Shown here one piece after another: positions 1-64,000 of a stretch of DNA of 64,000 nt. The stretch comes from Marseilla massiliensis (GTDB lineage: Bacteria; Bacteroidota; Bacteroidia; Bacteroidales; Bacteroidaceae), in contig NZ_JACJJL010000003.1 in the NCBI RefSeq assembly GCF_016899955.1, forward strand, positions 186,001-250,000. The letters run 5' to 3'. Below the pieces are notes generated by a model that saw only the letters and a list, made by a program, of their open reading frames with translations, was not told where the DNA came from and ran no database searches. Position 1 is the first letter of the stretch. Every line of letters starts with the position of its first letter. Both the position numbers and the translations under genes were made by a program.

Positions 1-1
1 G

Positions 2-550
2 GAGGTAAAAAAGATAATATACGACGACAGAAGCCTAAGCGTTGAGACGATACCATTGAACCACCGTGTGCCTTGCTGTGGCTTTTTGTTCAAGGAAAAG
101 CCAACGCTGCCACATATCAGAAGAGACATGATTGACTATTACGGCATACCCGAAAGTCAGATTAACAACATAAAGAACGGTATGGACTGGGTGATGGAAG
201 ACGGCGACGTCATTCCGAACTCAAGGTTGGTAACCCCTGCAGATCCTGTCAGGAGCTATGCCTACTGCAGTGACACAAAGTATATGCCGCAGTTGAGCCA
301 GGTATTGCGAGGCGTCACCACACTTTACCATGAGAGCACTTATGGAGAGGACAACAAGAAAAATGCCGAGAAGTATTACCATTCCACAGCGTCGCAGGCC
401 GCCACGGTGGCCCGGGATGCCAATGTCGGCCAGCTGATTCTGGGGCATTTCTCAGCACGTTATAATGACGAAAGCATATTGCTGGAAGAGGCGAAAAGTA
501 TCTTTGCCAATGCCTTTTTGGCAAAAGAAATGGCCATATTCAACGTATGA
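2..550 (+). CDS. rnz: Ribonuclease Z, C-terminal part (5' end outside window)
   Basis: This is the 3' part of tRNase Z, the metallo-beta-lactamase-fold endonuclease that removes 3' trailers from tRNA precursors. The reading frame is already open at base 2, so the start lies upstream of the window. The visible 182 residues include LNHRVPCCGF, a HEST motif (YHESTYGED) and the late metal-binding segment LGHFSARY, all in the order typical of bacterial RNase Z. The tail ends a few residues after the last conserved block, so the C-terminus looks complete. Any internal TTG or ATG start would cut the fold and is not believed. The identification rests on these motifs and is secure; the 5' half cannot be judged. 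Confidence 0.93.
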   Translation, partial: EVKKIIYDDRSLSVETIPLNHRVPCCGFLFKEKPTLPHIRRDMIDYYGIPESQINNIKNGMDWVMEDGDVIPNSRLVTPADPVRSYAYCSDTKYMPQLSQVLRGVTTLYHESTYGEDNKKNAEKYYHSTASQAATVARDANVGQLILGHFSARYNDESILLEEAKSIFANAFLAKEMAIFNV

Positions 551-583
551 ATTGCCATAATATTGTGTTTTCCCGAAATAAAT

Positions 584-614
584 TTTGTAGTTTGCAAGGA
601 AAATATTATATTTG
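584..614 (+). promoter_or_regulatory. Bacteroidetes-type promoter
   Basis: TTTG at 584-587 and TATATTTG at 607-614 are separated by 19 bases, which matches the sigma-ABfr consensus TTTG-N19-21-TAnnTTTG. It lies 20 bases upstream of the ATG at 635 and so gives a short leader for the small secreted protein gene and the coupled L,D-transpeptidase. Confidence 0.75.
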
Positions 615-634
615 CAAACAAAAGGCAGAGATTT

Positions 635-949
635 ATGAAAAGATATATATTGGCAATGGCATTCATCATCATGTGCGCTGTGACATGTCCGCTTACGGTC
701 GCAGCGTGGGATTATGATCCAGACATTCAAGAGCAGATGGATGCCGACAACATAAACATTACTGTGAATGGTATGACTTTGAATGTTGCCGGGGCCAGTG
801 GGCAGGTGCTCGAAGTCGTTTCGCTTACAGGCAGAAAAGTGGCATCAGTAAAGATAGAAAGCCAATCGCAACGTGTTGAACTTAATATTCCTAAAGGTTG
901 TTATATCTTGAAGATAGGGAAGGTCGTACGGAAAGTGTCACTTCGTTGA
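635..949 (+). CDS. Small secreted protein, mostly a T9SS-sorting-domain-like fold
   Basis: The 104-aa product starts with a clear signal peptide (MKRYILAMAF..., cleavage probably near VAA-WD). The ATG at 635 is chosen because it opens the signal peptide and sits just after a consensus promoter; upstream in-frame codons lie in the promoter. After a short linker the remaining 65 residues have the pattern of the type A C-terminal sorting domain of type IX secretion substrates: GQVLEVVSLTGRKVASV, then a beta strand, then GCYILKIGKVVRKV at the very C-terminus. There is almost no cargo before this domain. Function unknown; it could be a free CTD-like protein or a structural homologue unrelated to secretion. 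The last 51 bases overlap the next gene in another frame. Confidence 0.6.
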   Translation: MKRYILAMAFIIMCAVTCPLTVAAWDYDPDIQEQMDADNINITVNGMTLNVAGASGQVLEVVSLTGRKVASVKIESQSQRVELNIPKGCYILKIGKVVRKVSLR

Positions 950-2496
950 TACTGACATGCATAATTGCCTTTCTCTTTTCCGCGTGCAGCGACAGGCCCG
1001 AGAATACTAATAAAGATATTACCATCGAGGCGTTTTCAGGTTTGAGGACGCCTGTTTTTTCTTTGCGTAATAGTGAAATAAGGCATCAGGTGGAGAGTAT
1101 GTGCTACTCCTTTAAGCCTGAATTTGCCGGAGACAGGTTTGCGAACAACTATTATTTGGCCGGAGGAGATTATCTGTGGATAGATCGCAGCGGCGTGGAT
1201 GGTTGTGCAGACACCCTGCTGTCGGTGTTAAGGACAGTCGCAGATGTAGGCTTTGACGAGCGTTCCTTTTTCGTAGACGCCATAGAGTCGGACCTCGAAA
1301 AGGTACGCAACCTCGAGTTTGACGATTCTGTCAATATCATTAGCCATGTGTTCGCCCGTTTGGAATACAACCTCACCCGAGCATGCATGAGGTATTATAT
1401 AGGCATGCGTTATGGTTTTGTCAACCCGACCTACCTTTTCAACCATCTTGATACGCTCGACGATTCGTCGGACTCTGCCACTCCCCGGTTCGAGAAGTTG
1501 TTTGACATAGACATCGAACACCCGGGTAAAAAAGACGTAGAGCATGTGTTGAACAGTATTAGGGGGCATGAGCTTGGAATGCTGTTTGACAAGATTGAAC
1601 CCGATTCTTATTTGTATTCACAGCTCAAAAAGCAACTCGCCTTGGCCTCGGGCAGCGCCCGTAACACAGTGATTTGCAACATGGAACGTTGCAGGTGGCG
1701 CATGGCCGATGGCTTGCAGGATGTGAACAAAAGAGTGATAGTCAACATACCGGCATTCCATCTCTACGCATACGGTGACGGCAAGGCCATCGACATGCGA
1801 ATAGGTTGCGGTACGCGCAAGACCAAGACGCCCCTTCTGTCGAGTTGCATTAACCGTATGGATGTCAATCCGGTGTGGAACATACCGATGAGCATTATCC
1901 GTAAGGATATAGCACCGCGCGCAACCGACACCGCTTACTTTGCCAGAAACAGGTATTATGTGGTAGAGCGGAAGACGGGCGAGCGGGTGGCGCAGAGTGA
2001 TGTCACCACGTCAATGCTCGAGAGTGGCGACTACCGTGTCGTGCAGGAGGGTGGCGAAGGCAATTCGCTGGGCAGAATCATCTTCAGGTTTCCGAACGAT
2101 TTCTCGGTGTTTCTGCACGACACATCGAGCAAAGGGGTGTTCACGCGCAACATCCGCAGCGTTTCCCATGGTTGCGTGAGGGTTCAGGAGCCATTTGCGC
2201 TGGCCGAGTTCTTGCTTGGCGACGTCGACGAATGGCAGCTTGACAAGTTGCGTATATCAATGGGGATTCCGCCGACAACCTTGCGGGGACAGCGTTATGT
2301 AGACGATAGCGACGGCGAAGCACCCTCGCTTGTAAGGTCGCTTAAGGTAGAGCCGTGCGTTCCGTTGTACATCGTTTACTACACAATGTTTGCTGATACC
2401 GACGGGCGCTTGTGTACATACAATGACATCTATGGGTTTGATGATGTGATTTTCAACAACATTAAACCTTTGGTTGTCCCGGGCGTCAAAAAATAA
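898..2496 (+). CDS. L,D-transpeptidase (YkuD/YcbB type), probable lipoprotein
   Basis: Predicted cell-envelope enzyme that makes 3-3 peptidoglycan cross-links or attaches proteins to peptidoglycan. The N-terminus has a hydrophobic stretch ending in a lipobox-like FSAC (Cys about residue 30). A large YcbB-like scaffold region follows, then the YkuD catalytic domain with the signature HDTSSKG...SVSHGCVRV, whose catalytic Cys is near residue 426. Size (about 530 aa) fits the YcbB family. The start is uncertain: TTG at 898 gives a charged region before the membrane segment but overlaps the upstream gene by 51 bases, while TTG at 946 overlaps the upstream stop as TTGA, as in translational coupling. 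It is probably cotranscribed with the upstream gene. Confidence 0.85.
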   Translation: MLYLEDREGRTESVTSLILTCIIAFLFSACSDRPENTNKDITIEAFSGLRTPVFSLRNSEIRHQVESMCYSFKPEFAGDRFANNYYLAGGDYLWIDRSGVDGCADTLLSVLRTVADVGFDERSFFVDAIESDLEKVRNLEFDDSVNIISHVFARLEYNLTRACMRYYIGMRYGFVNPTYLFNHLDTLDDSSDSATPRFEKLFDIDIEHPGKKDVEHVLNSIRGHELGMLFDKIEPDSYLYSQLKKQLALASGSARNTVICNMERCRWRMADGLQDVNKRVIVNIPAFHLYAYGDGKAIDMRIGCGTRKTKTPLLSSCINRMDVNPVWNIPMSIIRKDIAPRATDTAYFARNRYYVVERKTGERVAQSDVTTSMLESGDYRVVQEGGEGNSLGRIIFRFPNDFSVFLHDTSSKGVFTRNIRSVSHGCVRVQEPFALAEFLLGDVDEWQLDKLRISMGIPPTTLRGQRYVDDSDGEAPSLVRSLKVEPCVPLYIVYYTMFADTDGRLCTYNDIYGFDDVIFNNIKPLVVPGVKK

Positions 2497-2501
2497 AGCA
2501 A

Positions 2502-3053
2502 GTGGGAACAATTGATGAGAAGCAGATCGTCAGGCTATTGTCAGCGCCCGAAACACAACGTAAGGGCTTTGAAATAGTTGTGCGCCAATACAGCGAGCAG
2601 TTGTATTGGCAGGTCAGGCGTATTGTTTTGACCCACGAAGATGCCAATGACGTGATGCAGAACACATTTGTCAAGGCCTGGAGTCACCTCGATTCGTTCC
2701 GCAACGACTCAAAGCTCTCAACGTGGCTTTACAGGATAGCAATAAACGAAAGCCTGGATTTCATGCGCAGGAAGAAAAACATGGATGCGGTAAGTGCCGA
2801 CGATGCCGATACGGGAGTTGCCAACATGCTGCTTGCCGACAAGTATTTTGATGGCGATCAGACCCAGGCCATGTTGCAACAAGCCATTGCTCAGTTGCCC
2901 GACGTGCAGCGTACTGTTTTCAATCTCCGTTACTTTGAAAACATGAAATACAGCGAGATAAGCAAGATTCTGTCTACTTCCGAAGGGGCACTGAAGGCCT
3001 CATACCATATCGCAGTGAAGAAAATAACCGACTATTTTAAATTGCATGATTAA
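2502..3053 (+). CDS. ECF-type RNA polymerase sigma factor
   Basis: The 183-aa protein has the two-domain layout of sigma-70 family extracytoplasmic-function factors. Region 2 spans about residues 25-95, with DANDVMQNTFVKAW and STWLYRIAINESLDF. Region 4 is at about 128-180, with LPDVQRTVFNLRYFE and the helix-turn-helix KYSEISKIL. The likely start is the GTG at 2502, six bases after the previous stop, so it may be read from the transpeptidase transcript. The next genes encode a membrane protein of anti-sigma type and a secreted protein, which makes a typical Bacteroidales sigma/anti-sigma/effector cluster. Regulation by envelope stress is inference from this context. Confidence 0.9.
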   Translation: MGTIDEKQIVRLLSAPETQRKGFEIVVRQYSEQLYWQVRRIVLTHEDANDVMQNTFVKAWSHLDSFRNDSKLSTWLYRIAINESLDFMRRKKNMDAVSADDADTGVANMLLADKYFDGDQTQAMLQQAIAQLPDVQRTVFNLRYFENMKYSEISKILSTSEGALKASYHIAVKKITDYFKLHD

Positions 3054-3095
3054 ACCATCAGTGCCTTTATGCGTCAAACACATAAAGGATAAATC

Positions 3096-3479
3096 ATGAT
3101 GGAGAGAGAAGAATATATCAGAAGTAGGGCAGGCAAAGAGAACCCGTTCCGTGTTCCCGAAGGCTATTTCGAAGGATTGGCCTCGCAGGTGATGGCCAAT
3201 TTGCCCGATCGCGATGCAGCTCCGGTGCGTACAGCACGGACTTACAGGCTGCGGTTGCGGGCTTGGATATGTACGGCTGCTTGTGTTTGCATCGGTATGT
3301 TTGGCGCTGTTATGTATTTTGCCGATAGTGGCAATGTTGGCGTAAGCGCGCCAGACAGCAGCGTGGCCGCCGATGCTCAGTCGGCCAGCTATGATAGTTA
3401 TGATGAGGCTGTGGCCGATTACATGATGATTGACAACGCCGACATCTATGCGTATCTCACAGATTCCTCTTTTGAGTAA
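3096..3479 (+). CDS. Probable anti-sigma factor-like single-pass membrane protein
   Basis: The 127-aa product has a basic N-terminal cytoplasmic part with NPFRVPEGYFEGL, a motif common in small proteins next to Bacteroidetes ECF sigma factors. One transmembrane helix follows at about residues 55-75, then a short acidic periplasmic tail. It lies 42 bases downstream of the sigma gene on the same strand. There is no recognisable zinc-anti-sigma motif. Function as sigma inhibitor is inferred from position and topology; it could instead be an unrelated envelope protein. Confidence 0.6.
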   Translation: MMEREEYIRSRAGKENPFRVPEGYFEGLASQVMANLPDRDAAPVRTARTYRLRLRAWICTAACVCIGMFGAVMYFADSGNVGVSAPDSSVAADAQSASYDSYDEAVADYMMIDNADIYAYLTDSSFE

Positions 3480-3532
3480 AGGCCATGTAAGGCCATCACA
3501 TTCTATTTTATGGTTAAAGATATTTAGTAATT

Positions 3533-3991
3533 ATGATTAGCAAGCGTAGTATATTCATATTGTTGATGGCATTTGTGGTTGCCATGCAGACACATGCGCA
3601 AGATAAGCGCCCCAAATTCTCACCCGAGAAGTTCAAGGCCGACATGGAGCAGTTTATCGTCAAGGAGGCTTGCCTGACGCCCGAGGAGTCGGCAAAGTTC
3701 TTTCCTGTCTACGACGAGATGCAGAAGAAGCAGCGCGCCGTGTTCAGCAGGATGCGCCGGATGGGGCGTGTTAAGCCGACTGACGAGGAGGGATGCCGAG
3801 AGGCAATAGAAAAGCGCGACCGCCTGGAGCTCGACTTAAAGCAAATTCAACAGACGTATCACAATAAAATGATGACCATAATACCGGCCAGCAAGCTGTT
3901 TGATGTCATTAAGGCCGAAGACAAGTTTCACAGAAGAATGATGAACAGATACAATCGTCCTCAGCGTCAGAACAAGCATAAAGACAACTAA
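3533..3991 (+). CDS. Secreted helical protein, Spy/CpxP-like in layout
   Basis: The 152-aa protein has a good signal peptide (ISKRSIFILLMAFVVAMQTHAQ, cleaved after HA). The mature part is highly charged and helical, with an LTPEESAKFFPVYDEMQKKQR segment and many Arg, Lys and Met residues. This resembles the LTxxQ-type periplasmic proteins of the Spy/CpxP group, but no exact LTxxQ repeat is present. It closes the sigma/anti-sigma cluster and is followed by a strong terminator. A role in envelope homeostasis is inference. Confidence 0.65.
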   Translation: MISKRSIFILLMAFVVAMQTHAQDKRPKFSPEKFKADMEQFIVKEACLTPEESAKFFPVYDEMQKKQRAVFSRMRRMGRVKPTDEEGCREAIEKRDRLELDLKQIQQTYHNKMMTIIPASKLFDVIKAEDKFHRRMMNRYNRPQRQNKHKDN

Positions 3992-4052
3992 CGTTTGTTC
4001 TTTCGTCGCATAGCGAGGGCATGGTTTCATTAAAGTGTAATTATATTTTTGT

Positions 4053-4095
4053 AATGGCATAGCCACGGCGCCGTGGCTATGCCATTGTTTTTTTG
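4053..4095 (+). terminator. Rho-independent terminator built from a perfect palindrome
   Basis: Bases 4053-4069 and 4070-4086 are exact reverse complements with no spacer (AATGGCATAGCCACGGC and its complement), followed by G and a run of eight T. It ends the sigma-cluster transcript about 60 bases after the last stop codon. Confidence 0.8.
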
Positions 4096-4366
4096 CCTTT
4101 GTAATTATGTGGTTCCGGCGTTGCCGCCAATTGCGCTTGCATTGTAAGCGGGTCGGGGCCAGCCTGATGCCGTACGCTAATGGCCCGGTTGTCGACGGTG
4201 CTTGGGCAGGCGTGCCACCGGCACGGGCGGCAACCATAGGCTCGGCCCTGCCCACTGCCAACCTGGCGTGGCCGCCATGCCCAGCCGGTAAGCCCAGCCT
4301 GCATGGTCATGACAATCTGCACCGAAAGTATGTCTCAGCCGTGCAATCGGGCAACGAGGTCTCCTT
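4096..4366. other. Intergenic region without a recognised gene
   Basis: This GC-rich spacer lies between the terminator and the 3' end of mltG. Open frames here have no recognisable protein features. I see no tRNA, repeat array or promoter. Confidence 0.5.
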
Positions 4367-5392
4367 TCACTTTATGCCCCTTTTGTTCAACGCCTCCGAA
4401 TACCTGGCCGCATTCTTCAAGTGCTCTTCATACGTTTTGGCAAAGTTGTGCGTTCCCGAGAAATCCTCCTTGGCGCACATATACAGGTAGTCGTGGTCAA
4501 CGTGGTTGAGCACGGCGTCTATGCCGGCTATCGAAGCCACCTTGATTGGCCCGGGGGGCAGTCCGGTATTTTTGTACGTGTTATACGGGCTGTCGATATA
4601 CAGCAATTTGTGGTAAATGCGGCGCAAACCAAAGTCTTTCCATGCAAATTTGATGGTCGGGTCGGCTTGAAGGGGCATGCCCGCCTTTATGCGGTTGTAA
4701 TACATGCCGGCAATCATGGGCTTCTCGGCGTTGTTGGCTGTCTCCTCGTCGATGATGCTTGCCATCGTGGCCACCTGCACGGCATTCATCCCCATGGCCT
4801 CGGCCTTCTGCCTGCGCTCTTCGTTCCAGAAGTCGCGGTGCTCCTTTTTCATGCGTTCCATAAACTTGTCCATGCTCACATTCCAGTATATGCTGTATGT
4901 GTTGGGTATGAACAGCGCAACTACAGTCGTTGTGTCGTAACCGTATTTGGCGCAGAAAGCCGAGTCTTTGAGTGATTTTGCTATCGTGGCACTGTCAATC
5001 ATCAGCTTGCCAGACAGCAGCTTGGCCAGCCGTTCGGTTGTGCGTGCCTCGGGTATCGTGAGGCTTATTGGCGACTGAACGCCGTTCTTAATGTGCCTGA
5101 ACACCATGAAAGCCCCTTCGCCGGGGTTTATTGCGTAGCGTCCGGTGTGTATGTTTTGTCCGTATTCGCTGTGGCGGGCCAGAGTCCTGAAGCCGGTTAG
5201 CGAATGATAGTTGGCCACGTCGGCCAGCTTGGCAAACACGGAGTCTTGTGTGTCATCATCATCGATATAAACGTATTGCACCGTTTCTTTGTTCGAGAAA
5301 TCGGAAAAGAAGTAATAGTATAGCGCGCCTATTATCAATAATATGCACGCAAAGGCGGTATAAAGGTAAAGCCTTGATTTCTTTGATTTCAT
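4367..5392 (-). CDS. mltG: Endolytic murein transglycosylase MltG (YceG family)
   Basis: A 341-aa inner-membrane enzyme that cleaves nascent glycan strands. It has a basic N-terminus, one transmembrane helix at about residues 8-30, a LysM-like part and the YceG catalytic domain with IPEARTTERLAKLL, FIPNTYSIYW, ADPTIKFAW and TGLPPGPI. The family signature ASI-x-E-x-ET appears here as ASIIDEET (residues 211-218), with Asp at the first acidic position. Start ATG at 5392 gives the proper membrane anchor. It is transcribed alone leftwards, with a TATCTTTG promoter element upstream. Confidence 0.92.
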   Translation of the reverse strand: MKSKKSRLYLYTAFACILLIIGALYYYFFSDFSNKETVQYVYIDDDDTQDSVFAKLADVANYHSLTGFRTLARHSEYGQNIHTGRYAINPGEGAFMVFRHIKNGVQSPISLTIPEARTTERLAKLLSGKLMIDSATIAKSLKDSAFCAKYGYDTTTVVALFIPNTYSIYWNVSMDKFMERMKKEHRDFWNEERRQKAEAMGMNAVQVATMASIIDEETANNAEKPMIAGMYYNRIKAGMPLQADPTIKFAWKDFGLRRIYHKLLYIDSPYNTYKNTGLPPGPIKVASIAGIDAVLNHVDHDYLYMCAKEDFSGTHNFAKTYEEHLKNAARYSEALNKRGIK

Positions 5393-5416
5393 GTGTCTGA
5401 AGATTGATTAACGCGG

Positions 5417-5448
5417 CAAAGATACACCATTTTTCAAAATCGAGGAAA
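5417..5448 (-). promoter_or_regulatory. Promoter for mltG
   Basis: On the minus strand, TATCTTTG (5417-5424) matches the -7 consensus TAnnTTTG. A TTTC (5445-5448) lies 20 bases upstream as an imperfect -33 element. The distance to the ATG is about 25 bases. Confidence 0.55.
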
Positions 5449-5637
5449 TGTTTTGCGGTTTTTTTGCTGCCACTGCTGCCCAATATTTCCATTGCCGGCC
5501 GTGCTGTTGCACAGCGTAATAGGGCGAGTCGCGATGTGGCGGATGCTGCAAGCGCTCCTTGTCATGCTAATTTATTTGGCACAAGGTAGCCGGTTAAGCT
5601 AAAAAAGCCCATGCTATTGAGTTTTTATTTATATATG

Positions 5638-5670
5638 ATTGCCGTTAAGTTGTTTTTTTTCGTAATTTTG
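5638..5670 (+). promoter_or_regulatory. Promoter for malQ
   Basis: TAATTTTG at 5663-5670 fits the -7 consensus. ATTG at 5638-5641, with a 21-base spacer, is a three-of-four match to the -33 element. The malQ start lies 24 bases further on. Confidence 0.55.
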
Positions 5671-5694
5671 CATTGACGAAACGATGATGGAGTG

Positions 5695-8391
5695 ATGAAA
5701 CTACGATTTAGTCTAAAATATCTCACAGAATGGGGTGAGAGCCTGTTTGTCGTCATAGAGTATGTCTGTTCAGACGGGCGTTCGCGTCGGAGCGAAGTCC
5801 GCATGGACACTGCCGACGGGTGCCTCTGGGCGGTAGAGACGTCTGCCATTGACTCGCGTCGCCATCCGGTCACCATGTTCAAGTATGCATATCAGTTGCG
5901 CAACAACAATGGCGATGTGCTTAGGGAGGAGTGGAATCTGATTCCGCGCATCATACCTTACCACGCATCAAACGATTACGTGATGCTTGACTCGTGGCGT
6001 GACATACCGCTGCAGCAACATCTATACACAAGCGCATATCTTGCCACTGTGCATGGAAGCATGGGCGAGAGGTTTGTGCCGCTCGACGTGGCATTGTTCC
6101 GCAAGACCATATTGTTTTCGGTGTCGGCCCCACAGTTGTCGAAAGGCCAGGCCGTGGCCTTGTGCGGCAGCCACCCCGTGCTTGGCAATTGGAGCACATC
6201 GCGCTATCTCAAGATGCAGTATTCGGGACAAACGATGTGGATGCTGCCCGTAAACGCCATTGGCATAGACAGGCAGCTCGAATACAAGTTTGTGGTTGTC
6301 AACGAAGAGACCGGCGATTTCGTGGCTTGGGAAGAAGGCAACAACAGGACTTTGGACAGCAGCCGGAGTGCCGACGGGCAAGTAACCGTGTGCGACGGCG
6401 GACTGCTCAGGGTGTGCGAGTCTATGTGGCGGGTGGCCGGCGTGGCTGTTCCCGTATTCTCGTTGCGCAGTGCCCACTCTTACGGCATAGGCGACTTTGG
6501 CGACCTGAAGCTGCTGGTAGACTGGGCCGTGGCAACGGGCATGAAGGCTATACGCACATTGCCCGTAAACGATACGGGGGCTTTCACGGGCCAGATGGCC
6601 GTTTGCCCCTACGACATAATGTCTGTAAATGCGCTCAATCCGGAATATGTTGACATCGATGCCCTGGGCGATTTGCCTGACAGGGCGGCCATGGTCACGT
6701 TTCACAAGCAGCGCATGGAGCTCAATGCCATGCGCGAGTGCAACCACCAGGCAGTGTGGCGCGTCAAGTCTTCGTTTCTTCGCATGTACTACAACGAGTT
6801 TGGCAGCGCGATAACCGGTTCCGACGGATATCGTGAGTTTGTGGATGCCAACCACCATTGGTTGGCCGACTATGCTGCTTATTGCCTGCTCTGTGAGGCC
6901 AATTCTTCTACCGACTGCAGCCGGTGGCCCGGGTTTGGTGAATACGACAAGAAGGCCGTCGACAGTTTCTGTGCCGAAAGGTGCAGCGAAGCCCGGTATA
7001 TTTTCTTCGTACAGTATCTGCTCCACCGCCAGCTGAAGGCCGCATCAGACTATGCGCGGGCCAACGGTGTGTTCCTGATGTGCGACATACCCATAGGCGT
7101 GGCGCGCAACAGCGTCGAGACATGGGTGCATCCCGGGCTGTTCAACCTCGACTCGCAGGCCGGGGCCATGCCCGACGCCGAATGGCCCAACGGGCAGAAC
7201 TGGGGCTTCCCCACGTTCAACTGGCAGGCAATGATGGCCGACGGATGCCGATGGTGGCGCGACCGCCTGGCCCGCATGTCGGCATATTTCGATGCCTTCA
7301 GCCTTGACCATGTGCTTGGCTTTTTCCGCATCTGGGAGATTCCCGCAGGCTCATTGTCGGGCCGCCTGGGCCATTTCTCGCCGTCGTTGCCATTTACGGC
7401 CGATGAGATAGAGCGCTTCGGACTGCGGTTCCGCAAGGTGTTGTTTACCAAGCCATTTGTCAACGACAAGGTGCTCGACCGTCTTTTCGGGCTGCATGCG
7501 CAGTATGTGCGCGACAACTTCCTCGTCGGCCGAGGGTACAACATATACGACTTGAGGCCGGAATACGACACCCAGGCCAAGGTGGCCAGGGCTTTTGAAG
7601 GCAAGTCCGACGAAAACAGCCTGTGGATTCGCGACGGGTTGATGCGCCTGCTCGAGGATGTGCTCTTTGTGGAAGACGCCCACCGCCAAGGCTGCTACCA
7701 TCCCCGGATATATGCCTACCGCGAACCCGTGTTCGAGGCCCTCGGCGATGACGACCGCGAGTCGTTCATGAGATTGTATGGCAATTATTTTGTGCAGCGC
7801 CATAATGCGTTCTGGGGATGGCGCGGCATGAAGGTGCTCGCCGCCATAACGGGCGGAACCGCCATGCTGGCTTGCGCCGAGACACTCGGGGCCATCCCCG
7901 ACTGCGTCGGGCCGGTGCTCGACTCACTGCGCATCCTCGACCTCGAGATTCAGTCGATGCCTAAGCAGGCCGGCATCGAGTTTGCCCATCTCAACGCCAA
8001 CAAATACCGTGGTGTGGCAACGTTTTCAACCCACGACATGGCCCCGATGAGGCTGTGGTGGGAAGAAAACCCCGAGCGCACGCAGAGATATTATGCAACC
8101 ATGTTGCAAAAAGACGGTCGTGCGCCGCTCAAGATGCCGGCATTCATAGCCGAGGAGGTAATAGCCCGCCATCTGTATTGCCCGTCGATGATGTGCATCA
8201 TGGCCCTGCAAGACTGGCTGGCTGTCGACGCCGGGCTTCACAACCCTGACACAAGGGCAGAGCGGATAAATGTGCCCGGTAGCGCGTTTTGCGGTTGGTC
8301 ATACCGCATGCACATCGACATAGAGCGGTTGGTGGGCGATGTGAAATTTAATGAAAAACTGAAATTGATGATAACACGAAGCAGACGATGA
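5695..8391 (+). CDS. malQ: 4-alpha-glucanotransferase (amylomaltase, GH77) with two N-terminal CBM20 modules
   Basis: Transfers alpha-1,4-glucan segments between maltooligosaccharides or onto glycogen-like acceptors. About the first 110 residues and residues 120-230 are two starch-binding CBM20 domains; the second has GSHPVLGNWS. The rest is a GH77 catalytic domain of the DPE2-like subgroup: SYGIGDFGDLKLL, CDIPIGVARNSVETW, nucleophile Asp in FSLDHVLGFFRIWEIP (about D538), acid/base Glu in CAETLG (about E729) and the third acid in STHDM (about D781). At 898 aa it is the size expected for CBM20-GH77 enzymes. ATG 5695 is preferred over the adjoining GTG at 5692. The stop overlaps the next gene as ATGA. 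Confidence 0.93.
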   Translation: MKLRFSLKYLTEWGESLFVVIEYVCSDGRSRRSEVRMDTADGCLWAVETSAIDSRRHPVTMFKYAYQLRNNNGDVLREEWNLIPRIIPYHASNDYVMLDSWRDIPLQQHLYTSAYLATVHGSMGERFVPLDVALFRKTILFSVSAPQLSKGQAVALCGSHPVLGNWSTSRYLKMQYSGQTMWMLPVNAIGIDRQLEYKFVVVNEETGDFVAWEEGNNRTLDSSRSADGQVTVCDGGLLRVCESMWRVAGVAVPVFSLRSAHSYGIGDFGDLKLLVDWAVATGMKAIRTLPVNDTGAFTGQMAVCPYDIMSVNALNPEYVDIDALGDLPDRAAMVTFHKQRMELNAMRECNHQAVWRVKSSFLRMYYNEFGSAITGSDGYREFVDANHHWLADYAAYCLLCEANSSTDCSRWPGFGEYDKKAVDSFCAERCSEARYIFFVQYLLHRQLKAASDYARANGVFLMCDIPIGVARNSVETWVHPGLFNLDSQAGAMPDAEWPNGQNWGFPTFNWQAMMADGCRWWRDRLARMSAYFDAFSLDHVLGFFRIWEIPAGSLSGRLGHFSPSLPFTADEIERFGLRFRKVLFTKPFVNDKVLDRLFGLHAQYVRDNFLVGRGYNIYDLRPEYDTQAKVARAFEGKSDENSLWIRDGLMRLLEDVLFVEDAHRQGCYHPRIYAYREPVFEALGDDDRESFMRLYGNYFVQRHNAFWGWRGMKVLAAITGGTAMLACAETLGAIPDCVGPVLDSLRILDLEIQSMPKQAGIEFAHLNANKYRGVATFSTHDMAPMRLWWEENPERTQRYYATMLQKDGRAPLKMPAFIAEEVIARHLYCPSMMCIMALQDWLAVDAGLHNPDTRAERINVPGSAFCGWSYRMHIDIERLVGDVKFNEKLKLMITRSRR

Positions 8392-9032
8392 AAGAGTATC
8401 AGACATATATATTCGACCTTGACGGCACATTGCTGTCTACCTTGGCCGACCTGGCCGCCAGCACAAACCATGCGCTAAGGCTCAACGGCATGCCCGAGCA
8501 CAGCCTTGACGACGTGCGCCGGTTTGTGGGCAACGGCGTGAGGGTGCTCATGGAGCGGGCTGTGCCCGGAGGGGCTGCCAACCCTAAGTTTGAAAAGGCT
8601 CTGGCCGATTTCCGGGCCCACTACATGGTTCACTCTCTTGATACCACCATGCCATACCCCGGAGTGCCCGACATGCTTGCAGAACTGAAGCGCAGGGGCA
8701 AGCGCATGGCGGTGGTAAGCAATAAGTTTTATGCAGCCACACAGGAACTGTGCCGCCATTTCTTCGGCGACAGCATCGAGGTGGCCATAGGCGAGCGTGA
8801 GGGAATACGCAAGAAGCCCGCCCCCGACACTGTAGAAGAGGCCCTCAGGCAACTGGGAGTGGGCAAGCATGGGGCTGTTTATGTCGGCGACAGCGATGTC
8901 GATGTGGCCACGGCTGCCAACAGCGGCTTGCCCTGCATCAGTGTGCTGTGGGGATTTCGCGACAGGGATTTCCTGGTGGCCCATGGTGCCGACACGTTTG
9001 TGGCCGAGCCGTCCGAGCTGTTGGATTATTGA
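8388..9032 (+). CDS. HAD-family phosphatase, phosphoglycolate phosphatase-like
   Basis: The 214-aa protein has the four haloacid dehalogenase motifs: DLDGTLLST (nucleophile Asp in FDLDGT near residue 10), VVSNK (motif II), the Lys in RKKPAPD (motif III) and GDSDVDVATAANSG (motif IV). The helical cap and length fit the Gph/PGP type. The ATG overlaps the malQ stop by four bases, so the two are translationally coupled. The coupling suggests a sugar phosphate substrate is possible; substrate specificity cannot be read from sequence. Confidence 0.85.
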   Translation: MKEYQTYIFDLDGTLLSTLADLAASTNHALRLNGMPEHSLDDVRRFVGNGVRVLMERAVPGGAANPKFEKALADFRAHYMVHSLDTTMPYPGVPDMLAELKRRGKRMAVVSNKFYAATQELCRHFFGDSIEVAIGEREGIRKKPAPDTVEEALRQLGVGKHGAVYVGDSDVDVATAANSGLPCISVLWGFRDRDFLVAHGADTFVAEPSELLDY

Positions 9033-9791
9033 CTCTGTGGCGTTCTTGCTGCTGCCTGTGCCATTTTGTTGCGCATCTGGCCTGTGTTTTCGCGTGTCGG
9101 GTGGGGGCGTTCTGTAGCAGCGGTTGCAGGCGTCAAAGGCCAATCATCAGCAAGCCCGACCGCATTTGCCTGCCGGTGATTGTAACAATTGTATCATGTC
9201 TTTTCATTATAGTGGCCATCGGGCGTATCTTCTTGTGCTCCAGGGCGTTGCGGCCGTGGCCGTTTGACTTTGCAAAATAGCCCGTATTGTCACACAAAAC
9301 AGCCTGTTTTGCAAAGCCATACGGCCTGTTTTTAAGCCCTGTATGGCAAGTATACCAAAATTATTGCGGCGAAATGTCATGATTTATAGACAGTTTTTAG
9401 TATCTTTGTCTGTAAATAAGCAGCATTCGCGATGTGGCTGCAATATTGCATGGCCACCGTCGGCATTATCCGTGCATCATCGAGTTATTGCAGCTGTAGG
9501 CTTGAGCATTGATGTCACATGCCATGCTGGGTGATAGTCTTTTGCTCATGTAGTCCGTTGGTCTCAATGTTAATTCGGTTGTGTAGATGTGCAGATTGGC
9601 TGCCGCCGTTGTCGGATGCGTTGCTGACTGCGCCGAGACAAAGCGGCCGGCAATATGCCGACAAACATGCCGAAAGCACATTTAAGCCCGGAATATCCAA
9701 AAAATCACATCCCCGGACTGCTGATGAGCTGTTGATGGTTATTGTAACATAGCATAAATGTAATGGGAGAACCCTCTCTGAGAGTACCTAG
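9033..9791. other. Gene-poor region upstream of a decayed maturase
   Basis: Beyond the 22-bp repeat array it holds a TATCTTTG element at 9401-9408 on the plus strand with no good -33 partner. A 26-codon ORF follows 24 bases later (9432-9512), with Cys at positions 6, 20 and 22. No other coding pattern is convincing. A TAG at 9789-9791 closes the frame just before the maturase fragment. Confidence 0.5.
9249..9336. repeat. 22-bp tandem intergenic repeat array, four units
   Basis: Units begin at 9249, 9271, 9293 and 9315, each exactly 22 bases. The unit at 9293 has a perfect dyad AAAACA-GCC-TGTTTT. The others are degenerate versions such as ATACGGCCTGTTTT. It lies after the phosphatase stop, outside genes. 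Confidence 0.75.
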
Positions 9792-10067
9792 TACGGCGAA
9801 TTGAATGATGATGGAACATTGGAAATAGACATGGACTTAATTTCCAAAAGATTATCTGTGGCCACATTTGAGCATGATGAATGTCTTAAATGCAAGATTC
9901 TGCCAGTATGTATGGGACCGTGTAGTCAAAAGATATTGGAAAACAACGGGAATTGTACAAAAGGCATCTGCTCTTTAGGAAGTATAGATACGAAACTCAG
10001 TGACTATCTGTTTATTGATTTTTTTGTGAAGTCGATGGTAAAAGAATGCAATGGTTTTGATGATTAG
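9792..10067 (+). pseudogene. Truncated SPASM domain of a radical SAM peptide maturase
   Basis: Only the C-terminal 90 or so residues remain. They begin YGELNDDGTLEID, which is the usual lead-in to a SPASM domain. Then comes the auxiliary iron-sulfur cluster motif CLKCKILPVCMGPC (C-x2-C-x5-C-x3-C), followed by two more cysteines in NCTKGICSLG. The radical SAM core with its CxxxCxxC motif is missing, and a TAG directly precedes the first in-frame codon. Such enzymes modify ribosomally made peptides. Its stop overlaps the start of the barrel gene (ATGATTAG), which preserves the old operon junction. As it stands it cannot be a functional maturase. Confidence 0.75.
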
Positions 10068-12390
10068 GATTGTAGTGGTGTTGATGTGCTGCCTTGCTGC
10101 CCCGGGAGCTGCGGCACAGGTGGATGCTGTCTTCGGAAAGGTAACCGATGGGCAGGACAATGGAATAGACATGGCTACGATAGCATTACTCGACAGTGGT
10201 AATAATGTCATCGCCGTATGTACAAGTGATTCTGCCGGATGTTTTTCTGTTGCTACAACTCCTTTGCCTACATCTTTATTGGTTTCATGCATAGGTTACA
10301 AGCCCTGCAAATGGATGATTGACAAGGCAAGACAGCAAGTGTTTGTCAATATTCGGTTGGAGGCCGACACCACATTGCTGGCCGGTGTGGTTGTTACGTC
10401 AGGTAAACCGATAGTAAGAAGGGAAATAGACCGCTTGACACTTGATGCGGAAAGGCTTAGTCCAACGGCAAGAAACTTTCTTGATATACTTAAGCATGCT
10501 CCGGGCGTAATAGTTCATGAAGATGCCATAAGCATGTTGAACAAAGGAAAACTTGTATTCCTGATGGATGGGCGGGAGCTGAAGATGGATATGAAGACAC
10601 TGATGATGTATTTAGGTTCGCTCAACTCTGACAACCTGAAGGCGATAGAGGTGATGACGGCTCCACCGTCAAAATATTCAGCCGAGGATGACGCAGGTGT
10701 AATAAACTTCGTTACAAAGAAGATGAAAAGTGACTATTGGGGAGGTTCGCTTGCCAATTGCATTTCCATAAAAGAGCGTGTATAGGACGAGGCCAGTTTT
10801 AATTTGCAATACAAGCACGGCAAGTTTGAATCGTATGTAAGTGTGGGGGCGGGGCTTGGCACGGTGCAGACAGACAAGTCAAGCCGGGTTGTTTATCCTG
10901 CCGAGACATGGTTGTCAGACATCCGAAAGTTGAAGTCTAATGACTATGTAATAGTCACCGCCGGCATTGACTATGCGCTGTCTGGACATTCGTCGTTAGG
11001 AGCCATGCTGTCGTACAATAACATGCAACCGTCTTCCGACCAAATTTCAGTCACAAGCATCTTTGCCAATGGAGGTGATGGAGGGAAAGGCCATTATGAG
11101 ACATTCACCGATTTCGACTGCAATTACAATCGGTATAATGCCAACCTGCGTTACAGTAGGCATGACATTGGCCGTGGCGGAAGTCTTGAAGTGAATGCCG
11201 ACTTCCTGGACTATCATATCAGCGACAAAGTGAATCTGCATACAACACACGACGAAACGCTGGGCTTTCTGCGGCGTAACAGCCCCGACATCACTATTTG
11301 GCAGTTGAAAGCAGACATGGAATTCACATTTGGTAAGGCTCTGTTTTCATATGGGGCGGCCTGTTCCAAGTCAAATACAGACAACAGGACCGACTACGAG
11401 CACATGACCAACGGATGCAAACTTGACGACCATTTCCGGTATGGAGAAAGCATATTTGCAGCTTACGCTGACTTAAGGGGTAAGCTGAACGATAAAACGG
11501 AGGCAAAGGTTGGCATTCGTTGTGAATACGGTGTGTTGGACGGAAAGTCGATAAAGATGAGCCAACAGAGCGTAAAGCATCAGTTTGACTTGTTTCCCAC
11601 CTTATATATAAAGTACAGATGCAATGACGACAACACACTTTCCCTAAGCGTGACAAGCAGAATAAACCGCCCTAACTATGTAGACCTTAATCCCTTTACT
11701 ACTTATGTAGATGCGCATACCATTCAAACCGGCAACCCCAATTTACAGCCAATGAAGTCATACATGGCAGAACTTGGGTTTACACATAAAGCATTTTCAA
11801 TATCTGCGAGTGCCAAGCGAATCACGAGAGTGATGTCAACCTATACAGATATAGACGAAGTTGGCAAGATGACGAGGCATACCGTAGACAACGTAATGGA
11901 CAAAAGTGTCTATAACTTGAATTTATCCTATTATTTTGATTGCTTGAAATGGTTGGACTTTTATGTAGACGGCAGCGTATATATGGTGTCTTCCTAGCCA
12001 CTACCAGGGTTCGGGCTGGTAAATATGAACCATGTTTCAACTTTCATATATATGAACAACAACATATATTTTAACCGTAAGAAGACGTTTGTTTTAAATC
12101 TATGGGGACAATATCAAGGCAGGGAGAAAGATGTTGGCGGCTGCAGTTCATCAAGGTATCGGATGGATATGGAGGTGCGTTGCTTGTTGTATGGCAAGCG
12201 TTTGGCAATAGGGCTATCCTGCCAAAACATGATAGCCTCGCATACAGACTATCGGGTTGATGCAGAAACGTCTTCGTATCTGTTTGACTGGAGTCCCTTT
12301 CGGGTGTTGAACTTGTCGGTATCCTATCGCTTTGGTAAGCGCATAAACATGAAGCACAACAAATTTGGCATCAATACGGAAAGGTTATAA
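10063..12390 (+). pseudogene. Outer-membrane beta-barrel protein, TonB-receptor-like, with two in-frame TAG codons
   Basis: One continuous reading frame of about 775 codons is interrupted only by TAG at 10783-10785 and TAG at 11995-11997. The parts are a signal peptide (MIRIVVVLMCCLAAPGAAAQ), a carboxypeptidase-regulatory-like domain (VFGKVTDGQDNGIDMATIAL, about residues 22-105), a plug-like domain with FLDILKHAPGVIVHEDAI and FLMDGRE, and a barrel of the outer_membrane_beta-barrel_3 type (INRPNYVDLNPF, GNPNLQPM, ending VSYRFGKR). No frameshift is seen, so decay is recent or the codons are read through. TAG ends several normal genes nearby, so read-through is unlikely. Such barrels often accompany radical SAM peptide loci in this phylum. 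Confidence 0.8.
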
Positions 12391-12934
12391 TGGAAAACGG
12401 GGGCTGAATTTGCATTTTGCAAACAGAATGATTGGATGTGGCTGCTGCATCGTGTTCGTTCGTCAATCTCCATGCCAAATCATCGCTTTGCCGCAATTTT
12501 GTTGTGATGGCACGGCTGTTACTACCAAGTAATGCCGCACTGTAAACAGCTCCTGCACGGTAGGCCCATGTCACATTCTATTTGATTCGCATAACTCAAG
12601 AACAGTCGTTTGCCTGCTGAATGCTTGTTTAGATAAGTATTAATTTAACCCGCACGCTTCAATCCCCACCGCGAAGATTGTTTGCCGTTTCGCCTCGGCG
12701 TAGCCTGATACGCCTTCGGCCAAAGCGGCAAACAATCTGCACGGCAATGGTAATTGAGTGTGTTGTGAGGCTAATTGCGGTCTGTTGTTGAAGTGCAATA
12801 GGCGTGTTGGAGTCGGTCTGTCACCCGTTTTTTAGTAACATACAACCTTGGGCGATGCCTCAAAGCACCACCTTGCATCCTTGATTCGGCTTAGCAGATA
12901 AGTTTTTTCGCCAAGTACAAGCCCGGCGTTAGCG
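12391..12934. other. Intergenic region between barrel pseudogene and lytT
   Basis: No supported gene is present. It contains the long hairpin at 12675-12738. The rest is unstructured as far as I can see. Confidence 0.5.
12675..12738. repeat. Long GC-rich hairpin with 13-bp perfect outer arms
   Basis: AGATTGTTTGCCG (12675-12687) is exactly complementary to 12726-12738. An inner stem GGCGTA/TACGCC (12697-12702 and 12709-12714) and further short pairings leave only small internal loops and a 6-base apical loop. It may end the leftward lytT transcript, about 200 bases beyond its stop, or be a dispersed hairpin element. No T run follows on either strand. Confidence 0.6.
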
Positions 12935-13645
12935 TCACATCATGGTGTGCCGGTCCAGATATGATTGAACCTCATCCTTGTAACTGTCTGATATTGGAAT
13001 GTAAGCATCACCGAACACGAGGCGGAACCTGTCGACGGCTTGCACCATGTTCATGTGCACTATGTACGATCTGTGGGTGCGCATGAATTCGGGTTTGGGC
13101 AGGTTGTCCTCCAGATTCTTCATGTTCATGAGCGACATCAGCTTGTTGCCATCCTTCAGGTATATGCGCACATAGTCCTTCAGGCCCTCTATGTACATTA
13201 TGTCATCGAGGTTGACGCGAATGAGCTTGTAGTCGCTTTTTACAAATATGAAGCGGTCTTGCTTATATGCCTCTTGCCTTGTCTTGGTGGCAAACCAGTC
13301 GAACGCTTTCTTTGCTGCCGAAAGGAACGTGTCGTAGCTAACAGGCTTCATGAGGTAGTCCATGGCGTTTACCTTGTAGCCCTCGACAGCATATTGGCTG
13401 AATGCCGTCACGAAGATGATGCGCGTCTCTTGCGGCAGAATCTTGGCAAACTCAATGCCGCTTAGTTCCGGCATCTGGATGTCGAGGAAAATGAGGTCGA
13501 CGGGATTCTCCCTCAAGTCCCTTATTGCCGTGCTCGCGCTGTTGTATGCGCCCGTGAGCTTTAAGAACGGGGTCTTGTTTACATAAGAGGATAGCAGTTC
13601 AACAGCCAAAGGCTCGTCGTCAATTATTGCACATTTTAGTATCAT
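12935..13645 (-). CDS. LytTR-family response regulator
   Basis: The 236-aa protein has an N-terminal receiver domain (CAIIDDEPLAVELL, phospho-acceptor Asp55 in LIFLDIQMPE, Lys in DYLMKPVS) and a C-terminal LytTR DNA-binding domain (FIFVKSDYKLIRV, IEGLKDYVRIY, FMRTHRSYIV). The start overlaps the 3' end of the kinase gene by 26 bases. It is the last gene of a six-gene leftward operon that encodes a MacAB-TolC type exporter. It probably controls the operon or a related envelope response; that is inference from linkage. Confidence 0.93.
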   Translation of the reverse strand: MILKCAIIDDEPLAVELLSSYVNKTPFLKLTGAYNSASTAIRDLRENPVDLIFLDIQMPELSGIEFAKILPQETRIIFVTAFSQYAVEGYKVNAMDYLMKPVSYDTFLSAAKKAFDWFATKTRQEAYKQDRFIFVKSDYKLIRVNLDDIMYIEGLKDYVRIYLKDGNKLMSLMNMKNLEDNLPKPEFMRTHRSYIVHMNMVQAVDRFRLVFGDAYIPISDSYKDEVQSYLDRHTMM

Positions 13646-14672
13646 ATATAGTAATTTTAGATGAATATTCCTTTCCTGTGTGGTCTACGCCTTTCTTCCA
13701 TTCATACATGTTGGGGTAGATAAGGTCGAGCCTGCGCGCTACCTGGCTTAGTCCTATGCCGTGACCGCTTCTGTCCTTGTCTCCCTTGGGGAAGTTTGAG
13801 TTTACTATGTCGCATGTTATGTAATGGTCGGTGGCCTTGATTTGTATTCTGATGTAGCTTTTCTCCGTTGTGCTTACCCCGTGCTTGAATGCATTTTCTA
13901 TCAAAGATATGAATATCAACGGGGCTATCATGATGTTGCAGGGGTCGGGTATGTCGGCTGTAAACTGAAGGTCGACATTCGAAGAAAGCCTTATTTTCAT
14001 TAGGTTGGTGTAGTTCATGAGAAACTGCACCTCGCTTTTCAAGTCGACATACTTCTGCTGGTTGTCGTAGAGTATGTGCCTTAGCAGCTTGCTCAGCTCC
14101 AGTATGGCTTCCTTGGCTTTGTCTGGTGCCAGTTCGGTAAGGGCGTATATGTTGTTTAGTGTGTTCAGAAGGAAGTGCGGATTCACTTGCGACCGCAGGT
14201 TCTTAAGCTCGGCGTTGACCCTTGCCGACTCAGCTTCACGCCGCGCATTTTCCGACTCCTGCCATCGCATGGCCAGCTGTATCGTGGTGGCAATGGCGGC
14301 AGATATGGCCAGGTTGAACATATCCCTGAACAAGAAAAACACATACATTATGGGGCTTGGTGGCCGTTGTGGCGGCCTGTTGTCGAACATGGCATGGGTC
14401 TGGCCCATCCATAAATGAAGCGCAATCCCCATGGCCAGTATCATTGCTATGTTGGCCAGCCAGTATATTTGCTTGTTTTCGGTGGCAAAATATTTGGGCG
14501 TCAGCCAGAGGTAATTGACGTAGAAGACTATCATCAGCGACATTGGCACGGCGCTCATAAACAAAAACTGATGCCACGATGTGCCGGCACCGTGGTTCAT
14601 GAACATCAGCGGCGATATGAACATTACTGTCCATACCGCTGCGTGAATGCATATTTTGTGTTTGTTATTCAT
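13620..14672 (-). CDS. Sensor histidine kinase, LytS/YehU family
   Basis: The 350-aa membrane kinase has about four transmembrane helices (roughly residues 12-28, 36-55, 70-90, 108-135), a short coiled linker (RREAESARVNAELKNLR), and the His_kinase domain with the phospho-acceptor in QVNPHFLLNTLNN (H166). The ATP-binding N box is LIENAFKHGV and a G box is GHGIGLSQVARRL. It lacks a periplasmic sensor domain, so it probably senses through the membrane part. It overlaps both neighbours in the operon, the permease by 8 bases and the regulator by 26. Confidence 0.92.
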   Translation of the reverse strand: MNNKHKICIHAAVWTVMFISPLMFMNHGAGTSWHQFLFMSAVPMSLMIVFYVNYLWLTPKYFATENKQIYWLANIAMILAMGIALHLWMGQTHAMFDNRPPQRPPSPIMYVFFLFRDMFNLAISAAIATTIQLAMRWQESENARREAESARVNAELKNLRSQVNPHFLLNTLNNIYALTELAPDKAKEAILELSKLLRHILYDNQQKYVDLKSEVQFLMNYTNLMKIRLSSNVDLQFTADIPDPCNIMIAPLIFISLIENAFKHGVSTTEKSYIRIQIKATDHYITCDIVNSNFPKGDKDRSGHGIGLSQVARRLDLIYPNMYEWKKGVDHTGKEYSSKITIYDTKMCNN

Positions 14673-15903
14673 ACCTAAGAGCCTCTATTGGGTCTAGCTG
14701 TGCGGCTTTCTTCGCCGGATACCAGCCGAAGAACACGCCGGTAAACGTGCACACAGCGAAACTCATGATGATTGTCCACAGCTGGATGGCGATGGGCCAA
14801 TGGGCAAACGCCTTTATCGAGAACGACGCTCCGATGCCCAGTGCCACGCCTATTAGCCCTCCGCTAACGCTTAGCAAGACGGCCTCGATAAGAAACTGGT
14901 TCAGTATGTCGATGCCCCTTGCTCCCACACTCATGCGCAGGCCAATCTCCCTTGTGCGTTCCGTTACGCTGACATACATGATGTTCATTATGCCTATGCC
15001 TCCCACAACCAGCGAGATGCCTGCCACGCAGCCCAGGAGAATGGTAAGCATGTCGGTCGTTGAGTTCATCATCGATGCCAGTTCTTCCTGTGACCGTATG
15101 GTGAAGTCGTCCTCGTCGGCTTCTGTTGTCTCGGTTGCGTCTTTGAGCTTATGCGTGCGCCTCAGGATGTTGCATATCTCCTCGGTGGCCTTGTCGGTGA
15201 CTCCCTCGGTCACGGCTGAGCACTGTATTCCGTTGAGATAGGTCTGCGCAAGTATTCGTTTCATTACCGACGTGTACGGGGCAAGCACAAGGTCGTCTTG
15301 GTCCATGCCCATTGAGTTGTATCCTTTCTTCTTGAGCACTCCTATAACCCGGAACGGGATGGAGTTGAAACGCACCACTTTGCCTATGGGGTCGCTGCCG
15401 TCGGGGAACAGGTTGTCGACAACCGTTTGCCCCAATATGCATACTTTGGCACTTGTCTTGATTTCGGCATCGGTGAAAATCTCGCCGTCGGCCACGTCAA
15501 TCTGGCGTATCTCAAGGTAGTCTTGGTTGACACCGTATATGGTCGAGGGCGTGTTTTCGTTGCCATAGATAAACTGTCCACTGCTTGACACCATTGGGCT
15601 GATGGCCTTTATGTACTGGCATTCGTCCTTGATGGCCTCATAGTCGGACATCTTGAGCGTTTCCATTGACGACGCTTCCTGCCTTACGCCCCCCCGCATG
15701 TCGGCACCCGGGCTTATCATTATCATGTTTGAGCCCATCTCTGCGATGTTTGCCTGTATGCTTTGCTTCGTGCCCTGGCCGACAGCAAGCATGGTTATCA
15801 CCGACGCAATGCCGATGATTATGCCCAATGCCGTCAGGAATGAGCGCGTCTTGTTTGCTGCTATAGCTCGCAAGGCTATCTTGAAAAGGTTGGTGTAGTT
15901 CAT
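14665..15903 (-). CDS. MacB-type ABC transporter permease
   Basis: The 412-aa protein has an N-terminal transmembrane helix (FLTALGIIIGIASVITMLAVG), a large periplasmic MacB-PCD domain with CILGQTVVDNLFPDGSDPIGK, and an FtsX domain with three helices at the C-terminus (VVGGIGIMNIMYVSVTERTREIGLR). In this family the ATPase is a separate protein, encoded directly upstream. With the adaptor and TolC proteins of the same operon it would form a tripartite exporter for macrolide-like compounds, peptides or lipoproteins. The substrate is unknown. Confidence 0.92.
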   Translation of the reverse strand: MNYTNLFKIALRAIAANKTRSFLTALGIIIGIASVITMLAVGQGTKQSIQANIAEMGSNMIMISPGADMRGGVRQEASSMETLKMSDYEAIKDECQYIKAISPMVSSSGQFIYGNENTPSTIYGVNQDYLEIRQIDVADGEIFTDAEIKTSAKVCILGQTVVDNLFPDGSDPIGKVVRFNSIPFRVIGVLKKKGYNSMGMDQDDLVLAPYTSVMKRILAQTYLNGIQCSAVTEGVTDKATEEICNILRRTHKLKDATETTEADEDDFTIRSQEELASMMNSTTDMLTILLGCVAGISLVVGGIGIMNIMYVSVTERTREIGLRMSVGARGIDILNQFLIEAVLLSVSGGLIGVALGIGASFSIKAFAHWPIAIQLWTIIMSFAVCTFTGVFFGWYPAKKAAQLDPIEALRYE

Positions 15904-15906
15904 TGT

Positions 15907-16665
15907 TCATTCGTCTGTGTTGGCCGGCAGGGCCGATAGTCCTTCGGCTGCCGACATTATGTTTTTGTTGTACTCGTCGCTGATTACATGCCCGTCGCGC
16001 AACATTATGTTGCGGCTTGAGTAGTTGGCAATGTCAGGGTTGTGGGTGACAAATATTATTGTCCGCCCCTGTGCATGCAGTTTTTGGAACAAAACCAGTA
16101 TTTCGAACGATGTCCTGGTGTCGAGGTTGCCGGTAGCTTCGTCAGCCAGTATCACTGCAGGGTTGTTTACCAGTGCCCTTGCTATGGCCACACGCTGCAT
16201 CTGTCCGCCCGACATCTGGTTGGAACGGTGGTAAAGCCTGTCGCCAAGACCTACTGCCTGCAGGGCGGCGATGGCTCTCTCGCGTCGCTCTTTGGCGCTG
16301 ATGCCGGTGTTGTACATCAGTGGCAGTTCAACGTTCTCAACGCTCGTGGTCTTCGGAAGCAGGTTGTAGTTCTGGAAAATGAATCCTATCTTGCGGTTGC
16401 GGAGCACTGCGCGCTGTGGCTTTGACATCTTGCGGACAGACACGCCGTCGAGATAGTATTCTCCCTTTGTCGGTGTGTCGAGGCATCCGAGCTGGTTGAG
16501 CAGCGTCGACTTGCCCGAACCTGATTTGCCCATTATTGTGACAAACTCGCCTTCGTATATCTTAAACGATACGCCACGCAGTGCATGGACGGTCTCATCG
16601 CCAACGAGGAACTCGCGCTTTACGTCCTGCAATTCTATTACGACCTTCTTATTATCGTCAGCCAT
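15907..16665 (-). CDS. ABC transporter ATP-binding protein, MacB/LolD type
   Basis: The 252-aa ATPase contains Walker A GKSGSGKST (residues 46-54), the Q-loop IFQNYNLLP, the ABC signature MSGGQMQRVAIARAL, Walker B VILADEATGNLD and the switch His in FVTHNPD. These details and the size match the LolD/MacB branch of exporters. It is three bases from the permease and two bases from the adaptor gene. Confidence 0.95.
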   Translation of the reverse strand: MADDNKKVVIELQDVKREFLVGDETVHALRGVSFKIYEGEFVTIMGKSGSGKSTLLNQLGCLDTPTKGEYYLDGVSVRKMSKPQRAVLRNRKIGFIFQNYNLLPKTTSVENVELPLMYNTGISAKERRERAIAALQAVGLGDRLYHRSNQMSGGQMQRVAIARALVNNPAVILADEATGNLDTRTSFEILVLFQKLHAQGRTIIFVTHNPDIANYSSRNIMLRDGHVISDEYNKNIMSAAEGLSALPANTDE

Positions 16666-16667
16666 GG

Positions 16668-17843
16668 TTACTTCTTCTTGTCGTTCTTACGTGGTCCGGG
16701 GGCAAACGGCGACTGTTCCTGCTGTGGCTCAGCCGGGGTTTCGTCGGCGGTCTCGTTGATTACCGTAATCACATCCACACCGTTGGCTATGCCGCTGATT
16801 ATTTCCGTGTGGGTGCCGTCAGACATTCCTGTCTGCACCGAGTGGGCTTTCAGGGTGTTGCCTTCCAGAGTCCACACCTTGTTTTTGCCGCTGCAGTCGG
16901 CCAGGGTGTATTTTCCGACAGTCTCTTTGGTTGGGTTGAAGCGCAGCGCTTTGCTCGGAACGCTCAGCACCCCCTGTTTTTCGGCTGTGTATACAGTGAC
17001 ATTTGCCGTTAGACCGGGTTTCAGCTTAAGGTCGGCATTGGGCGCGCTTATCACAACTTCGTAGGTGACAACGTTGTTCGTTGTGGTGGCTTCCTGTCTC
17101 ACTTGCGTAACTTTGCCGTTGAAAGTGTCGTTAGGGTAGGCGTCGACGGTAAACGTTGCGCGCGCTCCTTCTTTCACGTCGCCAATGTCGGCTTCGTCTA
17201 CATCAGCCACAACCCTCATGTCGGTGAGGTCTTGTGCGATGGTGAACAGCTCGGGGGTGCTGTAGCTTGCGGCCACCGTCTGGCCCTCTTCAACTTCCTT
17301 TGAGAGCACAATCCCGTCTATCGGCGATGTGATTGTGGCGTAGCCCAAGTCTGTTTCGGCCTTCTTCACCGTCTCTTTTGCCGTCGCCACGCTCTCTTTG
17401 GCCTGTACGAAGCTGAGCCGTGCGTTTTCATATTCATCGGCGCTGACCAGTCCTTTGTCATATAAAGCCTTGTATCTGTTGTAGTTTGATGTTTCGTAAG
17501 TGAGCTGGCTTTGTGCGCTCGACAGGTTGGCTTTGGCCGTGTTGAGCGAACTGATTAGGTTGGTCTTGTCCAATTCGGCAATCACCTGGCCCTTCTTGAC
17601 CACCGTGTTGTAGTCTACGAATATTTTGCTTATTATTCCCGAAACCTGCGTTCCGACCGTTACCGAAGTCACCGGTTCGATGGTACCGGTGGCGGTCACG
17701 CTGTTTTGTATGTTAGCCGGCTCAACCTTGGCCGTTGCGAAAGTTATCTGACGCTCTTTTTTATTGCCTGACAAGAGCCAGATCACTATTGCCAACAGGA
17801 TTATAACGCCTGCCCATATCCATATTTTGCTAATTTTCTTCAT
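16668..17843 (-). CDS. Periplasmic adaptor (membrane fusion protein), MacA-like
   Basis: The 391-aa protein has one N-terminal transmembrane helix (IWIWAGVIILLAIVIWLL) and the standard order of a membrane fusion protein: lipoyl half-motif (VTATGTIEPVTSVTVGTQ), coiled-coil hairpin of about 70 residues (SLNTAKANLSSAQSQL to VKKAETDLGYA), second lipoyl half (ITSPIDGIVLSKEVEEGQTV), then beta-barrel and membrane-proximal domains. It links the ABC permease to the TolC channel encoded by the first gene of the operon. The C-terminal tail is Pro/Gln/Lys-rich. Confidence 0.93.
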   Translation of the reverse strand: MKKISKIWIWAGVIILLAIVIWLLSGNKKERQITFATAKVEPANIQNSVTATGTIEPVTSVTVGTQVSGIISKIFVDYNTVVKKGQVIAELDKTNLISSLNTAKANLSSAQSQLTYETSNYNRYKALYDKGLVSADEYENARLSFVQAKESVATAKETVKKAETDLGYATITSPIDGIVLSKEVEEGQTVAASYSTPELFTIAQDLTDMRVVADVDEADIGDVKEGARATFTVDAYPNDTFNGKVTQVRQEATTTNNVVTYEVVISAPNADLKLKPGLTANVTVYTAEKQGVLSVPSKALRFNPTKETVGKYTLADCSGKNKVWTLEGNTLKAHSVQTGMSDGTHTEIISGIANGVDVITVINETADETPAEPQQEQSPFAPGPRKNDKKK

Positions 17844-17854
17844 ATATCTGTTCC

Positions 17855-19201
17855 TTATATGCTTAATGGTTCACCTTTGTAGAATTTAAGTAGTTGGCGG
17901 TCAAGTATAGTCATATACTTGCTTTCGAGCATGTCCTGCGTGGCGTTCATCAGGTTGGCCTTGCCGGTCATCAGTTCGACAATGTTCTTTAGCCCGAGGT
18001 TAAACTGCTCGCTGAGGAGTTCGTAGCTGGCCTGTTCGCTCTCTACACTGGCCTTGGCTGCCTTGAACTTCTGCTGGTTGGTATATGCGTCGACCCAAAA
18101 GCCTTCGATGGTGCTGTAGAGTTGCTTCTGCTTGTCCTTCAGGTCGAGCAGACTTTGCTCCCGTTGCAGCTTGGCTTTGTTAACAGCCGTCTTGGCGCTT
18201 CGGTTGTCGAGGATGGGAACGCTGAGCGTTGCTCCTACCGAGGCATCAAAGTTTGTCTGTATCTGCTTGCCCCATTTGTTTGAGTTCATTGACGTGCTGC
18301 TTGTGCCAACACTGCCAGACAGGCTGATGCTAGGAAGCCTGTCGGCCTTTGCCACGGCAATGTTCAGTTCGCTGCTTTGTATCGCCAGCTGGCTGTTTTT
18401 TATTTCCGGGCGAGTTGACAGGGCTGCCTCGTAGACAGAAGTGAGCGACGGTATCTCTTCAAGTGCATCGGCATCTGAAGCGGCAGGTATGTAGATGTCA
18501 AACTCTTCGCTGTCTGTTAGTTCTAGCAGTTGCTTTAACTGTAGTTTGTACTTTGCAATGTTGCTTTTGGCTTCCACTATGTTATAATTGTCTTGAGCAG
18601 TTTGTGATGTCAGCTGAGCGAGGTCGGCTTTCGACATTTTCCCCAGTTTTACCATTTCCCGGCCTTTGCTCTCATTTTTCAGGCTGGCTTCATAGCTCAT
18701 CCTGTTGGCTTCGACGGCCTCATTCAGATAAAGTATCTGTACATACAGTTGTGCGATTTGTTCTTGGATACTGTTGGCTGTTTCAGCCAGGCTAAGTTCC
18801 GATTGTTGTGCAGCAAGCTTGTTCAGCTTCAGGTTGTTGCGGTTTTTGTTTCCGTTCCATACCGTCCAGTTGGCGTTGATGCCGTAGCTGCCGTTGTAGT
18901 ATGTTTTGTTGACACTTGTGGCGACGGTACCGTTTGTGACAGTGCTTACGCCAGAGTTTACCCATGGTCTGTAGCCGACGGCATGGTTTGTAGAGAAGTT
19001 CAGCGTCGGCATTAGTTCCGACTTGGCTTGTTTAACATCTTCTTCAGCAGAGCGCTTCGACAGCTCCGATTGCTGTAGCGAGATGTTGTTGGCAATGGCG
19101 TAGTCGATGCACTCTTGCAATGTCCACTTTTTGGGTGGCCCGGCCATAGAGTAATCGGCGGCCATGACAACTGCCATGACAAACAAGATTCCTTTTTTCA
19201 T
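17855..19201 (-). CDS. TolC-family outer membrane efflux protein
   Basis: The ATG at 19201 opens a good signal peptide (MKKGILFVMAVVMAADYSMA) and gives 448 aa; an upstream in-frame ATG adds a charged decapeptide and would lie in the leader. Two outer-membrane efflux repeats are visible, the first starting WTLQECIDYAIANN and the second around LTSVYEAALSTRPEIKNSQ. Both have the long helical heptads of the TolC tunnel. It is the first gene of the exporter/two-component operon, 12 bases before the adaptor gene. Confidence 0.93.
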   Translation of the reverse strand: MKKGILFVMAVVMAADYSMAGPPKKWTLQECIDYAIANNISLQQSELSKRSAEEDVKQAKSELMPTLNFSTNHAVGYRPWVNSGVSTVTNGTVATSVNKTYYNGSYGINANWTVWNGNKNRNNLKLNKLAAQQSELSLAETANSIQEQIAQLYVQILYLNEAVEANRMSYEASLKNESKGREMVKLGKMSKADLAQLTSQTAQDNYNIVEAKSNIAKYKLQLKQLLELTDSEEFDIYIPAASDADALEEIPSLTSVYEAALSTRPEIKNSQLAIQSSELNIAVAKADRLPSISLSGSVGTSSTSMNSNKWGKQIQTNFDASVGATLSVPILDNRSAKTAVNKAKLQREQSLLDLKDKQKQLYSTIEGFWVDAYTNQQKFKAAKASVESEQASYELLSEQFNLGLKNIVELMTGKANLMNATQDMLESKYMTILDRQLLKFYKGEPLSI

Positions 19202-19228
19202 ATCCTTTTTCCATGTTATTTTGCGGTG

Positions 19229-19259
19229 CAAAAGTATGAATTATATCTCGGAGGTGAAA
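19229..19259 (-). promoter_or_regulatory. Promoter of the tolC-macAB-lytST operon
   Basis: The minus strand carries TACTTTTG (19229-19236) and TTTC (19256-19259), 19 bases apart. It lies 28 bases upstream of the chosen tolC ATG and supports that start. Confidence 0.6.
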
Positions 19260-19292
19260 AAAAGATATATGTTTGTAGGCGGTTAGTAGAAA

Positions 19293-19328
19293 TAAGCACC
19301 CGAATCTTCGATAAGATTCGGGTGCTTA
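19293..19328 (-). terminator. Terminator hairpin after riboflavin synthase
   Basis: Perfect 16-bp stem (TAAGCACCCGAATCTT, 19293-19308, against 19313-19328) with a CGAT loop. It lies just beyond the ribE stop. T runs are weak on either side. Confidence 0.7.
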
Positions 19329-19335
19329 ACACTTA

Positions 19336-19935
19336 TTAGAACTGATGCAGCCGGGCAATGTATTTGCCCAGTATGTCGAACTCAATGTTTACAACAGACC
19401 CTGGCTTTATGTCGCAGAAATTGGTGTGCTCAAGCGTATAAGGTATTATGGCAACCTGGAATGTGTTTGCGCCAGGGTTGCACACTGTCAGCGATACACC
19501 GTTTACTGTTACGCTGCCTTTGTCGACTGTAAAATAACCTTTGCGGGCCATCTCAGCGTTCTCGGGATACTCGAACGTGAAGTAGGTGCTGCCGTCGGCG
19601 TCTTCCATTGCGGTGCATACGGCGGTCTCGTCGACGTGGCCTTGCACGATGTGGCCGTCAAGGCGTCCGTTCATGAGCATTGAGCGCTCAACATTTACCT
19701 TGTCGCCGACTTTGAGCAGCCCGAGGTTGCTGCGCTCGAGCGTCTCTTTCATTGCCGTGACGGTATAAATGTCGCCGTCTATCTTGACTACTGTAAGGCA
19801 TACGCCATTGTGAGCCACGCTTTGGTCAATCTTCAACTCATCCGTGAAGGAGCATTTCAGGGAGAAGTCTATATTCTCGCGATCCTTCTCGATTGCCACT
19901 ATTGTCGCAAATTCTTCTATGATTCCGGAAAACAT
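19336..19935 (-). CDS. ribE: Riboflavin synthase, alpha chain
   Basis: The 199-aa enzyme converts two 6,7-dimethyl-8-ribityllumazine molecules to riboflavin. The two lumazine-binding repeats are clear. The first starts MFSGIIEE and carries NGVCLTV; the second starts about residue 98 (LDGHIVQGHVDETA) and carries VNGVSLTV. Size is normal. The gene stands alone, with a leader of more than 200 bases that may be regulatory, and a strong hairpin follows the stop. Confidence 0.96.
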   Translation of the reverse strand: MFSGIIEEFATIVAIEKDRENIDFSLKCSFTDELKIDQSVAHNGVCLTVVKIDGDIYTVTAMKETLERSNLGLLKVGDKVNVERSMLMNGRLDGHIVQGHVDETAVCTAMEDADGSTYFTFEYPENAEMARKGYFTVDKGSVTVNGVSLTVCNPGANTFQVAIIPYTLEHTNFCDIKPGSVVNIEFDILGKYIARLHQF

Positions 19936-20175
19936 ATAATTGATTGTGGTTATGGATGCAATAAAAATGGTCGTACCGATGATGTGATGAAAACTCCTAT
20001 AACATAAGATTTGAGAGCTCTCCGCTTTTGTAATCCACCGGCATTTCTGCTACCCTGATGGGTATGTGGCCCGCCATTGGCAAGAGAAGTCATCTCGGTT
20101 TTCAATTTAATTTGATGAGTATCCCAATCTAACCGATACGACCTGTTGGATTCTCCTTTTCTTTGTGCAAAGATA
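19936..20175 (-). promoter_or_regulatory. Long structured leader of ribE, candidate regulatory RNA
   Basis: TATCTTTG on the minus strand at 20168-20175 would start transcription near 20164, leaving about 230 bases before the ATG. Within this leader are local hairpins (TACCC-ATCA-GGGTA, 20051-20064; GAGAGCTCTC, 20013-20022). A segment with GCCGGTGGATTAC followed by GCGGAGAGC faintly resembles the CCGGCGG...CCGCGAGC part of FMN aptamers. The full FMN consensus is not met, so a diverged FMN switch, another aptamer or no switch all remain possible. Confidence 0.35.
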
Positions 20176-20810
20176 TGAAATTATTCTCATACTTTCATGC
20201 TTTAGGGCTGATTTTGTTTGTTAACGTTTGTAAAGGGCGTCAGGCGGCGTTGCCTTAATGCTGTGGCTTGATTGCGGCGACGGCCATCAGGTGTGTGGGC
20301 CGGCCCGTAGGCCTGGCTTTTCGCTGCGGCATTGCCTGAGTCTGTAAGGCCCTGTGTGCCAGGTGGTTTACGATATGGCTCGTTTCGCGTCGCAATATGG
20401 GCCGTTTTGCCGTGTGATATGGCATGTTTGGCAATGCAGAACCATAGTTGTCTTTCAGCGATGTGGTATGGGGCTTATCATTCAGGACTGTGCATTGTCT
20501 TGTTGCAAAGCTGTTTGTCGGCGGCAGATTGCCATGTCGTGCTGAGCCGGTATGGCTGCATTGGGCAGGATAGGGTGGGGGGTCGCTACTTTGTCTTCGT
20601 GATTCTTTTTCCATCTTTTGCATTTACAAGATGTCGGTTGCGGTTGGGATGCCCTTATTTGTTCAAGCTTCTGTTTGCCATAGCCGTGCTGGCGGCATAT
20701 CCATAGGTGAGGGGCATCATTTCCCGGTTTAGGGCTGTAGCCGGCATTTGCGTCTGTGTTGCCCGGTCGAACGTTTGGAACTGGTGGGTCGGAGGTTTGG
20801 CTTAAACGTA
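20176..20810. other. Intergenic region between ribE leader and rpsA terminator
   Basis: No believable gene; the open frames that cross it are made largely of the repeat units. It holds the 22-bp repeat array at 20369-20434. Confidence 0.5.
20369..20434. repeat. 22-bp tandem intergenic repeat array, three units
   Basis: Units start at 20369, 20391 and 20413 with cores ATATGGCTCGTTT, ATATGGGCCGTTTT and ATATGGCATGTTT. A weaker fourth copy follows. The period is exactly 22 bases. Confidence 0.7.
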
Positions 20811-20843
20811 CAACGGGCGGAGCAATGCATGCTCCACCCGTTG
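20811..20843 (-). terminator. Terminator hairpin after rpsA
   Basis: CAACGGGCGGAGC (20811-20823) pairs with 20831-20843 with one mismatch over 13 positions and a 7-base loop. It lies 40 bases past the rpsA stop. Confidence 0.65.
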
Positions 20844-20882
20844 TCTTTGTTATATGATGTCGATTAGGTGTGGTAAAGGAAT

Positions 20883-22664
20883 TTATTCACCCTTCTCCAT
20901 CTTCTCTTTCAGCTGTGCCAGCACATCGATATCGCCGAGTGTGGTAGCAGCGGGCTGGTTGTCTATCTTTATCGAATCCTCTTTGTCTTTCTTTACGCGG
21001 GCCTTCTTTGCAGCCTTCTTCTCCTCACGCTGTGCATCCTCGAATGTGCGGCTGTGAGACAAGATTATGCGCTTGCTGTCCTTGTTGAACTCGATAACCT
21101 TGAACGGAAGTTCCTCGCCGAGTGCAGCCTGTGTGCCGTCTTCCTTTACGAGGTGCTTCGGAGTTGCGAAGCCTTCAACACCCTTCTCGAGAGATATCAC
21201 GTCACCCTTCTCGAGTGTCTCGATGATCTTGCCCTGGTGTATGCTGCCCACAGTGTATATTGTTTCAAACACATCCCATGGGTTGTCTTCCAGCTGTTTG
21301 TGGCCGAGGCTCAGGCGACGGTTCTCTTTGTCTATCTCAAGAACTACGACGTCGATGTCTGCACCAACCTGGGTGAACTCTGACGGATGCTTAACCTTCT
21401 TTGTCCAAGACAGGTCGCTGATGTGAATCAGGCCGTCAACACCTTCCTCAAGCTCAACAAATACGCCGAAGTTTGTGAAGTTGCGCACCTTTGCGGTGTG
21501 CTTGCTGCCGATAGGATACTTAACCTCGATGGTTTCCCATGGGTCTTCCTTGAGCTGCTTGATGCCAAGGCTCATCTTGCGCTCGTCGCGGTCGAGGGTC
21601 AGGATGACTGCCTCAACCTCGTCGCCTACCTTCAGGAACTCCTGGGCAGAGCGCAGGTGCTGGCTCCAAGACATCTCGGATACGTGGATAAGACCCTCTA
21701 CACCGGGCTGTATCTCAACGAATGCACCGTAGTCGGCGATGACAACAACCTTGCCTTTCACGTGGTCGCCCACCTTCAGGTTCGGGTCGAGAGCATCCCA
21801 TGGGTGCGGAGTGAGCTGCTTCAGACCGAGTGCTATGCGCTTCTTCTCGTCGTCGAAGTCAAGGATAACGACGTTGATTTTCTGGTCGAGCTCAACCACC
21901 TTGTGGGGATCGTCAACGCGGCCCCAAGACAGGTCTGTGATGTGGATGAGTCCGTCTACGCCACCAAGGTCGACGAATACGCCGTAGGTGGTGATGTTCT
22001 TGACAGTTCCCTCGAGGATCTGACCCTTCTCCAGCTTAGAGATAATCTCCTTCTTCTGGGCCTCAAGCTCTGCTTCGATGAGGGCCTTGTGGGAAACTAC
22101 GACGTTGCGGAACTCCTGGTTGATTTTCACAACCTTGAATTCCATGGTCTTGCCAACGAACTGATCGTAGTCGCGTATGGGGTGAACGTCAATCTGGCTT
22201 CCAGGCAAGAATGCCTCGATACCGAACACGTCAACAATCATGCCACCCTTAGTGCGGCACTTGATGTAACCCTGAATGACTTCTTGATTGTCGAGTGCAG
22301 CGTTGACACGCTCCCAGCTCTTGCTCAGGCGGGCCTTCTTATGTGAAAGAATCAGCTGGCCTTTCTTGTCCTCCTGGTTCTCTACATACACTTCAACCTT
22401 GTCGCCTACCTTGAGATCAGGGTTGTAGCGGAATTCACTTGCGGGGATAATGCCGTCGCTCTTATAGCCGATGTTGACTATGACCTCTTTCTTGTCGATA
22501 GAGATAACGGTTCCCTCAACAACTTGGTGCTCGCTTACTTTGTTAAGTGTTTCATCGTAAGCCTTGTCAAGTTCTTCTTTGCTGACGTTGACATGTGCGC
22601 CATTTTCAAACTCCTCCCAATCGAAGTTGTCTAATGGCTTGACGTTTTTTGTTAAATCTGACAT
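20883..22664 (-). CDS. rpsA: 30S ribosomal protein S1
   Basis: The 593-aa protein contains six S1 RNA-binding domains. The later repeats are marked by GTVKNITTYGVFVDLGGVDGLIHITDLSW, broken here by family variation, and by the recurrent GDEVEAVIL/GLKQL connectors before each domain. The N-terminal about 35 residues are acidic, as usual for Bacteroidetes S1. It binds mRNA on the small subunit; this phylum mostly lacks strong Shine-Dalgarno signals. A TACCTTTG promoter element lies upstream and a hairpin follows. Confidence 0.96.
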   Translation of the reverse strand: MSDLTKNVKPLDNFDWEEFENGAHVNVSKEELDKAYDETLNKVSEHQVVEGTVISIDKKEVIVNIGYKSDGIIPASEFRYNPDLKVGDKVEVYVENQEDKKGQLILSHKKARLSKSWERVNAALDNQEVIQGYIKCRTKGGMIVDVFGIEAFLPGSQIDVHPIRDYDQFVGKTMEFKVVKINQEFRNVVVSHKALIEAELEAQKKEIISKLEKGQILEGTVKNITTYGVFVDLGGVDGLIHITDLSWGRVDDPHKVVELDQKINVVILDFDDEKKRIALGLKQLTPHPWDALDPNLKVGDHVKGKVVVIADYGAFVEIQPGVEGLIHVSEMSWSQHLRSAQEFLKVGDEVEAVILTLDRDERKMSLGIKQLKEDPWETIEVKYPIGSKHTAKVRNFTNFGVFVELEEGVDGLIHISDLSWTKKVKHPSEFTQVGADIDVVVLEIDKENRRLSLGHKQLEDNPWDVFETIYTVGSIHQGKIIETLEKGDVISLEKGVEGFATPKHLVKEDGTQAALGEELPFKVIEFNKDSKRIILSHSRTFEDAQREEKKAAKKARVKKDKEDSIKIDNQPAATTLGDIDVLAQLKEKMEKGE

Positions 22665-22727
22665 GTTAATATAAAAGTGGTAAATTAATAAAGTTAGACT
22701 TTATGTGAATTATTTTAAAATCGGATG

Positions 22728-22735
22728 CAAAGGTA
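22728..22735 (-). promoter_or_regulatory. Promoter -7 element for rpsA
   Basis: TACCTTTG on the minus strand, about 60 bases before the rpsA start. No matching -33 element at the usual spacing. Confidence 0.5.
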
Positions 22736-22828
22736 ATCTTTATTTATGAAACGTCATGATGCTTTGCCATTTACATTCCGCCGAATTATGTTTTTTTAAG
22801 GTTTGGGGGCCTCAATGGCCGGGTTTGG

Positions 22829-25800
22829 TCATTTCGTTTTGTCGGTTTGCTTCTTTTTCTTCTTTATATTGAATAGGTCTTTGAACCCGTCGAAGTCTTT
22901 CTTCATTATGATTCCAATTCCTTGAGTGTTGAGGCTGGACTTCGTAAAATACCTGTCGTTGGTCTGGTTGTATACCTTTATCGACAAGTTGCCGTTGGGT
23001 TTGAGCAGGTATCTTATGTCAAAGTCGCCGATGAAGCTGGTGTTTGCCGTGTTGGAATTGTCCCTGTAGCCGAACTGTCCGTTTATAAGCAGCCTGTTGT
23101 CAAGCAGTCTTCCGCTTAGCAAACCTTCGTATTCAGCGTTGTTCCAGCCTTCGTCGCCCGTAGATATGTTTGCCCCGAAGTTCCAGTTGTTGCTTTTTAT
23201 TACAGAGTTGAGCACATTGTTTATTTGAGTCGAGATTGTTCCTGACAGCAGGCTTTGCATGGCCAGCGTAGTCTGGCTTTGCTGCCCTTCGTTTTGTTCG
23301 GCGGCATTGTTTTCCCGCTGTGGGTAGAAGCGTCCTATGCCAAGGAGGTAAATCACCTGCTGGTTCATTTCCTCTTCGCTGTTGATGATGCTTTTTATCA
23401 TTTGCTTTTCGTCGCTGCTCACAGTCGGCATGTCGAGGTCGAACGTTATTACGGGGCGTTGCGGCTGTCCGCCGATGTTCATCTGGCAGTTGACACGGAT
23501 GGTGTTGTTGGTGAAACTGTTGCCAACGTTGAGGTCGGACAGTGACACTCCGTTGACGGTATGCTCTGCCTGCAGGTTCAAGTCGGCGTGATAGGGGTTG
23601 CCTCTGAACGTGATGCTGCTGCCTTCGTTGAAGACAAAGTTCTTCTTAATTATGTCTTGGATGGTTATCCCGTATGTTCCATGCAGCACGGTATAAGTGC
23701 CGAACATGTTGAAACTGCCCTTGTTGTAGTATGACGCACGCAGGGTGCCGCTGCCGTTGAGGGTGATGTAGTCGTTGGTGCGGCTGTCCATGAGCAGCTT
23801 TATGGTCACGTCGGGAGTGCAGTTGAGCAAGAAGTTGAGGTGTGTGTCTGTGGGCGTGTCTTCCTCTTCTGCCGGTTGCGCCTCGTTGTCCTGCCCATTG
23901 TTGCCTTCGGCTTTGCCAGAGTCGTTCCATTTTATGAACCCTTGGTCGGCCACGGCGTCGGGGTTTGACACATTATAAGAGAATGTTGAGTTTTCCTTAG
24001 GGGTAATGTTGATGTCGATGTTCACCTCTCCTTTTCTGCCGTGTATGCCCACGTCGCCCGAGGCAAACACCGTTCCGCAGAACGTGTTGTCGCCAAATTC
24101 GCGGAAATCGTAGGCAAGCAGGTTGTCGGCCTTTACTCCGAGGTCGTATGACAAGTCTTTCAAGTACTTGTGGTGTAGCGCCCCGCTTACTATGCCTTTT
24201 TGGTTGTGGATGTCAAATATGGGGGCGTCGAGGAACCGGATTTCATTCGGTTCAAAAGCAATGGTGTCGTTGCGCAGGTAATACTTGCAATTGGTGGGAA
24301 TCACGGTTGCCTCTCCGTTGACGGCAAGTTTACCCACGAGGTTGATTTGTTTCAGCGGGCCGATAACCCTCACGCTGCCTTGCGCCTGTCCGCTCACGTT
24401 GCCCAAGAAACTCTCTGTGAACGATTCCACAAAGTCGATGTGTGTGCCTGCGGCGCTTATGCCGAGGTCGATGTAGTTTCTTGACGGCGATACATAGCCA
24501 TTGATATACGTCATTGCGTCAGGGCCGTCGTTGGCAATGGCGTTTATGTCTATTTGCTTTTCTTGGTTGTTCCAGTCGACCATGGCGTTGAGCACACCCA
24601 TACGACCTTCCTCAAACTTGAAGTTGTCGACTGCGATGGTGCCTTTGGCTGCCGGGTTGCCGAACAGTCCCATTACGTAAGCGCGCCCGCTGGCCTGTCC
24701 GCTGAACTCTACGGCGTGGAAATTGACAAGGTCGAGCACATAGCCAATGTCGATGCCGCTCAGGTCGACGGCCAGTGAGTCTTGCGCGTTAGGCGTGGCC
24801 TTGCCGTTGATGATTATGTGCTGGCCGCCGTGCTTGATGGCGAAGCCGGCCACCTCGATGTTGTTTTTGGAGTAAGTGATGCTCGACGGGAGCACGTTCC
24901 ACACCACGTCGTTGATGTTTATGTGTGAAGGCTGAACGTTGATTGCTGCGATTTGTTTGCCGTCCTGCGCACGGTAGAACTGTGAGACGGCATTGAACCT
25001 GCCGCTGAACTTGTCGGTTGCTGTGTCGTTCCAGGTAAACGATGTGGCCAGGTTGTTGTTGATGGCCCTGCCTTCCAGTTGCATTGCCATTTTCCCGCCC
25101 TTTCCCGAGAGCCGGGTAACGCCTACGTTGCACACCAGAGTGTCGTTTTGCGACTTGATGACAATGGCCCCGTCTGAGTACCCAGTGTCGTTGTAGCTGA
25201 ACGAGCCGACGTTGCAATCAAGTGAAATGTCTCTTTTCTCATCGTCCACTTTGGCGTGCAGGTTTATGGGTTTGTTGATGTGCAGCGGTATGCCAAGCAG
25301 CTTTTCCATCCACACTGTGCTCCATACCTCGGCCCTGATGAGGAAGTCGTTGGCTGCGGTGTGCTTAGTCTTTGGTAGCCCCGGCAGCGTTGGCAGTTTC
25401 TCGCCAATGAAGTTTGTGAAGCTTTGCGCCAAGGTGCTGTATTCAAACTTGCCTGTAAGGTTGGCCCGGCCGAAGTCGCTGTCCAATGCCAGGTAGTGGG
25501 TGTCGGCATTGAATCCGGACGTCACGCTGGCCCGTTGCATGGCGAAGGTGTCGGTTGGTGACACCATTTTCAGTCCGTTTACCACAATGTTGCCTTTCGC
25601 GTCGTTTAGTCCGCTTGCCTTGAAGTCTGCGTTCACGCCTGCCATGAAGCTCGATTCGCCCCATTTGTCGGTCATGTTTAGGGCTTTGGGGCACAGCCTG
25701 TTTATTGTGGCAGATATTTTTATGTCGGTCTGCCCGGCTGTTTTGTCAAGATAGCCTTCGACGGCCAGGTTCGCATTGTCGTCGTCGATGCTCAGCAGCC

Positions 25801-27250
25801 CCGACAGCTTCTTTCCTACGGATGTTCCGTCTACAGATATCTTGCTGTATTCGTAGCCGTTATAGTCAAGTTTGTCTATCGTTCCTTTAATCGACAACGA
25901 AGGTGCCGCCTTGTCCTTAATGCTGCCCCTGAGGTCTACGTGAGCCGACACGTCGCCCAGTTTTTCGTTGCCGGTGGCCTGCTTTAGGTCAAACCCGTCG
26001 GTAGCTATGCTCCCTTTGACGTTTCTGTCTCTTGACATGGCGAAGAACATGTCGGCGTGGCCGGCGGCTGTCTGCATTTGGCATGTCGTGGTCAACTCGT
26101 TGTTCCTTGTGGCCGCGGCAACGCCCCTGAAGCTGATGTCACCAAGGCGGGCGGCAGGCTTTATTATCGATGAGTCTTTTATTCCGGCTATGCCCATCAT
26201 GGTGGCCACGACCTCTTGCGACACTTCCAGTTCTTTTATGGCCGCGTTCCAGAGCGGGCGGGCTTCCCAATTCCTTATCCACCCGTTGGCGTTCAGCACA
26301 ATGCTTCCGCCTGTCGACTTGAGCAATATGTGCGGAACGCGCAGATTGGTGCTTGTGCCGTGGAAGTTTGTGCTCAACGAAATTGACTCGTCGAGTTTCT
26401 TCAGCTGCGGAACAAAGCATGCAAAGTCGGCCGGGGTCACTTGCGACTCAACTATGCTTCCCGCATATTGCAGGGTGGCCATTTGGGGCTTTCCGTCTAC
26501 GGTGCGGTAAGTGGCGGTCAGCGAGTCCATACCGAAGTTGGTGCGGGGCAGCTCGACGTGAACGTCGCTAAGCAGGCAACGGCTTTTCCCGGCTGCCAGC
26601 TTTAGCGAGAGCCTGTTCACTTTCAGGCCCGACTGTTCCTTAAGGGCAATTCGCTTTACGTTCACGTTAAGGCTGTCTTCGTTGAGGGCCTTGAGTATGA
26701 TATGGGCGCTTATGTCGGTAACCCTCAGGTGGTTAGCGTTGAATTTGCCGGGTGTCGGGGCAATGTCATACCTGTCGTAAGCCACGCTGCTGTGCCGCAT
26801 GATGAACGAGTTGACCCTTAGGTCGAGGCTGCTGTGCCGGGTTGTGTCCTTTGATGCGAGCGAGTCGAGGGCAAACTGGTAGTTGGGCTTGGCCCCGGCC
26901 GACGCTTTGTATAATTTCAGGTGGGTGCCGAAGGCCTGGGCCGACGATATGGATATGCGGCCTTCGGCCAGCGGGGCAATGTCGACCTTGGCTGTCAGTC
27001 GGGCTGCCTTCAGCATTTCTTTGCCACGCTGGTCAAGTATGAGCACGTCGTCGATTATAATTCGGTTGAACAATCCGAGGTCTACCCGGCCGACAGAAAC
27101 GCGAGTGCCGAGCTTGTCGGAAATGGCTTGCGCCACCTGTGAGCCGAGGAACGACTGAACCCCAGACAGCTGCAGGAGCACAATTGTTGAAAAGTACAGG
27201 CCTATCAGGGCCCATACCACAAAGCGTACTATGTGTTTAAATGCTTTCAA
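22829..27250 (-). CDS. TamB-like translocation/assembly module protein
   Basis: A very long envelope protein (1473 aa from the TTG at 27250) of the TamB/DUF490 and AsmA-like group, which bridges inner and outer membranes and supports lipid transport or outer-membrane protein assembly. It has an N-terminal transmembrane anchor (FVVWALIGLYFSTIVLLQL), a long beta-rich middle with repeating strands, and the TamB C-terminal domain from about residue 1050, with GNPYHADLNLQAEHTV and LLSGRLLDNRLLINGQFGYR. A longer frame exists up to 27307, but its first codon lies inside the promoter -7 element, so the TTG at 27250 is preferred. It stands alone, with rpsA about 160 bases downstream. Confidence 0.88.
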   Translation of the reverse strand: MKAFKHIVRFVVWALIGLYFSTIVLLQLSGVQSFLGSQVAQAISDKLGTRVSVGRVDLGLFNRIIIDDVLILDQRGKEMLKAARLTAKVDIAPLAEGRISISSAQAFGTHLKLYKASAGAKPNYQFALDSLASKDTTRHSSLDLRVNSFIMRHSSVAYDRYDIAPTPGKFNANHLRVTDISAHIILKALNEDSLNVNVKRIALKEQSGLKVNRLSLKLAAGKSRCLLSDVHVELPRTNFGMDSLTATYRTVDGKPQMATLQYAGSIVESQVTPADFACFVPQLKKLDESISLSTNFHGTSTNLRVPHILLKSTGGSIVLNANGWIRNWEARPLWNAAIKELEVSQEVVATMMGIAGIKDSSIIKPAARLGDISFRGVAAATRNNELTTTCQMQTAAGHADMFFAMSRDRNVKGSIATDGFDLKQATGNEKLGDVSAHVDLRGSIKDKAAPSLSIKGTIDKLDYNGYEYSKISVDGTSVGKKLSGLLSIDDDNANLAVEGYLDKTAGQTDIKISATINRLCPKALNMTDKWGESSFMAGVNADFKASGLNDAKGNIVVNGLKMVSPTDTFAMQRASVTSGFNADTHYLALDSDFGRANLTGKFEYSTLAQSFTNFIGEKLPTLPGLPKTKHTAANDFLIRAEVWSTVWMEKLLGIPLHINKPINLHAKVDDEKRDISLDCNVGSFSYNDTGYSDGAIVIKSQNDTLVCNVGVTRLSGKGGKMAMQLEGRAINNNLATSFTWNDTATDKFSGRFNAVSQFYRAQDGKQIAAINVQPSHININDVVWNVLPSSITYSKNNIEVAGFAIKHGGQHIIINGKATPNAQDSLAVDLSGIDIGYVLDLVNFHAVEFSGQASGRAYVMGLFGNPAAKGTIAVDNFKFEEGRMGVLNAMVDWNNQEKQIDINAIANDGPDAMTYINGYVSPSRNYIDLGISAAGTHIDFVESFTESFLGNVSGQAQGSVRVIGPLKQINLVGKLAVNGEATVIPTNCKYYLRNDTIAFEPNEIRFLDAPIFDIHNQKGIVSGALHHKYLKDLSYDLGVKADNLLAYDFREFGDNTFCGTVFASGDVGIHGRKGEVNIDINITPKENSTFSYNVSNPDAVADQGFIKWNDSGKAEGNNGQDNEAQPAEEEDTPTDTHLNFLLNCTPDVTIKLLMDSRTNDYITLNGSGTLRASYYNKGSFNMFGTYTVLHGTYGITIQDIIKKNFVFNEGSSITFRGNPYHADLNLQAEHTVNGVSLSDLNVGNSFTNNTIRVNCQMNIGGQPQRPVITFDLDMPTVSSDEKQMIKSIINSEEEMNQQVIYLLGIGRFYPQRENNAAEQNEGQQSQTTLAMQSLLSGTISTQINNVLNSVIKSNNWNFGANISTGDEGWNNAEYEGLLSGRLLDNRLLINGQFGYRDNSNTANTSFIGDFDIRYLLKPNGNLSIKVYNQTNDRYFTKSSLNTQGIGIIMKKDFDGFKDLFNIKKKKKQTDKTK

Positions 27251-27304
27251 CCAATATATTCCCGTAAATAGGATGACAATGTTTGCGTTATCGCTAATTA
27301 GACA

Positions 27305-27334
27305 CAAAGGTACACATAATTATTATATTACAAG
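27305..27334 (-). promoter_or_regulatory. Promoter for the tamB-like gene
   Basis: On the minus strand TACCTTTG (27305-27312) follows CTTG (27331-27334) by 18 bases. It overlaps the longest possible ORF start and therefore argues for the downstream TTG start at 27250. Confidence 0.6.
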
Positions 27335-27552
27335 TGATTTTGCGATGTTTTTTGGTTTTTTACGTGCTTTTGGCTTGTGTGGCGCTTGCTCCGTTAGGCA
27401 TTGAGGTGGCGTAGGGCAGCATTGGGCATGACCGGGCCATTGACGTATTGGCCGTGTGCCAAATGACGTTTTTTACCATTTGTTCTTTTAGTTTATATAA
27501 CACGCAATAATAGTTTGGATGACAGTGTGTTACAACGGCGTTGGCGTTTGTT

Positions 27553-27660
27553 TGTGAAACGGGTCGTTTTACGATGCAAAACAGCCCGTATTGCGTTGCA
27601 AAATGTGCCGTATGGCAGTGTGAAACGGCCTGTTTGGCGCAACAGCCCTGTTTTTGTGGC
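27553..27660. repeat. 22-bp tandem intergenic repeat array, four full units and a partial fifth
   Basis: Units start at 27553, 27575, 27597 and 27619, and a shortened copy follows to 27660. Cores are AAACGGGTCGTTTT, AAACAGCCCGTATT, AAATGTGCCGTATG and AAACGGCCTGTTTG. It lies between the divergent tamB-like and nhaD genes in a 690-base spacer (27251-27943) that has no gene. Open frames across it read as repetitive peptide because 22 bases shift the frame each unit. Confidence 0.8.
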
Positions 27661-27914
27661 GGCATGCTCCCGTGGCGGCCTTGTGCAGCCGGCCCGCAGT
27701 CGGTAGGCGCGCAGTGCCTTTCAGGCCCATCGGCCTGTGCTCCGTTGGCAGCGTGTGGCAACGATTGCTTGCACTCGCCTCGGGCCCGGTATGCTGCCTC
27801 CGTCGGCATCTGTTTGCGCTTCCCGGAGGAACATTTGTGTGTCTATGAGGTTAAAAACACGTTAAACCTGTCAATTTTTCTTTATCTCGATTCAAGAATT
27901 TGGATAAAGATTGC

Positions 27915-27922
27915 TACCTTTG
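27915..27922 (+). promoter_or_regulatory. Promoter -7 element for nhaD
   Basis: TACCTTTG, 21 bases before the nhaD ATG. The -33 match at the usual spacing is poor. Confidence 0.5.
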
Positions 27923-27943
27923 TAGCGTTTATATTAGAACTTC

Positions 27944-29353
27944 ATGACATTGGTAATTGTACTGTTATTGCTTCTGGGCTGTCTGCTGATAGCCACGTCT
28001 CACTTGACAAAAGTGAACAAAGCTGCCATTGCCGTGTTTGTAGGAACGGTGGGGTGGGTGCTATACATTTGCTATGGCACCGACTTTGTCATGAGCCAGC
28101 ATCCTCACGAGTACATGGAGTTCCTCGCAGGCGAAAGCCCTTCGAGCAAGGCTGTGAAGCATTTCATCTGCGACAACATCTTCCTTAAGTATGTGGGCAA
28201 GGCAGCTGCGATAGTGCTTTTCCTGCTCGCAACGATGTCAATCATTGAAATATTGAACAACAACGGCTGCTTTGACTTCGTGAGCGAGTGGATACGCACC
28301 CGGAACAGCAAGCGGTTGCTGTGGAGCATAACGCTGGCCACATTCATCATCTCTGCCAACCTCGACAACCTGACCACCACGACCATGATGCTTACGATAA
28401 TGCACAACATCGTCCAGAGCCGGAGGCAGCGCATGGTGATAGGTTGCGCAATTGTGCTGGCGGCCAACGCCGGAGGGTGCTTCACCGTCATCGGCGACCC
28501 GGCGGGCATAATCCTGTGGGACAACGGCGCCGTGACGGCCACCAATTTCTCGGCGTTCCTTGCTCTGCCGGCCGTAGTGGCGTGGGTGGTGCCCACGCTC
28601 ATGCTGGGCAGGAGCCTGCCCGAGAGGCTCGATGCAGAGTGGCCTGCAGCCCCGTATAGGGGCGACGACACCAACCTGAACCGTTGGCAGCGCATCGTGA
28701 TGCTGATTGTCGGGATAGGCGGGCTGTGGTTCATCCCGACCTTCCACAACATAACCAAGCTCAGTCCTTTCCTCGGGGCGCTGTGCGTTTTGTCGGTGCT
28801 TTGGGTGGTGAACGAGATATTCAACCACAAGCTCATGAACGCCGACCAAATGATTCTGCGCAAGGTGCCGCGCACATTGCAGTATGGCAGCATACAGCTC
28901 ATGCTGTTTGTCATGGGCGTGATGCTGGCCATGGGAGCTGTGCAGGAGACCGGCATACTGGGCATGGCGTCGGAATGGATAGACTACAACATACACAACA
29001 TTTGGGCTCTTGGGGCATTTGCCGGCTTGCTCAGCGGAATATTTGACGCTTTCACCGTGATGATGACAGGGCTGTCGATGTATCCTATAGTCGAGACTTG
29101 GCAGTTGAACATGTGGGTCGACGCCGACTACATGGCCAATTTCGTGCAGAACGGAGCTTTCTGGAAGGTGCTGGCATTCTCTACCGCCGTGGGGGGCTGC
29201 CTGCTCTGCTTCACAAACCCCAGCGGCCTGGCGCTGATGAAGATGGAGCGAATGCGCGTGGGGTGGTACTTGAAAAACTGCACAGGGAGCGTGTTTGTGG
29301 GGTGGCTGCTCGGCCTTGCCGTGTTGTGGTTGGAATATTACTTGATATATTGA
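27944..29353 (+). CDS. nhaD: Na+/H+ antiporter, NhaD type
   Basis: A 469-aa polytopic membrane protein with about 12 hydrophobic segments, of the ion transporter superfamily that includes ArsB and CitM. The conserved NhaD features are SANLDNLTTTTMMLTIM and GGCFTVIGDPAGIILWDNG in the first half, and GLLSGIFDAFTVMMTGLSMY in the second. It would export sodium in exchange for protons across the inner membrane. It is followed by pfkA after 33 bases, so they may share a transcript. Confidence 0.9.
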   Translation: MTLVIVLLLLLGCLLIATSHLTKVNKAAIAVFVGTVGWVLYICYGTDFVMSQHPHEYMEFLAGESPSSKAVKHFICDNIFLKYVGKAAAIVLFLLATMSIIEILNNNGCFDFVSEWIRTRNSKRLLWSITLATFIISANLDNLTTTTMMLTIMHNIVQSRRQRMVIGCAIVLAANAGGCFTVIGDPAGIILWDNGAVTATNFSAFLALPAVVAWVVPTLMLGRSLPERLDAEWPAAPYRGDDTNLNRWQRIVMLIVGIGGLWFIPTFHNITKLSPFLGALCVLSVLWVVNEIFNHKLMNADQMILRKVPRTLQYGSIQLMLFVMGVMLAMGAVQETGILGMASEWIDYNIHNIWALGAFAGLLSGIFDAFTVMMTGLSMYPIVETWQLNMWVDADYMANFVQNGAFWKVLAFSTAVGGCLLCFTNPSGLALMKMERMRVGWYLKNCTGSVFVGWLLGLAVLWLEYYLIY

Positions 29354-29386
29354 GAGATTATAACGAAAATTTAAGGTATAAAGATT

Positions 29387-30364
29387 ATGGGTAAAATAAA
29401 GACAATTGGTGTGCTCACCTCTGGCGGTGATGCCCCGGGAATGAATGCGGCTATACGTGCCGTGACGCGTGCCGGCATCTGCAACGGCTTCAACATCAAG
29501 GGAATCTACCGCGGATTCGACGGACTGATCAACGACGAAGTGAAGCCTTTCACGACTGAAAACGTGAGCGGAATCATCATGCAGGGCGGTACGATACTGA
29601 AGACCGCGCGCAGCAAGGAGTTCATGACGCCCGAAGGGCGCCAGAAGGCTTACGAGACGCTGGTGAAGGAAGAGATAGACGCCCTTGTTGTCATAGGCGG
29701 CAACGGGTCTCTGACCGGAGCCCGCGACTTTGCATCGGAGTTTGATTTCTGCTGCATCGGCCTGCCGGGAACGATAGACAACGACCTCTACGGCACAGAT
29801 TCAACCATAGGATATGACACGACAATGAACACAATCGTGGAGTGTGTCGACCGCATACGCGACACGGCGCAGAGCCACGAGCGCATTTTCTTTGTCGAGG
29901 TAATGGGGCGCGACGCCGGTTTCCTCGCCCAGAACAGTGCAATTGCTTCGGGTGCCGAGGCAGCCATAATACCAGAAGACTCAACAGACGTCGACCAGTT
30001 GGCGCGTTTCATGGAGCGTGGCATAAGGAAATCGAAGAAGAGCTGCATTGTGATTGTGTCGGAAAGCCCGAAGTGTGGAGCCTTGTATTACGCCGAGCGT
30101 GTGCGCAACGAGTTCCCCAACTACGATGTGCGTGTGTCAATCCTCGGGCACTTGCAGCGCGGAGGAAGACCTTCGGCGCACGACAGGATATTGGCAAGCC
30201 GTACGGGTGTGGGAGCCATCGAGGCCATAATGCAGGGGCAGCGGAACGTGATGATTGGTGTGCGCAACAACGAAGTGGTTTACGTACCGTTCAGCGACGC
30301 CATCAGAACCGACAAACCGCTCGACATGAAACTGATAAAAGTGCTTGACGAACTTAGTATCTAA
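29387..30364 (+). CDS. pfkA: ATP-dependent 6-phosphofructokinase
   Basis: The 325-aa enzyme phosphorylates fructose 6-phosphate to the 1,6-bisphosphate. Motifs are GGDAPGMN (14-21), GGNGSLTGA (104-112), PGTIDND (127-133, catalytic Asp131) and MGRDAG (173-178). Gly at 107 and at 128 are the residues that mark ATP-using rather than pyrophosphate-using enzymes. Asn at 106 replaces the Asp that is usual in the GGDGS motif. Length matches the short bacterial PfkA class. Confidence 0.93.
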
Positions 30365-30452
30365 AGAGCCTAAGAAATGTTATATATTTCTGTATTTTAG
30401 ATATATTAAGGAAGAAAACGCCAAAACAGGATTCGGTTTCTGACAAATTTGT

Positions 30453-30460
30453 TACCTTTG
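30453..30460 (+). promoter_or_regulatory. Promoter -7 element of the ATP synthase operon
   Basis: TACCTTTG, 43 bases before the atpD ATG. The -33 region is AT-rich but not a clear match. Confidence 0.5.
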
Positions 30461-30496
30461 CAGTATATAATTAAACGGAGAAACTTAAAATAATAA

Positions 30497-32032
<1,536 letters not shown>

Positions 32033-32047
32033 CGTAGTGGAGGTGAC

Positions 32048-32293
32048 ATGAGTTTGAAACTTAAGATTGTTTCTCCCGAGCGGATTGAATATAGTGGCGA
32101 GGTTACAAGCGTGCTTGTCCCTGGAACAATGGGTAGCTTCGAGATACTCAATGACCATGCACCTATAATTTCATCACTGCAGCCCGGGGTTGTGGAATAT
32201 GCCACTGCCGACGGCAAAGTGCAGCTTACCATTAAGGGAGGTTTCGTTGAGGTGCAGAAAAACGAGGTGAGTCTTTGTGTGGAAATCAATTGA
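32048..32293 (+). CDS. atpC: F1F0 ATP synthase epsilon subunit
   Basis: An 81-aa protein containing only the N-terminal beta-sandwich domain (LKIVSPERIEYSGEVTSVLVPG, broken by family variation; GSFEILNDHAPIISSLQPG). The C-terminal two-helix inhibitory domain of longer epsilon subunits is absent, which is usual in Bacteroidetes. Lies 15 bases after atpD. Confidence 0.94.
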   Translation: MSLKLKIVSPERIEYSGEVTSVLVPGTMGSFEILNDHAPIISSLQPGVVEYATADGKVQLTIKGGFVEVQKNEVSLCVEIN

Positions 32294-32303
32294 CACAGGT
32301 TAT

Positions 32304-32720
32304 ATGGACAGGAAGTTGATAGAACAAATAGGCCGTAAATACAACAAGTTCTGTTTGTGGGTAATAGCTGGGGCGACATTGATAGCTTTGTTGGCAATCA
32401 ACATCTGCAATGCAAACCAGTTTGTCAACCCGTTGGCTATCAGCGTTCTCTATGCCTTGGCCTCAAGCGTTGCCTATGGGTTTGGCTGGAGGTCGGTGGC
32501 TGGAACGTCTCCGGCTACGCTTAGCAAGTTCTACTTGGTGGCATCTGCCTTACGCATGTTGCTGGCGTTGATGGTCGCCGTGGTGTTCTGTGTCGTAAGC
32601 CGTGACAGGGAGTCCATTATCAACTTCATCATAGTTTTCGCTGCATTCTACGTAGTGATGTTGATTTTTGACGGGGTGTTTTTCGCCCGTCTGGAAAGAA
32701 AATTAAATCAAAAGATTTGA
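32304..32720 (+). CDS. Small membrane protein of the atp operon (AtpI-like position)
   Basis: A 138-aa protein with four predicted transmembrane helices (around residues 17-35, 40-58, 72-92, 100-122) and a basic C-terminus (RLERKLNQKI). The ATG at 32304 is preferred because the longer frame overlaps atpC. It sits exactly where many operons have atpI, before the a subunit, and may help c-ring or a-subunit assembly. Sequence similarity to AtpI is not obvious, so the function is inferred from position only. Confidence 0.65.
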   Translation: MDRKLIEQIGRKYNKFCLWVIAGATLIALLAINICNANQFVNPLAISVLYALASSVAYGFGWRSVAGTSPATLSKFYLVASALRMLLALMVAVVFCVVSRDRESIINFIIVFAAFYVVMLIFDGVFFARLERKLNQKI

Positions 32721-32724
32721 GTTT

Positions 32725-33813
32725 ATGAGGTATTTCAGACATTTGCTTTGCGTCGTTGCTTTCATGTTTGCCTGCATATCGGCAAATGCGGTAGGGCATG
32801 GCACAGACGAAAACGGAAGCATTGATTTGCAAGGCATTCTGTTCGGGCATATCCAGGATTCGTATGAATGGCACATAACCACGGTAAATGGGCATCCGGT
32901 TGTTTTGCATCTGCCTGTCATAGTGAAGAGTTCCACCGGGTGGCATGTGTTTTCCAGTGGTGAGTTTTCCGAGGAGGCCGATGCCGCAGGCAACCGTCCG
33001 GGCCCCTATGGGCTATACATTTCGGGGAGCGAAGCCAATGCAAACAAGATTTGTGAGAAGGTGGACGGAGCTGAAGTCAGGCCTTTCGACATCTCAATCA
33101 CAAAGACTGTGGCGGTGTTGTTCATCGATGCCATTTTGCTCCTGCTGTGCGTGCTCATCCCGGCCAGGTGGTGCAAGAGGCATCGTCCGGAGGATCCCGC
33201 GCCCAAAGGTTTTACCGGTCTGATGACAATGTTTATAATGTATATATATGACGAAGTAATCAAGGCGTCCTTGGGCAAGGAGGCCGACAAGTACGCGCCG
33301 TATCTGCTGACTTGCTTCTTCTTCATATTCATAGCCAATATTATGGGAGTCGTTCCGTTCCCACCGGGTGGTGGCAACCTGACGGGCAACATTACGTGTA
33401 CCTTCTTTTTGGCTTTGTGTACGTTCATCATTACAAATGTTACCGGTACAAAGGCTTATTGGAAAGACATCTTCTGGCCGGAAGTGCCCACGTGGCTAAA
33501 GGTTCCTGTGCCGCTCATGCCTTTCATTGAGTTTTTCAGCATATTCACAAAGCCGTTGGCGCTGATGATTCGACTCTTTGCAAACATGATGGCGGGTCAC
33601 GCAATAGCATTGTCGTTGTCATGCATCATCTTCATCATGTTTGGCATCAATGCTGTGGCAGGAGCTTCAATGACAGTTGTGAGTGTGCTCATGAGCGTGT
33701 TCATGATGCTGCTGGAGGTGTTGGTGTGTTTCATCCAGGCCTTGGTGTTCACCATGCTCAGTGCCGTGTTCTTCTCATTGGCCCACGTCCACGGCCATGC
33801 CGTTAAGGAATAA
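32725..33813 (+). CDS. atpB: F1F0 ATP synthase a subunit
   Basis: The 362-aa F0 subunit forms the proton half-channels against the c ring. A signal-peptide-like segment (RHLLCVVAFMFACISANA) and a soluble domain of about 100 residues precede the usual core of membrane helices; this extension is typical for Bacteroidetes. The essential Arg lies in MIRLFANMMAGH (Arg283), and the last helix ends LSAVFFSLAHVHGHAV. It is four bases after the small membrane protein. Confidence 0.96.
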   Translation: MRYFRHLLCVVAFMFACISANAVGHGTDENGSIDLQGILFGHIQDSYEWHITTVNGHPVVLHLPVIVKSSTGWHVFSSGEFSEEADAAGNRPGPYGLYISGSEANANKICEKVDGAEVRPFDISITKTVAVLFIDAILLLLCVLIPARWCKRHRPEDPAPKGFTGLMTMFIMYIYDEVIKASLGKEADKYAPYLLTCFFFIFIANIMGVVPFPPGGGNLTGNITCTFFLALCTFIITNVTGTKAYWKDIFWPEVPTWLKVPVPLMPFIEFFSIFTKPLALMIRLFANMMAGHAIALSLSCIIFIMFGINAVAGASMTVVSVLMSVFMMLLEVLVCFIQALVFTMLSAVFFSLAHVHGHAVKE

Positions 33814-33860
33814 GATAGTAATTTAAACAGAATAATAAAACAACATTAAAATTTAAGATT

Positions 33861-34103
33861 ATGATTTCATTATTATTGGCAGCAGATGCTGTAGCAAAAT
33901 TAGGTGCCGCCGTTGGCGGAGGTTTGGCTGCAATCGGTGCAGGCATTGGTATTGGTAAGATTGGCGGACAGGCCATGGATGCCATGGCGCGCCAGCCGGA
34001 GAAGATGGGCGATCTGCGTTCGTCAATGATTATCGCTGCTGCCCTTGTCGAGGGTGTGGCTTTCTTTGCTGTCATCATAGCTCTGCTTGCTCTGTTTGTA
34101 TAG
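33861..34103 (+). CDS. atpE: F1F0 ATP synthase c subunit
   Basis: The 80-aa hairpin of two membrane helices has the polar loop ARQPEKMGDLR and the ion-binding Glu64 in AALVEGVAFF. The residues that mark sodium-binding c rings (Gln in helix 1 and Ser/Thr after the Glu) are Ile and Gly here, so coupling to protons is predicted. Confidence 0.96.
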   Translation: MISLLLAADAVAKLGAAVGGGLAAIGAGIGIGKIGGQAMDAMARQPEKMGDLRSSMIIAAALVEGVAFFAVIIALLALFV

Positions 34104-34147
34104 CCAATACGGAGATTGTTTTTAAGCAATAGAAATCAGAACAGCTT

Positions 34148-34654
34148 ATGTCATTGATAACACCTGATTTTGGTTTGTTGTTCTGGATGGCTGTTGTCTT
34201 CCTGATTGTGCTGGGCATCCTGTGGAGATTCGGGTTCCCGGTCATAGTGAAGATGGTGAACGACCGTAAGGACTATATCGACGATAGCCTGCGGAAAGCT
34301 CACGAAGCCAACGAGCGGCTGGCCAATATCAAAATCGAAAGTGAATCCATTCTGCAGGAAGCAAGGGAGAAGCAGGCCCTGATATTGAAGGAGGCTGCTA
34401 CCACCCGCGATGCCATTGTGGAAAAGGCACAAGACAAAGCTCGCGAAGAAAGCAACCGGCTTATAGCTGAAGCCAAGGCAGAAATCGAGGCTCAGAAGCA
34501 GGCTGCAATAAGCGACATACGTGCCCAGGTGGCCGAGCTGTCTGTCAAAGTGGCCGAGAAAATACTCCGCAAGGAGCTCGGCGACAGCGGCAAGCAAATG
34601 GATTTGATTGACAGATTGCTGGATGAAGTTTCTTCTTCTGATAAAAAACAATAA
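34148..34654 (+). CDS. atpF: F1F0 ATP synthase b subunit
   Basis: The 168-aa peripheral stalk subunit has one N-terminal transmembrane helix (LLFWMAVVFLIVLGILWRFG), then a long charged coiled coil (from about residue 35) rich in Glu, Lys and Ala. The C-terminal part (AELSVKVAEKILRKEL) is the delta-contact region. Confidence 0.95.
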   Translation: MSLITPDFGLLFWMAVVFLIVLGILWRFGFPVIVKMVNDRKDYIDDSLRKAHEANERLANIKIESESILQEAREKQALILKEAATTRDAIVEKAQDKAREESNRLIAEAKAEIEAQKQAAISDIRAQVAELSVKVAEKILRKELGDSGKQMDLIDRLLDEVSSSDKKQ

Positions 34655-34657
34655 GTT

Positions 34658-35194
34658 ATGGATATAGGAGTAATATCGGTAAGGTATGCGCGTGCCCTGC
34701 TTAAAGGGAGCTGCGACGCAAAAATCGAAGACAAGGTATACCTTGAGATGCAGCTCTTGGCAAAGAGTTACATTGAGGTGCCACGGTTGAGGTTTACTAT
34801 AGACAATCCGATGATCTCTAAAGCCAATAAGGAGTCGCTTCTTGTTGCAGCTGTCGGCGGTGCCCCATGTGAGCTGACAAAGGCATTTTTCCGCCTTGTC
34901 TTGAAGGAGGACCGCGAGAGCGTCATTCAATTCATGGCTAATTCGTATATCACTCTATATAGGAAACAGAAGAACATCATCCGTGGTAAGCTTACCACTG
35001 CGGCTGCGGTGTCGCCCGTTACGGAGCGTCGCCTGCAGCAGATGGTGGAGGATAAGACTAATGGAACTGTGGAGTTTGAGACAGAGGTGAATCCAGATAT
35101 CATCGGGGGCTTTGTGCTTGAGTACGATACCTTCCGTATGGATGCAAGCGTTAAGACGAAGCTGAAGTCTATACTGTCACAGCTTAAAATGTGA
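34658..35194 (+). CDS. atpH: F1F0 ATP synthase delta subunit
   Basis: The 178-aa OSCP/delta protein joins the b stalk to the top of F1. The N-terminal helical bundle begins VISVRYARALLKG, and the C-terminal signature VNPDIIGGFVLEYDTFRMDASVKTKL (split by family variation) has the conserved IIGG block. Three bases separate it from atpF. Confidence 0.94.
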   Translation: MDIGVISVRYARALLKGSCDAKIEDKVYLEMQLLAKSYIEVPRLRFTIDNPMISKANKESLLVAAVGGAPCELTKAFFRLVLKEDRESVIQFMANSYITLYRKQKNIIRGKLTTAAAVSPVTERRLQQMVEDKTNGTVEFETEVNPDIIGGFVLEYDTFRMDASVKTKLKSILSQLKM

Positions 35195-35295
35195 TTATTT
35201 TGCAAGGCGGGGGCAAATGTCTGCCGTGTCATGTCTTCACTACTGCGTGATAAGGGTTGGCTTGTTCCTTGCAATGCGTTAAGTGTAAAATGATT

Positions 35296-36885
35296 ATGTC
35301 AGATAAAATAAAACCAAGTGAAGTGTCCCAAGTGCTCCTCGAACAGCTGGAGGGCATCAGTGGCGGCGAGCAGTTTGATGAGGTCGGTTCTGTGCTTCAG
35401 GTCAGCGATGGCGTAGCCAGAATCTACGGTCTCCGTAATGCTGAAGCCAGTGAGCTGCTGGAATTCGAGAATGGCACCATGGGCATTGTGATGAACCTGG
35501 AGGAAGACAACGTTGGTTGTGTGCTTTTGGGTACCACTTCGGGGATTAAGGAAGGCATGATTGTTAAGCGTACAAAGCGAATAGCGTCGATACGCGTTAA
35601 CGACAATATGCTCGGCCGTGTCATCAACCCGCTGGGTGAGGCCATAGACGGCAAGGGCAGCATCGACCTTACCGGTGCTTTTGAGATGCCATTGGACAGA
35701 AAAGCCCCAGGAGTGATATACCGTCAGCCGGTGAAAGAGCCGCTTCAGACAGGTTTGAAGGCTGTCGACTCGATGATTCCTATCGGCCGTGGGCAGCGCG
35801 AGCTTATCATTGGCGACCGCCAGACCGGCAAGACAGCCATCGCTGTTGATACAATCATCAACCAGAAGAGCTTTTACGAGGCTGGAAAACCAGTTTATTG
35901 CATTTATGTGGCCATAGGCCAGAAGGCATCGACTGTTGCCGCTCTCGTACAGAATCTTAAGGAGCATGGTGCTCTTCCATACACCATAGTGGTTTCTGCC
36001 ACGGCAGCCGATCCGGCTGCCATGCAGTATTACGCACCTTTTGCAGGTGCTGCCATCGGTGAATATTTCCGCGACAGAGGCTATTCGGCATTGGTAGTAT
36101 ACGACGACCTGTCAAAGCAGGCTGTGGCATATCGTGAGGTTTCATTGATTCTGCGCCGTCCGTCAGGGCGCGAGGCATATCCCGGCGACGTGTTCTATCT
36201 GCACAGCCGTCTGCTGGAGCGTGCCGCGCGAATCAACGACCAGCAAGAAGTTGCCGAGCAGATGAACGACCTGCCTGAGTGCATGAAGGGCCATGTGCGT
36301 GGTGGAGGTTCGCTTACTGCCCTTCCAATCATCGAGACACAGGCCGGTGACGTGTCTGCTTACATACCGACGAATGTGATATCCATCACAGACGGACAGA
36401 TTTACCTTGAGACCGACTTGTTCAACCAAGGCTTCCGTCCCGCCATCAACGTTGGTATATCAGTGTCTCGTGTAGGTGGTTCCGCACAAATCAAGAGTAT
36501 GAAGAAAGTGGCCGGTACGTTGAAGATTGACCAGGCCCAGTACCGTGAGCTCGAGAGTTTCTCTAAGTTCTCAAGCGACATGGACGCCGTTACGGCTATG
36601 ACCCTTGACCGTGGGCGCAAGAACAACCAGTTGCTCATTCAGCCCCAGTACAGCCCGATGCCTGTAGGTGAGCAGGTGGCAATACTGTATTGCGGTACAC
36701 ACGGACTGATGCACGATGTTCCGGTAGAGAAAGTGCGTGAGTGCCAGGATGCTTTCCTTGACAAGTTGCGCTCAACCCACCCCGAGGTCATTGAAACATT
36801 GGGTAGCGGAAAGATCGACGACAGCATGACCGCAGTCATCGAGTCTGTCATGGCAGACATTGCAGGACAGTATAAAAATCAGTAG
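35296..36885 (+). CDS. atpA: F1F0 ATP synthase alpha subunit
   Basis: The 529-aa regulatory subunit has the P-loop [15 protein letters not shown] near residue 172, the central [14 protein letters not shown] and [14 protein letters not shown], and the signature [16 protein letters not shown]. The ATG at 35296 is chosen; ATG 35290 is two codons earlier, and a longer frame would add a Cys-rich stretch not seen in the family. A 100-base gap after atpH is the largest inside the operon from atpF onward. Confidence 0.97.
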
Positions 36886-36888
36886 CCT

Positions 36889-37857
36889 ATGCCTTCACTG
36901 AAAGAGATTAAGACCCGGATTGCTTCAGTCAACAGCACGCGCAAGATAACAAGTGCCATGAAGATGGTTGCTTCGTCTAAGTTGCATCATGCGCAGGTGA
37001 TGATTGAGAACATGCTACCCTACGAGACTCTGTTGGAGCATATACTCAAGACATTCCTTGCCTCAGAGGCTGATGCCAACAGTGTGTTTACCGTGGAGCG
37101 TAAAGTCAAGCGGGTGGCTCTTGTGGTATACTCGTCGAACAGCAGCCTGTGTGGTGGCTTCAATGCCAATGTAATCAAGCTGATGCAGCAGGTTGTTGAC
37201 GAGTATAGGCATTTAGGTTTGGACAATATAGTGGTCTATCCCATAGGGCGTAAGGTAGCGGAAAAGAGTGTCAAGCTTGGCCTGAAGACTGAGGGCGACT
37301 ATTCGCTGCTTGCCGACAAGCCCAACGTGAAAGACTGCATCAAATTGTCACAAGAACTCGGAAAGAGGTTTGTTGACGGCGATATTGACAAGGTGGAATT
37401 GATTTATCACCATTTCAAGAGTGCCGGTTCACAAATACTTACCCGCAAGACATATCTTCCGATAGACCTGTCTACAGAGTTGAACCGTGATCATGAGCGC
37501 GATTTGTCATCTAATGTAGTGACAAAAAAGGCACAGGAGTATTTGCGCAAGAAAGGCAATGCTTCAGGAAGTTCTGTTTCAGAGCAAGCCAAACCGCTCA
37601 ATGATAACTTCATCGTAGAGCCGGACATGGATACCATATTGACAGAATTGATTCCGAAGCTGGCTCATCTGATGCTTTATACAGCTTTGTTAGACAGCAA
37701 TGCCAGTGAGCATGCAGCACGAATGGTGGCCATGCAGACGGCGACAGACAATGCTGACGAGTTGCTTCGCGAACTCAATCTGCAATATAACAAGAGCAGA
37801 CAGCAAGCAATTACAAACGAATTGCTGGACATCGTCGGGGGAACGGTTAACAATTAG
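36889..37857 (+). CDS. atpG: F1F0 ATP synthase gamma subunit
   Basis: The 322-aa rotor shaft protein has the N-terminal helix SLKEIKTRIASVNSTRKITSAMKMV, split by family spacing, and the C-terminal helix with DNADELLRELNLQYNKSRQQ. A Bacteroidetes-type insertion of charged residues lies around 205-240. It ends the operon with a TAG stop, and a terminator follows at once. Confidence 0.96.
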   Translation: MPSLKEIKTRIASVNSTRKITSAMKMVASSKLHHAQVMIENMLPYETLLEHILKTFLASEADANSVFTVERKVKRVALVVYSSNSSLCGGFNANVIKLMQQVVDEYRHLGLDNIVVYPIGRKVAEKSVKLGLKTEGDYSLLADKPNVKDCIKLSQELGKRFVDGDIDKVELIYHHFKSAGSQILTRKTYLPIDLSTELNRDHERDLSSNVVTKKAQEYLRKKGNASGSSVSEQAKPLNDNFIVEPDMDTILTELIPKLAHLMLYTALLDSNASEHAARMVAMQTATDNADELLRELNLQYNKSRQQAITNELLDIVGGTVNN

Positions 37858-37860
37858 CAT

Positions 37861-37892
37861 AAAAAGGGAGTCTCAAGAGAGATTCCCTTTTT
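37861..37892. terminator. Terminator after atpG, possibly bidirectional
   Basis: AAAAAGGGAGTCTC pairs with a downstream GAGATTCCCTTTTT, giving a stem flanked by A on one side and T on the other, so it can work on both strands. Confidence 0.75.
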
Positions 37893-37911
37893 GCTTTTCT
37901 ATAATCCTGTG

Positions 37912-38004
37912 CTATTGTTTCTGAGGCCAGCCTTTTGTTTTCTTCATGTGACCATAGAATGCAAGAGCTGATTTGCCGTAGCAGGATGAATAGTCTATTT
38001 CCAT
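37912..38004 (-). CDS. Possible 30-aa protein, tentative
   Basis: The minus strand reads MEIDYSSCYGKSALAFYGHM followed by KKTKGWPQKQ and TAG. The peptide is compact and protein-like, with paired aromatic and basic residues, and its stop is 20 bases from the bidirectional terminator. No promoter with TAnnTTTG was found upstream. It could be a real small gene or chance. Confidence 0.25.
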   Translation of the reverse strand: MEIDYSSCYGKSALAFYGHMKKTKGWPQKQ

Positions 38005-38930
38005 GTTTATGTATTTTTATTATCATATAATCAGCAAGGGGTAACAATCGGGGCAAAATCGCTCATTATCTTGCAAAGCATTTGTTTCGACAGTTGCGTT
38101 ATGCTCATGAATCTCTCACTGCCTTATCGGGACTTCTTGCTTTGCATTTAGTCTCTTTGTTGCCAGATGCGCTTTCGGTGAAGCCTACTGTCTGTCTTTG
38201 CGTCGACAAGACTTTATTGTTCTATGGCTGAGCTCTGCTGTTTCGTAAAATGTGGGTGTGCCATTGTTGTTATTGCGCATGAATTGTATGGTAAGAATAT
38301 GTTACAATGTCTATTGTTGGGTTGGTTCAGGACTGTTTTAGCCTTCGATTTGGGCGTTTTGAGCCAACGAAACAGCTCGTTTGATGGGCCGGAACGATAG
38401 TTCTTGAAACCCAGTGGGCCTGCTGCCATAATTATTTGGCACACCGATAGTTATGTCTTCGAACCCGAATGGTGAAAAATTTTGATATTATCATGTTGGG
38501 TATGGTGCATTGCCATTGAATCGTCTTGTTGCGTTCAGCCTGCCTTTCTCAATGCCGTTTGTTAGTTTGTGGGCAATTTTCTCAATTGCCAATGGATATT
38601 ACCGACATTTGGTAGTCGGTAATTGGTTTTGTAGCGTCATCGTAGCACTTATCAAAGACTGGTTGATTGTCTAATTGCCGTGGCAGGATGGCATGTTTGC
38701 CTTTGCATTGTCTGTATGCTTTGATATTGCGATTATAATCAAAATGGCGCGCGCATCACTGCGAACGCCACTGTTGTTTATAATAGAAATTTGGATTATA
38801 AAAGGTATGCAAATATATATTTAAAGGGTATTCATATAAATTCATCCGCCTAATGTCGGCGCTTCATTCCTATCGCAAATTTTCAGTGGGTTCGCAGTGG
38901 GCATGATTGCGCAGCATGGCTGTGAGACAA
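38005..38930. other. Gene-free stretch left of the inverted-repeat segment
   Basis: No sizeable gene on either strand. It contains a degenerate 22-bp array at 38346-38411. AT content is higher than in the flanking genes. Confidence 0.5.
38346..38411. repeat. Degenerate 22-bp repeat units
   Basis: Three consecutive 22-base units start at 38346, 38368 and 38390 (cores ATTTGGGCGTTTT, AAACAGCTCGTTT and a worn third). They match the better arrays elsewhere in the window only loosely. Confidence 0.4.
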
Positions 38931-38956
38931 CTTATTGGCATTTTCCATCCAATAAG
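38931..38956 (-). terminator. Hairpin at end of the small leftward transcript
   Basis: CTTATTGG (38931-38938) pairs perfectly with CCAATAAG (38949-38956). It follows the stop of the 33-codon frame by two bases. The T tract is poor. Confidence 0.4.
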
Positions 38957-38958
38957 AC

Positions 38959-39060
38959 TCATGTGTCATTTTCAATGACAATCGATAAAGTTACTGTCTC
39001 TTGCGGAGAGAAGAGCATACATGCCAACACTCGCAGTTTAGAATAAATTGATGAGTACAT
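38959..39060 (-). CDS. Possible 33-aa product of the invertible promoter, tentative
   Basis: On the minus strand an ATG at 39060, about 17 bases after the predicted transcription start of the promoter at 39081-39111, opens MYSSIYSKLRVLACMLFSPQ and ends 13 residues later. The reading frame crosses the left arm of the 21-bp inverted repeat, which encodes LFSPQE. A hairpin follows the stop. The transcript could equally be a non-coding RNA of about 150 bases. Confidence 0.25.
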   Translation of the reverse strand: MYSSIYSKLRVLACMLFSPQETVTLSIVIENDT

Positions 39061-39367
39061 TTCTTGCTGATTATCAGTTACAAAGATAGGCAATATTTTA
39101 TAAATGGCAAAACATTTGTTGATTGTTTTGATAAAATCAATCATTAAAAACCAAACAATCATATTTAAAATATAGTGACACATATTGGTCATTATGCCGC
39201 ATAGGCTTTAATTGTCCATTAATGTGAGATCATTTTATCTCTTGTGTGTGATTCTGAGTTACAATATGTTAAGTATAAATTATTGGGGTATCATGTTTTG
39301 GTTTCATCAATGTCATACATGTTTATTCTGCGTGGATTTGTTGCATTGCTCTTCTCTCCGCAAGAGA
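38997..39367. mobile_element. Candidate invertible promoter segment bounded by 21-bp perfect inverted repeats
   Basis: Bases 38997-39017 (starting TCTCTTGCGGAGAG, ending AAGAGCA) are the exact reverse complement of 39347-39367. Inside are 329 AT-rich bases with a consensus promoter pointing left (39081-39111) and a small palindrome just upstream of it (39120-39143). No target-site duplication flanks the repeats, and no transposase or recombinase is encoded, so an invertible switch acted on by a recombinase elsewhere fits better than a transposon remnant. Inversion itself cannot be seen in one sequence. Confidence 0.6.
39081..39111 (-). promoter_or_regulatory. Perfect-consensus promoter inside the inverted-repeat segment
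   Basis: The minus strand reads TTTG (39108-39111), 19 bases, TATCTTTG (39081-39088). This is an exact match in both boxes and spacing, one of only three such in the window. It fires leftward, away from uvrD, in the present orientation. Confidence 0.75.
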
Positions 39368-39742
39368 AATTCTTAGTGCTAGCTGATGATTATTGCCATT
39401 TAGCACATCTGTGATGAAACACAATATCTAATGATAATTCATTGATATGGGCACCTTTTAAGGCTTTTATGCTGAGTGTTGTGATGGCAATCTCGTAGTG
39501 TTTCTGATGCGAAACACCTCTTCTCGTTTTGTAAAATGCCTCTGTGGTGCTGAGTAAACCATCTCGGCCGATGTGTTTTGTTGTTCATTTGTCGTTTTTT
39601 GTTGAGTGCTATGCTATTTTCCTTTAGGCAGGCCAGTTGTCTGCTATGCAGAATAGTCGGGTCTTTTTTCATGTTTTTTGTCGACACTGCCAAACTGTTT
39701 GGCTATGTGGTTGCCTCTTTATGCTTAAAGTGAACATAAAAT
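39368..39742. other. Gene-free stretch between the inverted-repeat segment and uvrD
   Basis: No gene seen. A hairpin at 39424-39448 (ATATC...AATGA pairing with TCATT...GATAT) lies where a rightward transcript from the inverted segment might end. Confidence 0.45.
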
Positions 39743-39773
39743 TTTGTAATGTGCCCGAATTAGAGTAACTTTG
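39743..39773 (+). promoter_or_regulatory. Promoter for uvrD giving an almost leaderless mRNA
   Basis: TTTG (39743-39746), 19 bases, TAACTTTG (39766-39773) matches the consensus fully. With the -7 box ending about four bases before +1, transcription would start near 39777, two bases before the ATG at 39779. Confidence 0.7.
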
Positions 39774-39778
39774 CGCAA

Positions 39779-42190
39779 ATGAACGAAGATATATTAGGAC
39801 AACTAAATGACAGCCAGCGCGAAGCTGCCGTGTATTGTGATGGTGCCGAGCTTGTGATAGCCGGCGCCGGTTCGGGCAAGACTCGTGTTCTGACATATAA
39901 GATAGCATATCTGTTGCAATCAGGATATCGGCCTTGGAACATTTTGGCTCTGACTTTTACAAACAAGGCTGCAACAGAGATGAAAGAACGAATCAGCAAT
40001 CTTGTTGGCCATGACAAGGCGCGGTTGCTCAGCATGGGCACGTTTCACTCGATATTCTCAAGGATATTGCGTACTGAAGTGTCGCATATTGGTTATGACC
40101 ATAATTTCACGATTTATGACCAAGGCGACTCGAGGTCGTTAATAAAGACGATAATCAAGGAGATGGGGCTTGACGAGAAGCAATATAACAGCTCTTCGGT
40201 AGCCGACCGGATAAGCCTGGCCAAAAACAATCTCCTTACTGCGCATGATTACTCTTCCAGCATACACGTGCGGGAGGATGTAGAGCGTAAGGTACCTGCC
40301 GTGAAAGACGTGTACATGCGCTATGCTGAGCGTTGCCGCCAAGCCAATGCCATGGATTTTGACGACCTGCTGCTTAATACGTATTTGCTGTTTGCCCGGC
40401 ATGAGGATGTGAGGCAGAAGTATGTGGATCGTTTCAGGTATGTGCTTGTAGATGAGTATCAAGACACCAACTATGCACAGCAAGCCATAGTAATGCAACT
40501 CACGCGTGACCATCAGCGTATATGTGCCGTTGGCGACGATGCGCAGAGCATTTATGGGTTCAGGGGGGCCAACATTGACAATATTCTCAACTTCACTAAG
40601 GCTTACGATAACGCTAAGCTTTTCAAACTTGAGCAGAACTATCGTTCCACTCAGATGATTGTCCAGGCTGCCAACAGCCTGATCAGGCACAATGCAAGGC
40701 AGATTCCCAAGAATGTGTTCAGTGACAACGAGAGAGGTGAGAAGGTGGTGTTCAAGCAGGCTTACAGTGACCGTGAGGAGGCGGCCATTGTTTGCAAGGA
40801 AATCAAGCGGATAAAGAGCAGAGAAAAATGTGGATTCGGCGATTTTGCCATTTTGTACCGTACTAATTCGCAAAGCCGGAGCATTGAGGAAGAGTTTCGC
40901 AAGAGTAATGTGCCTTACAGGGTATTCGGTGGCTTGAGTTTCTATCAGCGCAAGGAGATTAAGGACATCATTGCATATTTTAGGCTTGTGGCCAACCCGA
41001 ACGACGAAGAGGCTTTCAGGCGTATAATTAATTACCCTTCACGTGGCATTGGCGACACTACTCTGTCTAAGATTGCCACAACAGCCAACAAGCATGCTTT
41101 GAGCCTGTGGACCGTTGCGTCGCAACCGCTTGTGTTTGGGCTGGAGGCCAATCGAGGCACCTATGCCAAGCTTGAGGCTTTCTGCTCGATGATAAGCGCT
41201 TGGCAGGCTGTTATGCAGTCGGTCGACGCTTATCAGCTTGGGCAGGATATAATAAAGGGGAGCGGCATCAGCAAGGAGATATACGAGAAGCGTGAACCCG
41301 AAGATCTGGCACGGCAAGAGAATGTGTATGAGTTTCTTGCCGGCCTGCAAGACTTTGTGGAAAGCAGGAGGGAGGAAGGTGACGGGGAGCATGTTTATCT
41401 TTCAGACTTCTTGCAGGAGGTTGCTTTGCTCACCGATTTGGACAGCGACAGTGATGGCGACGACAAGGAGCGCGTTGCGCTTATGACAATACACAGTGCC
41501 AAGGGATTGGAATTTCCCAATGTATTCATTGTTGGGTTGGAAGAGAATATCTTCCCTTCGCCAATGAGTTGCTCAAGCCTTAGGGAGCTGGAGGAGGAAC
41601 GCCGCTTGCTATATGTTGCCATGACACGTGCCGAAAAACGCTGTTTCCTCACTTGTGCACAGAACAGGTTCAGGTATGGCAGGGTAGAGTATGGCACTCC
41701 ATCACGATTCTTGCAGGACATAAGCCCTGAATATCTGAAGAAAGATGAGATTTCAACGCCTGCTTCTCCTGCGTATTACAGGGGTGGTGGACAGGCAGAT
41801 GGTGGTTATGGCTCTAAACCGAAATGGATGCAGAATCCACGCCCGGTGGCTTCACAGTTTAAGGCAGACCCGAAGCCTCGTGCTGTGCCTCCACGGCGTG
41901 AGGAAAATGCACCTTCGCCATTTTCGGAAGAGTTTGAGAAGAGGCTCAAAGTGGCTAAGTTGAGGTTGAAACCTGTTACAAAGGCAGAGATAGACGAACT
42001 GACCGCTCCGACGGTTTCTGAAGATGTCGGCATCAGCGTTGGCAATGTCATCGAGCACCAACGCTTTGGCATTGGCACTGTGATACAGTTGGAAGGACGC
42101 GGTGAGAATCTTAAGGCAACCGTACAATTCACAAACTCTGGCACCAAGCAGTTGCTTTTAAAATTTGCAAGGTATAAGATAGTGAAATAA
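39779..42190 (+). CDS. uvrD: ATP-dependent DNA helicase, UvrD/PcrA family
   Basis: The 803-aa superfamily 1A helicase unwinds DNA 3' to 5' in repair and replication restart. Helicase motifs in order are Walker A AGAGSGKT (28-35), LALTFTNKAATEMKERI (Ia), VDEYQDTN (II), VGDDAQSIYGFRGA (III), LEQNYRST (IV), TIHSAKGLEFPNVFIVGLEE (V) and VAMTRAEKR (VI). The C-terminus carries the Tudor-like tail with GNVIEHQRFGIGTVIQLEG. Length is slightly above PcrA. It is transcribed alone and followed by a hairpin. Confidence 0.95.
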   Translation: MNEDILGQLNDSQREAAVYCDGAELVIAGAGSGKTRVLTYKIAYLLQSGYRPWNILALTFTNKAATEMKERISNLVGHDKARLLSMGTFHSIFSRILRTEVSHIGYDHNFTIYDQGDSRSLIKTIIKEMGLDEKQYNSSSVADRISLAKNNLLTAHDYSSSIHVREDVERKVPAVKDVYMRYAERCRQANAMDFDDLLLNTYLLFARHEDVRQKYVDRFRYVLVDEYQDTNYAQQAIVMQLTRDHQRICAVGDDAQSIYGFRGANIDNILNFTKAYDNAKLFKLEQNYRSTQMIVQAANSLIRHNARQIPKNVFSDNERGEKVVFKQAYSDREEAAIVCKEIKRIKSREKCGFGDFAILYRTNSQSRSIEEEFRKSNVPYRVFGGLSFYQRKEIKDIIAYFRLVANPNDEEAFRRIINYPSRGIGDTTLSKIATTANKHALSLWTVASQPLVFGLEANRGTYAKLEAFCSMISAWQAVMQSVDAYQLGQDIIKGSGISKEIYEKREPEDLARQENVYEFLAGLQDFVESRREEGDGEHVYLSDFLQEVALLTDLDSDSDGDDKERVALMTIHSAKGLEFPNVFIVGLEENIFPSPMSCSSLRELEEERRLLYVAMTRAEKRCFLTCAQNRFRYGRVEYGTPSRFLQDISPEYLKKDEISTPASPAYYRGGGQADGGYGSKPKWMQNPRPVASQFKADPKPRAVPPRREENAPSPFSEEFEKRLKVAKLRLKPVTKAEIDELTAPTVSEDVGISVGNVIEHQRFGIGTVIQLEGRGENLKATVQFTNSGTKQLLLKFARYKIVK

Positions 42191-42197
42191 TCGATAA

Positions 42198-42329
42198 TCA
42201 TAAAGCATCATCTTCCGGGCGTTCCGGAAGATGATGCTTTATTTTTGGCAAATGCTTCTTTTTCCTGAGATAAGCCGCTTTCTTTAGTTCGTACTCTTCT
42301 CTGTGCCGTTCAAGAAAGTTGTCTGCCAT
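42198..42329 (-). CDS. 43-aa basic protein coupled to the DUF4270 gene
   Basis: A short frame starts four bases after the DUF4270 stop. It reads MADNFLERHREEYELKKAAY, then LRKKKHLPKIKHHLPERPED and DAL. The MADNFLE start and Lys/Arg-rich body recall small conserved Bacteroidales proteins of unknown role. Its last 13 codons are encoded by the strong hairpin that also ends uvrD from the other side. Tight spacing suggests translational coupling. Function unknown. Confidence 0.6.
   Translation of the reverse strand: MADNFLERHREEYELKKAAYLRKKKHLPKIKHHLPERPEDDAL
42202..42247. terminator. Bidirectional terminator between uvrD and the leftward operon
   Basis: AAAGCATCATCTTCCGG (42202-42218) is exactly complementary to 42224-42240, with a 5-base loop and ATTTTT after it on the plus strand. 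It lies inside the 3' end of the 43-codon gene on the minus strand. Confidence 0.8.
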
Positions 42330-42333
42330 GTTT

Positions 42334-43791
42334 CTATTTCGTTGTTCTGTTGTATATCACGCTGATTGTTATCGGGTCATGTGGATTAGCCGAACCGCCA
42401 ACAAGCCTTGCGCTCTTCAACGACATCTCGTTTGACACGTTTGTTATAGAGGCTGAGGTGCTCCCAGACGAACTCGTTGTGCTTATTGACACAGGCACCA
42501 GCACAACTTTGTTCCAATTTTCAGTGGTTCCATTGTTCTGTTTTGCCTGATACATCCTGCTTATCAGGTTTGATATGTTGTTGAATGTATAAGTATTCTG
42601 GCTGCTGTTGTATGTTCCGATATACGAAGTGCTGTTGTTCGGAACGTTCTTATTCTCAAAGAAACTGTACAAACTGTCCTTGGGAAGCATCAGTACATAC
42701 TCAGGTTCGCCAAAAGCGTCGTCTGATGTCTGGTTCATGCAACTGAATACTATGCGCGCCCCGCTTATGGTGTCGTTCTCATGATTGTACTTTATCTCAT
42801 CGACAGGCAACGTCACTTCAGTGAAAATGCCTGCCGGAGCTTTGATGTGTGTGCATGTATTGTCTGATGCAAGCTCTCTCAAGCGTTGCCGGTCATTGTC
42901 TATGTGGGTGGTTTGCATCACCTCTTCTGTACCCGAGAGAAGCGTGCTGCCTTGATAGATTGAGTCGCCACTCATGTATTTGTAGTGGAACACAAGCTCT
43001 GTGAGGTAGACTTCCGACATCACTCCGAGCCCGTCGGTTGTCTTGATGTAGAATCCCGGGCAAACATTGTGGATGAAGTTATAAGAGTTTCTGAAATTTT
43101 CAGGATCCTCATAATACTTCTGCATGATGTATGTTCCGTAATTCTTATAGGCTTTACCCGATTTGTCACGATACGTTTCGTTAAGTGGTATGGTTACAGA
43201 CTCCATGTTCGTTTTGTCTGTAATCAGGTTTCTTAGGCTGTCGCTGAGGTTTAGGTCAAGCGTCGTATACATCTTGTTCTTCCTGATCGCGTTTGCGTCG
43301 GTTCTCAGCATGCCTGCTGCCTCTGGATCGAAATTAGAGTAATACATTGTTCCCTCTTCTGCGGGCCTTTCCATTTCCAATGCTGTCAACTTCATGGAGT
43401 TTAGAGAATCGCCGATGGAAGAGTAAAAGTAAATCTGCAACCTGCAAGAGTCGGCTATCACATTACCGTCTTCCGTGCTCATTATGCTGTCTTTCTCCGG
43501 AAGGAAAGGGGTACCATCTAATGACTCCAAAATGGCAAATTGGGTGGTATAGTGGCTCGTCACATACGTCCCAGTCTCCGGGTCTTTAATGCGCCCAAGG
43601 TAGCTGTATTGGTTTCTGGATAACACAGAGTCTGCCAAAATAGACCGTGTTGAGACAAAAAACGTGTCTGTCAATATTTCAAAGTGGTCTGCTTCGTTTG
43701 TAAGTGAGTTGCCCAATGTGTCTGTTGTATCATCACATGACAGGAAAGCCAGTGTTGACATGGCTATCCCAAACAGGAACTTTGCTTTCAT
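42334..43791 (-). CDS. DUF4270-family lipoprotein
   Basis: The 485-aa protein has a lipoprotein signal (KFLFGIAMSTLAFLSCDD, Cys19) and matches the DUF4270 pattern of Bacteroidetes secreted lipoproteins: early DTLGNSL and TDTFFVSTRSILADSVLS, YLGRIKDPETGTYVTSHY, then beta-rich repeats and a C-terminal IVIYNRTTK-like strand. Location is the outer leaflet or periplasm; function unknown. It lies between the GT5-like gene and the 43-aa gene and is probably cotranscribed with both, as seen for this family near glycogen synthase-like genes. Confidence 0.82.
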   Translation of the reverse strand: MKAKFLFGIAMSTLAFLSCDDTTDTLGNSLTNEADHFEILTDTFFVSTRSILADSVLSRNQYSYLGRIKDPETGTYVTSHYTTQFAILESLDGTPFLPEKDSIMSTEDGNVIADSCRLQIYFYSSIGDSLNSMKLTALEMERPAEEGTMYYSNFDPEAAGMLRTDANAIRKNKMYTTLDLNLSDSLRNLITDKTNMESVTIPLNETYRDKSGKAYKNYGTYIMQKYYEDPENFRNSYNFIHNVCPGFYIKTTDGLGVMSEVYLTELVFHYKYMSGDSIYQGSTLLSGTEEVMQTTHIDNDRQRLRELASDNTCTHIKAPAGIFTEVTLPVDEIKYNHENDTISGARIVFSCMNQTSDDAFGEPEYVLMLPKDSLYSFFENKNVPNNSTSYIGTYNSSQNTYTFNNISNLISRMYQAKQNNGTTENWNKVVLVPVSISTTSSSGSTSASITNVSNEMSLKSARLVGGSANPHDPITISVIYNRTTK

Positions 43792-43854
43792 CTTGGTCTT
43801 CTTTCTAGATGATATTAACCCTAATAGCTGTATCGTTTTTGTGTATTTGGCTTG

Positions 43855-44661
43855 TTAATCCTGACAGATTCTTTCGTAGAATGCCTCATATTGGTCGGCA
43901 AACTGCTCGCCGGGGTAGTCAAGAAGGGGCACATTGCAACTTTTTGCATAGTCGACCAAACCCGGATAAACAGTTTCGCTGGCCTGTATTATGCCGTCCG
44001 AATAGTCGATGGCAAGCTTGCCCAGTTCTTCAAAACCAAAGTTGTCATCATACTTTTCCAGCAAATTGGCTTTGGCATCCCTGAACTCCAGGCACTTCTT
44101 GAAGTTCTGTCCGAGATCCTTCTTCAGTGCCTTCGAAAAGAGAGAAGTGACTATCTTGGCATTAGCAAAAGACGGCTCTTCTTTGTAAGCTGTCTTTACA
44201 TAGAATGGCACAACAGCCCCCATCCATCCTTGGCAATGAATGATTTCTGGCACCCAGCGCAGTTTTTTCACTGTCTCGAGCACCCCGCGAGCAAAGAATA
44301 TGGCTCTTTCACCATTGTCAGGATAATCTTCCCCCGTTTCATCGACATCCATTTGACGCTTTGTGAAATAGTCGTCATTGTCTATGAAGTAGACTTGTAT
44401 GCGTGACGATTGTATGGAGGCGACTTTAATTATCAGCGGATGATCTGTGTCATTGATAATAAGATTCATTCCCGAAAGGCGGATTACCTCGTGCAACTGC
44501 CCCCGGCGCTCATTGATGTTTCCCCATTTGGGCATGAACGTCCGTATTTCATGGCCTTTCTCTTGTATGGCCTGTGGCAGCTCTCTTCCCATTAGCGAAA
44601 GCTCACTGTCAGGTACGTAAGGTGATATCTCCTGGTTTATGAATAATATTTTTCTTGCCAT
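43855..44661 (-). CDS. Glycogen/starch synthase-like protein, GT5 N-terminal domain only
   Basis: The 268-aa product starts MARKILFINQEISPYVPDSE and continues ELPQAIQEKGHEIRTFMPKWG, which is the N-terminal Rossmann domain of GT5 glycogen synthases (KVGGLGD is replaced by ELSLMGR). The second domain with the E-x7-E retaining glycosyltransferase motif is absent, and the protein ends cleanly. Short homologues of this kind are usual in Bacteroidetes, next to panC. Whether it is catalytic is doubtful, because half of the active-site cleft is missing. Confidence 0.75.
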   Translation of the reverse strand: MARKILFINQEISPYVPDSELSLMGRELPQAIQEKGHEIRTFMPKWGNINERRGQLHEVIRLSGMNLIINDTDHPLIIKVASIQSSRIQVYFIDNDDYFTKRQMDVDETGEDYPDNGERAIFFARGVLETVKKLRWVPEIIHCQGWMGAVVPFYVKTAYKEEPSFANAKIVTSLFSKALKKDLGQNFKKCLEFRDAKANLLEKYDDNFGFEELGKLAIDYSDGIIQASETVYPGLVDYAKSCNVPLLDYPGEQFADQYEAFYERICQD

Positions 44662-44682
44662 TGTTCATCTGTTTATCAACTG

Positions 44683-44690
44683 CAAAGATA
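44683..44690 (-). promoter_or_regulatory. Promoter -7 element for the GT5-like operon
   Basis: TATCTTTG on the minus strand, 21 bases before the ATG at 44661. No clear -33 element. Confidence 0.5.
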
Positions 44691-44842
44691 CAAAATTTAT
44701 TTGATATTTGAGTATTAGGCAATGCCTTTTATGAAAAAAAGGCTTTTCTTGGCTATATTTTCCATGTATTCTTTTTTAGTTTGCCAAAAAAGTTGTTATT
44801 TTGCAGCGAATTTGTAGTATAGCGTTTAAAACGTTGTTAGAA

Positions 44843-45691
44843 ATGAAAATTTTTCATAAGAATGTGGATTTGCAAAACGAACTATTCGCAGTTCGCAAGC
44901 TAGGCAAGACCGTTGGCCTTGTTCCAACAATGGGGGCTCTCCATGAAGGTCATGCTTCGCTGGTGAGACGGTGTGTTTCGGAGAATGACGTTACAGTTGT
45001 CTCTGTGTTTGTTAATCCTACACAGTTTAACGACAAGAACGATTTGCAGAGCTATCCCCGCGATTTGGATGCGGATTGCAAGTTGTTGGAGTCATGCGGG
45101 GCCGATATTGTTTTTGCCCCTTCGGTTGAAGAAATGTATCCCCAGCCCGATACGCGTCATTTTGAATTCCCGCCTATAACGACGGTGATGGAAGGTGCCC
45201 ATCGTCCCGGTCACTTCAATGGCGTGTGCCAGGTGGTAAGCCGTTTGTTTTATATCGTGCGCCCCCAAAGGGCATATTTCGGTGAGAAAGACTGGCAGCA
45301 AATAGCTGTTGTCAAGGCGATGGTGAAAAGCCTCGGCCTGGATGTGGCGATTGTTGAGTGTCCGATTGTGCGTGATGCCGACGGTTTGGCCCGTTCAAGC
45401 CGCAATTCGTTGCTTTCAGCAGATGAGCGTTCGATTGCCCCGGAGATATTTAAGCAATTGAAACAGAGCATAGAGTATTCCAAGGGCCATACGGTGGATG
45501 AGACCCACAAATATGTAGTGGATGGCATAAATTCTGTCGACGGGTTGGATGTCGAGTATTTTTCGATTGTCAACGGAGACACCCTCCAAGACGTAAGTTC
45601 GTGGGATGACGCTCCTCACGTTGTTGGTTGCATTACCGTTTATTGCGGAAAGCGCCCTGTAAGGCTTATCGATCACATAAAATATAAATAG
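44843..45691 (+). CDS. panC: Pantothenate synthetase
   Basis: The 282-aa ligase joins pantoate and beta-alanine with ATP. It has the nucleotide-binding [12 protein letters not shown] (residues 30-41, HxGH), [19 protein letters not shown], the pantoate segment [14 protein letters not shown], and [12 protein letters not shown] with RSSRNSLL near the C-terminal domain. The ATG at 44843 is preferred to an upstream start that adds unrelated residues. panD follows after two bases. Confidence 0.96.
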
Positions 45692-45693
45692 AG

Positions 45694-46038
45694 ATGATGA
45701 TAGAGGTTCTTAAGTCCAAGTTGCATTGCGTTACAGTTACCGAGGCCAATCTCAACTATATGGGGAGCATCACCATTGATGAAGACCTCATGGATGCTGC
45801 CGGCATGATAGCGGGAGAGAAGGTCCAGATTGTCGATAACAATAACGGTGAGCGGTTTGAGACATATATTATTAAAGGAGAGCGTGGTTCGGGGGCTATT
45901 TGCCTCAACGGTGCAGCTGCGCGCAAAGTCCAGGTTGGTGATGTTTGCATAATAATATCATACGCCCTGATGGATTTTGAGGAGGCGAAGTCGTATAAGC
46001 CCACGATAGTGTTTCCAAAAGAAGGTAACAGGCTTTAG
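45694..46038 (+). CDS. panD: Aspartate 1-decarboxylase precursor
   Basis: The 114-aa proenzyme makes beta-alanine for the PanC reaction. The self-cleavage site Gly-Ser is in YMGSITID (Ser25 counting from the first ATG), which becomes the pyruvoyl group. Downstream are [15 protein letters not shown] and the conserved [12 protein letters not shown]. Either of two adjacent ATGs may be used. A strong terminator follows. Confidence 0.96.
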
Positions 46039-46056
46039 CTGCCGGTGGCCTGTACG

Positions 46057-46098
46057 GAAAATCCCGATTGCACGACAATGCCTGCAATCGGGATTTTC
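46057..46098. terminator. Bidirectional terminator between panD and mmdC
   Basis: GAAAATCCCGATTGCA (46057-46072) is exactly complementary to 46083-46098, with a 10-base loop. The A and T runs at the stem base suit both strands. Confidence 0.8.
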
Positions 46099-46118
46099 GT
46101 TTGGGTAAGATAGTCAAC

Positions 46119-46553
46119 TTATTCGATGGCTACCAATACGTCGCCTTCCATGACGCTTTGGCCGGGCTGCACCAATATGGCGCTAACTTTTCCGCCCTTC
46201 TCGGCGTCAAGGTTGTTGGCCATCTTCATGGCTTCGAGCACGACAACAGTGTCGCCTGCCTTGATTTCATCGCCCACAGCGACCTTAATCTCAGTGATGA
46301 CGCCTGGCAATGGGGCTTTTACGGCATTCTGGTAATTTGCCTTAACTGCGCCGCCGCCGGCCTCCTCCTGGCTTGCAGTTGCTTGTGCAGCCACAGGTGC
46401 GACCTTTACCTTGGGCTTTTCGGGCTTGGCTTCTTCCTCCATTTCCACCTTGTACGTTTCGCCGTTGACGATGACAGTAGCCACGTTGCCTTCTATGGCA
46501 TCAATGTTCACCTCGTATTTATTCCCGTTGATAGTATATTTGTATTCTTTCAT
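46119..46553 (-). CDS. mmdC: Biotin carboxyl carrier subunit of the methylmalonyl-CoA decarboxylase group
   Basis: The 144-aa protein has an N-terminal beta domain (YKYTINGNKYEVNID), a Pro/Ala/Glu linker (about residues 40-75), and a biotinyl domain with VLEAMKMAN, biotin on Lys110. It carries CO2 between the carboxyltransferase and its partner. It is the last gene of the mce-mmdA operon. A role in acetyl- or propionyl-CoA carboxylation instead of decarboxylation cannot be excluded; no beta membrane subunit is in the window. Confidence 0.88.
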   Translation of the reverse strand: MKEYKYTINGNKYEVNIDAIEGNVATVIVNGETYKVEMEEEAKPEKPKVKVAPVAAQATASQEEAGGGAVKANYQNAVKAPLPGVITEIKVAVGDEIKAGDTVVVLEAMKMANNLDAEKGGKVSAILVQPGQSVMEGDVLVAIE

Positions 46554-46563
46554 GTCTTATGGC

Positions 46564-46725
46564 TTATGGTTTTGGCTGGCCGGTCATGGTAAGAGCATGG
46601 CCGTTCCATTCCGTGAAATGTTCAATAATCGTTATTTTTCCAGACTCTTGGTCGTGCACGTTGTTGCCCATGAACTCGTGCAACGCCAAAGAGATGGCAG
46701 CAAAAACCTCTTTGTCCTGTTTCAT
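46564..46725 (-). CDS. Small protein of the mmd operon, OadG-tail-like
   Basis: The 53-aa product starts MKQDKEVFAAISLALHEFMG and contains NVHDQESGKITI, WNGHALTMTGQPKP. This resembles the soluble C-terminal end found on some gamma (OadG) subunits of decarboxylases in this phylum (helix, then HD-ES, then WN). The transmembrane helix of a full gamma subunit is missing in the gap after mmdA. An in-frame GTG at 46767 would add 14 residues. It lies between mmdA and mmdC, so a role in complex assembly is plausible. Confidence 0.5.
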   Translation of the reverse strand: MKQDKEVFAAISLALHEFMGNNVHDQESGKITIIEHFTEWNGHALTMTGQPKP

Positions 46726-46815
46726 ATCTACAATGTTTTGGCCACAGAATCCGGTCTGTTTCAGCACAGGTCTTTTCCTCGTGCACGACCGAGTCCTGTG
46801 GCCCGTTATGCTTTT

Positions 46816-48381
46816 TTACATTGGTATGTTGCCATGTTTCTTGGCAGGCAGGCTCTCGCGCTTGGTTGAAAGCTGTGCGAGGGCTCGGCAGATGCGGAAG
46901 CGGGTGTTGCGCGGCTCTATCACGTCGTCGATGTAGCCATACTTGGCAGCCTGGTATGGGTTGGCAAACATCTCGGTGTATTCCTCCTCTTTCTCTGCGA
47001 GGAAGGCCTGAACGTCTTCACCGGCGGCTTTCTTGTCCTTTGCCTCCTTGGCGCACAGTACGGCTACTGCGCCAGATGCGCCCATCACGGCAATTTCTGC
47101 TGACGGCCAAGCGTAGTTGATGTCTGCGCGCAGTTGCTTGCATCCCATCACGATGTGGCTGCCGCCATAGCTCTTGCGCAGGGTGACAGTAATCTTTGGA
47201 ACGGTAGCCTCGCCGTAAGCATAGAGCAACTTTGCACCATGAAGTATGACGGCGTTGTACTCCTGGCCGGTGCCGGGCAGGAATCCGGGAACGTCGACGA
47301 GCGAAACGATTGGGATGTTGAATGCGTCGCAGAATCTCACGAAGCGCGCACCCTTGCGGCTGGCGTTGACGTCGAGCACGCCTGCATAGCATGACGGCTG
47401 GTTGGCAACGATGCCCACGCTTTGCCCGTTGAAGCGTGCAAAGCCCACGATGATGTTCTTGGCAAACTTTGGCTGTACCTCGAAGAATTCGCCGTCGTCG
47501 ACAATTGCGCTGATAACCTTGTACATGTTGTATGCCTCGTTGGGGTTCTCGGGGATGATTTCGTTGAGCGAGTCTTCCAGTCGGTCGATGGGGTCTTCAC
47601 ACTTTTTGCGTGGTGCCACCTCCATGTTGTTCGACGGTATGTAGCTAAGCAGTGTGCGTATCATCTGCATGGCCTCTTCCTCGGTGGCAGCCGTGAAGTG
47701 GGTCACGCCGCTCTTTGTCGAGTGCACGCTTGCTCCTCCGAGGTGCTCCTGGTCGATGTCCTCGCCTGTTACGGTCTTTACAACCTTCGGGCCAGTAAGG
47801 AACATGTATGACGTGTTCTCCATCATAAGCGTGAAGTCGGTGAGGGCAGGCGAGTACACTGCGCCGCCGGCGCAAGGCCCGAAGATTCCGCTGATCTGCG
47901 GTATCACACCCGAAGCCAGGATGTTGCGCTCGAATATCTCGGCGTAACCTGCCAATGCGCAGATGCCTTCCTGGATGCGCGCTCCACCGGAGTCGTTGAT
48001 TCCGATGACGGGGGCGCCCATCTTCATGGCCATGTCCATGATCTTGCATATCTTCTGTGCCATGGTTTCAGACAGAGAACCGCCATTGACAGTGAAGTCT
48101 TGTGCGAATACAAACACGAGCCTTCCGTCTATTGTTCCCGAGCCTGTAACCACACCGTCGCCCAGATACTGCTTCTTCTCCATTCCAAAGTTGGTGCAAC
48201 GGTGGAGCTTGAACATGTCGTACTCTTCGAAGCTGCCTTCGTCCAGCAGCATATCAATGCGTTCACGGGCTGTGTACTTGCCACGGGCGTGCTGTTTCTC
48301 GATGGCTTTCTCGCCGCCACCCATGCGTGCTTTCTCGCGATTCTCGATAAGCTGCTTTATCTTCTCCAATTGTTTGCTCAT
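46816..48381 (-). CDS. mmdA: Carboxyltransferase subunit of methylmalonyl-CoA decarboxylase/propionyl-CoA carboxylase
   Basis: The 521-aa protein contains two crotonase-like carboxyltransferase domains. Typical segments are [22 protein letters not shown], split by family spacing, [45 protein letters not shown] in the first half, and [37 protein letters not shown] in the second. It moves the carboxyl group between (S)-methylmalonyl-CoA and biotin. With the epimerase encoded upstream this serves the succinate to propionate pathway. Confidence 0.95.
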
Positions 48382-48394
48382 TGCTCTCTATGTT

Positions 48395-48799
48395 TTAATG
48401 TTCACAAAGTTCGGTCAGGATTCCCACTGTTGACTTCGGGTGCAGGAACGCAATGTTAAGGTTCTCCGCTCCCTTGCGCGGCTCTTTGTCGATGAGGCGT
48501 ATGCCTTTTTCATCACATTCAGCCAGCGCATTAGCCACGCCGTCTTCGATGCAGAATGCTACGTGGTGTACTCCGTGGTTGCCTTTGTCAAGCCATTTTT
48601 GTATGGTGCTGTCGGGTGACGTTGGCTCCAGCAGCTCAAGCTTCACCTCGCCGCATTTCAAGAATGCGGTCTTCACTTTCTGATCTGCCACTTCTTCGAT
48701 GTTGTAGCATTTCAGACCCAATACATTTTCAAAGTAAGGCAGAGACTCCTCGATGCTTTGGACGGCTATGCCTAAATGTTCAATGTGTGAGATTTTCAT
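48395..48799 (-). CDS. mce: Methylmalonyl-CoA epimerase
   Basis: The 134-aa vicinal-oxygen-chelate protein interconverts the (R) and (S) forms of methylmalonyl-CoA. It begins KISHIEHLGIAVQSIEE (metal His in IEHLGIA), has KLELLEPT and NHGVHHVAFCIEDG, and ends with FLHPKSTVGILTEL, the glutamate ligand being in that last segment. It leads the operon with mmdA 13 bases downstream. Confidence 0.95.
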   Translation of the reverse strand: MKISHIEHLGIAVQSIEESLPYFENVLGLKCYNIEEVADQKVKTAFLKCGEVKLELLEPTSPDSTIQKWLDKGNHGVHHVAFCIEDGVANALAECDEKGIRLIDKEPRKGAENLNIAFLHPKSTVGILTELCEH

Positions 48800-48847
48800 T
48801 ATGCTGTAATTTTGTTAGGGTTTAGTCTTCTTTTCTTTATACCATTG

Positions 48848-48878
48848 CAAAGATAGTTAATATAATCAAGATTGTAAA
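48848..48878 (-). promoter_or_regulatory. Promoter of the mce-mmd operon
   Basis: TATCTTTG (48848-48855) with TTTA (48875-48878) 19 bases upstream on the minus strand. Confidence 0.6.
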
Positions 48879-49090
48879 ATTATAAATTAAAAAGATTGTT
48901 AAGGGAAGTGGCTGTTTTCGGGTGTTGTGTGTGCTGTGGTGCCGTGTGCTCTCAAATGCAATGGCCACATGTCAATTGGCTTTGCCCTTGCCGTGGCATT
49001 TGTGGCATTGCGGGCAGCTGTTCGGATGGTCGGAAAAGCTTTGTCGGGTGTAAGGTTTTGTTGTCGTTTCCGGATTTTTCCGCAATCCGC

Positions 49091-49194
49091 TGACGTACAG
49101 CCCGTTGGCGGCCAATGTCGTTTGGTGGCCTAAAACGGCCCTTGCGGGCGGTCCAAACGGGCCGTTCCGCGTTGCAACGGCGCCCGTTTTGCAA
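49091..49194. repeat. 22-bp tandem intergenic repeat array, four units with one short gap
   Basis: Units lie at 49091-49112, 49129-49150, 49151-49172 and 49173-49194. Cores are GTACAGCCCGTTGG, AAACGGCCCTTGC, AAACGGGCCGTTCC and CAACGGCGCCCGTTTT. The 600-base spacer around it (48800-49408) holds no gene that I can support. Confidence 0.72.
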
Positions 49195-49408
49195 TGCAGA
49201 GTCAGGGGCGTTGCTTGGCGTGAGGGGTTTGTAAATGATTTTGCCCGAAGGTGCCAGGGATTTCATGTCGCCTGTCGTCCGGCCATTTGCTGTGGCTCAT
49301 GGTCAGTGGCACAGGCTGCATGACGGCTTGGCACCGTACTGGCAGCGTGGGCGGCAGGCCAGGGCAAACTGATGCTTGTGTGTTAACGATATTATGATGC
49401 TGCCATTG

Positions 49409-51799
49409 TCAGAACTCAAATATTACCCTTCCGTTAATTTGACGCCCTGTTAGGTAGTTGGGTACGGCATACTGCTGGTTTGTGACGTCAGTCACCCAAT
49501 AGTAAGAGTTGACGTTGCTTATCCCGAAAAGGTTAAGGCAATCGACGCCGAGCCAGATGTTTTTGAATATGCTGTGCTTCTTTCTGTCGTCGTTGTCGTA
49601 GGCGCGATAGCTCAGGCCAACGTCTACGCGCTTGTATGCCGGTGCCCTGAAGTTTTGGTACTCCAGGCCCTTGTGCGGCGCTCCGAATGGCAATCCGTCG
49701 GCGAAGGCCAGGCTGAGGGTCATCTTCCAGCGCTCTGTTCCGGGGAAGTAATCAGTGAAATGCAGGTTTATAGCATACCTTTGGTCGGTTGGCATTGGCA
49801 CCTGCTTGCCGTTGATCTTTTGCTTTGTGCTCATCAGTGAGAAGGTAACCCACGAGTCTGTGCCCGGCACAAACTCGCCGTAAAGCTTCAGGTCGAGCCC
49901 GGCCGCATATCCGCTGCCCATGTTTTCGCCGTAATACGTCACCTTGACGTTGTTCACGTTATAGGGTATTATGTTTGACAGTGCCTTGTAATATGCCTCT
50001 GCCGTAAACTTATACGGGCGTTCCTTGATTTTGAACCTATAGTCGAATGCTGCCACGAAATGCAGCGAGCGCTGGCTTTTTATCCTGTTGTTGAGCGTGA
50101 CCACGGTCACCCCGTTGACCTTTGTCGTGTCTCTTAGCTCTTTGAAGAACGGGGCTTGGTAATAGAGGCCGGTGGCAAGGCGGAATGTCATGTTGTTGTT
50201 GAAAGCGGGGATAATGGCCAGCGATGCCCTTGGCGACACAATTGTTTCGCTGTTGAACGACCAGTTGCTGAACCGTATGCCGTAGTTGAGCGTGTAGAAC
50301 GTTGAGTTTTCCTCGCCGCTTGTAAATTTGTATGTGTCTTGTATGTAACCCTCTATTCGGTGGCTGTTTAGCGTGTTGCGCGAGTTGAGCGTGTAAATCA
50401 GGTCGAGCCTGTCGCCGGTGTGCGGTATGGAATAGCCGCTTGAGTCTCTCATTTCATATTCGCGTGAGTTCTCTTCGACATGCTCTATCTTGTAGGTCAG
50501 GCCTCCTTCTATCGTGTGGCGTTTTGTTTTGTGGTTCAACATGAGCTTGAAGCTCTCGACGTTGGCTGTCAGGTAGTTGCGTGCATGCTCCATGTAGGTG
50601 CCTACACCAAGGTTTTCGCTCGTTTCGGTGTCGTCGAGCCAGTATTGCCCTTGTATGTCGTAGGTCTCCTGTTCCTTCGTGCGGAAGGCCGAAGCAATCA
50701 GTGACAGTTTGGTGTTGGCTCCAAACTGGCGCGATATAGTCAGTGCCCCGAAGAGTGTCCTGAACACGTCTTTCTCTTGACCGTCGAAGTAGACCCTGAA
50801 CGATTTCACGTCTTCCATCGTGCCAAACGACGTCTCGCGGTCGGTCGGTACAAAGTTATAGTGGTTGTCAGATATGTTTCCTATGAAGTCGATGCTCCAC
50901 CGTTGGTTTGGCCTGAAGCAGATATAGGTCTGGTAGTCAAGGAAGTTGGGCTTGTATTCGCCGTTGGTCTCAAGCGAGCCAAGCAGGTAACGGTTTGTCT
51001 TGTAGCGTATTCCGTGGCTCATCGAAAACTTCTTGGTGCCCACGCCTACATAGGCGCTTGCCCCGAGAAGCGAGACTGAGATGTTTGCCTCGAACTTCTT
51101 CGGTTGCTTGTACGTTATGTCCAATGCCGACGACATCTTGTCGCCATACTTTGCTTCGAACCCTCCTGTGGAGAAACCAATCGATTCCACCATGTCGGGG
51201 TTTATCACGCTCAGCCCTTCCTGCTGTCCGCTCCTTATGAGAAGCGGGCGGTAAACTTCCACATTATTTATATATACAGAGTTCTCGTCGAAGCTTCCTC
51301 CACGTACGTTGTATTGTGATGACAGCTCGTTGTGGGTCGAAACACCGGCCTGTTGCTGAATCAGGGCCTCCACGGCGTTGCCGCTTGCGGTGGCCAAGCC
51401 CTTCATGTCTTTTATGTCAAGGCGTTCGGTGCCTGTCGTCTGCCTTCGCTTCTCGGTGACGACAATCTCGCCCAGGGCGGCCATCGATGGCAAAACGATT
51501 TCTATCCTCTGCTTTCCGCGCGGGTTGCGGAACAGGCGCTTGCGCGCATTGTAGCCAATCATCGAGAACTTAACGACTACGCTGTCTGCCGAAGCCAGCG
51601 TTATGCTGAACTCGCCCTTTAGGTTGGTCATCGCGACCTTGCCTTGCTCCAGGCACGACACGGTGGCAAGTTCTATGGGGTTTTGCTCTTCGTCCACGAC
51701 CCTTCCGGTCAGGGTGAAGCTCTGTGCAGAAGCGGTGAGTGTGGCCACCAGCATGAGGGTGAGCACAGCTATGATATGTTTGGCGGTCGTTGTCTTCAT
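49409..51799 (-). CDS. TonB-dependent receptor with carboxypeptidase-regulatory domain
   Basis: A 796-aa outer-membrane transporter. It has a signal peptide (to ASAQ, about residue 26), a carboxypeptidase D regulatory-like domain (FTLTGRVVDEEQNPIELATV), a plug domain with EALIQQQAGVSTHNELSSQY and SVYINNVEVY, and a 22-strand-type barrel that ends in Phe (GRVIFEF). Substrate unknown; no partner lipoprotein or polysaccharide enzyme is adjacent, so it is not a classical SusC/SusD pair. It reads alone leftwards. Confidence 0.9.
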   Translation of the reverse strand: MKTTTAKHIIAVLTLMLVATLTASAQSFTLTGRVVDEEQNPIELATVSCLEQGKVAMTNLKGEFSITLASADSVVVKFSMIGYNARKRLFRNPRGKQRIEIVLPSMAALGEIVVTEKRRQTTGTERLDIKDMKGLATASGNAVEALIQQQAGVSTHNELSSQYNVRGGSFDENSVYINNVEVYRPLLIRSGQQEGLSVINPDMVESIGFSTGGFEAKYGDKMSSALDITYKQPKKFEANISVSLLGASAYVGVGTKKFSMSHGIRYKTNRYLLGSLETNGEYKPNFLDYQTYICFRPNQRWSIDFIGNISDNHYNFVPTDRETSFGTMEDVKSFRVYFDGQEKDVFRTLFGALTISRQFGANTKLSLIASAFRTKEQETYDIQGQYWLDDTETSENLGVGTYMEHARNYLTANVESFKLMLNHKTKRHTIEGGLTYKIEHVEENSREYEMRDSSGYSIPHTGDRLDLIYTLNSRNTLNSHRIEGYIQDTYKFTSGEENSTFYTLNYGIRFSNWSFNSETIVSPRASLAIIPAFNNNMTFRLATGLYYQAPFFKELRDTTKVNGVTVVTLNNRIKSQRSLHFVAAFDYRFKIKERPYKFTAEAYYKALSNIIPYNVNNVKVTYYGENMGSGYAAGLDLKLYGEFVPGTDSWVTFSLMSTKQKINGKQVPMPTDQRYAINLHFTDYFPGTERWKMTLSLAFADGLPFGAPHKGLEYQNFRAPAYKRVDVGLSYRAYDNDDRKKHSIFKNIWLGVDCLNLFGISNVNSYYWVTDVTNQQYAVPNYLTGRQINGRVIFEF

Positions 51800-51929
51800 T
51801 TGCTAATTAAACGTACGAATCGTTGGTAATATTGTGTTGGCCATGTCACAAATACACCGTGTTCCCGCCGTTTGCTTGGCGTGTCGCGAATTATGCCTGG
51901 CAAATGTGCATTGAATGAAATTTATTCGC

Positions 51930-51937
51930 TATATTTG
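51930..51937 (+). promoter_or_regulatory. Promoter -7 element for the AlaX-like gene
   Basis: TATATTTG, 88 bases before the ATG at 52025. The -33 box is not evident. Confidence 0.45.
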
Positions 51938-52024
51938 CAGGCGTTTACAGCGAAAGGCCGTTGCACATGTAGCGTTGGCGCATGTCGTAACGGACGGTAA
52001 TGACATGGAATCAACTTAAAACGC

Positions 52025-52495
52025 ATGAACGAAGATATAGTATTGAACAGCCATAACAAGGAGGAATTTCCGCCTGCGCATACCGCCGAGCATCTGTTGA
52101 ACCAGACTATGGTGCGCATGTTTGGGTGTGAGAGGTCGAGCAACGCTCACATAGAGCGCAAAAAGAGCAAGATAAGCTATGTGTTAGACCACAAGCCTTC
52201 GCGCAAGGAAGAGAAGGCAATTGAAGACAGGATGAATGAATTGATAGCCGAAGACTTGCCCGTTAGCTATGAGTTTGTTAGCAAAGACAGCCTTCCAGAC
52301 GATGTCAAGGCCGACAGGTTGCCTGCAGATGTGTCTGACACCATACGCCTGGTAAGGATTGGCGACTACGATGTGTGCCCATGCATAGGCAAGCACGTGC
52401 GCTCAACGTCACAGATAGGGCGTTTTGAAATGCTCGGAACCAATTGGGATGAGATGTCCAAGTCATTCCGCATCCGCTTCAAGGTGGTTCAGTGA
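52025..52495 (+). CDS. AlaX-like tRNA trans-editing domain protein
   Basis: The 156-aa protein is a free-standing second additional domain of the alanyl/threonyl-tRNA synthetase type. It has the zinc-site motifs HTAEHLLNQT (His19, His23) and CPCIGKHVRST (Cys120, His124), spaced as in AlaX. It would hydrolyse mischarged tRNA in trans, such as Ser-tRNA(Ala). Whether the substrate is Ala or Thr tRNA cannot be read here. It starts at ATG 52025 and converges on RNase G. Confidence 0.82.
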   Translation: MNEDIVLNSHNKEEFPPAHTAEHLLNQTMVRMFGCERSSNAHIERKKSKISYVLDHKPSRKEEKAIEDRMNELIAEDLPVSYEFVSKDSLPDDVKADRLPADVSDTIRLVRIGDYDVCPCIGKHVRSTSQIGRFEMLGTNWDEMSKSFRIRFKVVQ

Positions 52496-52557
52496 ATGCC
52501 TGCCGTTGTCGGCGGTTAGCAATGTTTCCGCTTGGCGGGCCAGCGGCACAAATGAAG

Positions 52558-52586
52558 AGTGGAGGCGCCTTACGGCTGCCTCCACT
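52558..52586. terminator. Shared terminator between alaX-like gene and rng
   Basis: AGTGGAGGC (52558-52566) pairs with GCCTCCACT (52578-52586) in the short gap between two converging genes. No strong T run. Confidence 0.6.
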
Positions 52587-52590
52587 GTGT

Positions 52591-54165
52591 TCATTTGGTT
52601 TCTATTTCCTCTTTCATGTCGATGAAATTGCCCTTCTTGTCATAGAATTCATATTGCAAGAAAGCCAGTTTCTGCGACGGGATGATGCTGAGTCCAAGCC
52701 CGTATTTCATTTGCCATTTCCGTTTTAGCGAGAAAAGCCCTTGGTTTATGTAGGCCGCTACATACGGATGCACATGCAGGTTGAACTTCTTGATTCCAAT
52801 CTTTGTTACCAGTCGGTCAATCTTGCTCTCCAATTGGTCTGTAAACAGGATGCTTGACTTAATCTTTCCTTTGCCGAAACAAGTGGGGCAGGTCTCTTCC
52901 ACGTTGACATCCATTGCCGGGCGCACGCGCTGGCGGGTTATCTGCATAAGCCCGAATTTGCTCAATGGCAGGATGTTGTGCCTGGCCCTGTCTTTCTGCA
53001 TGTTCTTGCACATACGCTCATATAGCATTTGCCTGTCTTCAGCGAGGTTCATGTCGATGAAGTCAACCACTATGATGCCTCCCATGTCGCGTAGGCGCAA
53101 CTGTCTTGCCAACTCGTCGGCAGCGCCAAGGTTCACCTCCAGGGCATTGGCCTCTTGACCGTTTTCAGAGCGCGTTCTGTTTCCGCTGTTCACGTCAACC
53201 ACGTGCAGTGCCTCGGTGTGCTCTATGATTAGGTATGCACCACGCTTGTAGTTGACTGTCTTTCCGAATGCCGACTTGATTTGCTTTGTGACGTTGAAAT
53301 TGTCGAAAATGGGCACCTGGCCGGTATATCTCTTGACGATGTCTACCTTCTCCGGGGCAATCAGTTTCACGTAATCGCGCACCTGGTTGAACACCTCTTC
53401 GTCGTTGACGTATATACCGTCGTACGTTGGGTTGAATAAGTCGCGAAGCAATGCTACAACCCTGCCGGTCTCTTCGTAGACAACTTGCGGTCTTGTTGTG
53501 CTCTTTTGAACTTTTGTAATTGTGTCTTCCCACCGCTTGAGCAGTGTTTTCATTTCTTTGTCAAGTTCGGCCACCCTCTTGCCCTCTGCCGATGTGCGCA
53601 CGATGACGCCAAAGTTCTTGGGCTTGATGCTTTGGATGAGTTGCTTCAGGCGTGTTCTTTCTTCGCCTTTTTTGATTTTGGAAGATACAGAGACTTTATC
53701 GTTGAATGGTATCAGCACCATATACCTGCCTGCGAAGCTCAGTTCGCACGTGAGTCTCGGGCCTTTGGTCGAGATGGGCTCTTTCACAATCTGCACCATC
53801 ACTTCTTGCCCAACCTTAAGTGTCGTTTGCACGCTGCCGTCTTTTTTCAGCTCGGGCAGGCGGGTTGCCTTCGATATCGGATAAAGTTTCTTTCTGTCGC
53901 TTTGTACCTGTTTGAGATACTTCTCGTAAGAGCTAAATTGAGAACCCAAATCAAGATAGTGCAAAAATGCATCCCGTTCAAATCCGACGTCTACGAAACA
54001 GGCATTGAGACCGGGCATAAGCTTCTTAACCTTTGCCATGTAGATGTTGCCCACAGAGAATGAAGCCGACCGCGTCTCGTTCTGGTATTCAACGAGGCTT
54101 TTGTCTTCGAGCAGTGCTATCGATATCTCTTTGGGGTGGACGTCAATGATAACTTCGCTTGTCAT
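52591..54165 (-). CDS. rng: Ribonuclease E/G family endoribonuclease
   Basis: The 524-aa enzyme trims rRNA precursors and starts mRNA decay. It has an S1-like domain near residues 35-125 (SVGNIYMAKVKKLMPGLNACFVDVG, broken by spacing), a central RNase-H-like fold, the catalytic acidic sites in VVDVNSG and VVDFIDMNL, and the zinc-link Cys pair in CPTCFGKGK. The ATG at 54165 (MTSEVIIDV) is chosen because the extra 46 upstream residues in the longer frame are basic and unlike the family. HU and a 29-aa ribosomal-type protein lie upstream in the same direction. Confidence 0.93.
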   Translation of the reverse strand: MTSEVIIDVHPKEISIALLEDKSLVEYQNETRSASFSVGNIYMAKVKKLMPGLNACFVDVGFERDAFLHYLDLGSQFSSYEKYLKQVQSDRKKLYPISKATRLPELKKDGSVQTTLKVGQEVMVQIVKEPISTKGPRLTCELSFAGRYMVLIPFNDKVSVSSKIKKGEERTRLKQLIQSIKPKNFGVIVRTSAEGKRVAELDKEMKTLLKRWEDTITKVQKSTTRPQVVYEETGRVVALLRDLFNPTYDGIYVNDEEVFNQVRDYVKLIAPEKVDIVKRYTGQVPIFDNFNVTKQIKSAFGKTVNYKRGAYLIIEHTEALHVVDVNSGNRTRSENGQEANALEVNLGAADELARQLRLRDMGGIIVVDFIDMNLAEDRQMLYERMCKNMQKDRARHNILPLSKFGLMQITRQRVRPAMDVNVEETCPTCFGKGKIKSSILFTDQLESKIDRLVTKIGIKKFNLHVHPYVAAYINQGLFSLKRKWQMKYGLGLSIIPSQKLAFLQYEFYDKKGNFIDMKEEIETK

Positions 54166-54445
54166 TACTTTAAACGGTTTTCTTTCGTTGGTTTCACAAG
54201 GTGCACGGCCATTGGCCTTGCACCGCTGTTTCTCTCTTCGACGGAATCTGTGCTTATGTCTTTTCACAACAAAAACTACGCGATTTGCCGTAAAAATAGA
54301 CAAAAGAGATGGTTAATTGTTTGTTTTTGGACAAATGCACGGATTCCCTGCTAATTTAACAGAAAGGGTGTGCCATAATCCGAATGGATTTTCTGACACA
54401 CTCCTCTCATTAAAATCTTTGAACAAACCTCAGAGGCTGTATTGC

Positions 54446-54535
54446 TTACTTGCTCTTGTGCCTGTTCTTTCTCAGTCTTTTTTTACGCTTGTGCGTAGCC
54501 ATCTTGTGGCCTTTCTTTTTCTTTCCGCTTGGCAT
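54446..54535 (-). CDS. 29-aa basic protein, COX24/AURKAIP1-like, probable ribosome component
   Basis: The frame reads MPSGKKKKGHKMATHKRKKR then LRKNRHKSK and TAA. The KRKKRLRKNRHK block matches the short Arg/Lys-rich motif of the COX24/AURKAIP1 family (mitochondrial mS38 and related bacterial small-subunit proteins), and MPSGKK...HKMATHKRKK is the form I know from Bacteroidetes genomes. It is 38 bases after the HU gene stop and upstream of rng. This is shorter than most gene finders report. Confidence 0.8.
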   Translation of the reverse strand: MPSGKKKKGHKMATHKRKKRLRKNRHKSK

Positions 54536-54573
54536 AGCTTGATATTTTTAAATGTTATTTGTAAAATTGTTGA

Positions 54574-54849
54574 TTATTTCATCTTTGCAATAAAGCTCTT
54601 GGCCGGCTTGAATGCAGGGTAGTCGTGTGCCTCGATGACGATGGTTGTGTTCTTTGATATGTTGCGGGCTGTCTTCTGTGCCCTGTGCTTAACGATAAAG
54701 CTACCGAATCCCCGCAGGAAAACATCTTCTTTGCGTATGGTAAGGCTCTGCCTCACTTCTTCCATAAAAGCTTCTATTGTCGTGGCTACATCCTGCTTGG
54801 CGAGACCGGTGTCCTCAACTATCTTGTTGATTATATCAGCTTTTGTCAT
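54574..54849 (-). CDS. HU-family DNA-binding protein
   Basis: The 91-aa histone-like protein bends DNA as a dimer. It begins MTKADIINKIVEDTGLAKQD, has VFLRGFGSFIVKHRAQKTARN (split here by family spacing) and ends with PAFKPAKSF, all in HU/IHF order. The ATG at 54849 is chosen; the longer frame adds residues not found in HU. A TATATTTG promoter lies about 55 bases upstream. Confidence 0.94.
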   Translation of the reverse strand: MTKADIINKIVEDTGLAKQDVATTIEAFMEEVRQSLTIRKEDVFLRGFGSFIVKHRAQKTARNISKNTTIVIEAHDYPAFKPAKSFIAKMK

Positions 54850-54904
54850 CTTTCTTTTATGTTTAATGTTGTGATATTTTATTCGTCTCCGATTATTCGG
54901 AGTG

Positions 54905-54936
54905 CAAATATACTCATTTTTGGCGGTATGAGGAAA
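54905..54936 (-). promoter_or_regulatory. Promoter for HU
   Basis: TATATTTG (54905-54912) and TTTC (54933-54936), 20 bases apart on the minus strand. Confidence 0.55.
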
Positions 54937-55125
54937 TTTATAACGACTTTTTTTGTGAAAATGGCAAGAATCGGGTGGCGGCGATTTAAATTCCACATAT
55001 TAAGTGGTTTACACATTAATTATAACACCGACTTTATGGCTCGGAATGTTGCTTTGCCACTTGTTTGGCTTGTAAGAAAATGCGAATCTGCCGACACTGT
55101 TGCGGCGTTTTGCCGTGCTTTATGT

Positions 55126-55342
55126 CACAAAATGCGCTGTTTGCACATGGCTCGGCTTTGGCAATCGCCCGGAATGGCAGTGGCTGTCGTGGCGTTTGTA
55201 AAAAATAATTTCCTTTTCGGCGTGTTTGGCGTAATGCGTTGACAGGCAACATGTTGCAATGCGGGCGTTTTTGTCGTGTCAAACGTGTTGTTTTGAGGCA
55301 TGATACGGCTCGTTTTAGTGTGCAAAACGGCCTCTTTTGTAG
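55126..55342. repeat. 22-bp tandem intergenic repeat array, four good units and weaker copies
   Basis: Clear units start at 55255, 55277, 55299 and 55321 with no gap. Cores include ATACGGCTCGTTTT and AAACGGCCTCTTTT. Looser copies lie at about 55126-55169. The spacer (54850-55722) between divergent HU and AraC-type genes holds no other gene. Confidence 0.75.
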
Positions 55343-55691
55343 TCTGTATGGGGTGTGGTAGTGTGTTTGGGTGGGTAAATTAGGTTGCTTGTATGAATAT
55401 TTCATACGTACTTCCCGAATGCCGATTAACGATAATTTTGACTGCCAAAGACGTTGCTTGGGGTGGGGCGGCCTTGCCGTGGAGTGCACGTCGGTAGGTG
55501 CTGCCGCATCTGTGCGCATATCGTAGGCGGCTGACGTTCACGCGGCAACGGCCGTTCGCTTCGTGTTTATGTGGCGGGGGGGGGCGTGAGGCTGTTGCCG
55601 TGGCTGAGGAACATGGAGCGCAAACGTTTCTGTTATGTTTTTTTATGAAAAATAGACGGGCGCCAAATGACGTCTTATCAAAAAAAAATCG

Positions 55692-55699
55692 TATATTTG
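55692..55699 (+). promoter_or_regulatory. Promoter -7 element for the AraC-type gene
   Basis: TATATTTG, 23 bases before the ATG at 55723, after a run of A. The -33 is poor. Confidence 0.5.
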
Positions 55700-55722
55700 C
55701 AAAATACTAAAATCAATAGGTT

Positions 55723-56211
55723 ATGGCAAAATATAATATCACAGAAAAGAAAGAAAAAGAGGCCGCTTACCGTGATTTGGTCAGCCCGCAGCTGATGGAC
55801 GAGATGAAGGAAAAGATACTTAACATCATAGTGCTGCAGAAAAAGTATAAAGACAAGGACTATTCTGCCAAGAAACTAGCCGAAGACCTTGGCACAAACA
55901 CTCGCTATATTTCTGCGGTCATGAACGTGAGGTTTCACATGAATTACTCTTCGTTCATCAACAAGTTCCGCATTGAGGAGGCTATGGCCATACTTGTAGA
56001 CAAGCGATACCTTGACTTGAAGATGGAGGACGTGAGCGACATGGTGGGCTTTTCCAACCGTCAGTCGTTCTATGCGTCGTTCTATAAAATCATGAGGATG
56101 ACCCCGCGTGCATACAGGATGCAGCACATTGCCCAGCATCCGGAGAAAGCCAAGGCCGCAAAGGCCGCAAAGGCTGCGCGAAAGAGCAAAAAAACGGAGG
56201 GGGGAAACTGA
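55723..56211 (+). CDS. AraC-type helix-turn-helix protein
   Basis: The 162-aa protein has the two helix-turn-helix motifs of AraC regulators in about residues 45-130 (AKKLAEDLGTNTRYISAVMN and VSDMVGFSNRQSFYASFYKI), with FYxxFKK-type ending RMTPRAYRMQH. There is no ligand-binding domain. The tail is a basic AKAAKAAKAARKSKK stretch, like histone H1 tails. It is coupled to the dipeptidyl peptidase gene, whose ATG follows its stop directly. Target unknown. Confidence 0.85.
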   Translation: MAKYNITEKKEKEAAYRDLVSPQLMDEMKEKILNIIVLQKKYKDKDYSAKKLAEDLGTNTRYISAVMNVRFHMNYSSFINKFRIEEAMAILVDKRYLDLKMEDVSDMVGFSNRQSFYASFYKIMRMTPRAYRMQHIAQHPEKAKAAKAAKAARKSKKTEGGN

Positions 56212-58164
56212 ATGGCTGGCAATAGCTTCAACTACTCTGACATCCGCTTTGCGGACATCCAGATGCTGAGGTACAGGCTGCATGGCTTTGATGGATTGTC
56301 ATTGCGCCAAAGGCAGTATGTCTATTGCCTTTCGCAGGCCACGCTCTATGGGCGTGACATCACATTCGACCAATTCGGCAAATACAACCTCAAGATAAGG
56401 AAAACCCTCGAGGCCATCTACACCGACGGTGCCTTAGAACATGGCGACAAGGAGTTTGCCGCCCTCGAAGAGTACCTGATGCGCGTGTGGTTTTCCAACG
56501 GCATATACCATCATTATGGCTGCGATAAGTTTGTTCCGGGCTTCAGCAAGGAGTATTTCCGTGCAGCCATGAATGCCGTGGACAAGTCGTCGTTGCCGCT
56601 CGGGGACGGAATGACTGTTGATGACCTGTGCAACGAGCTCGCGCCGGTGATGTTCGACAGGGATGTCTTGGCCAAAAGGGTAAACAAGGCTCCCGGGGTC
56701 GACATCGTGGCCAAGTCTGCTTGCAACTACTACGATGGCGTCACCCAGGCCGAGGCCGAGGAGTTCTATAGGGCAAAGAAAGCCGCTTGCGGTGACTGCG
56801 CCCCGTCGTTCGGCCTCAACACCAAGTTGGTAAAGACCGCAGAGGGGCTGCATGAGGAGGCTTGGACGGAAGGAGGACTTTATGGCCCGGCCATTGAGCG
56901 CATAACATATTGGCTCGGCCGGGCTTCGTCGGTGGCCGAAAACAAGAAGCAGGTGGATGTGATAAACAAGCTGATTGAGTATTACCGCACTGGCGATTTA
57001 CATGTCTTTGACGAGTATTCCATACTTTGGGTCGAGGCGCTCGACGGTAAGATTGATTTCATAAACGGCTTTATAGAGGTATATGGCGACCCGTTGGGAA
57101 TAAAAGGCTCGTGGGAAGGTATTGTGGAATACAAGGACGAAGAGGCCACCAAGCGCACCCGGACCATCAGCGAGAATGCCCAGTGGTTTGAAGACCACTC
57201 GCCTGTGGATGCCCGTTTCCGCAAGCCCGAGGTAAAGGGAGTCACTGCCAACGTTGTCTGTGCGGCAATGCTCGGGGGCGACGAATATCCGTCGACAGCC
57301 ATAGGCATCAATCTGCCCAATGCCGATTGGATAAGGGCGCAGCACGGAAGCAAGAGCGTCACCATTTGCAACCTGACCGACGCTTACAACAAGGCGGCTA
57401 AAGGAAACGGCTTCTACGATGAGTTTGTCATCGACAGAGACACGCTAGGGCTGATAGACAAGTATGGCGACCTGTGCGACGACCTGCACACCGACCTGCA
57501 CGAGTGCCTCGGCCACGGAAGCGGCAGGCTGCTGCCCGGCACCGACCCTGATGCGCTTAAGGCTTACGGCAACACTATTGAAGAGGCGAGGGCCGACTTG
57601 TTTGCGCTATATTACATGGCCGACAGCAAGATGGTTGACCTCGGTCTGCTGCCAGACCGTGAAGCATACAAGTCTCAGTACTACACTTACATGATGAACG
57701 GGCTGCTTACCCAGCTTGTACGCATAGAGCCCGGGGCTTGCATCGAGGAGGCCCACATGCGCAACAGGGCGCTGATTGCGAATTGGTGCGTGGCAAAAGG
57801 CGATGCCGTCAGGCTGGTTGGCAGAGGTGGCAAAACTTTTGTCGAGATACTCGACTATGACGGTCTCAGGGCCCTTGTGGCGCAATTGCTGGCCGAGGTT
57901 CAGCGTATAAAGAGCGAGGGCGACTACGAGGCCGCCAGGGATTTGGTTGAAACATATGCTGTGAAGGTTGACCCCGAGGTGCATGCCGAGGTACTCAAGC
58001 GTTACGCCGGACTGAACATTGCGCCATACAAGGGCTTTATCAACCCGGTGCTGCGGCCCGTGCGCAATGGCAATGGTGAAATCACAGACATAGAAGTCGA
58101 CTACTCTGAGGGCTATGTTCACCAGATGCTGCGTTACAGCAAGGAGTATTCAACGTTGATCTGA
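56212..58164 (+). CDS. Dipeptidyl peptidase III (M49 family)
   Basis: The 650-aa zinc peptidase removes dipeptides from N-termini of short peptides. It has the M49 zinc signature HECLGH (430-435) and the second site EEARAD (457-462), which supply the His, His and Glu ligands. There is no signal peptide or lipobox, so the protein should be cytoplasmic, unlike some secreted Bacteroides homologues. It starts directly after the regulator stop, so the two are made from one transcript. Confidence 0.92.
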   Translation: MAGNSFNYSDIRFADIQMLRYRLHGFDGLSLRQRQYVYCLSQATLYGRDITFDQFGKYNLKIRKTLEAIYTDGALEHGDKEFAALEEYLMRVWFSNGIYHHYGCDKFVPGFSKEYFRAAMNAVDKSSLPLGDGMTVDDLCNELAPVMFDRDVLAKRVNKAPGVDIVAKSACNYYDGVTQAEAEEFYRAKKAACGDCAPSFGLNTKLVKTAEGLHEEAWTEGGLYGPAIERITYWLGRASSVAENKKQVDVINKLIEYYRTGDLHVFDEYSILWVEALDGKIDFINGFIEVYGDPLGIKGSWEGIVEYKDEEATKRTRTISENAQWFEDHSPVDARFRKPEVKGVTANVVCAAMLGGDEYPSTAIGINLPNADWIRAQHGSKSVTICNLTDAYNKAAKGNGFYDEFVIDRDTLGLIDKYGDLCDDLHTDLHECLGHGSGRLLPGTDPDALKAYGNTIEEARADLFALYYMADSKMVDLGLLPDREAYKSQYYTYMMNGLLTQLVRIEPGACIEEAHMRNRALIANWCVAKGDAVRLVGRGGKTFVEILDYDGLRALVAQLLAEVQRIKSEGDYEAARDLVETYAVKVDPEVHAEVLKRYAGLNIAPYKGFINPVLRPVRNGNGEITDIEVDYSEGYVHQMLRYSKEYSTLI

Positions 58165-58302
58165 CTCTGTGCCATGGCAAGGTGCGGCTGTTGCCGCCAA
58201 TAGGGGGCTGCCCCTCGGCGTGTGGCAACGGCGTGGCACTTTGCCGGATGGCGCTTTGCCAGGTTGGCCCGAAGGGATTGTCGGGCTTTTTAAAATTAAA
58301 GA

Positions 58303-58929
58303 ATGATGGATAACAATAGCAATATTGACAGCAGACTGAAAGAGATAAAGCAATCTTTCAGGCTGCAGATGAATGGAGTGGCGGCACAGTCGATGAGAGA
58401 CAAGGGCTTGGACTACCACGTTAACTGGGGTGTTTCATTGCCAGCCCTGAAGGCCAAGGCTGCCGAGATAGGCAAGGACTACGACCTTGCGCTGGCTTTA
58501 TGGAAAGACAATGTCAGGGAATGCAAGATACTGGCAACGCTGATTATGCCTCCCGCTGAGATATTGCCGGAGGTTGTTGATATATGGATGGAGCAGACAG
58601 ACAACGTGGAGATAGCCGAGCAGGCATCGTTGAACCTATATCAGCACCTGCCTTTTGCTGCCGAAAAGGCTTACCGCTGGATTGCCTCCGAAAGCGAGTT
58701 GTACCAAATCTGCGGCTACCATGTGCTGTCGCGACTGTTCATGCGTGGGCAGGAACCCAATGAGCGTGGTGCAAACGAGTTCATCGACCAGGCGCTGGCA
58801 GCCATCCAAGGCGACTCGGTAGTGCTTAAGAAGGCCGCCTGGTCAAGCGTCTTGAGGTTTGCCGATTTGGGAGATGGCTTCAGGCAAATGGCCCAAAAGG
58901 CCATGAAGTCTATAGGGGTCGACCTGTAG
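58303..58929 (+). CDS. AlkD-like HEAT-repeat DNA alkylation repair protein
   Basis: The 208-aa all-helical protein is made of HEAT-like repeats (about residues 40-200) with WKDNVRECKILATLIMPP and WIASESELYQICGYHV. This matches the AlkD/AlkC superfamily of alkylated-base glycosylases. The catalytic Trp/Asp set of AlkD could not be placed with confidence, so the annotation as an active glycosylase is tentative. It follows dipeptidyl peptidase III after 138 bases. Confidence 0.7.
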   Translation: MMDNNSNIDSRLKEIKQSFRLQMNGVAAQSMRDKGLDYHVNWGVSLPALKAKAAEIGKDYDLALALWKDNVRECKILATLIMPPAEILPEVVDIWMEQTDNVEIAEQASLNLYQHLPFAAEKAYRWIASESELYQICGYHVLSRLFMRGQEPNERGANEFIDQALAAIQGDSVVLKKAAWSSVLRFADLGDGFRQMAQKAMKSIGVDL

Positions 58930-59456
58930 AGTTTGCCTGTCGGCATCGCGGCCTGCACGGTAGTGCTCACAAGCATAGGTGCATCGGCCGTGATTTCGGG
59001 TGATTACAGTCGGTCGGCTTCTGCGTTACTGCCAGACATCAGGCGGGCTTCAGTCGTGTGATGCCGACAATGTTGATTGCATATAACCAATTGACCGCAT
59101 GCTGCTTACAGCTGTATTGCTGAAGCGGCGTGCGGTCTTTTTGTGTTGATTTTGGCATGCTTGTGTTGTAATCAAGGCAGGATTGCACAGCCATTGGCAT
59201 ATGCCTTTCGCTCGGTGGTCATGCGGTTGCGCTCTGAAAATCGCCCCAAGCCAGCAGTCAATCCCCCAAATGATGGCATGCCAACAGGCATTCTGATTTG
59301 TTGTCGCCTATTTCTGTTGCATTGCATACAGCTGAGATGCATGCCACCAAGCAAGAGGCCGTGCGGGGTATGCAAGCGTTTTGTTGCTCATAATATATAG
59401 GTAGACAAACATTCAGCGGCATATTGACCGGTTTGAGACGGTCTGCCCGCAGTGTT
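58930..59456. other. Intergenic region before the porin gene
   Basis: Contains the terminator at 59093-59142 and no supported gene. Confidence 0.5.
59093..59142 (+). terminator. Terminator after the AlkD-like gene
   Basis: GACCGCATGCTGCTT (59093-59107) pairs with AAGCGGCGTGCGGTC (59123-59137) through two G-T wobbles. A TTTTT run follows. Confidence 0.7.
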
Positions 59457-60575
59457 TCAGAACCTAACGCTGAGTTCTACGTCGAGCATGCTGTAATTGT
59501 GTTTGGCCAGGCTGCGGTCGTTGATGAAGGCGTATTCGGCTTGCAACTCAAGGTTTTTGCAGAACAGATAGTTCAGTCCAACCTCATATTGCGTGCGGCT
59601 GTCGGCCCACGTTCCCGATTTTCTATACATGTCATAACGCGCCTTGGCCCTCAGTTTTTGCCTGATGATTGGTGCTATGCACAGCGCATAAACACCGTCA
59701 GCCTTGTTTCCCTGGGCATAGTTGACCGTTGCGTCAGCCGCATCGTCTCCGCTTTGCTTTGTAGTCTTGAATCCGTAGCCCGTGCTGTGTATGTATTCAG
59801 AGCGTATCTGCCAGTCTTCGTCCTTGTATTCGGCGCTTATGGCATAGCGGTATTGCCCCAGGCTCACCGTACCCTGGTGCTCGTTGCCGGCGCCGTCGGT
59901 CCAGTGGCCCTTGCGTGCGTGCGAGCCGGCCCAGCCGAACGCCCCAATGCGCAGCCCTTTTGCGGGTGCCACCCATACGCCGCCTATTATATCCTTGCGG
60001 TTGTCTACATCTTTGGTGTTAATGCCCTGCCCGTTGAACACACCAACCTGATAGTGCAACAGCTTCCGTCCGTTGCCGCATGGCAGAAAATCGCCCTGCA
60101 GCTGTATGCCGATGTCGCGCCCGTTGCTTGCCTGTTCGCCCGTGCGGTCGTTGAATCCCGACAGCCGCTGCACGTTTTGCGAGTAGCCCATGAACCCTTG
60201 GTCTACAGGATGCATGGGGTTTTCAAACGTGAAAGGACGCTTAAACTGGCCTATTTTGATTCGCGCGAAGTCGTATCGTTGCCATTCCACAAACAAATCC
60301 ACGATGCGCGGACTCTCGCCCAGAGTTGACGTGTTGCCGTTTATTTGCCCCTGTACTTTGTATTCAAACTCACCCAACAGATGGCCTCCCACCGAGACGC
60401 GGGCCATTCGGATGTTGAAGGTATTGCTGTTGTTTTCCTGAAAATTGGCTTGGTACTGTCCAATGATATATCCACTGAACTTTGGCTTGTCGGCTATGGG
60501 CGTAACACTTTTGCCGGCATGCGCAACCAGCGAGGCCGAAGCAAGCACAGCAACGGCCCAAAAGGTCTTTTTCAT
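59457..60575 (-). CDS. Phosphate-selective porin (OprP/OprO-like)
   Basis: A 372-aa outer-membrane barrel with signal peptide (MKKTFWAVAVLASASLVAHA) and the porin O/P pattern: SGYIIGQYQANFQEN at the start, RMARVSVGGHLLGEFEYKVQ, IKIGQFKRPFTFEN, and C-terminal Phe (DVELSVRF). Short aromatic strands alternate throughout. Ion specificity cannot be decided. It is transcribed leftwards just after rlmD in the same direction. Confidence 0.85.
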   Translation of the reverse strand: MKKTFWAVAVLASASLVAHAGKSVTPIADKPKFSGYIIGQYQANFQENNSNTFNIRMARVSVGGHLLGEFEYKVQGQINGNTSTLGESPRIVDLFVEWQRYDFARIKIGQFKRPFTFENPMHPVDQGFMGYSQNVQRLSGFNDRTGEQASNGRDIGIQLQGDFLPCGNGRKLLHYQVGVFNGQGINTKDVDNRKDIIGGVWVAPAKGLRIGAFGWAGSHARKGHWTDGAGNEHQGTVSLGQYRYAISAEYKDEDWQIRSEYIHSTGYGFKTTKQSGDDAADATVNYAQGNKADGVYALCIAPIIRQKLRAKARYDMYRKSGTWADSRTQYEVGLNYLFCKNLELQAEYAFINDRSLAKHNYSMLDVELSVRF

Positions 60576-60637
60576 AATAATGTATTATTTAGTGATATTG
60601 AAACATTCAATGCGCAGCATGCCCGCCCCGGTGCCGC

Positions 60638-62056
60638 TCAACGGCGCTTGAGCAGCACCACGTTCTCTACGTGCGGTGTATGCGGAAACATGTCTACCGG
60701 CTGCACGGCAGCCACCTTGTAGCTTGCATCGAGCAACCCGAGGTCGCGTGCCTGTGTGGCAGGGTTGCAACTGACGTATACAATGCGGTCGGGGGCTGCA
60801 TTGAGAATGGTGTTGACCACGTCCTGGTGCATTCCTGCGCGAGGCGGGTCGGTTATTATCACGTCGGGTTTGCCGTGGACAGATATAAAGTCGTCGGTGA
60901 GAATGTCCTTCATGTCGCCAGCATAGAACAGAGTGTTGGATATGCCGTTAAGCCCTGAGTTGACCTTGGCGTCCTCAATGGCTTCGGGCACATATTCTAT
61001 TCCGATGACCTGGCGAGCACGCCCTGCAACGAAGTTGGCTATAGTTCCGGTGCCGGTATACAGGTCGTAGACCAGTTCGTTGCCTGTGAGCGAGGCAAAG
61101 TCGCGGGCCACGCAGTAAAGGTGGTAGGCCTGTTCGGTGTTGGTCTGGTAAAAGCTCTTGGGGCCAACCTTAAACCTCAGGTCTTCCATTTTCTCAATGA
61201 TGTGGTCTTCGCCTTTATACACCATCACCTCCTGGTCGCCGATGGTGTCATTGCATTTCTGGTTGTTGACATATAAGAGCGACGTTATCTGCGGGAACGC
61301 GTCGCCGATTTGCTTGAGCAATGCCAGCGCGCGCTCCTCGTCACCCGGCTCATCGTAGTGGAACTGGACTATCACCATCCATTCGCCCGAGTTTGAGTTT
61401 CGGATGATGATGTCGCGCAGCAGTCCCTTCTGGGCGCGCAAGTCGAAAAACGACATGCCTGTGGCAAAGGCATAGTCGCGTATCTCATTCCTTATCTTGT
61501 TGTGGGTGTCGTCCATCAGCCAGCACTTCTCGATGGGCAGTATTTTGTCGAATGCCCCGGTGATGTGGAAGCCAATGCCGTTCATGTTGTCATACTTGAA
61601 TCCGGATGCAATCTGCTCTTTGGTCAGCCAGCGCTTGTTGGAACAGCCAAACTCAAGTTTGTTGCGATACTCTGATGTCTGGGCCGAGCCGAGGATGGGG
61701 CGGAACTCGGGTAGTTCAACCTTCCCAATCCTCGACAACTGGTCGAAAACCTGCTTCTGCTTGAACCGCAACTGCTCCTCGTAAGGCAGGTTCTGCCACT
61801 TGCATCCGCCACATACGCCGAAATGCTCGCACATGGGCTTTGCGCGCAACTGACTGTATTCCACAAACCGAGCCACCTCTGCTTCGCAGTAATTGTGCTT
61901 CTTTTTCTTTATCTGGAGGTCAACAATGTCGCCCGGAACGGTGAAAGGCACGAACACGACAAGGTCGTTGACTCGGGCCATCGACTTGCCTTCGGCTGCC
62001 ACATCGGTGATGGTGACATTTTCAAGTATTGGGAATGGTTTTTTCTTTCTGCTCAT
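60638..62056 (-). CDS. rlmD: 23S rRNA (uracil-1939)-C5-methyltransferase-like
   Basis: The 472-aa enzyme has a TRAM domain (residues 10-65), a [4Fe-4S] site with Cys76, Cys82, Cys85 and Cys178, the SAM-binding motif YDLYTGTGTIANF, DPPRAGMH and the catalytic Cys in YVSCNPATQARDL. This order matches RumA/RlmD. In this phylum related TrmA/RlmD-type proteins may act on other uridines, so the position 1939 is assumed. TAACTTTG upstream marks the promoter. Confidence 0.9.
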   Translation of the reverse strand: MSRKKKPFPILENVTITDVAAEGKSMARVNDLVVFVPFTVPGDIVDLQIKKKKHNYCEAEVARFVEYSQLRAKPMCEHFGVCGGCKWQNLPYEEQLRFKQKQVFDQLSRIGKVELPEFRPILGSAQTSEYRNKLEFGCSNKRWLTKEQIASGFKYDNMNGIGFHITGAFDKILPIEKCWLMDDTHNKIRNEIRDYAFATGMSFFDLRAQKGLLRDIIIRNSNSGEWMVIVQFHYDEPGDEERALALLKQIGDAFPQITSLLYVNNQKCNDTIGDQEVMVYKGEDHIIEKMEDLRFKVGPKSFYQTNTEQAYHLYCVARDFASLTGNELVYDLYTGTGTIANFVAGRARQVIGIEYVPEAIEDAKVNSGLNGISNTLFYAGDMKDILTDDFISVHGKPDVIITDPPRAGMHQDVVNTILNAAPDRIVYVSCNPATQARDLGLLDASYKVAAVQPVDMFPHTPHVENVVLLKRR

Positions 62057-62077
62057 CTCAATTTATGTTTTGGCGTG

Positions 62078-62085
62078 CAAAGTTA
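62078..62085 (-). promoter_or_regulatory. Promoter -7 element for rlmD
   Basis: TAACTTTG on the minus strand, 21 bases before the ATG at 62056. No clear -33. Confidence 0.5.
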
Positions 62086-62261
62086 CAAATTCTGGGCCAC
62101 ATTTGCACCCTGTGCCGGGCAAAAAAGCAAAATATTTATGCCCCCATGCGCCGCAGCCACTGGGTTTTCCACCCGCTGGCCGGCCGGTGGCACCGGGGCG
62201 CAGTGTACGTATATTTCCGTATTGATGCCTCTGCGGGTAATCGGACTGTAAATCAGCGCCT

Positions 62262-62349
62262 TGCCATTTGGGCCATATTGCAGCCCGAAACGGGCCGAAT
62301 TGTCGCTTAAAACGGCCCGTTTCTCACTTCAAAATGGGCCATATTGGTC
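62262..62349. repeat. 22-bp tandem intergenic repeat array, four units
   Basis: Units start at 62262, 62284, 62306 and 62328 without gaps. Cores are ATTTGGGCCATATT, AAACGGGCCGAATT, AAACGGCCCGTTTC and AAATGGGCCATATT. A partial fifth copy follows. It lies between divergent rlmD and ppdK. Confidence 0.8.
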
Positions 62350-62508
62350 CAACGGCCCGTCAAAAGGAGGCCATTGAGCCGTGGGCGACAGTATGTTGTA
62401 AGGATAATTTTCACTAGCCGATGCCAAGACATACCGGTGGGAAAAACGCTCATGCATGGCGAAAATGTTGAAATGTAAACTCCACACATCAATTTTTTCT
62501 TGCATTTT

Positions 62509-62540
62509 CTTGCTACATAATGATAAATCATTTATATTTG
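62509..62540 (+). promoter_or_regulatory. Promoter for ppdK
   Basis: CTTG (62509-62512), 20 bases, TATATTTG (62533-62540). The ATG at 62590 is about 45 bases downstream. Confidence 0.6.
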
Positions 62541-62589
62541 CAAAACGAATTACAAATTGTAAAATGTCAATCATAAACAAAACTAACTT

Positions 62590-64000
62590 ATGAATGAAAA
62601 AAGAGTTTATACCTTCGGCAACGGTAAAGCCGAGGGTAGGGCAGATATGAGGAATCTGCTTGGAGGTAAGGGAGCAAACCTGGCCGAAATGAACCTCATC
62701 GGCGTACCTGTACCTCCCGGATTTACAATCACTACCGATGTGTGCAATGAATATTTTGAGAAAGGTAAGGACGATGTAGTGGCTTTGCTCAAAGACGATG
62801 TAGCCAAGGCCGTCAGCCATATCGAAAACCTCATGAACAGCAAGTTTGGCGACGTGGACAACCCGCTTCTCGTCAGCGTGCGCTCTGGCGCCCGGGCATC
62901 CATGCCTGGCATGATGGACACCATCCTTAACCTCGGTCTCAACGATAACGTTGTTGAAGGATTGGCCAAGAAGACCGGCAACGAGCGTTTCGCTTACGAC
63001 AGCTACCGCCGCTTCGTGCAAATGTATGGCGACGTTGTGCTTGGCATGAAGCCGGTAAACAAGGAAGACATCGACCCGTTTGAGGCTATTATACAAAAGG
63101 TGAAGGCCCAGCGCGGCATTACGCTTGACAACGAGATGAATGTTGATGAGCTCAAGCAGCTTGTCAAGCTGTTCAAGACTGCCATAAAGGAGCAGACGGG
63201 CAAGGATTTCCCGACAGACCCGATGGAGCAGCTCTGGGGCGCCATCTGTGCAGTGTTCGACTCTTGGATGAATGAGCGCGCCATCCTTTATCGCAAGATG
63301 GAGGGTATACCCGCAGAGTGGGGTACGGCTGTTACTGTCATGGCCATGGTGTTCGGAAACATGGGCAACACCTCTGCAACCGGCGTTTGTTTCAGCCGCG
63401 ATGCCGCCACTGGCGAGAACATATTCAACGGCGAGTATCTGGTCAACGCACAGGGTGAGGACGTTGTGGCAGGAATACGCACTCCGCAGCAGATTACCAA
63501 GGAGGGCTCACGCCGCTGGGCTACGCAGCAGGGCATCGATGAGTCGGTCAGGGCAAGCAAGTATCCGTCGATGGAAGAGGCCATGCCCGAGATTTTTGCA
63601 CAGCTCAACGCTCTCCAGGACAAATTGGAGAAGCATTACCATGACATGCAGGACATGGAGTTCACCGTGCAGGAAGGCAAGCTGTGGTTCTTGCAGACCC
63701 GAAACGGCAAGCGCACCGGTACGGCCATGGTGAAGATTGCCATGGACTTGCTGCGCGAGGGCGAGATTGACGAGAAGACAGCATTGTTGCGTTGCGAGCC
63801 CAACAAGCTCGACGAGCTGCTCCACCCGGTGTTCGACAAGGAGGCTCAGAAGAAGGCTCGCGTGCTTACCCGCGGACTGCCTGCATCGCCGGGTGCTGCC
63901 TGCGGACAGATTGTATTCTTTGCCGACGATGCTGAAGAATGGCATGCCAACGGTCACCAGGTGGTGATGGTAAGAATCGAGACAAGCCCCGAAGACTTGG
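62590..64000 (+). CDS. ppdK: Pyruvate, phosphate dikinase, N-terminal part (runs off window)
   Basis: The first 470 residues of the enzyme that interconverts pyruvate, ATP and phosphate with phosphoenolpyruvate, AMP and pyrophosphate. It has the ATP-grasp domain with LGGKGANLAEM, GVPVPPGFTI, SVRSGARASMPGMMDTILN, FGNMGNTSATGV and LQTRNGKRT. The swivel domain begins near LTRGLPASPGAACG. The catalytic His domain and the PEP domain lie beyond base 64000. ATG at 62590 opens the usual MNEKRVYTFGNG start. The enzyme suits anaerobic glycolysis or gluconeogenesis with pyrophosphate saving. Confidence 0.96.
   Translation, partial: MNEKRVYTFGNGKAEGRADMRNLLGGKGANLAEMNLIGVPVPPGFTITTDVCNEYFEKGKDDVVALLKDDVAKAVSHIENLMNSKFGDVDNPLLVSVRSGARASMPGMMDTILNLGLNDNVVEGLAKKTGNERFAYDSYRRFVQMYGDVVLGMKPVNKEDIDPFEAIIQKVKAQRGITLDNEMNVDELKQLVKLFKTAIKEQTGKDFPTDPMEQLWGAICAVFDSWMNERAILYRKMEGIPAEWGTAVTVMAMVFGNMGNTSATGVCFSRDAATGENIFNGEYLVNAQGEDVVAGIRTPQQITKEGSRRWATQQGIDESVRASKYPSMEEAMPEIFAQLNALQDKLEKHYHDMQDMEFTVQEGKLWFLQTRNGKRTGTAMVKIAMDLLREGEIDEKTALLRCEPNKLDELLHPVFDKEAQKKARVLTRGLPASPGAACGQIVFFADDAEEWHANGHQVVMVRIETSPEDL

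Follow-up and report, generated by a model that had tools for sequence, protein, structure and literature searches.

The window analysed here, a stretch of 64 kb, belongs to a Prevotella genome in the broad sense (G000, 4.13 Mb, 128 contigs), in which it spans C62:186001-250000, and contains a gap of 1921 bp between atpG, encoding the ATP synthase gamma subunit (36889-37857, plus strand), and a gene for an 803-aa uvrD/pcrA-type DNA helicase (39779-42190, plus strand), hereafter uvrD, the best NCBIfam match of which is pcrA with 770.5 bits, below the cut-off of that model. A terminator-like hairpin is located 3' of atpG (37860-37893) and, due to the A-run on one of its sides and the T-run on the other, it could also stop leftward transcription. 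No Pfam family was recognized above cut-off in the 10 of 35 listed stop-to-stop ORFs of the gap that were scanned, and no Rfam family reached its threshold there, the best sub-threshold match being sR4 with 21.2 versus 50 bits. This is in line with the first-pass annotation, which had noted the lack of any sizeable gene on the left: the stretch at 37894-38996 is gene-free from the atpG terminator onward. Elsewhere in the window, Bacteroidales-1 RNA, the suggested 6S RNA of Bacteroidales, was detected at 19963-20143 on the minus strand (146.5 bits).

Inverted repeat and enclosed promoter

The gap contains a perfect 21-bp inverted repeat, the coordinates of which were rechecked and are exact: the left arm (38997-39017, plus strand) reads TCTCTTGCGGAGAGAAGAGCA with the core TCTCTTGCGGAGAGA at 38997-39011, and the right arm (39347-39367, minus strand) is its exact reverse complement with the core at 39353-39367. 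The 329 bp between the arms (39018-39346) form the putative invertible segment. According to a simple calculation, 7.3e-6 perfect inverted repeats of at least 21 bp with a spacer of 20-600 bp are expected per 64 kb, and the longest inverted repeat across 20 Markov-1 simulated 64-kb sequences measured 15 bp. Length, perfection and spacer of the repeat are as previously annotated, and the same is true for the enclosed promoter: an exact match to the Bacteroidota-type consensus, TTTG-N19-TATCTTTG, is present at 39081-39111 on the minus strand and at present reads left across the left arm. It is one of three matches to TTTG-N17-22-TAnnTTTG on both strands of the window (584+, 39743+ and 39111-), and simulated intergenic sequence yields an expectation of 0.034 such matches per 371 bp.

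By its architecture the element is an inverton, as its 21-bp arms around a short segment of 329 bp are within the range of approximately 10-40 nt reported for inverton arms (PMC11892184) and the consensus match at 39081-39111 on the minus strand would serve as an outward Bacteroidota promoter inside the segment. It appears to be an orphan, with neither a surface gene nor a recombinase adjoining, and has a lineage-specific look. A shufflon-type array, in which several sites each precede a gene, is not what was found: there are two sites only, with no adjoining genes. In B. thetaiotaomicron, a map made with permissive settings reports 1,997 predicted repeats, 569 of them with potential promoters (PMC10994844), and given these counts a repeat plus an enclosed promoter is, on its own, weak evidence. 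The assembly holds the window element in one orientation only, on a 257-kb contig that is continuous across it, which is evidence against the window copy flipping often in the sequenced DNA; a strand-skew (strand-composition) test for past flipping gave z 1.38.

Related sites in the same genome and in other species

The first-pass annotation had named the possibility that the arm is a dispersed element that never flips. The arm is not dispersed, since at up to 3 mismatches no further copy was found in the 4.13-Mb assembly beyond both window arms. At the same tolerance, 39 of 398 genus genomes including the own one contained the arm, mostly with one match each; the backwards control of the arm also matched many genus genomes, and multi-copy matches occurred in G024, G274 and G404. 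A search with the core in the own genome returned 15 places versus 11 in the backwards control. Six of the 15 belong to the window and to two further orphan inverted pairs, C37:73267/73607 and C73:101304/101642, which have the core TCTCTTATGGAGAGA and spacers of 325 and 321 bp, respectively. The remaining nine matches were set aside, C117 and C95 resembling tRNA 3' ends by eye. In both the C37 and the C73 pair a consensus promoter lies just within the left arm and points left, and on the right lipoprotein-like genes (by eye) of 1261 and 1087 aa start close by, in the products of which no Pfam family scored above cut-off. Since the promoter points away from the gene at the right, both elements, each assembled in one orientation only, would be OFF in the assembled state. 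Recombinase-like matches are missing from the surrounding 20 kb on C37 and from the whole of C73. The two elements correspond to L095:8268-8622 and L096:8305-8657, and the lipoproteins beside them look alike (MRRKFISALLFGALVTASTSTFVSCKDYDDD...).

The pattern TCTCTTRYGGAGAGA was detected in 10 of 396 genus genomes, own counted, and forms inverted pairs in only two of them, namely G000 (three pairs, window included) and G351 (one pair); the other eight genomes contain single matches, with no inverted mate in the surrounding stretch. The G351 pair carries the exact 15-bp core of the window inside 25-bp arms and is located upstream of a UpxY-like gene (52.3 bits versus a cut-off of 100 for the NCBIfam UpxY model, the protein being 57% identical to its G082 counterpart), beyond which apparent capsule genes follow (by eye). 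TCTCTT-N3-GAGAGA is invariant in the 10 arms of five pairs (window, C37, C73, G351 and G082). Both arms of the G351 and G082 pairs carry a CCG/CGG extension, as do the right arms of C37 and C73, and the window arms are without it. Inverted pairs with related cores have differing interiors and the promoter in the same place; an outward promoter beside the left arm was also found in C37, C73, G024 and G274, nearer to the arm than the 64 bp of the window element. Thus, the core links the window element to a family of promoter pairs, which supports the earlier claim of an invertible promoter, whereas its phase variation has to be qualified, as the assembly shows the window copy one way only. DNA matches of the segment itself in three of 59 other genomes were weak and were rejected: those in G009 and G033 represent promoter sequence in common, and the one in G041 has neither promoter nor repeat. 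Additionally, three non-Prevotella matches of TCTCTYGCGGAGAGAAGAG were taken as chance, because no inverted repeat of at least 14 bp is present in the surrounding stretch.

Two capsule-type loci of the same genome, C51 and C57/C60, possess UpxY genes scoring 138.8 bits each, above cut-off, and combine a tyrosine recombinase with an inverted pair of related cores (TCTCCTGTTATGAGA and TCTCCTTATATGAGA, respectively). Both orientations of the UpxY-type segment are present in the assembly at C57:1-255 and C60:1-131 (L091 and L087): at the C60 end, 131 nt agree with the C57 segment when this is inverted, versus 77 nt as assembled. This is evidence that the C57/C60 sister inverton flips in the sequenced population; the contigs may also have been mis-joined through the repeat, although such a join must span 54 nt of flank plus 54 nt of interior.

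Long arrays of fimbrillin-like lipoprotein genes were observed in G024 (L036/L037), G274 (L038/L039) and G404 (L040/L093/L094), with Mfa_like_1 recognized in all three array proteins scanned and a glycine-rich C-terminal domain in two of the three. In these arrays a related palindromic site, TTTCTCTTCTCTCGCGGAGAGAAGAGAAA or a near variant, is located mostly 17-25 nt before the start codon, and a site near the start accompanies 12 of 15 (G024), 16 of 22 (G274) and 24 of 32 (G404) ORFs of at least 300 aa in the stretches examined. The G024 and G274 arrays have an adjoining tyrosine recombinase and one outward promoter between two opposed sites. Judging from this arrangement, recombination between the site at the promoter side and any of the array sites could set one promoter before any gene, which would amount to a large expression shufflon. 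The translation of one array gene of G404 (C15, L094:91-1890) is rich in X owing to ambiguous bases, which may reflect mixed reads from recombining paralogues.

A candidate recombinase acting in trans

The G000 genome contains 29 tyrosine-recombinase-like matches, none of them within the window, and the nearest on the contig (C62:251814) lies 26 kb away from the repeat, approximately 1.8 kb past the end of the window, which bears out the annotated absence of a nearby recombinase. It had been concluded that a serine or tyrosine invertase would have to act in trans; a trans-acting enzyme would indeed be needed, but a tyrosine rather than a serine recombinase is more likely. A serine invertase is disfavoured, as the Resolvase family has a single weak match in G000 (C61, 27.9 bits versus a cut-off of 23.3) and none in G351, a genome that is 89% complete.

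The best candidate for a trans-acting invertase on the window arms appears to be the product of an orphan gene on contig C106 (L086:8759-9958, 399 aa), the open frame of which is intact. Among the 11 recombinases compared, C106 and the G351 recombinase G351_C15 match each other best in both directions (62%). In a tree of 38 recombinases, in which the G265 row is a fragment and G351_C15 and G113 deviate in composition from the other rows, C106, G351_C15, G113 and G082 form a clade with a support of 100/100, the position of C106 inside this clade being unsure (87/27). Homologues of C106 at E <= 1e-120 are present in 25 of 396 genomes, own counted. At 14 of the 30 homologue loci examined, which include G000's own C106 and C48, an inverted pair of identical TCTC-N7-GAGA cores is located within about 0.7 kb of the gene, and no such pair occurred in 200 mononucleotide shuffles of each of the 30 loci. 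The other 16 loci are without such a pair, some of them being interrupted by contig ends.

In G082, a neighbour protein (HD-domain-like by eye), the recombinase, an inverted pair with the arms TCCGTCTCTTCACGAGAGACGGATTG and the UpxY-like gene follow each other in this order. C106 retains the neighbour protein of this type (79% identity over 193 aa), and beside it there is no TCTC-N7-GAGA site, no inverted pair and no UpxY-like gene, only 11-bp repeat pairs as chance would give. About 130 bp 3' of the C106 recombinase gene, a perfect 60-bp palindrome (L086:10086-10145; two 30-bp arms, no spacer) was observed, which may be a terminator, an assembly artefact or a collapsed site. A local site is found in only one of the four clade members, namely G082, and the G351 recombinase gene and inverted pair are on separate contigs; if the assignment is right, then in at least two species the enzyme would no longer be encoded beside its sites. 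By itself the core does not point to C106 in particular, since TCTC-N7-GAGA sites also adjoin recombinases outside the clade (C60, C51 and the arrays), and G113 possesses a close C106 homologue, yet no TCTCTTRYGGAGAGA match. The window arms may be recombination sites of C106, an assignment made by association only, C106 being present in the genome.

Overall, we consider an orphan invertible promoter, flipped by a distant tyrosine recombinase that is most likely C106, to be the probable explanation of the window element. The strongest competing explanation, to which we give real but clearly less credence, is that of a relic, i.e., a former invertible promoter the surface gene of which was deleted and which has stopped flipping or flips to no effect, the latter half overlapping with the preferred explanation. 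It would account for the gene-free flanks, with no remnant or homologue detected in what was searched (for the left gene-free stretch, one of 99 other genomes matched, with a 45-bp piece in G059), for the one orientation in the assembly, and for a C106 locus without the inverted pair and the UpxY-like gene present at its G082 counterpart. However, the 21-bp arms have kept their perfect match, the promoter is still an exact consensus match and the open frame of C106 persists. Less likely still, the element flips by the action of another enzyme, which could be C48 (with TCTCCTGTCAGGAGA as its local site), one of the capsule-type recombinases of C60 and C51, or a serine invertase. G000 contains six close homologues of the array recombinase including C106 (43-54% identity), the site cores differ little, and the one Resolvase-family match is above cut-off; nevertheless, C48, C60 and C51 adjoin sites of their own with different cores, and G351 shares the window core despite having no Resolvase match in its 89% complete genome. 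As a side observation, the tyrosine recombinase of C48 (L085:4522-10920) is followed by an 11-bp inverted repeat with the TCTCCTGTCAGGAGA core on one side, past which helicase- and methylase-like genes (by eye) possibly constitute a phase-variable restriction system.

A transposon or MITE remnant with terminal inverted repeats is very improbable. Although inverted repeats do bound a short, AT-rich, gene-free unit, neither a target duplication (the flanks are GTTACTG and AATTCTT, in accordance with the first-pass annotation) nor dispersed copies of the 21-bp ends were found, pairs with related cores differ inside but keep the promoter position, and plasmid and phage collections contained nothing similar to 37895-39740. 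A chance repeat or an ordinary structure (a cruciform or a pair of terminators, for example) has nothing in its favour beyond the inverted repeat itself and can hardly be upheld against the low expectation calculated above and a core common to four other inverted promoter pairs.

Possible outputs and comparison with known systems

For the preferred explanation, an orphan promoter inverted from a distance, we propose that a tyrosine recombinase encoded elsewhere, most likely C106, would bind the TCTCTT-N3-GAGAGA cores of both arms and invert the unit of 371 bp. As assembled, the promoter would read left into approximately 1.1-1.2 kb of non-coding DNA, the transcript starting near 39074, running through the gap and ending at the atp terminator. 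In the other orientation, the promoter would sit at 39253-39283 on the plus strand and read right over a leader of approximately 0.4-0.5 kb to uvrD, which begins 411 bp past the right arm, thus acting as an extra upstream promoter. What the analysis shows are the arms, the consensus promoter, the kinship of the site with other inverted promoter pairs, matching recombinases in the genome and a sister site assembled both ways; flipping of the window copy, the role of C106 and the existence or relevance of either transcript are inferences.

Concerning the target of the switch, the reading that the original surface-gene target was lost comes close to an even chance. An upstream promoter for uvrD appears a rather doubtful target, despite the fact that the switch would, as had been claimed, change the transcribed side: the promoter reads left now and would face uvrD when flipped. 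However, uvrD has a consensus promoter of its own, TTTG-N19-TAACTTTG at 39743-39773 on the plus strand and 5 bp ahead of its ATG; G082 and G157, the two closest relatives, possess a comparable promoter, and a consensus promoter is present in the last 60 bp before uvrD in six of 29 relatives examined. At these 29 loci, the best-matching ones of 181 relatives with a uvrD match, no inverted repeat with a TCTCTT core was found upstream of uvrD, so that the element seems to be lineage-specific and a conserved role in uvrD control unlikely. Other inverted repeats within 1.5 kb upstream of uvrD were found at two of the 29 loci, G082 and G222, the latter measuring 19 bp and lying more than 1.3 kb from uvrD. 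The one in G082, the closest relative, is a different inverted repeat, GGCTGTGTCAAAATG (in front of uvrD, at approximately L151:7246-7437), with a 162-bp spacer, and a pair resembling it, AAAGAGGCTGTCTCAAAATAGA, is present in the window's genome at L097:1882-2068. Adjoining atpG and uvrD were seen in one of 19 uvrD stretches of relatives, namely G188, where 174 bp separate the two genes. DNA repair would become phase-variable, should the uvrD side prove real.

A non-coding RNA at the left is an unlikely target, and folding gives a hint in its favour. On the minus strand, two of nine 150-nt sections (38530-38679 and 38660-38809, together covering 38530-38809) beat all 200 shuffles in folding, with z -3.1 and -3.4, and a fold of 875 nt gave z -3.07 versus 20 shuffles; on the plus strand the same two sections gave z -0.9 and -1.3. 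The minus-strand folding hints at a structured RNA within the gene-free stretch 37894-38996, the would-be non-coding output of the present orientation. For the first 150 nt past the right arm, on the strand of the flipped transcript, z was -2.3 and two of 200 shuffles folded equally well. A short ORF as target is quite improbable; the longest one starting beyond the approximate start at 39074 on the minus strand and inside the gap encodes 76 aa, and the longest one starting between the flipped promoter and uvrD 51 aa. A broader and speculative proposal, which we regard as unlikely, is a switch detached from surface antigens, with an invertase from a lost capsule locus, a structured non-coding RNA and a long-leader uvrD transcript as outputs, and phase-variable genome maintenance as the consequence.

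In Bacteroidales, global invertases are established, as are phase-variable promoters of capsule genes (PMC12632263). The window element shares the architecture of the Bacteroidales upxY capsule promoters; moreover, an identical 15-bp core precedes a UpxY-like gene in G351, and in G082 the relative of C106 adjoins an inverted pair and a UpxY-like gene. Unlike in the upxY systems, there are no upxY or capsule genes close to the window element. Mpi of B. fragilis belongs to the serine recombinase class. The proposed system resembles Mpi in that one enzyme would act in trans on dispersed promoters (PMC12632263), and differs from it in the tyrosine recombinase and in the fewer sites found. The counterpart closest to the window element among those described is IVp-II of B. 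fragilis, an invertible promoter beside groES/EL which the tyrosine recombinase BF2766/Tsr19 is described as inverting from afar and the orientation of which is reported to have no effect on groES/EL and to be needed for the adjacent gene of a seven-gene cluster (PMC4747536). As in the window, a promoter with a -7 element TAnnTTTG lies between inverted repeats beside one or more housekeeping genes, with the recombinase far off. In contrast to the window element, for which no target gene is evident, IVp-II is described as lying directly upstream of the seven-gene cluster, and Tsr19 also has a local site (PMC4747536). As no local site was detected beside C106, the window element is at most like the distant half of the Tsr19 system.

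In a survey of gut invertons, those of Bacteroidota are reported to be mainly intergenic, with genes for surface products enriched nearby, and one large group is described as having no significantly linked invertase (PMC11892184). The window element is like these catalogued invertons in its intergenic position and its Bacteroidota promoter type. In Prevotella species, invertible promoters before resistance genes have been reported (PMC8748976). The literature searched on invertible promoters of Prevotella and Segatella copri, in which reports are few, did not contain the site class of the window. Invertible promoters are often classed by the surface gene they drive and by the adjoining recombinase. 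The window element is without either, yet its site could be tied to a recombinase group by genome comparison, which offers a testable way of matching orphan switches in Prevotella to the enzymes that act on them in trans.
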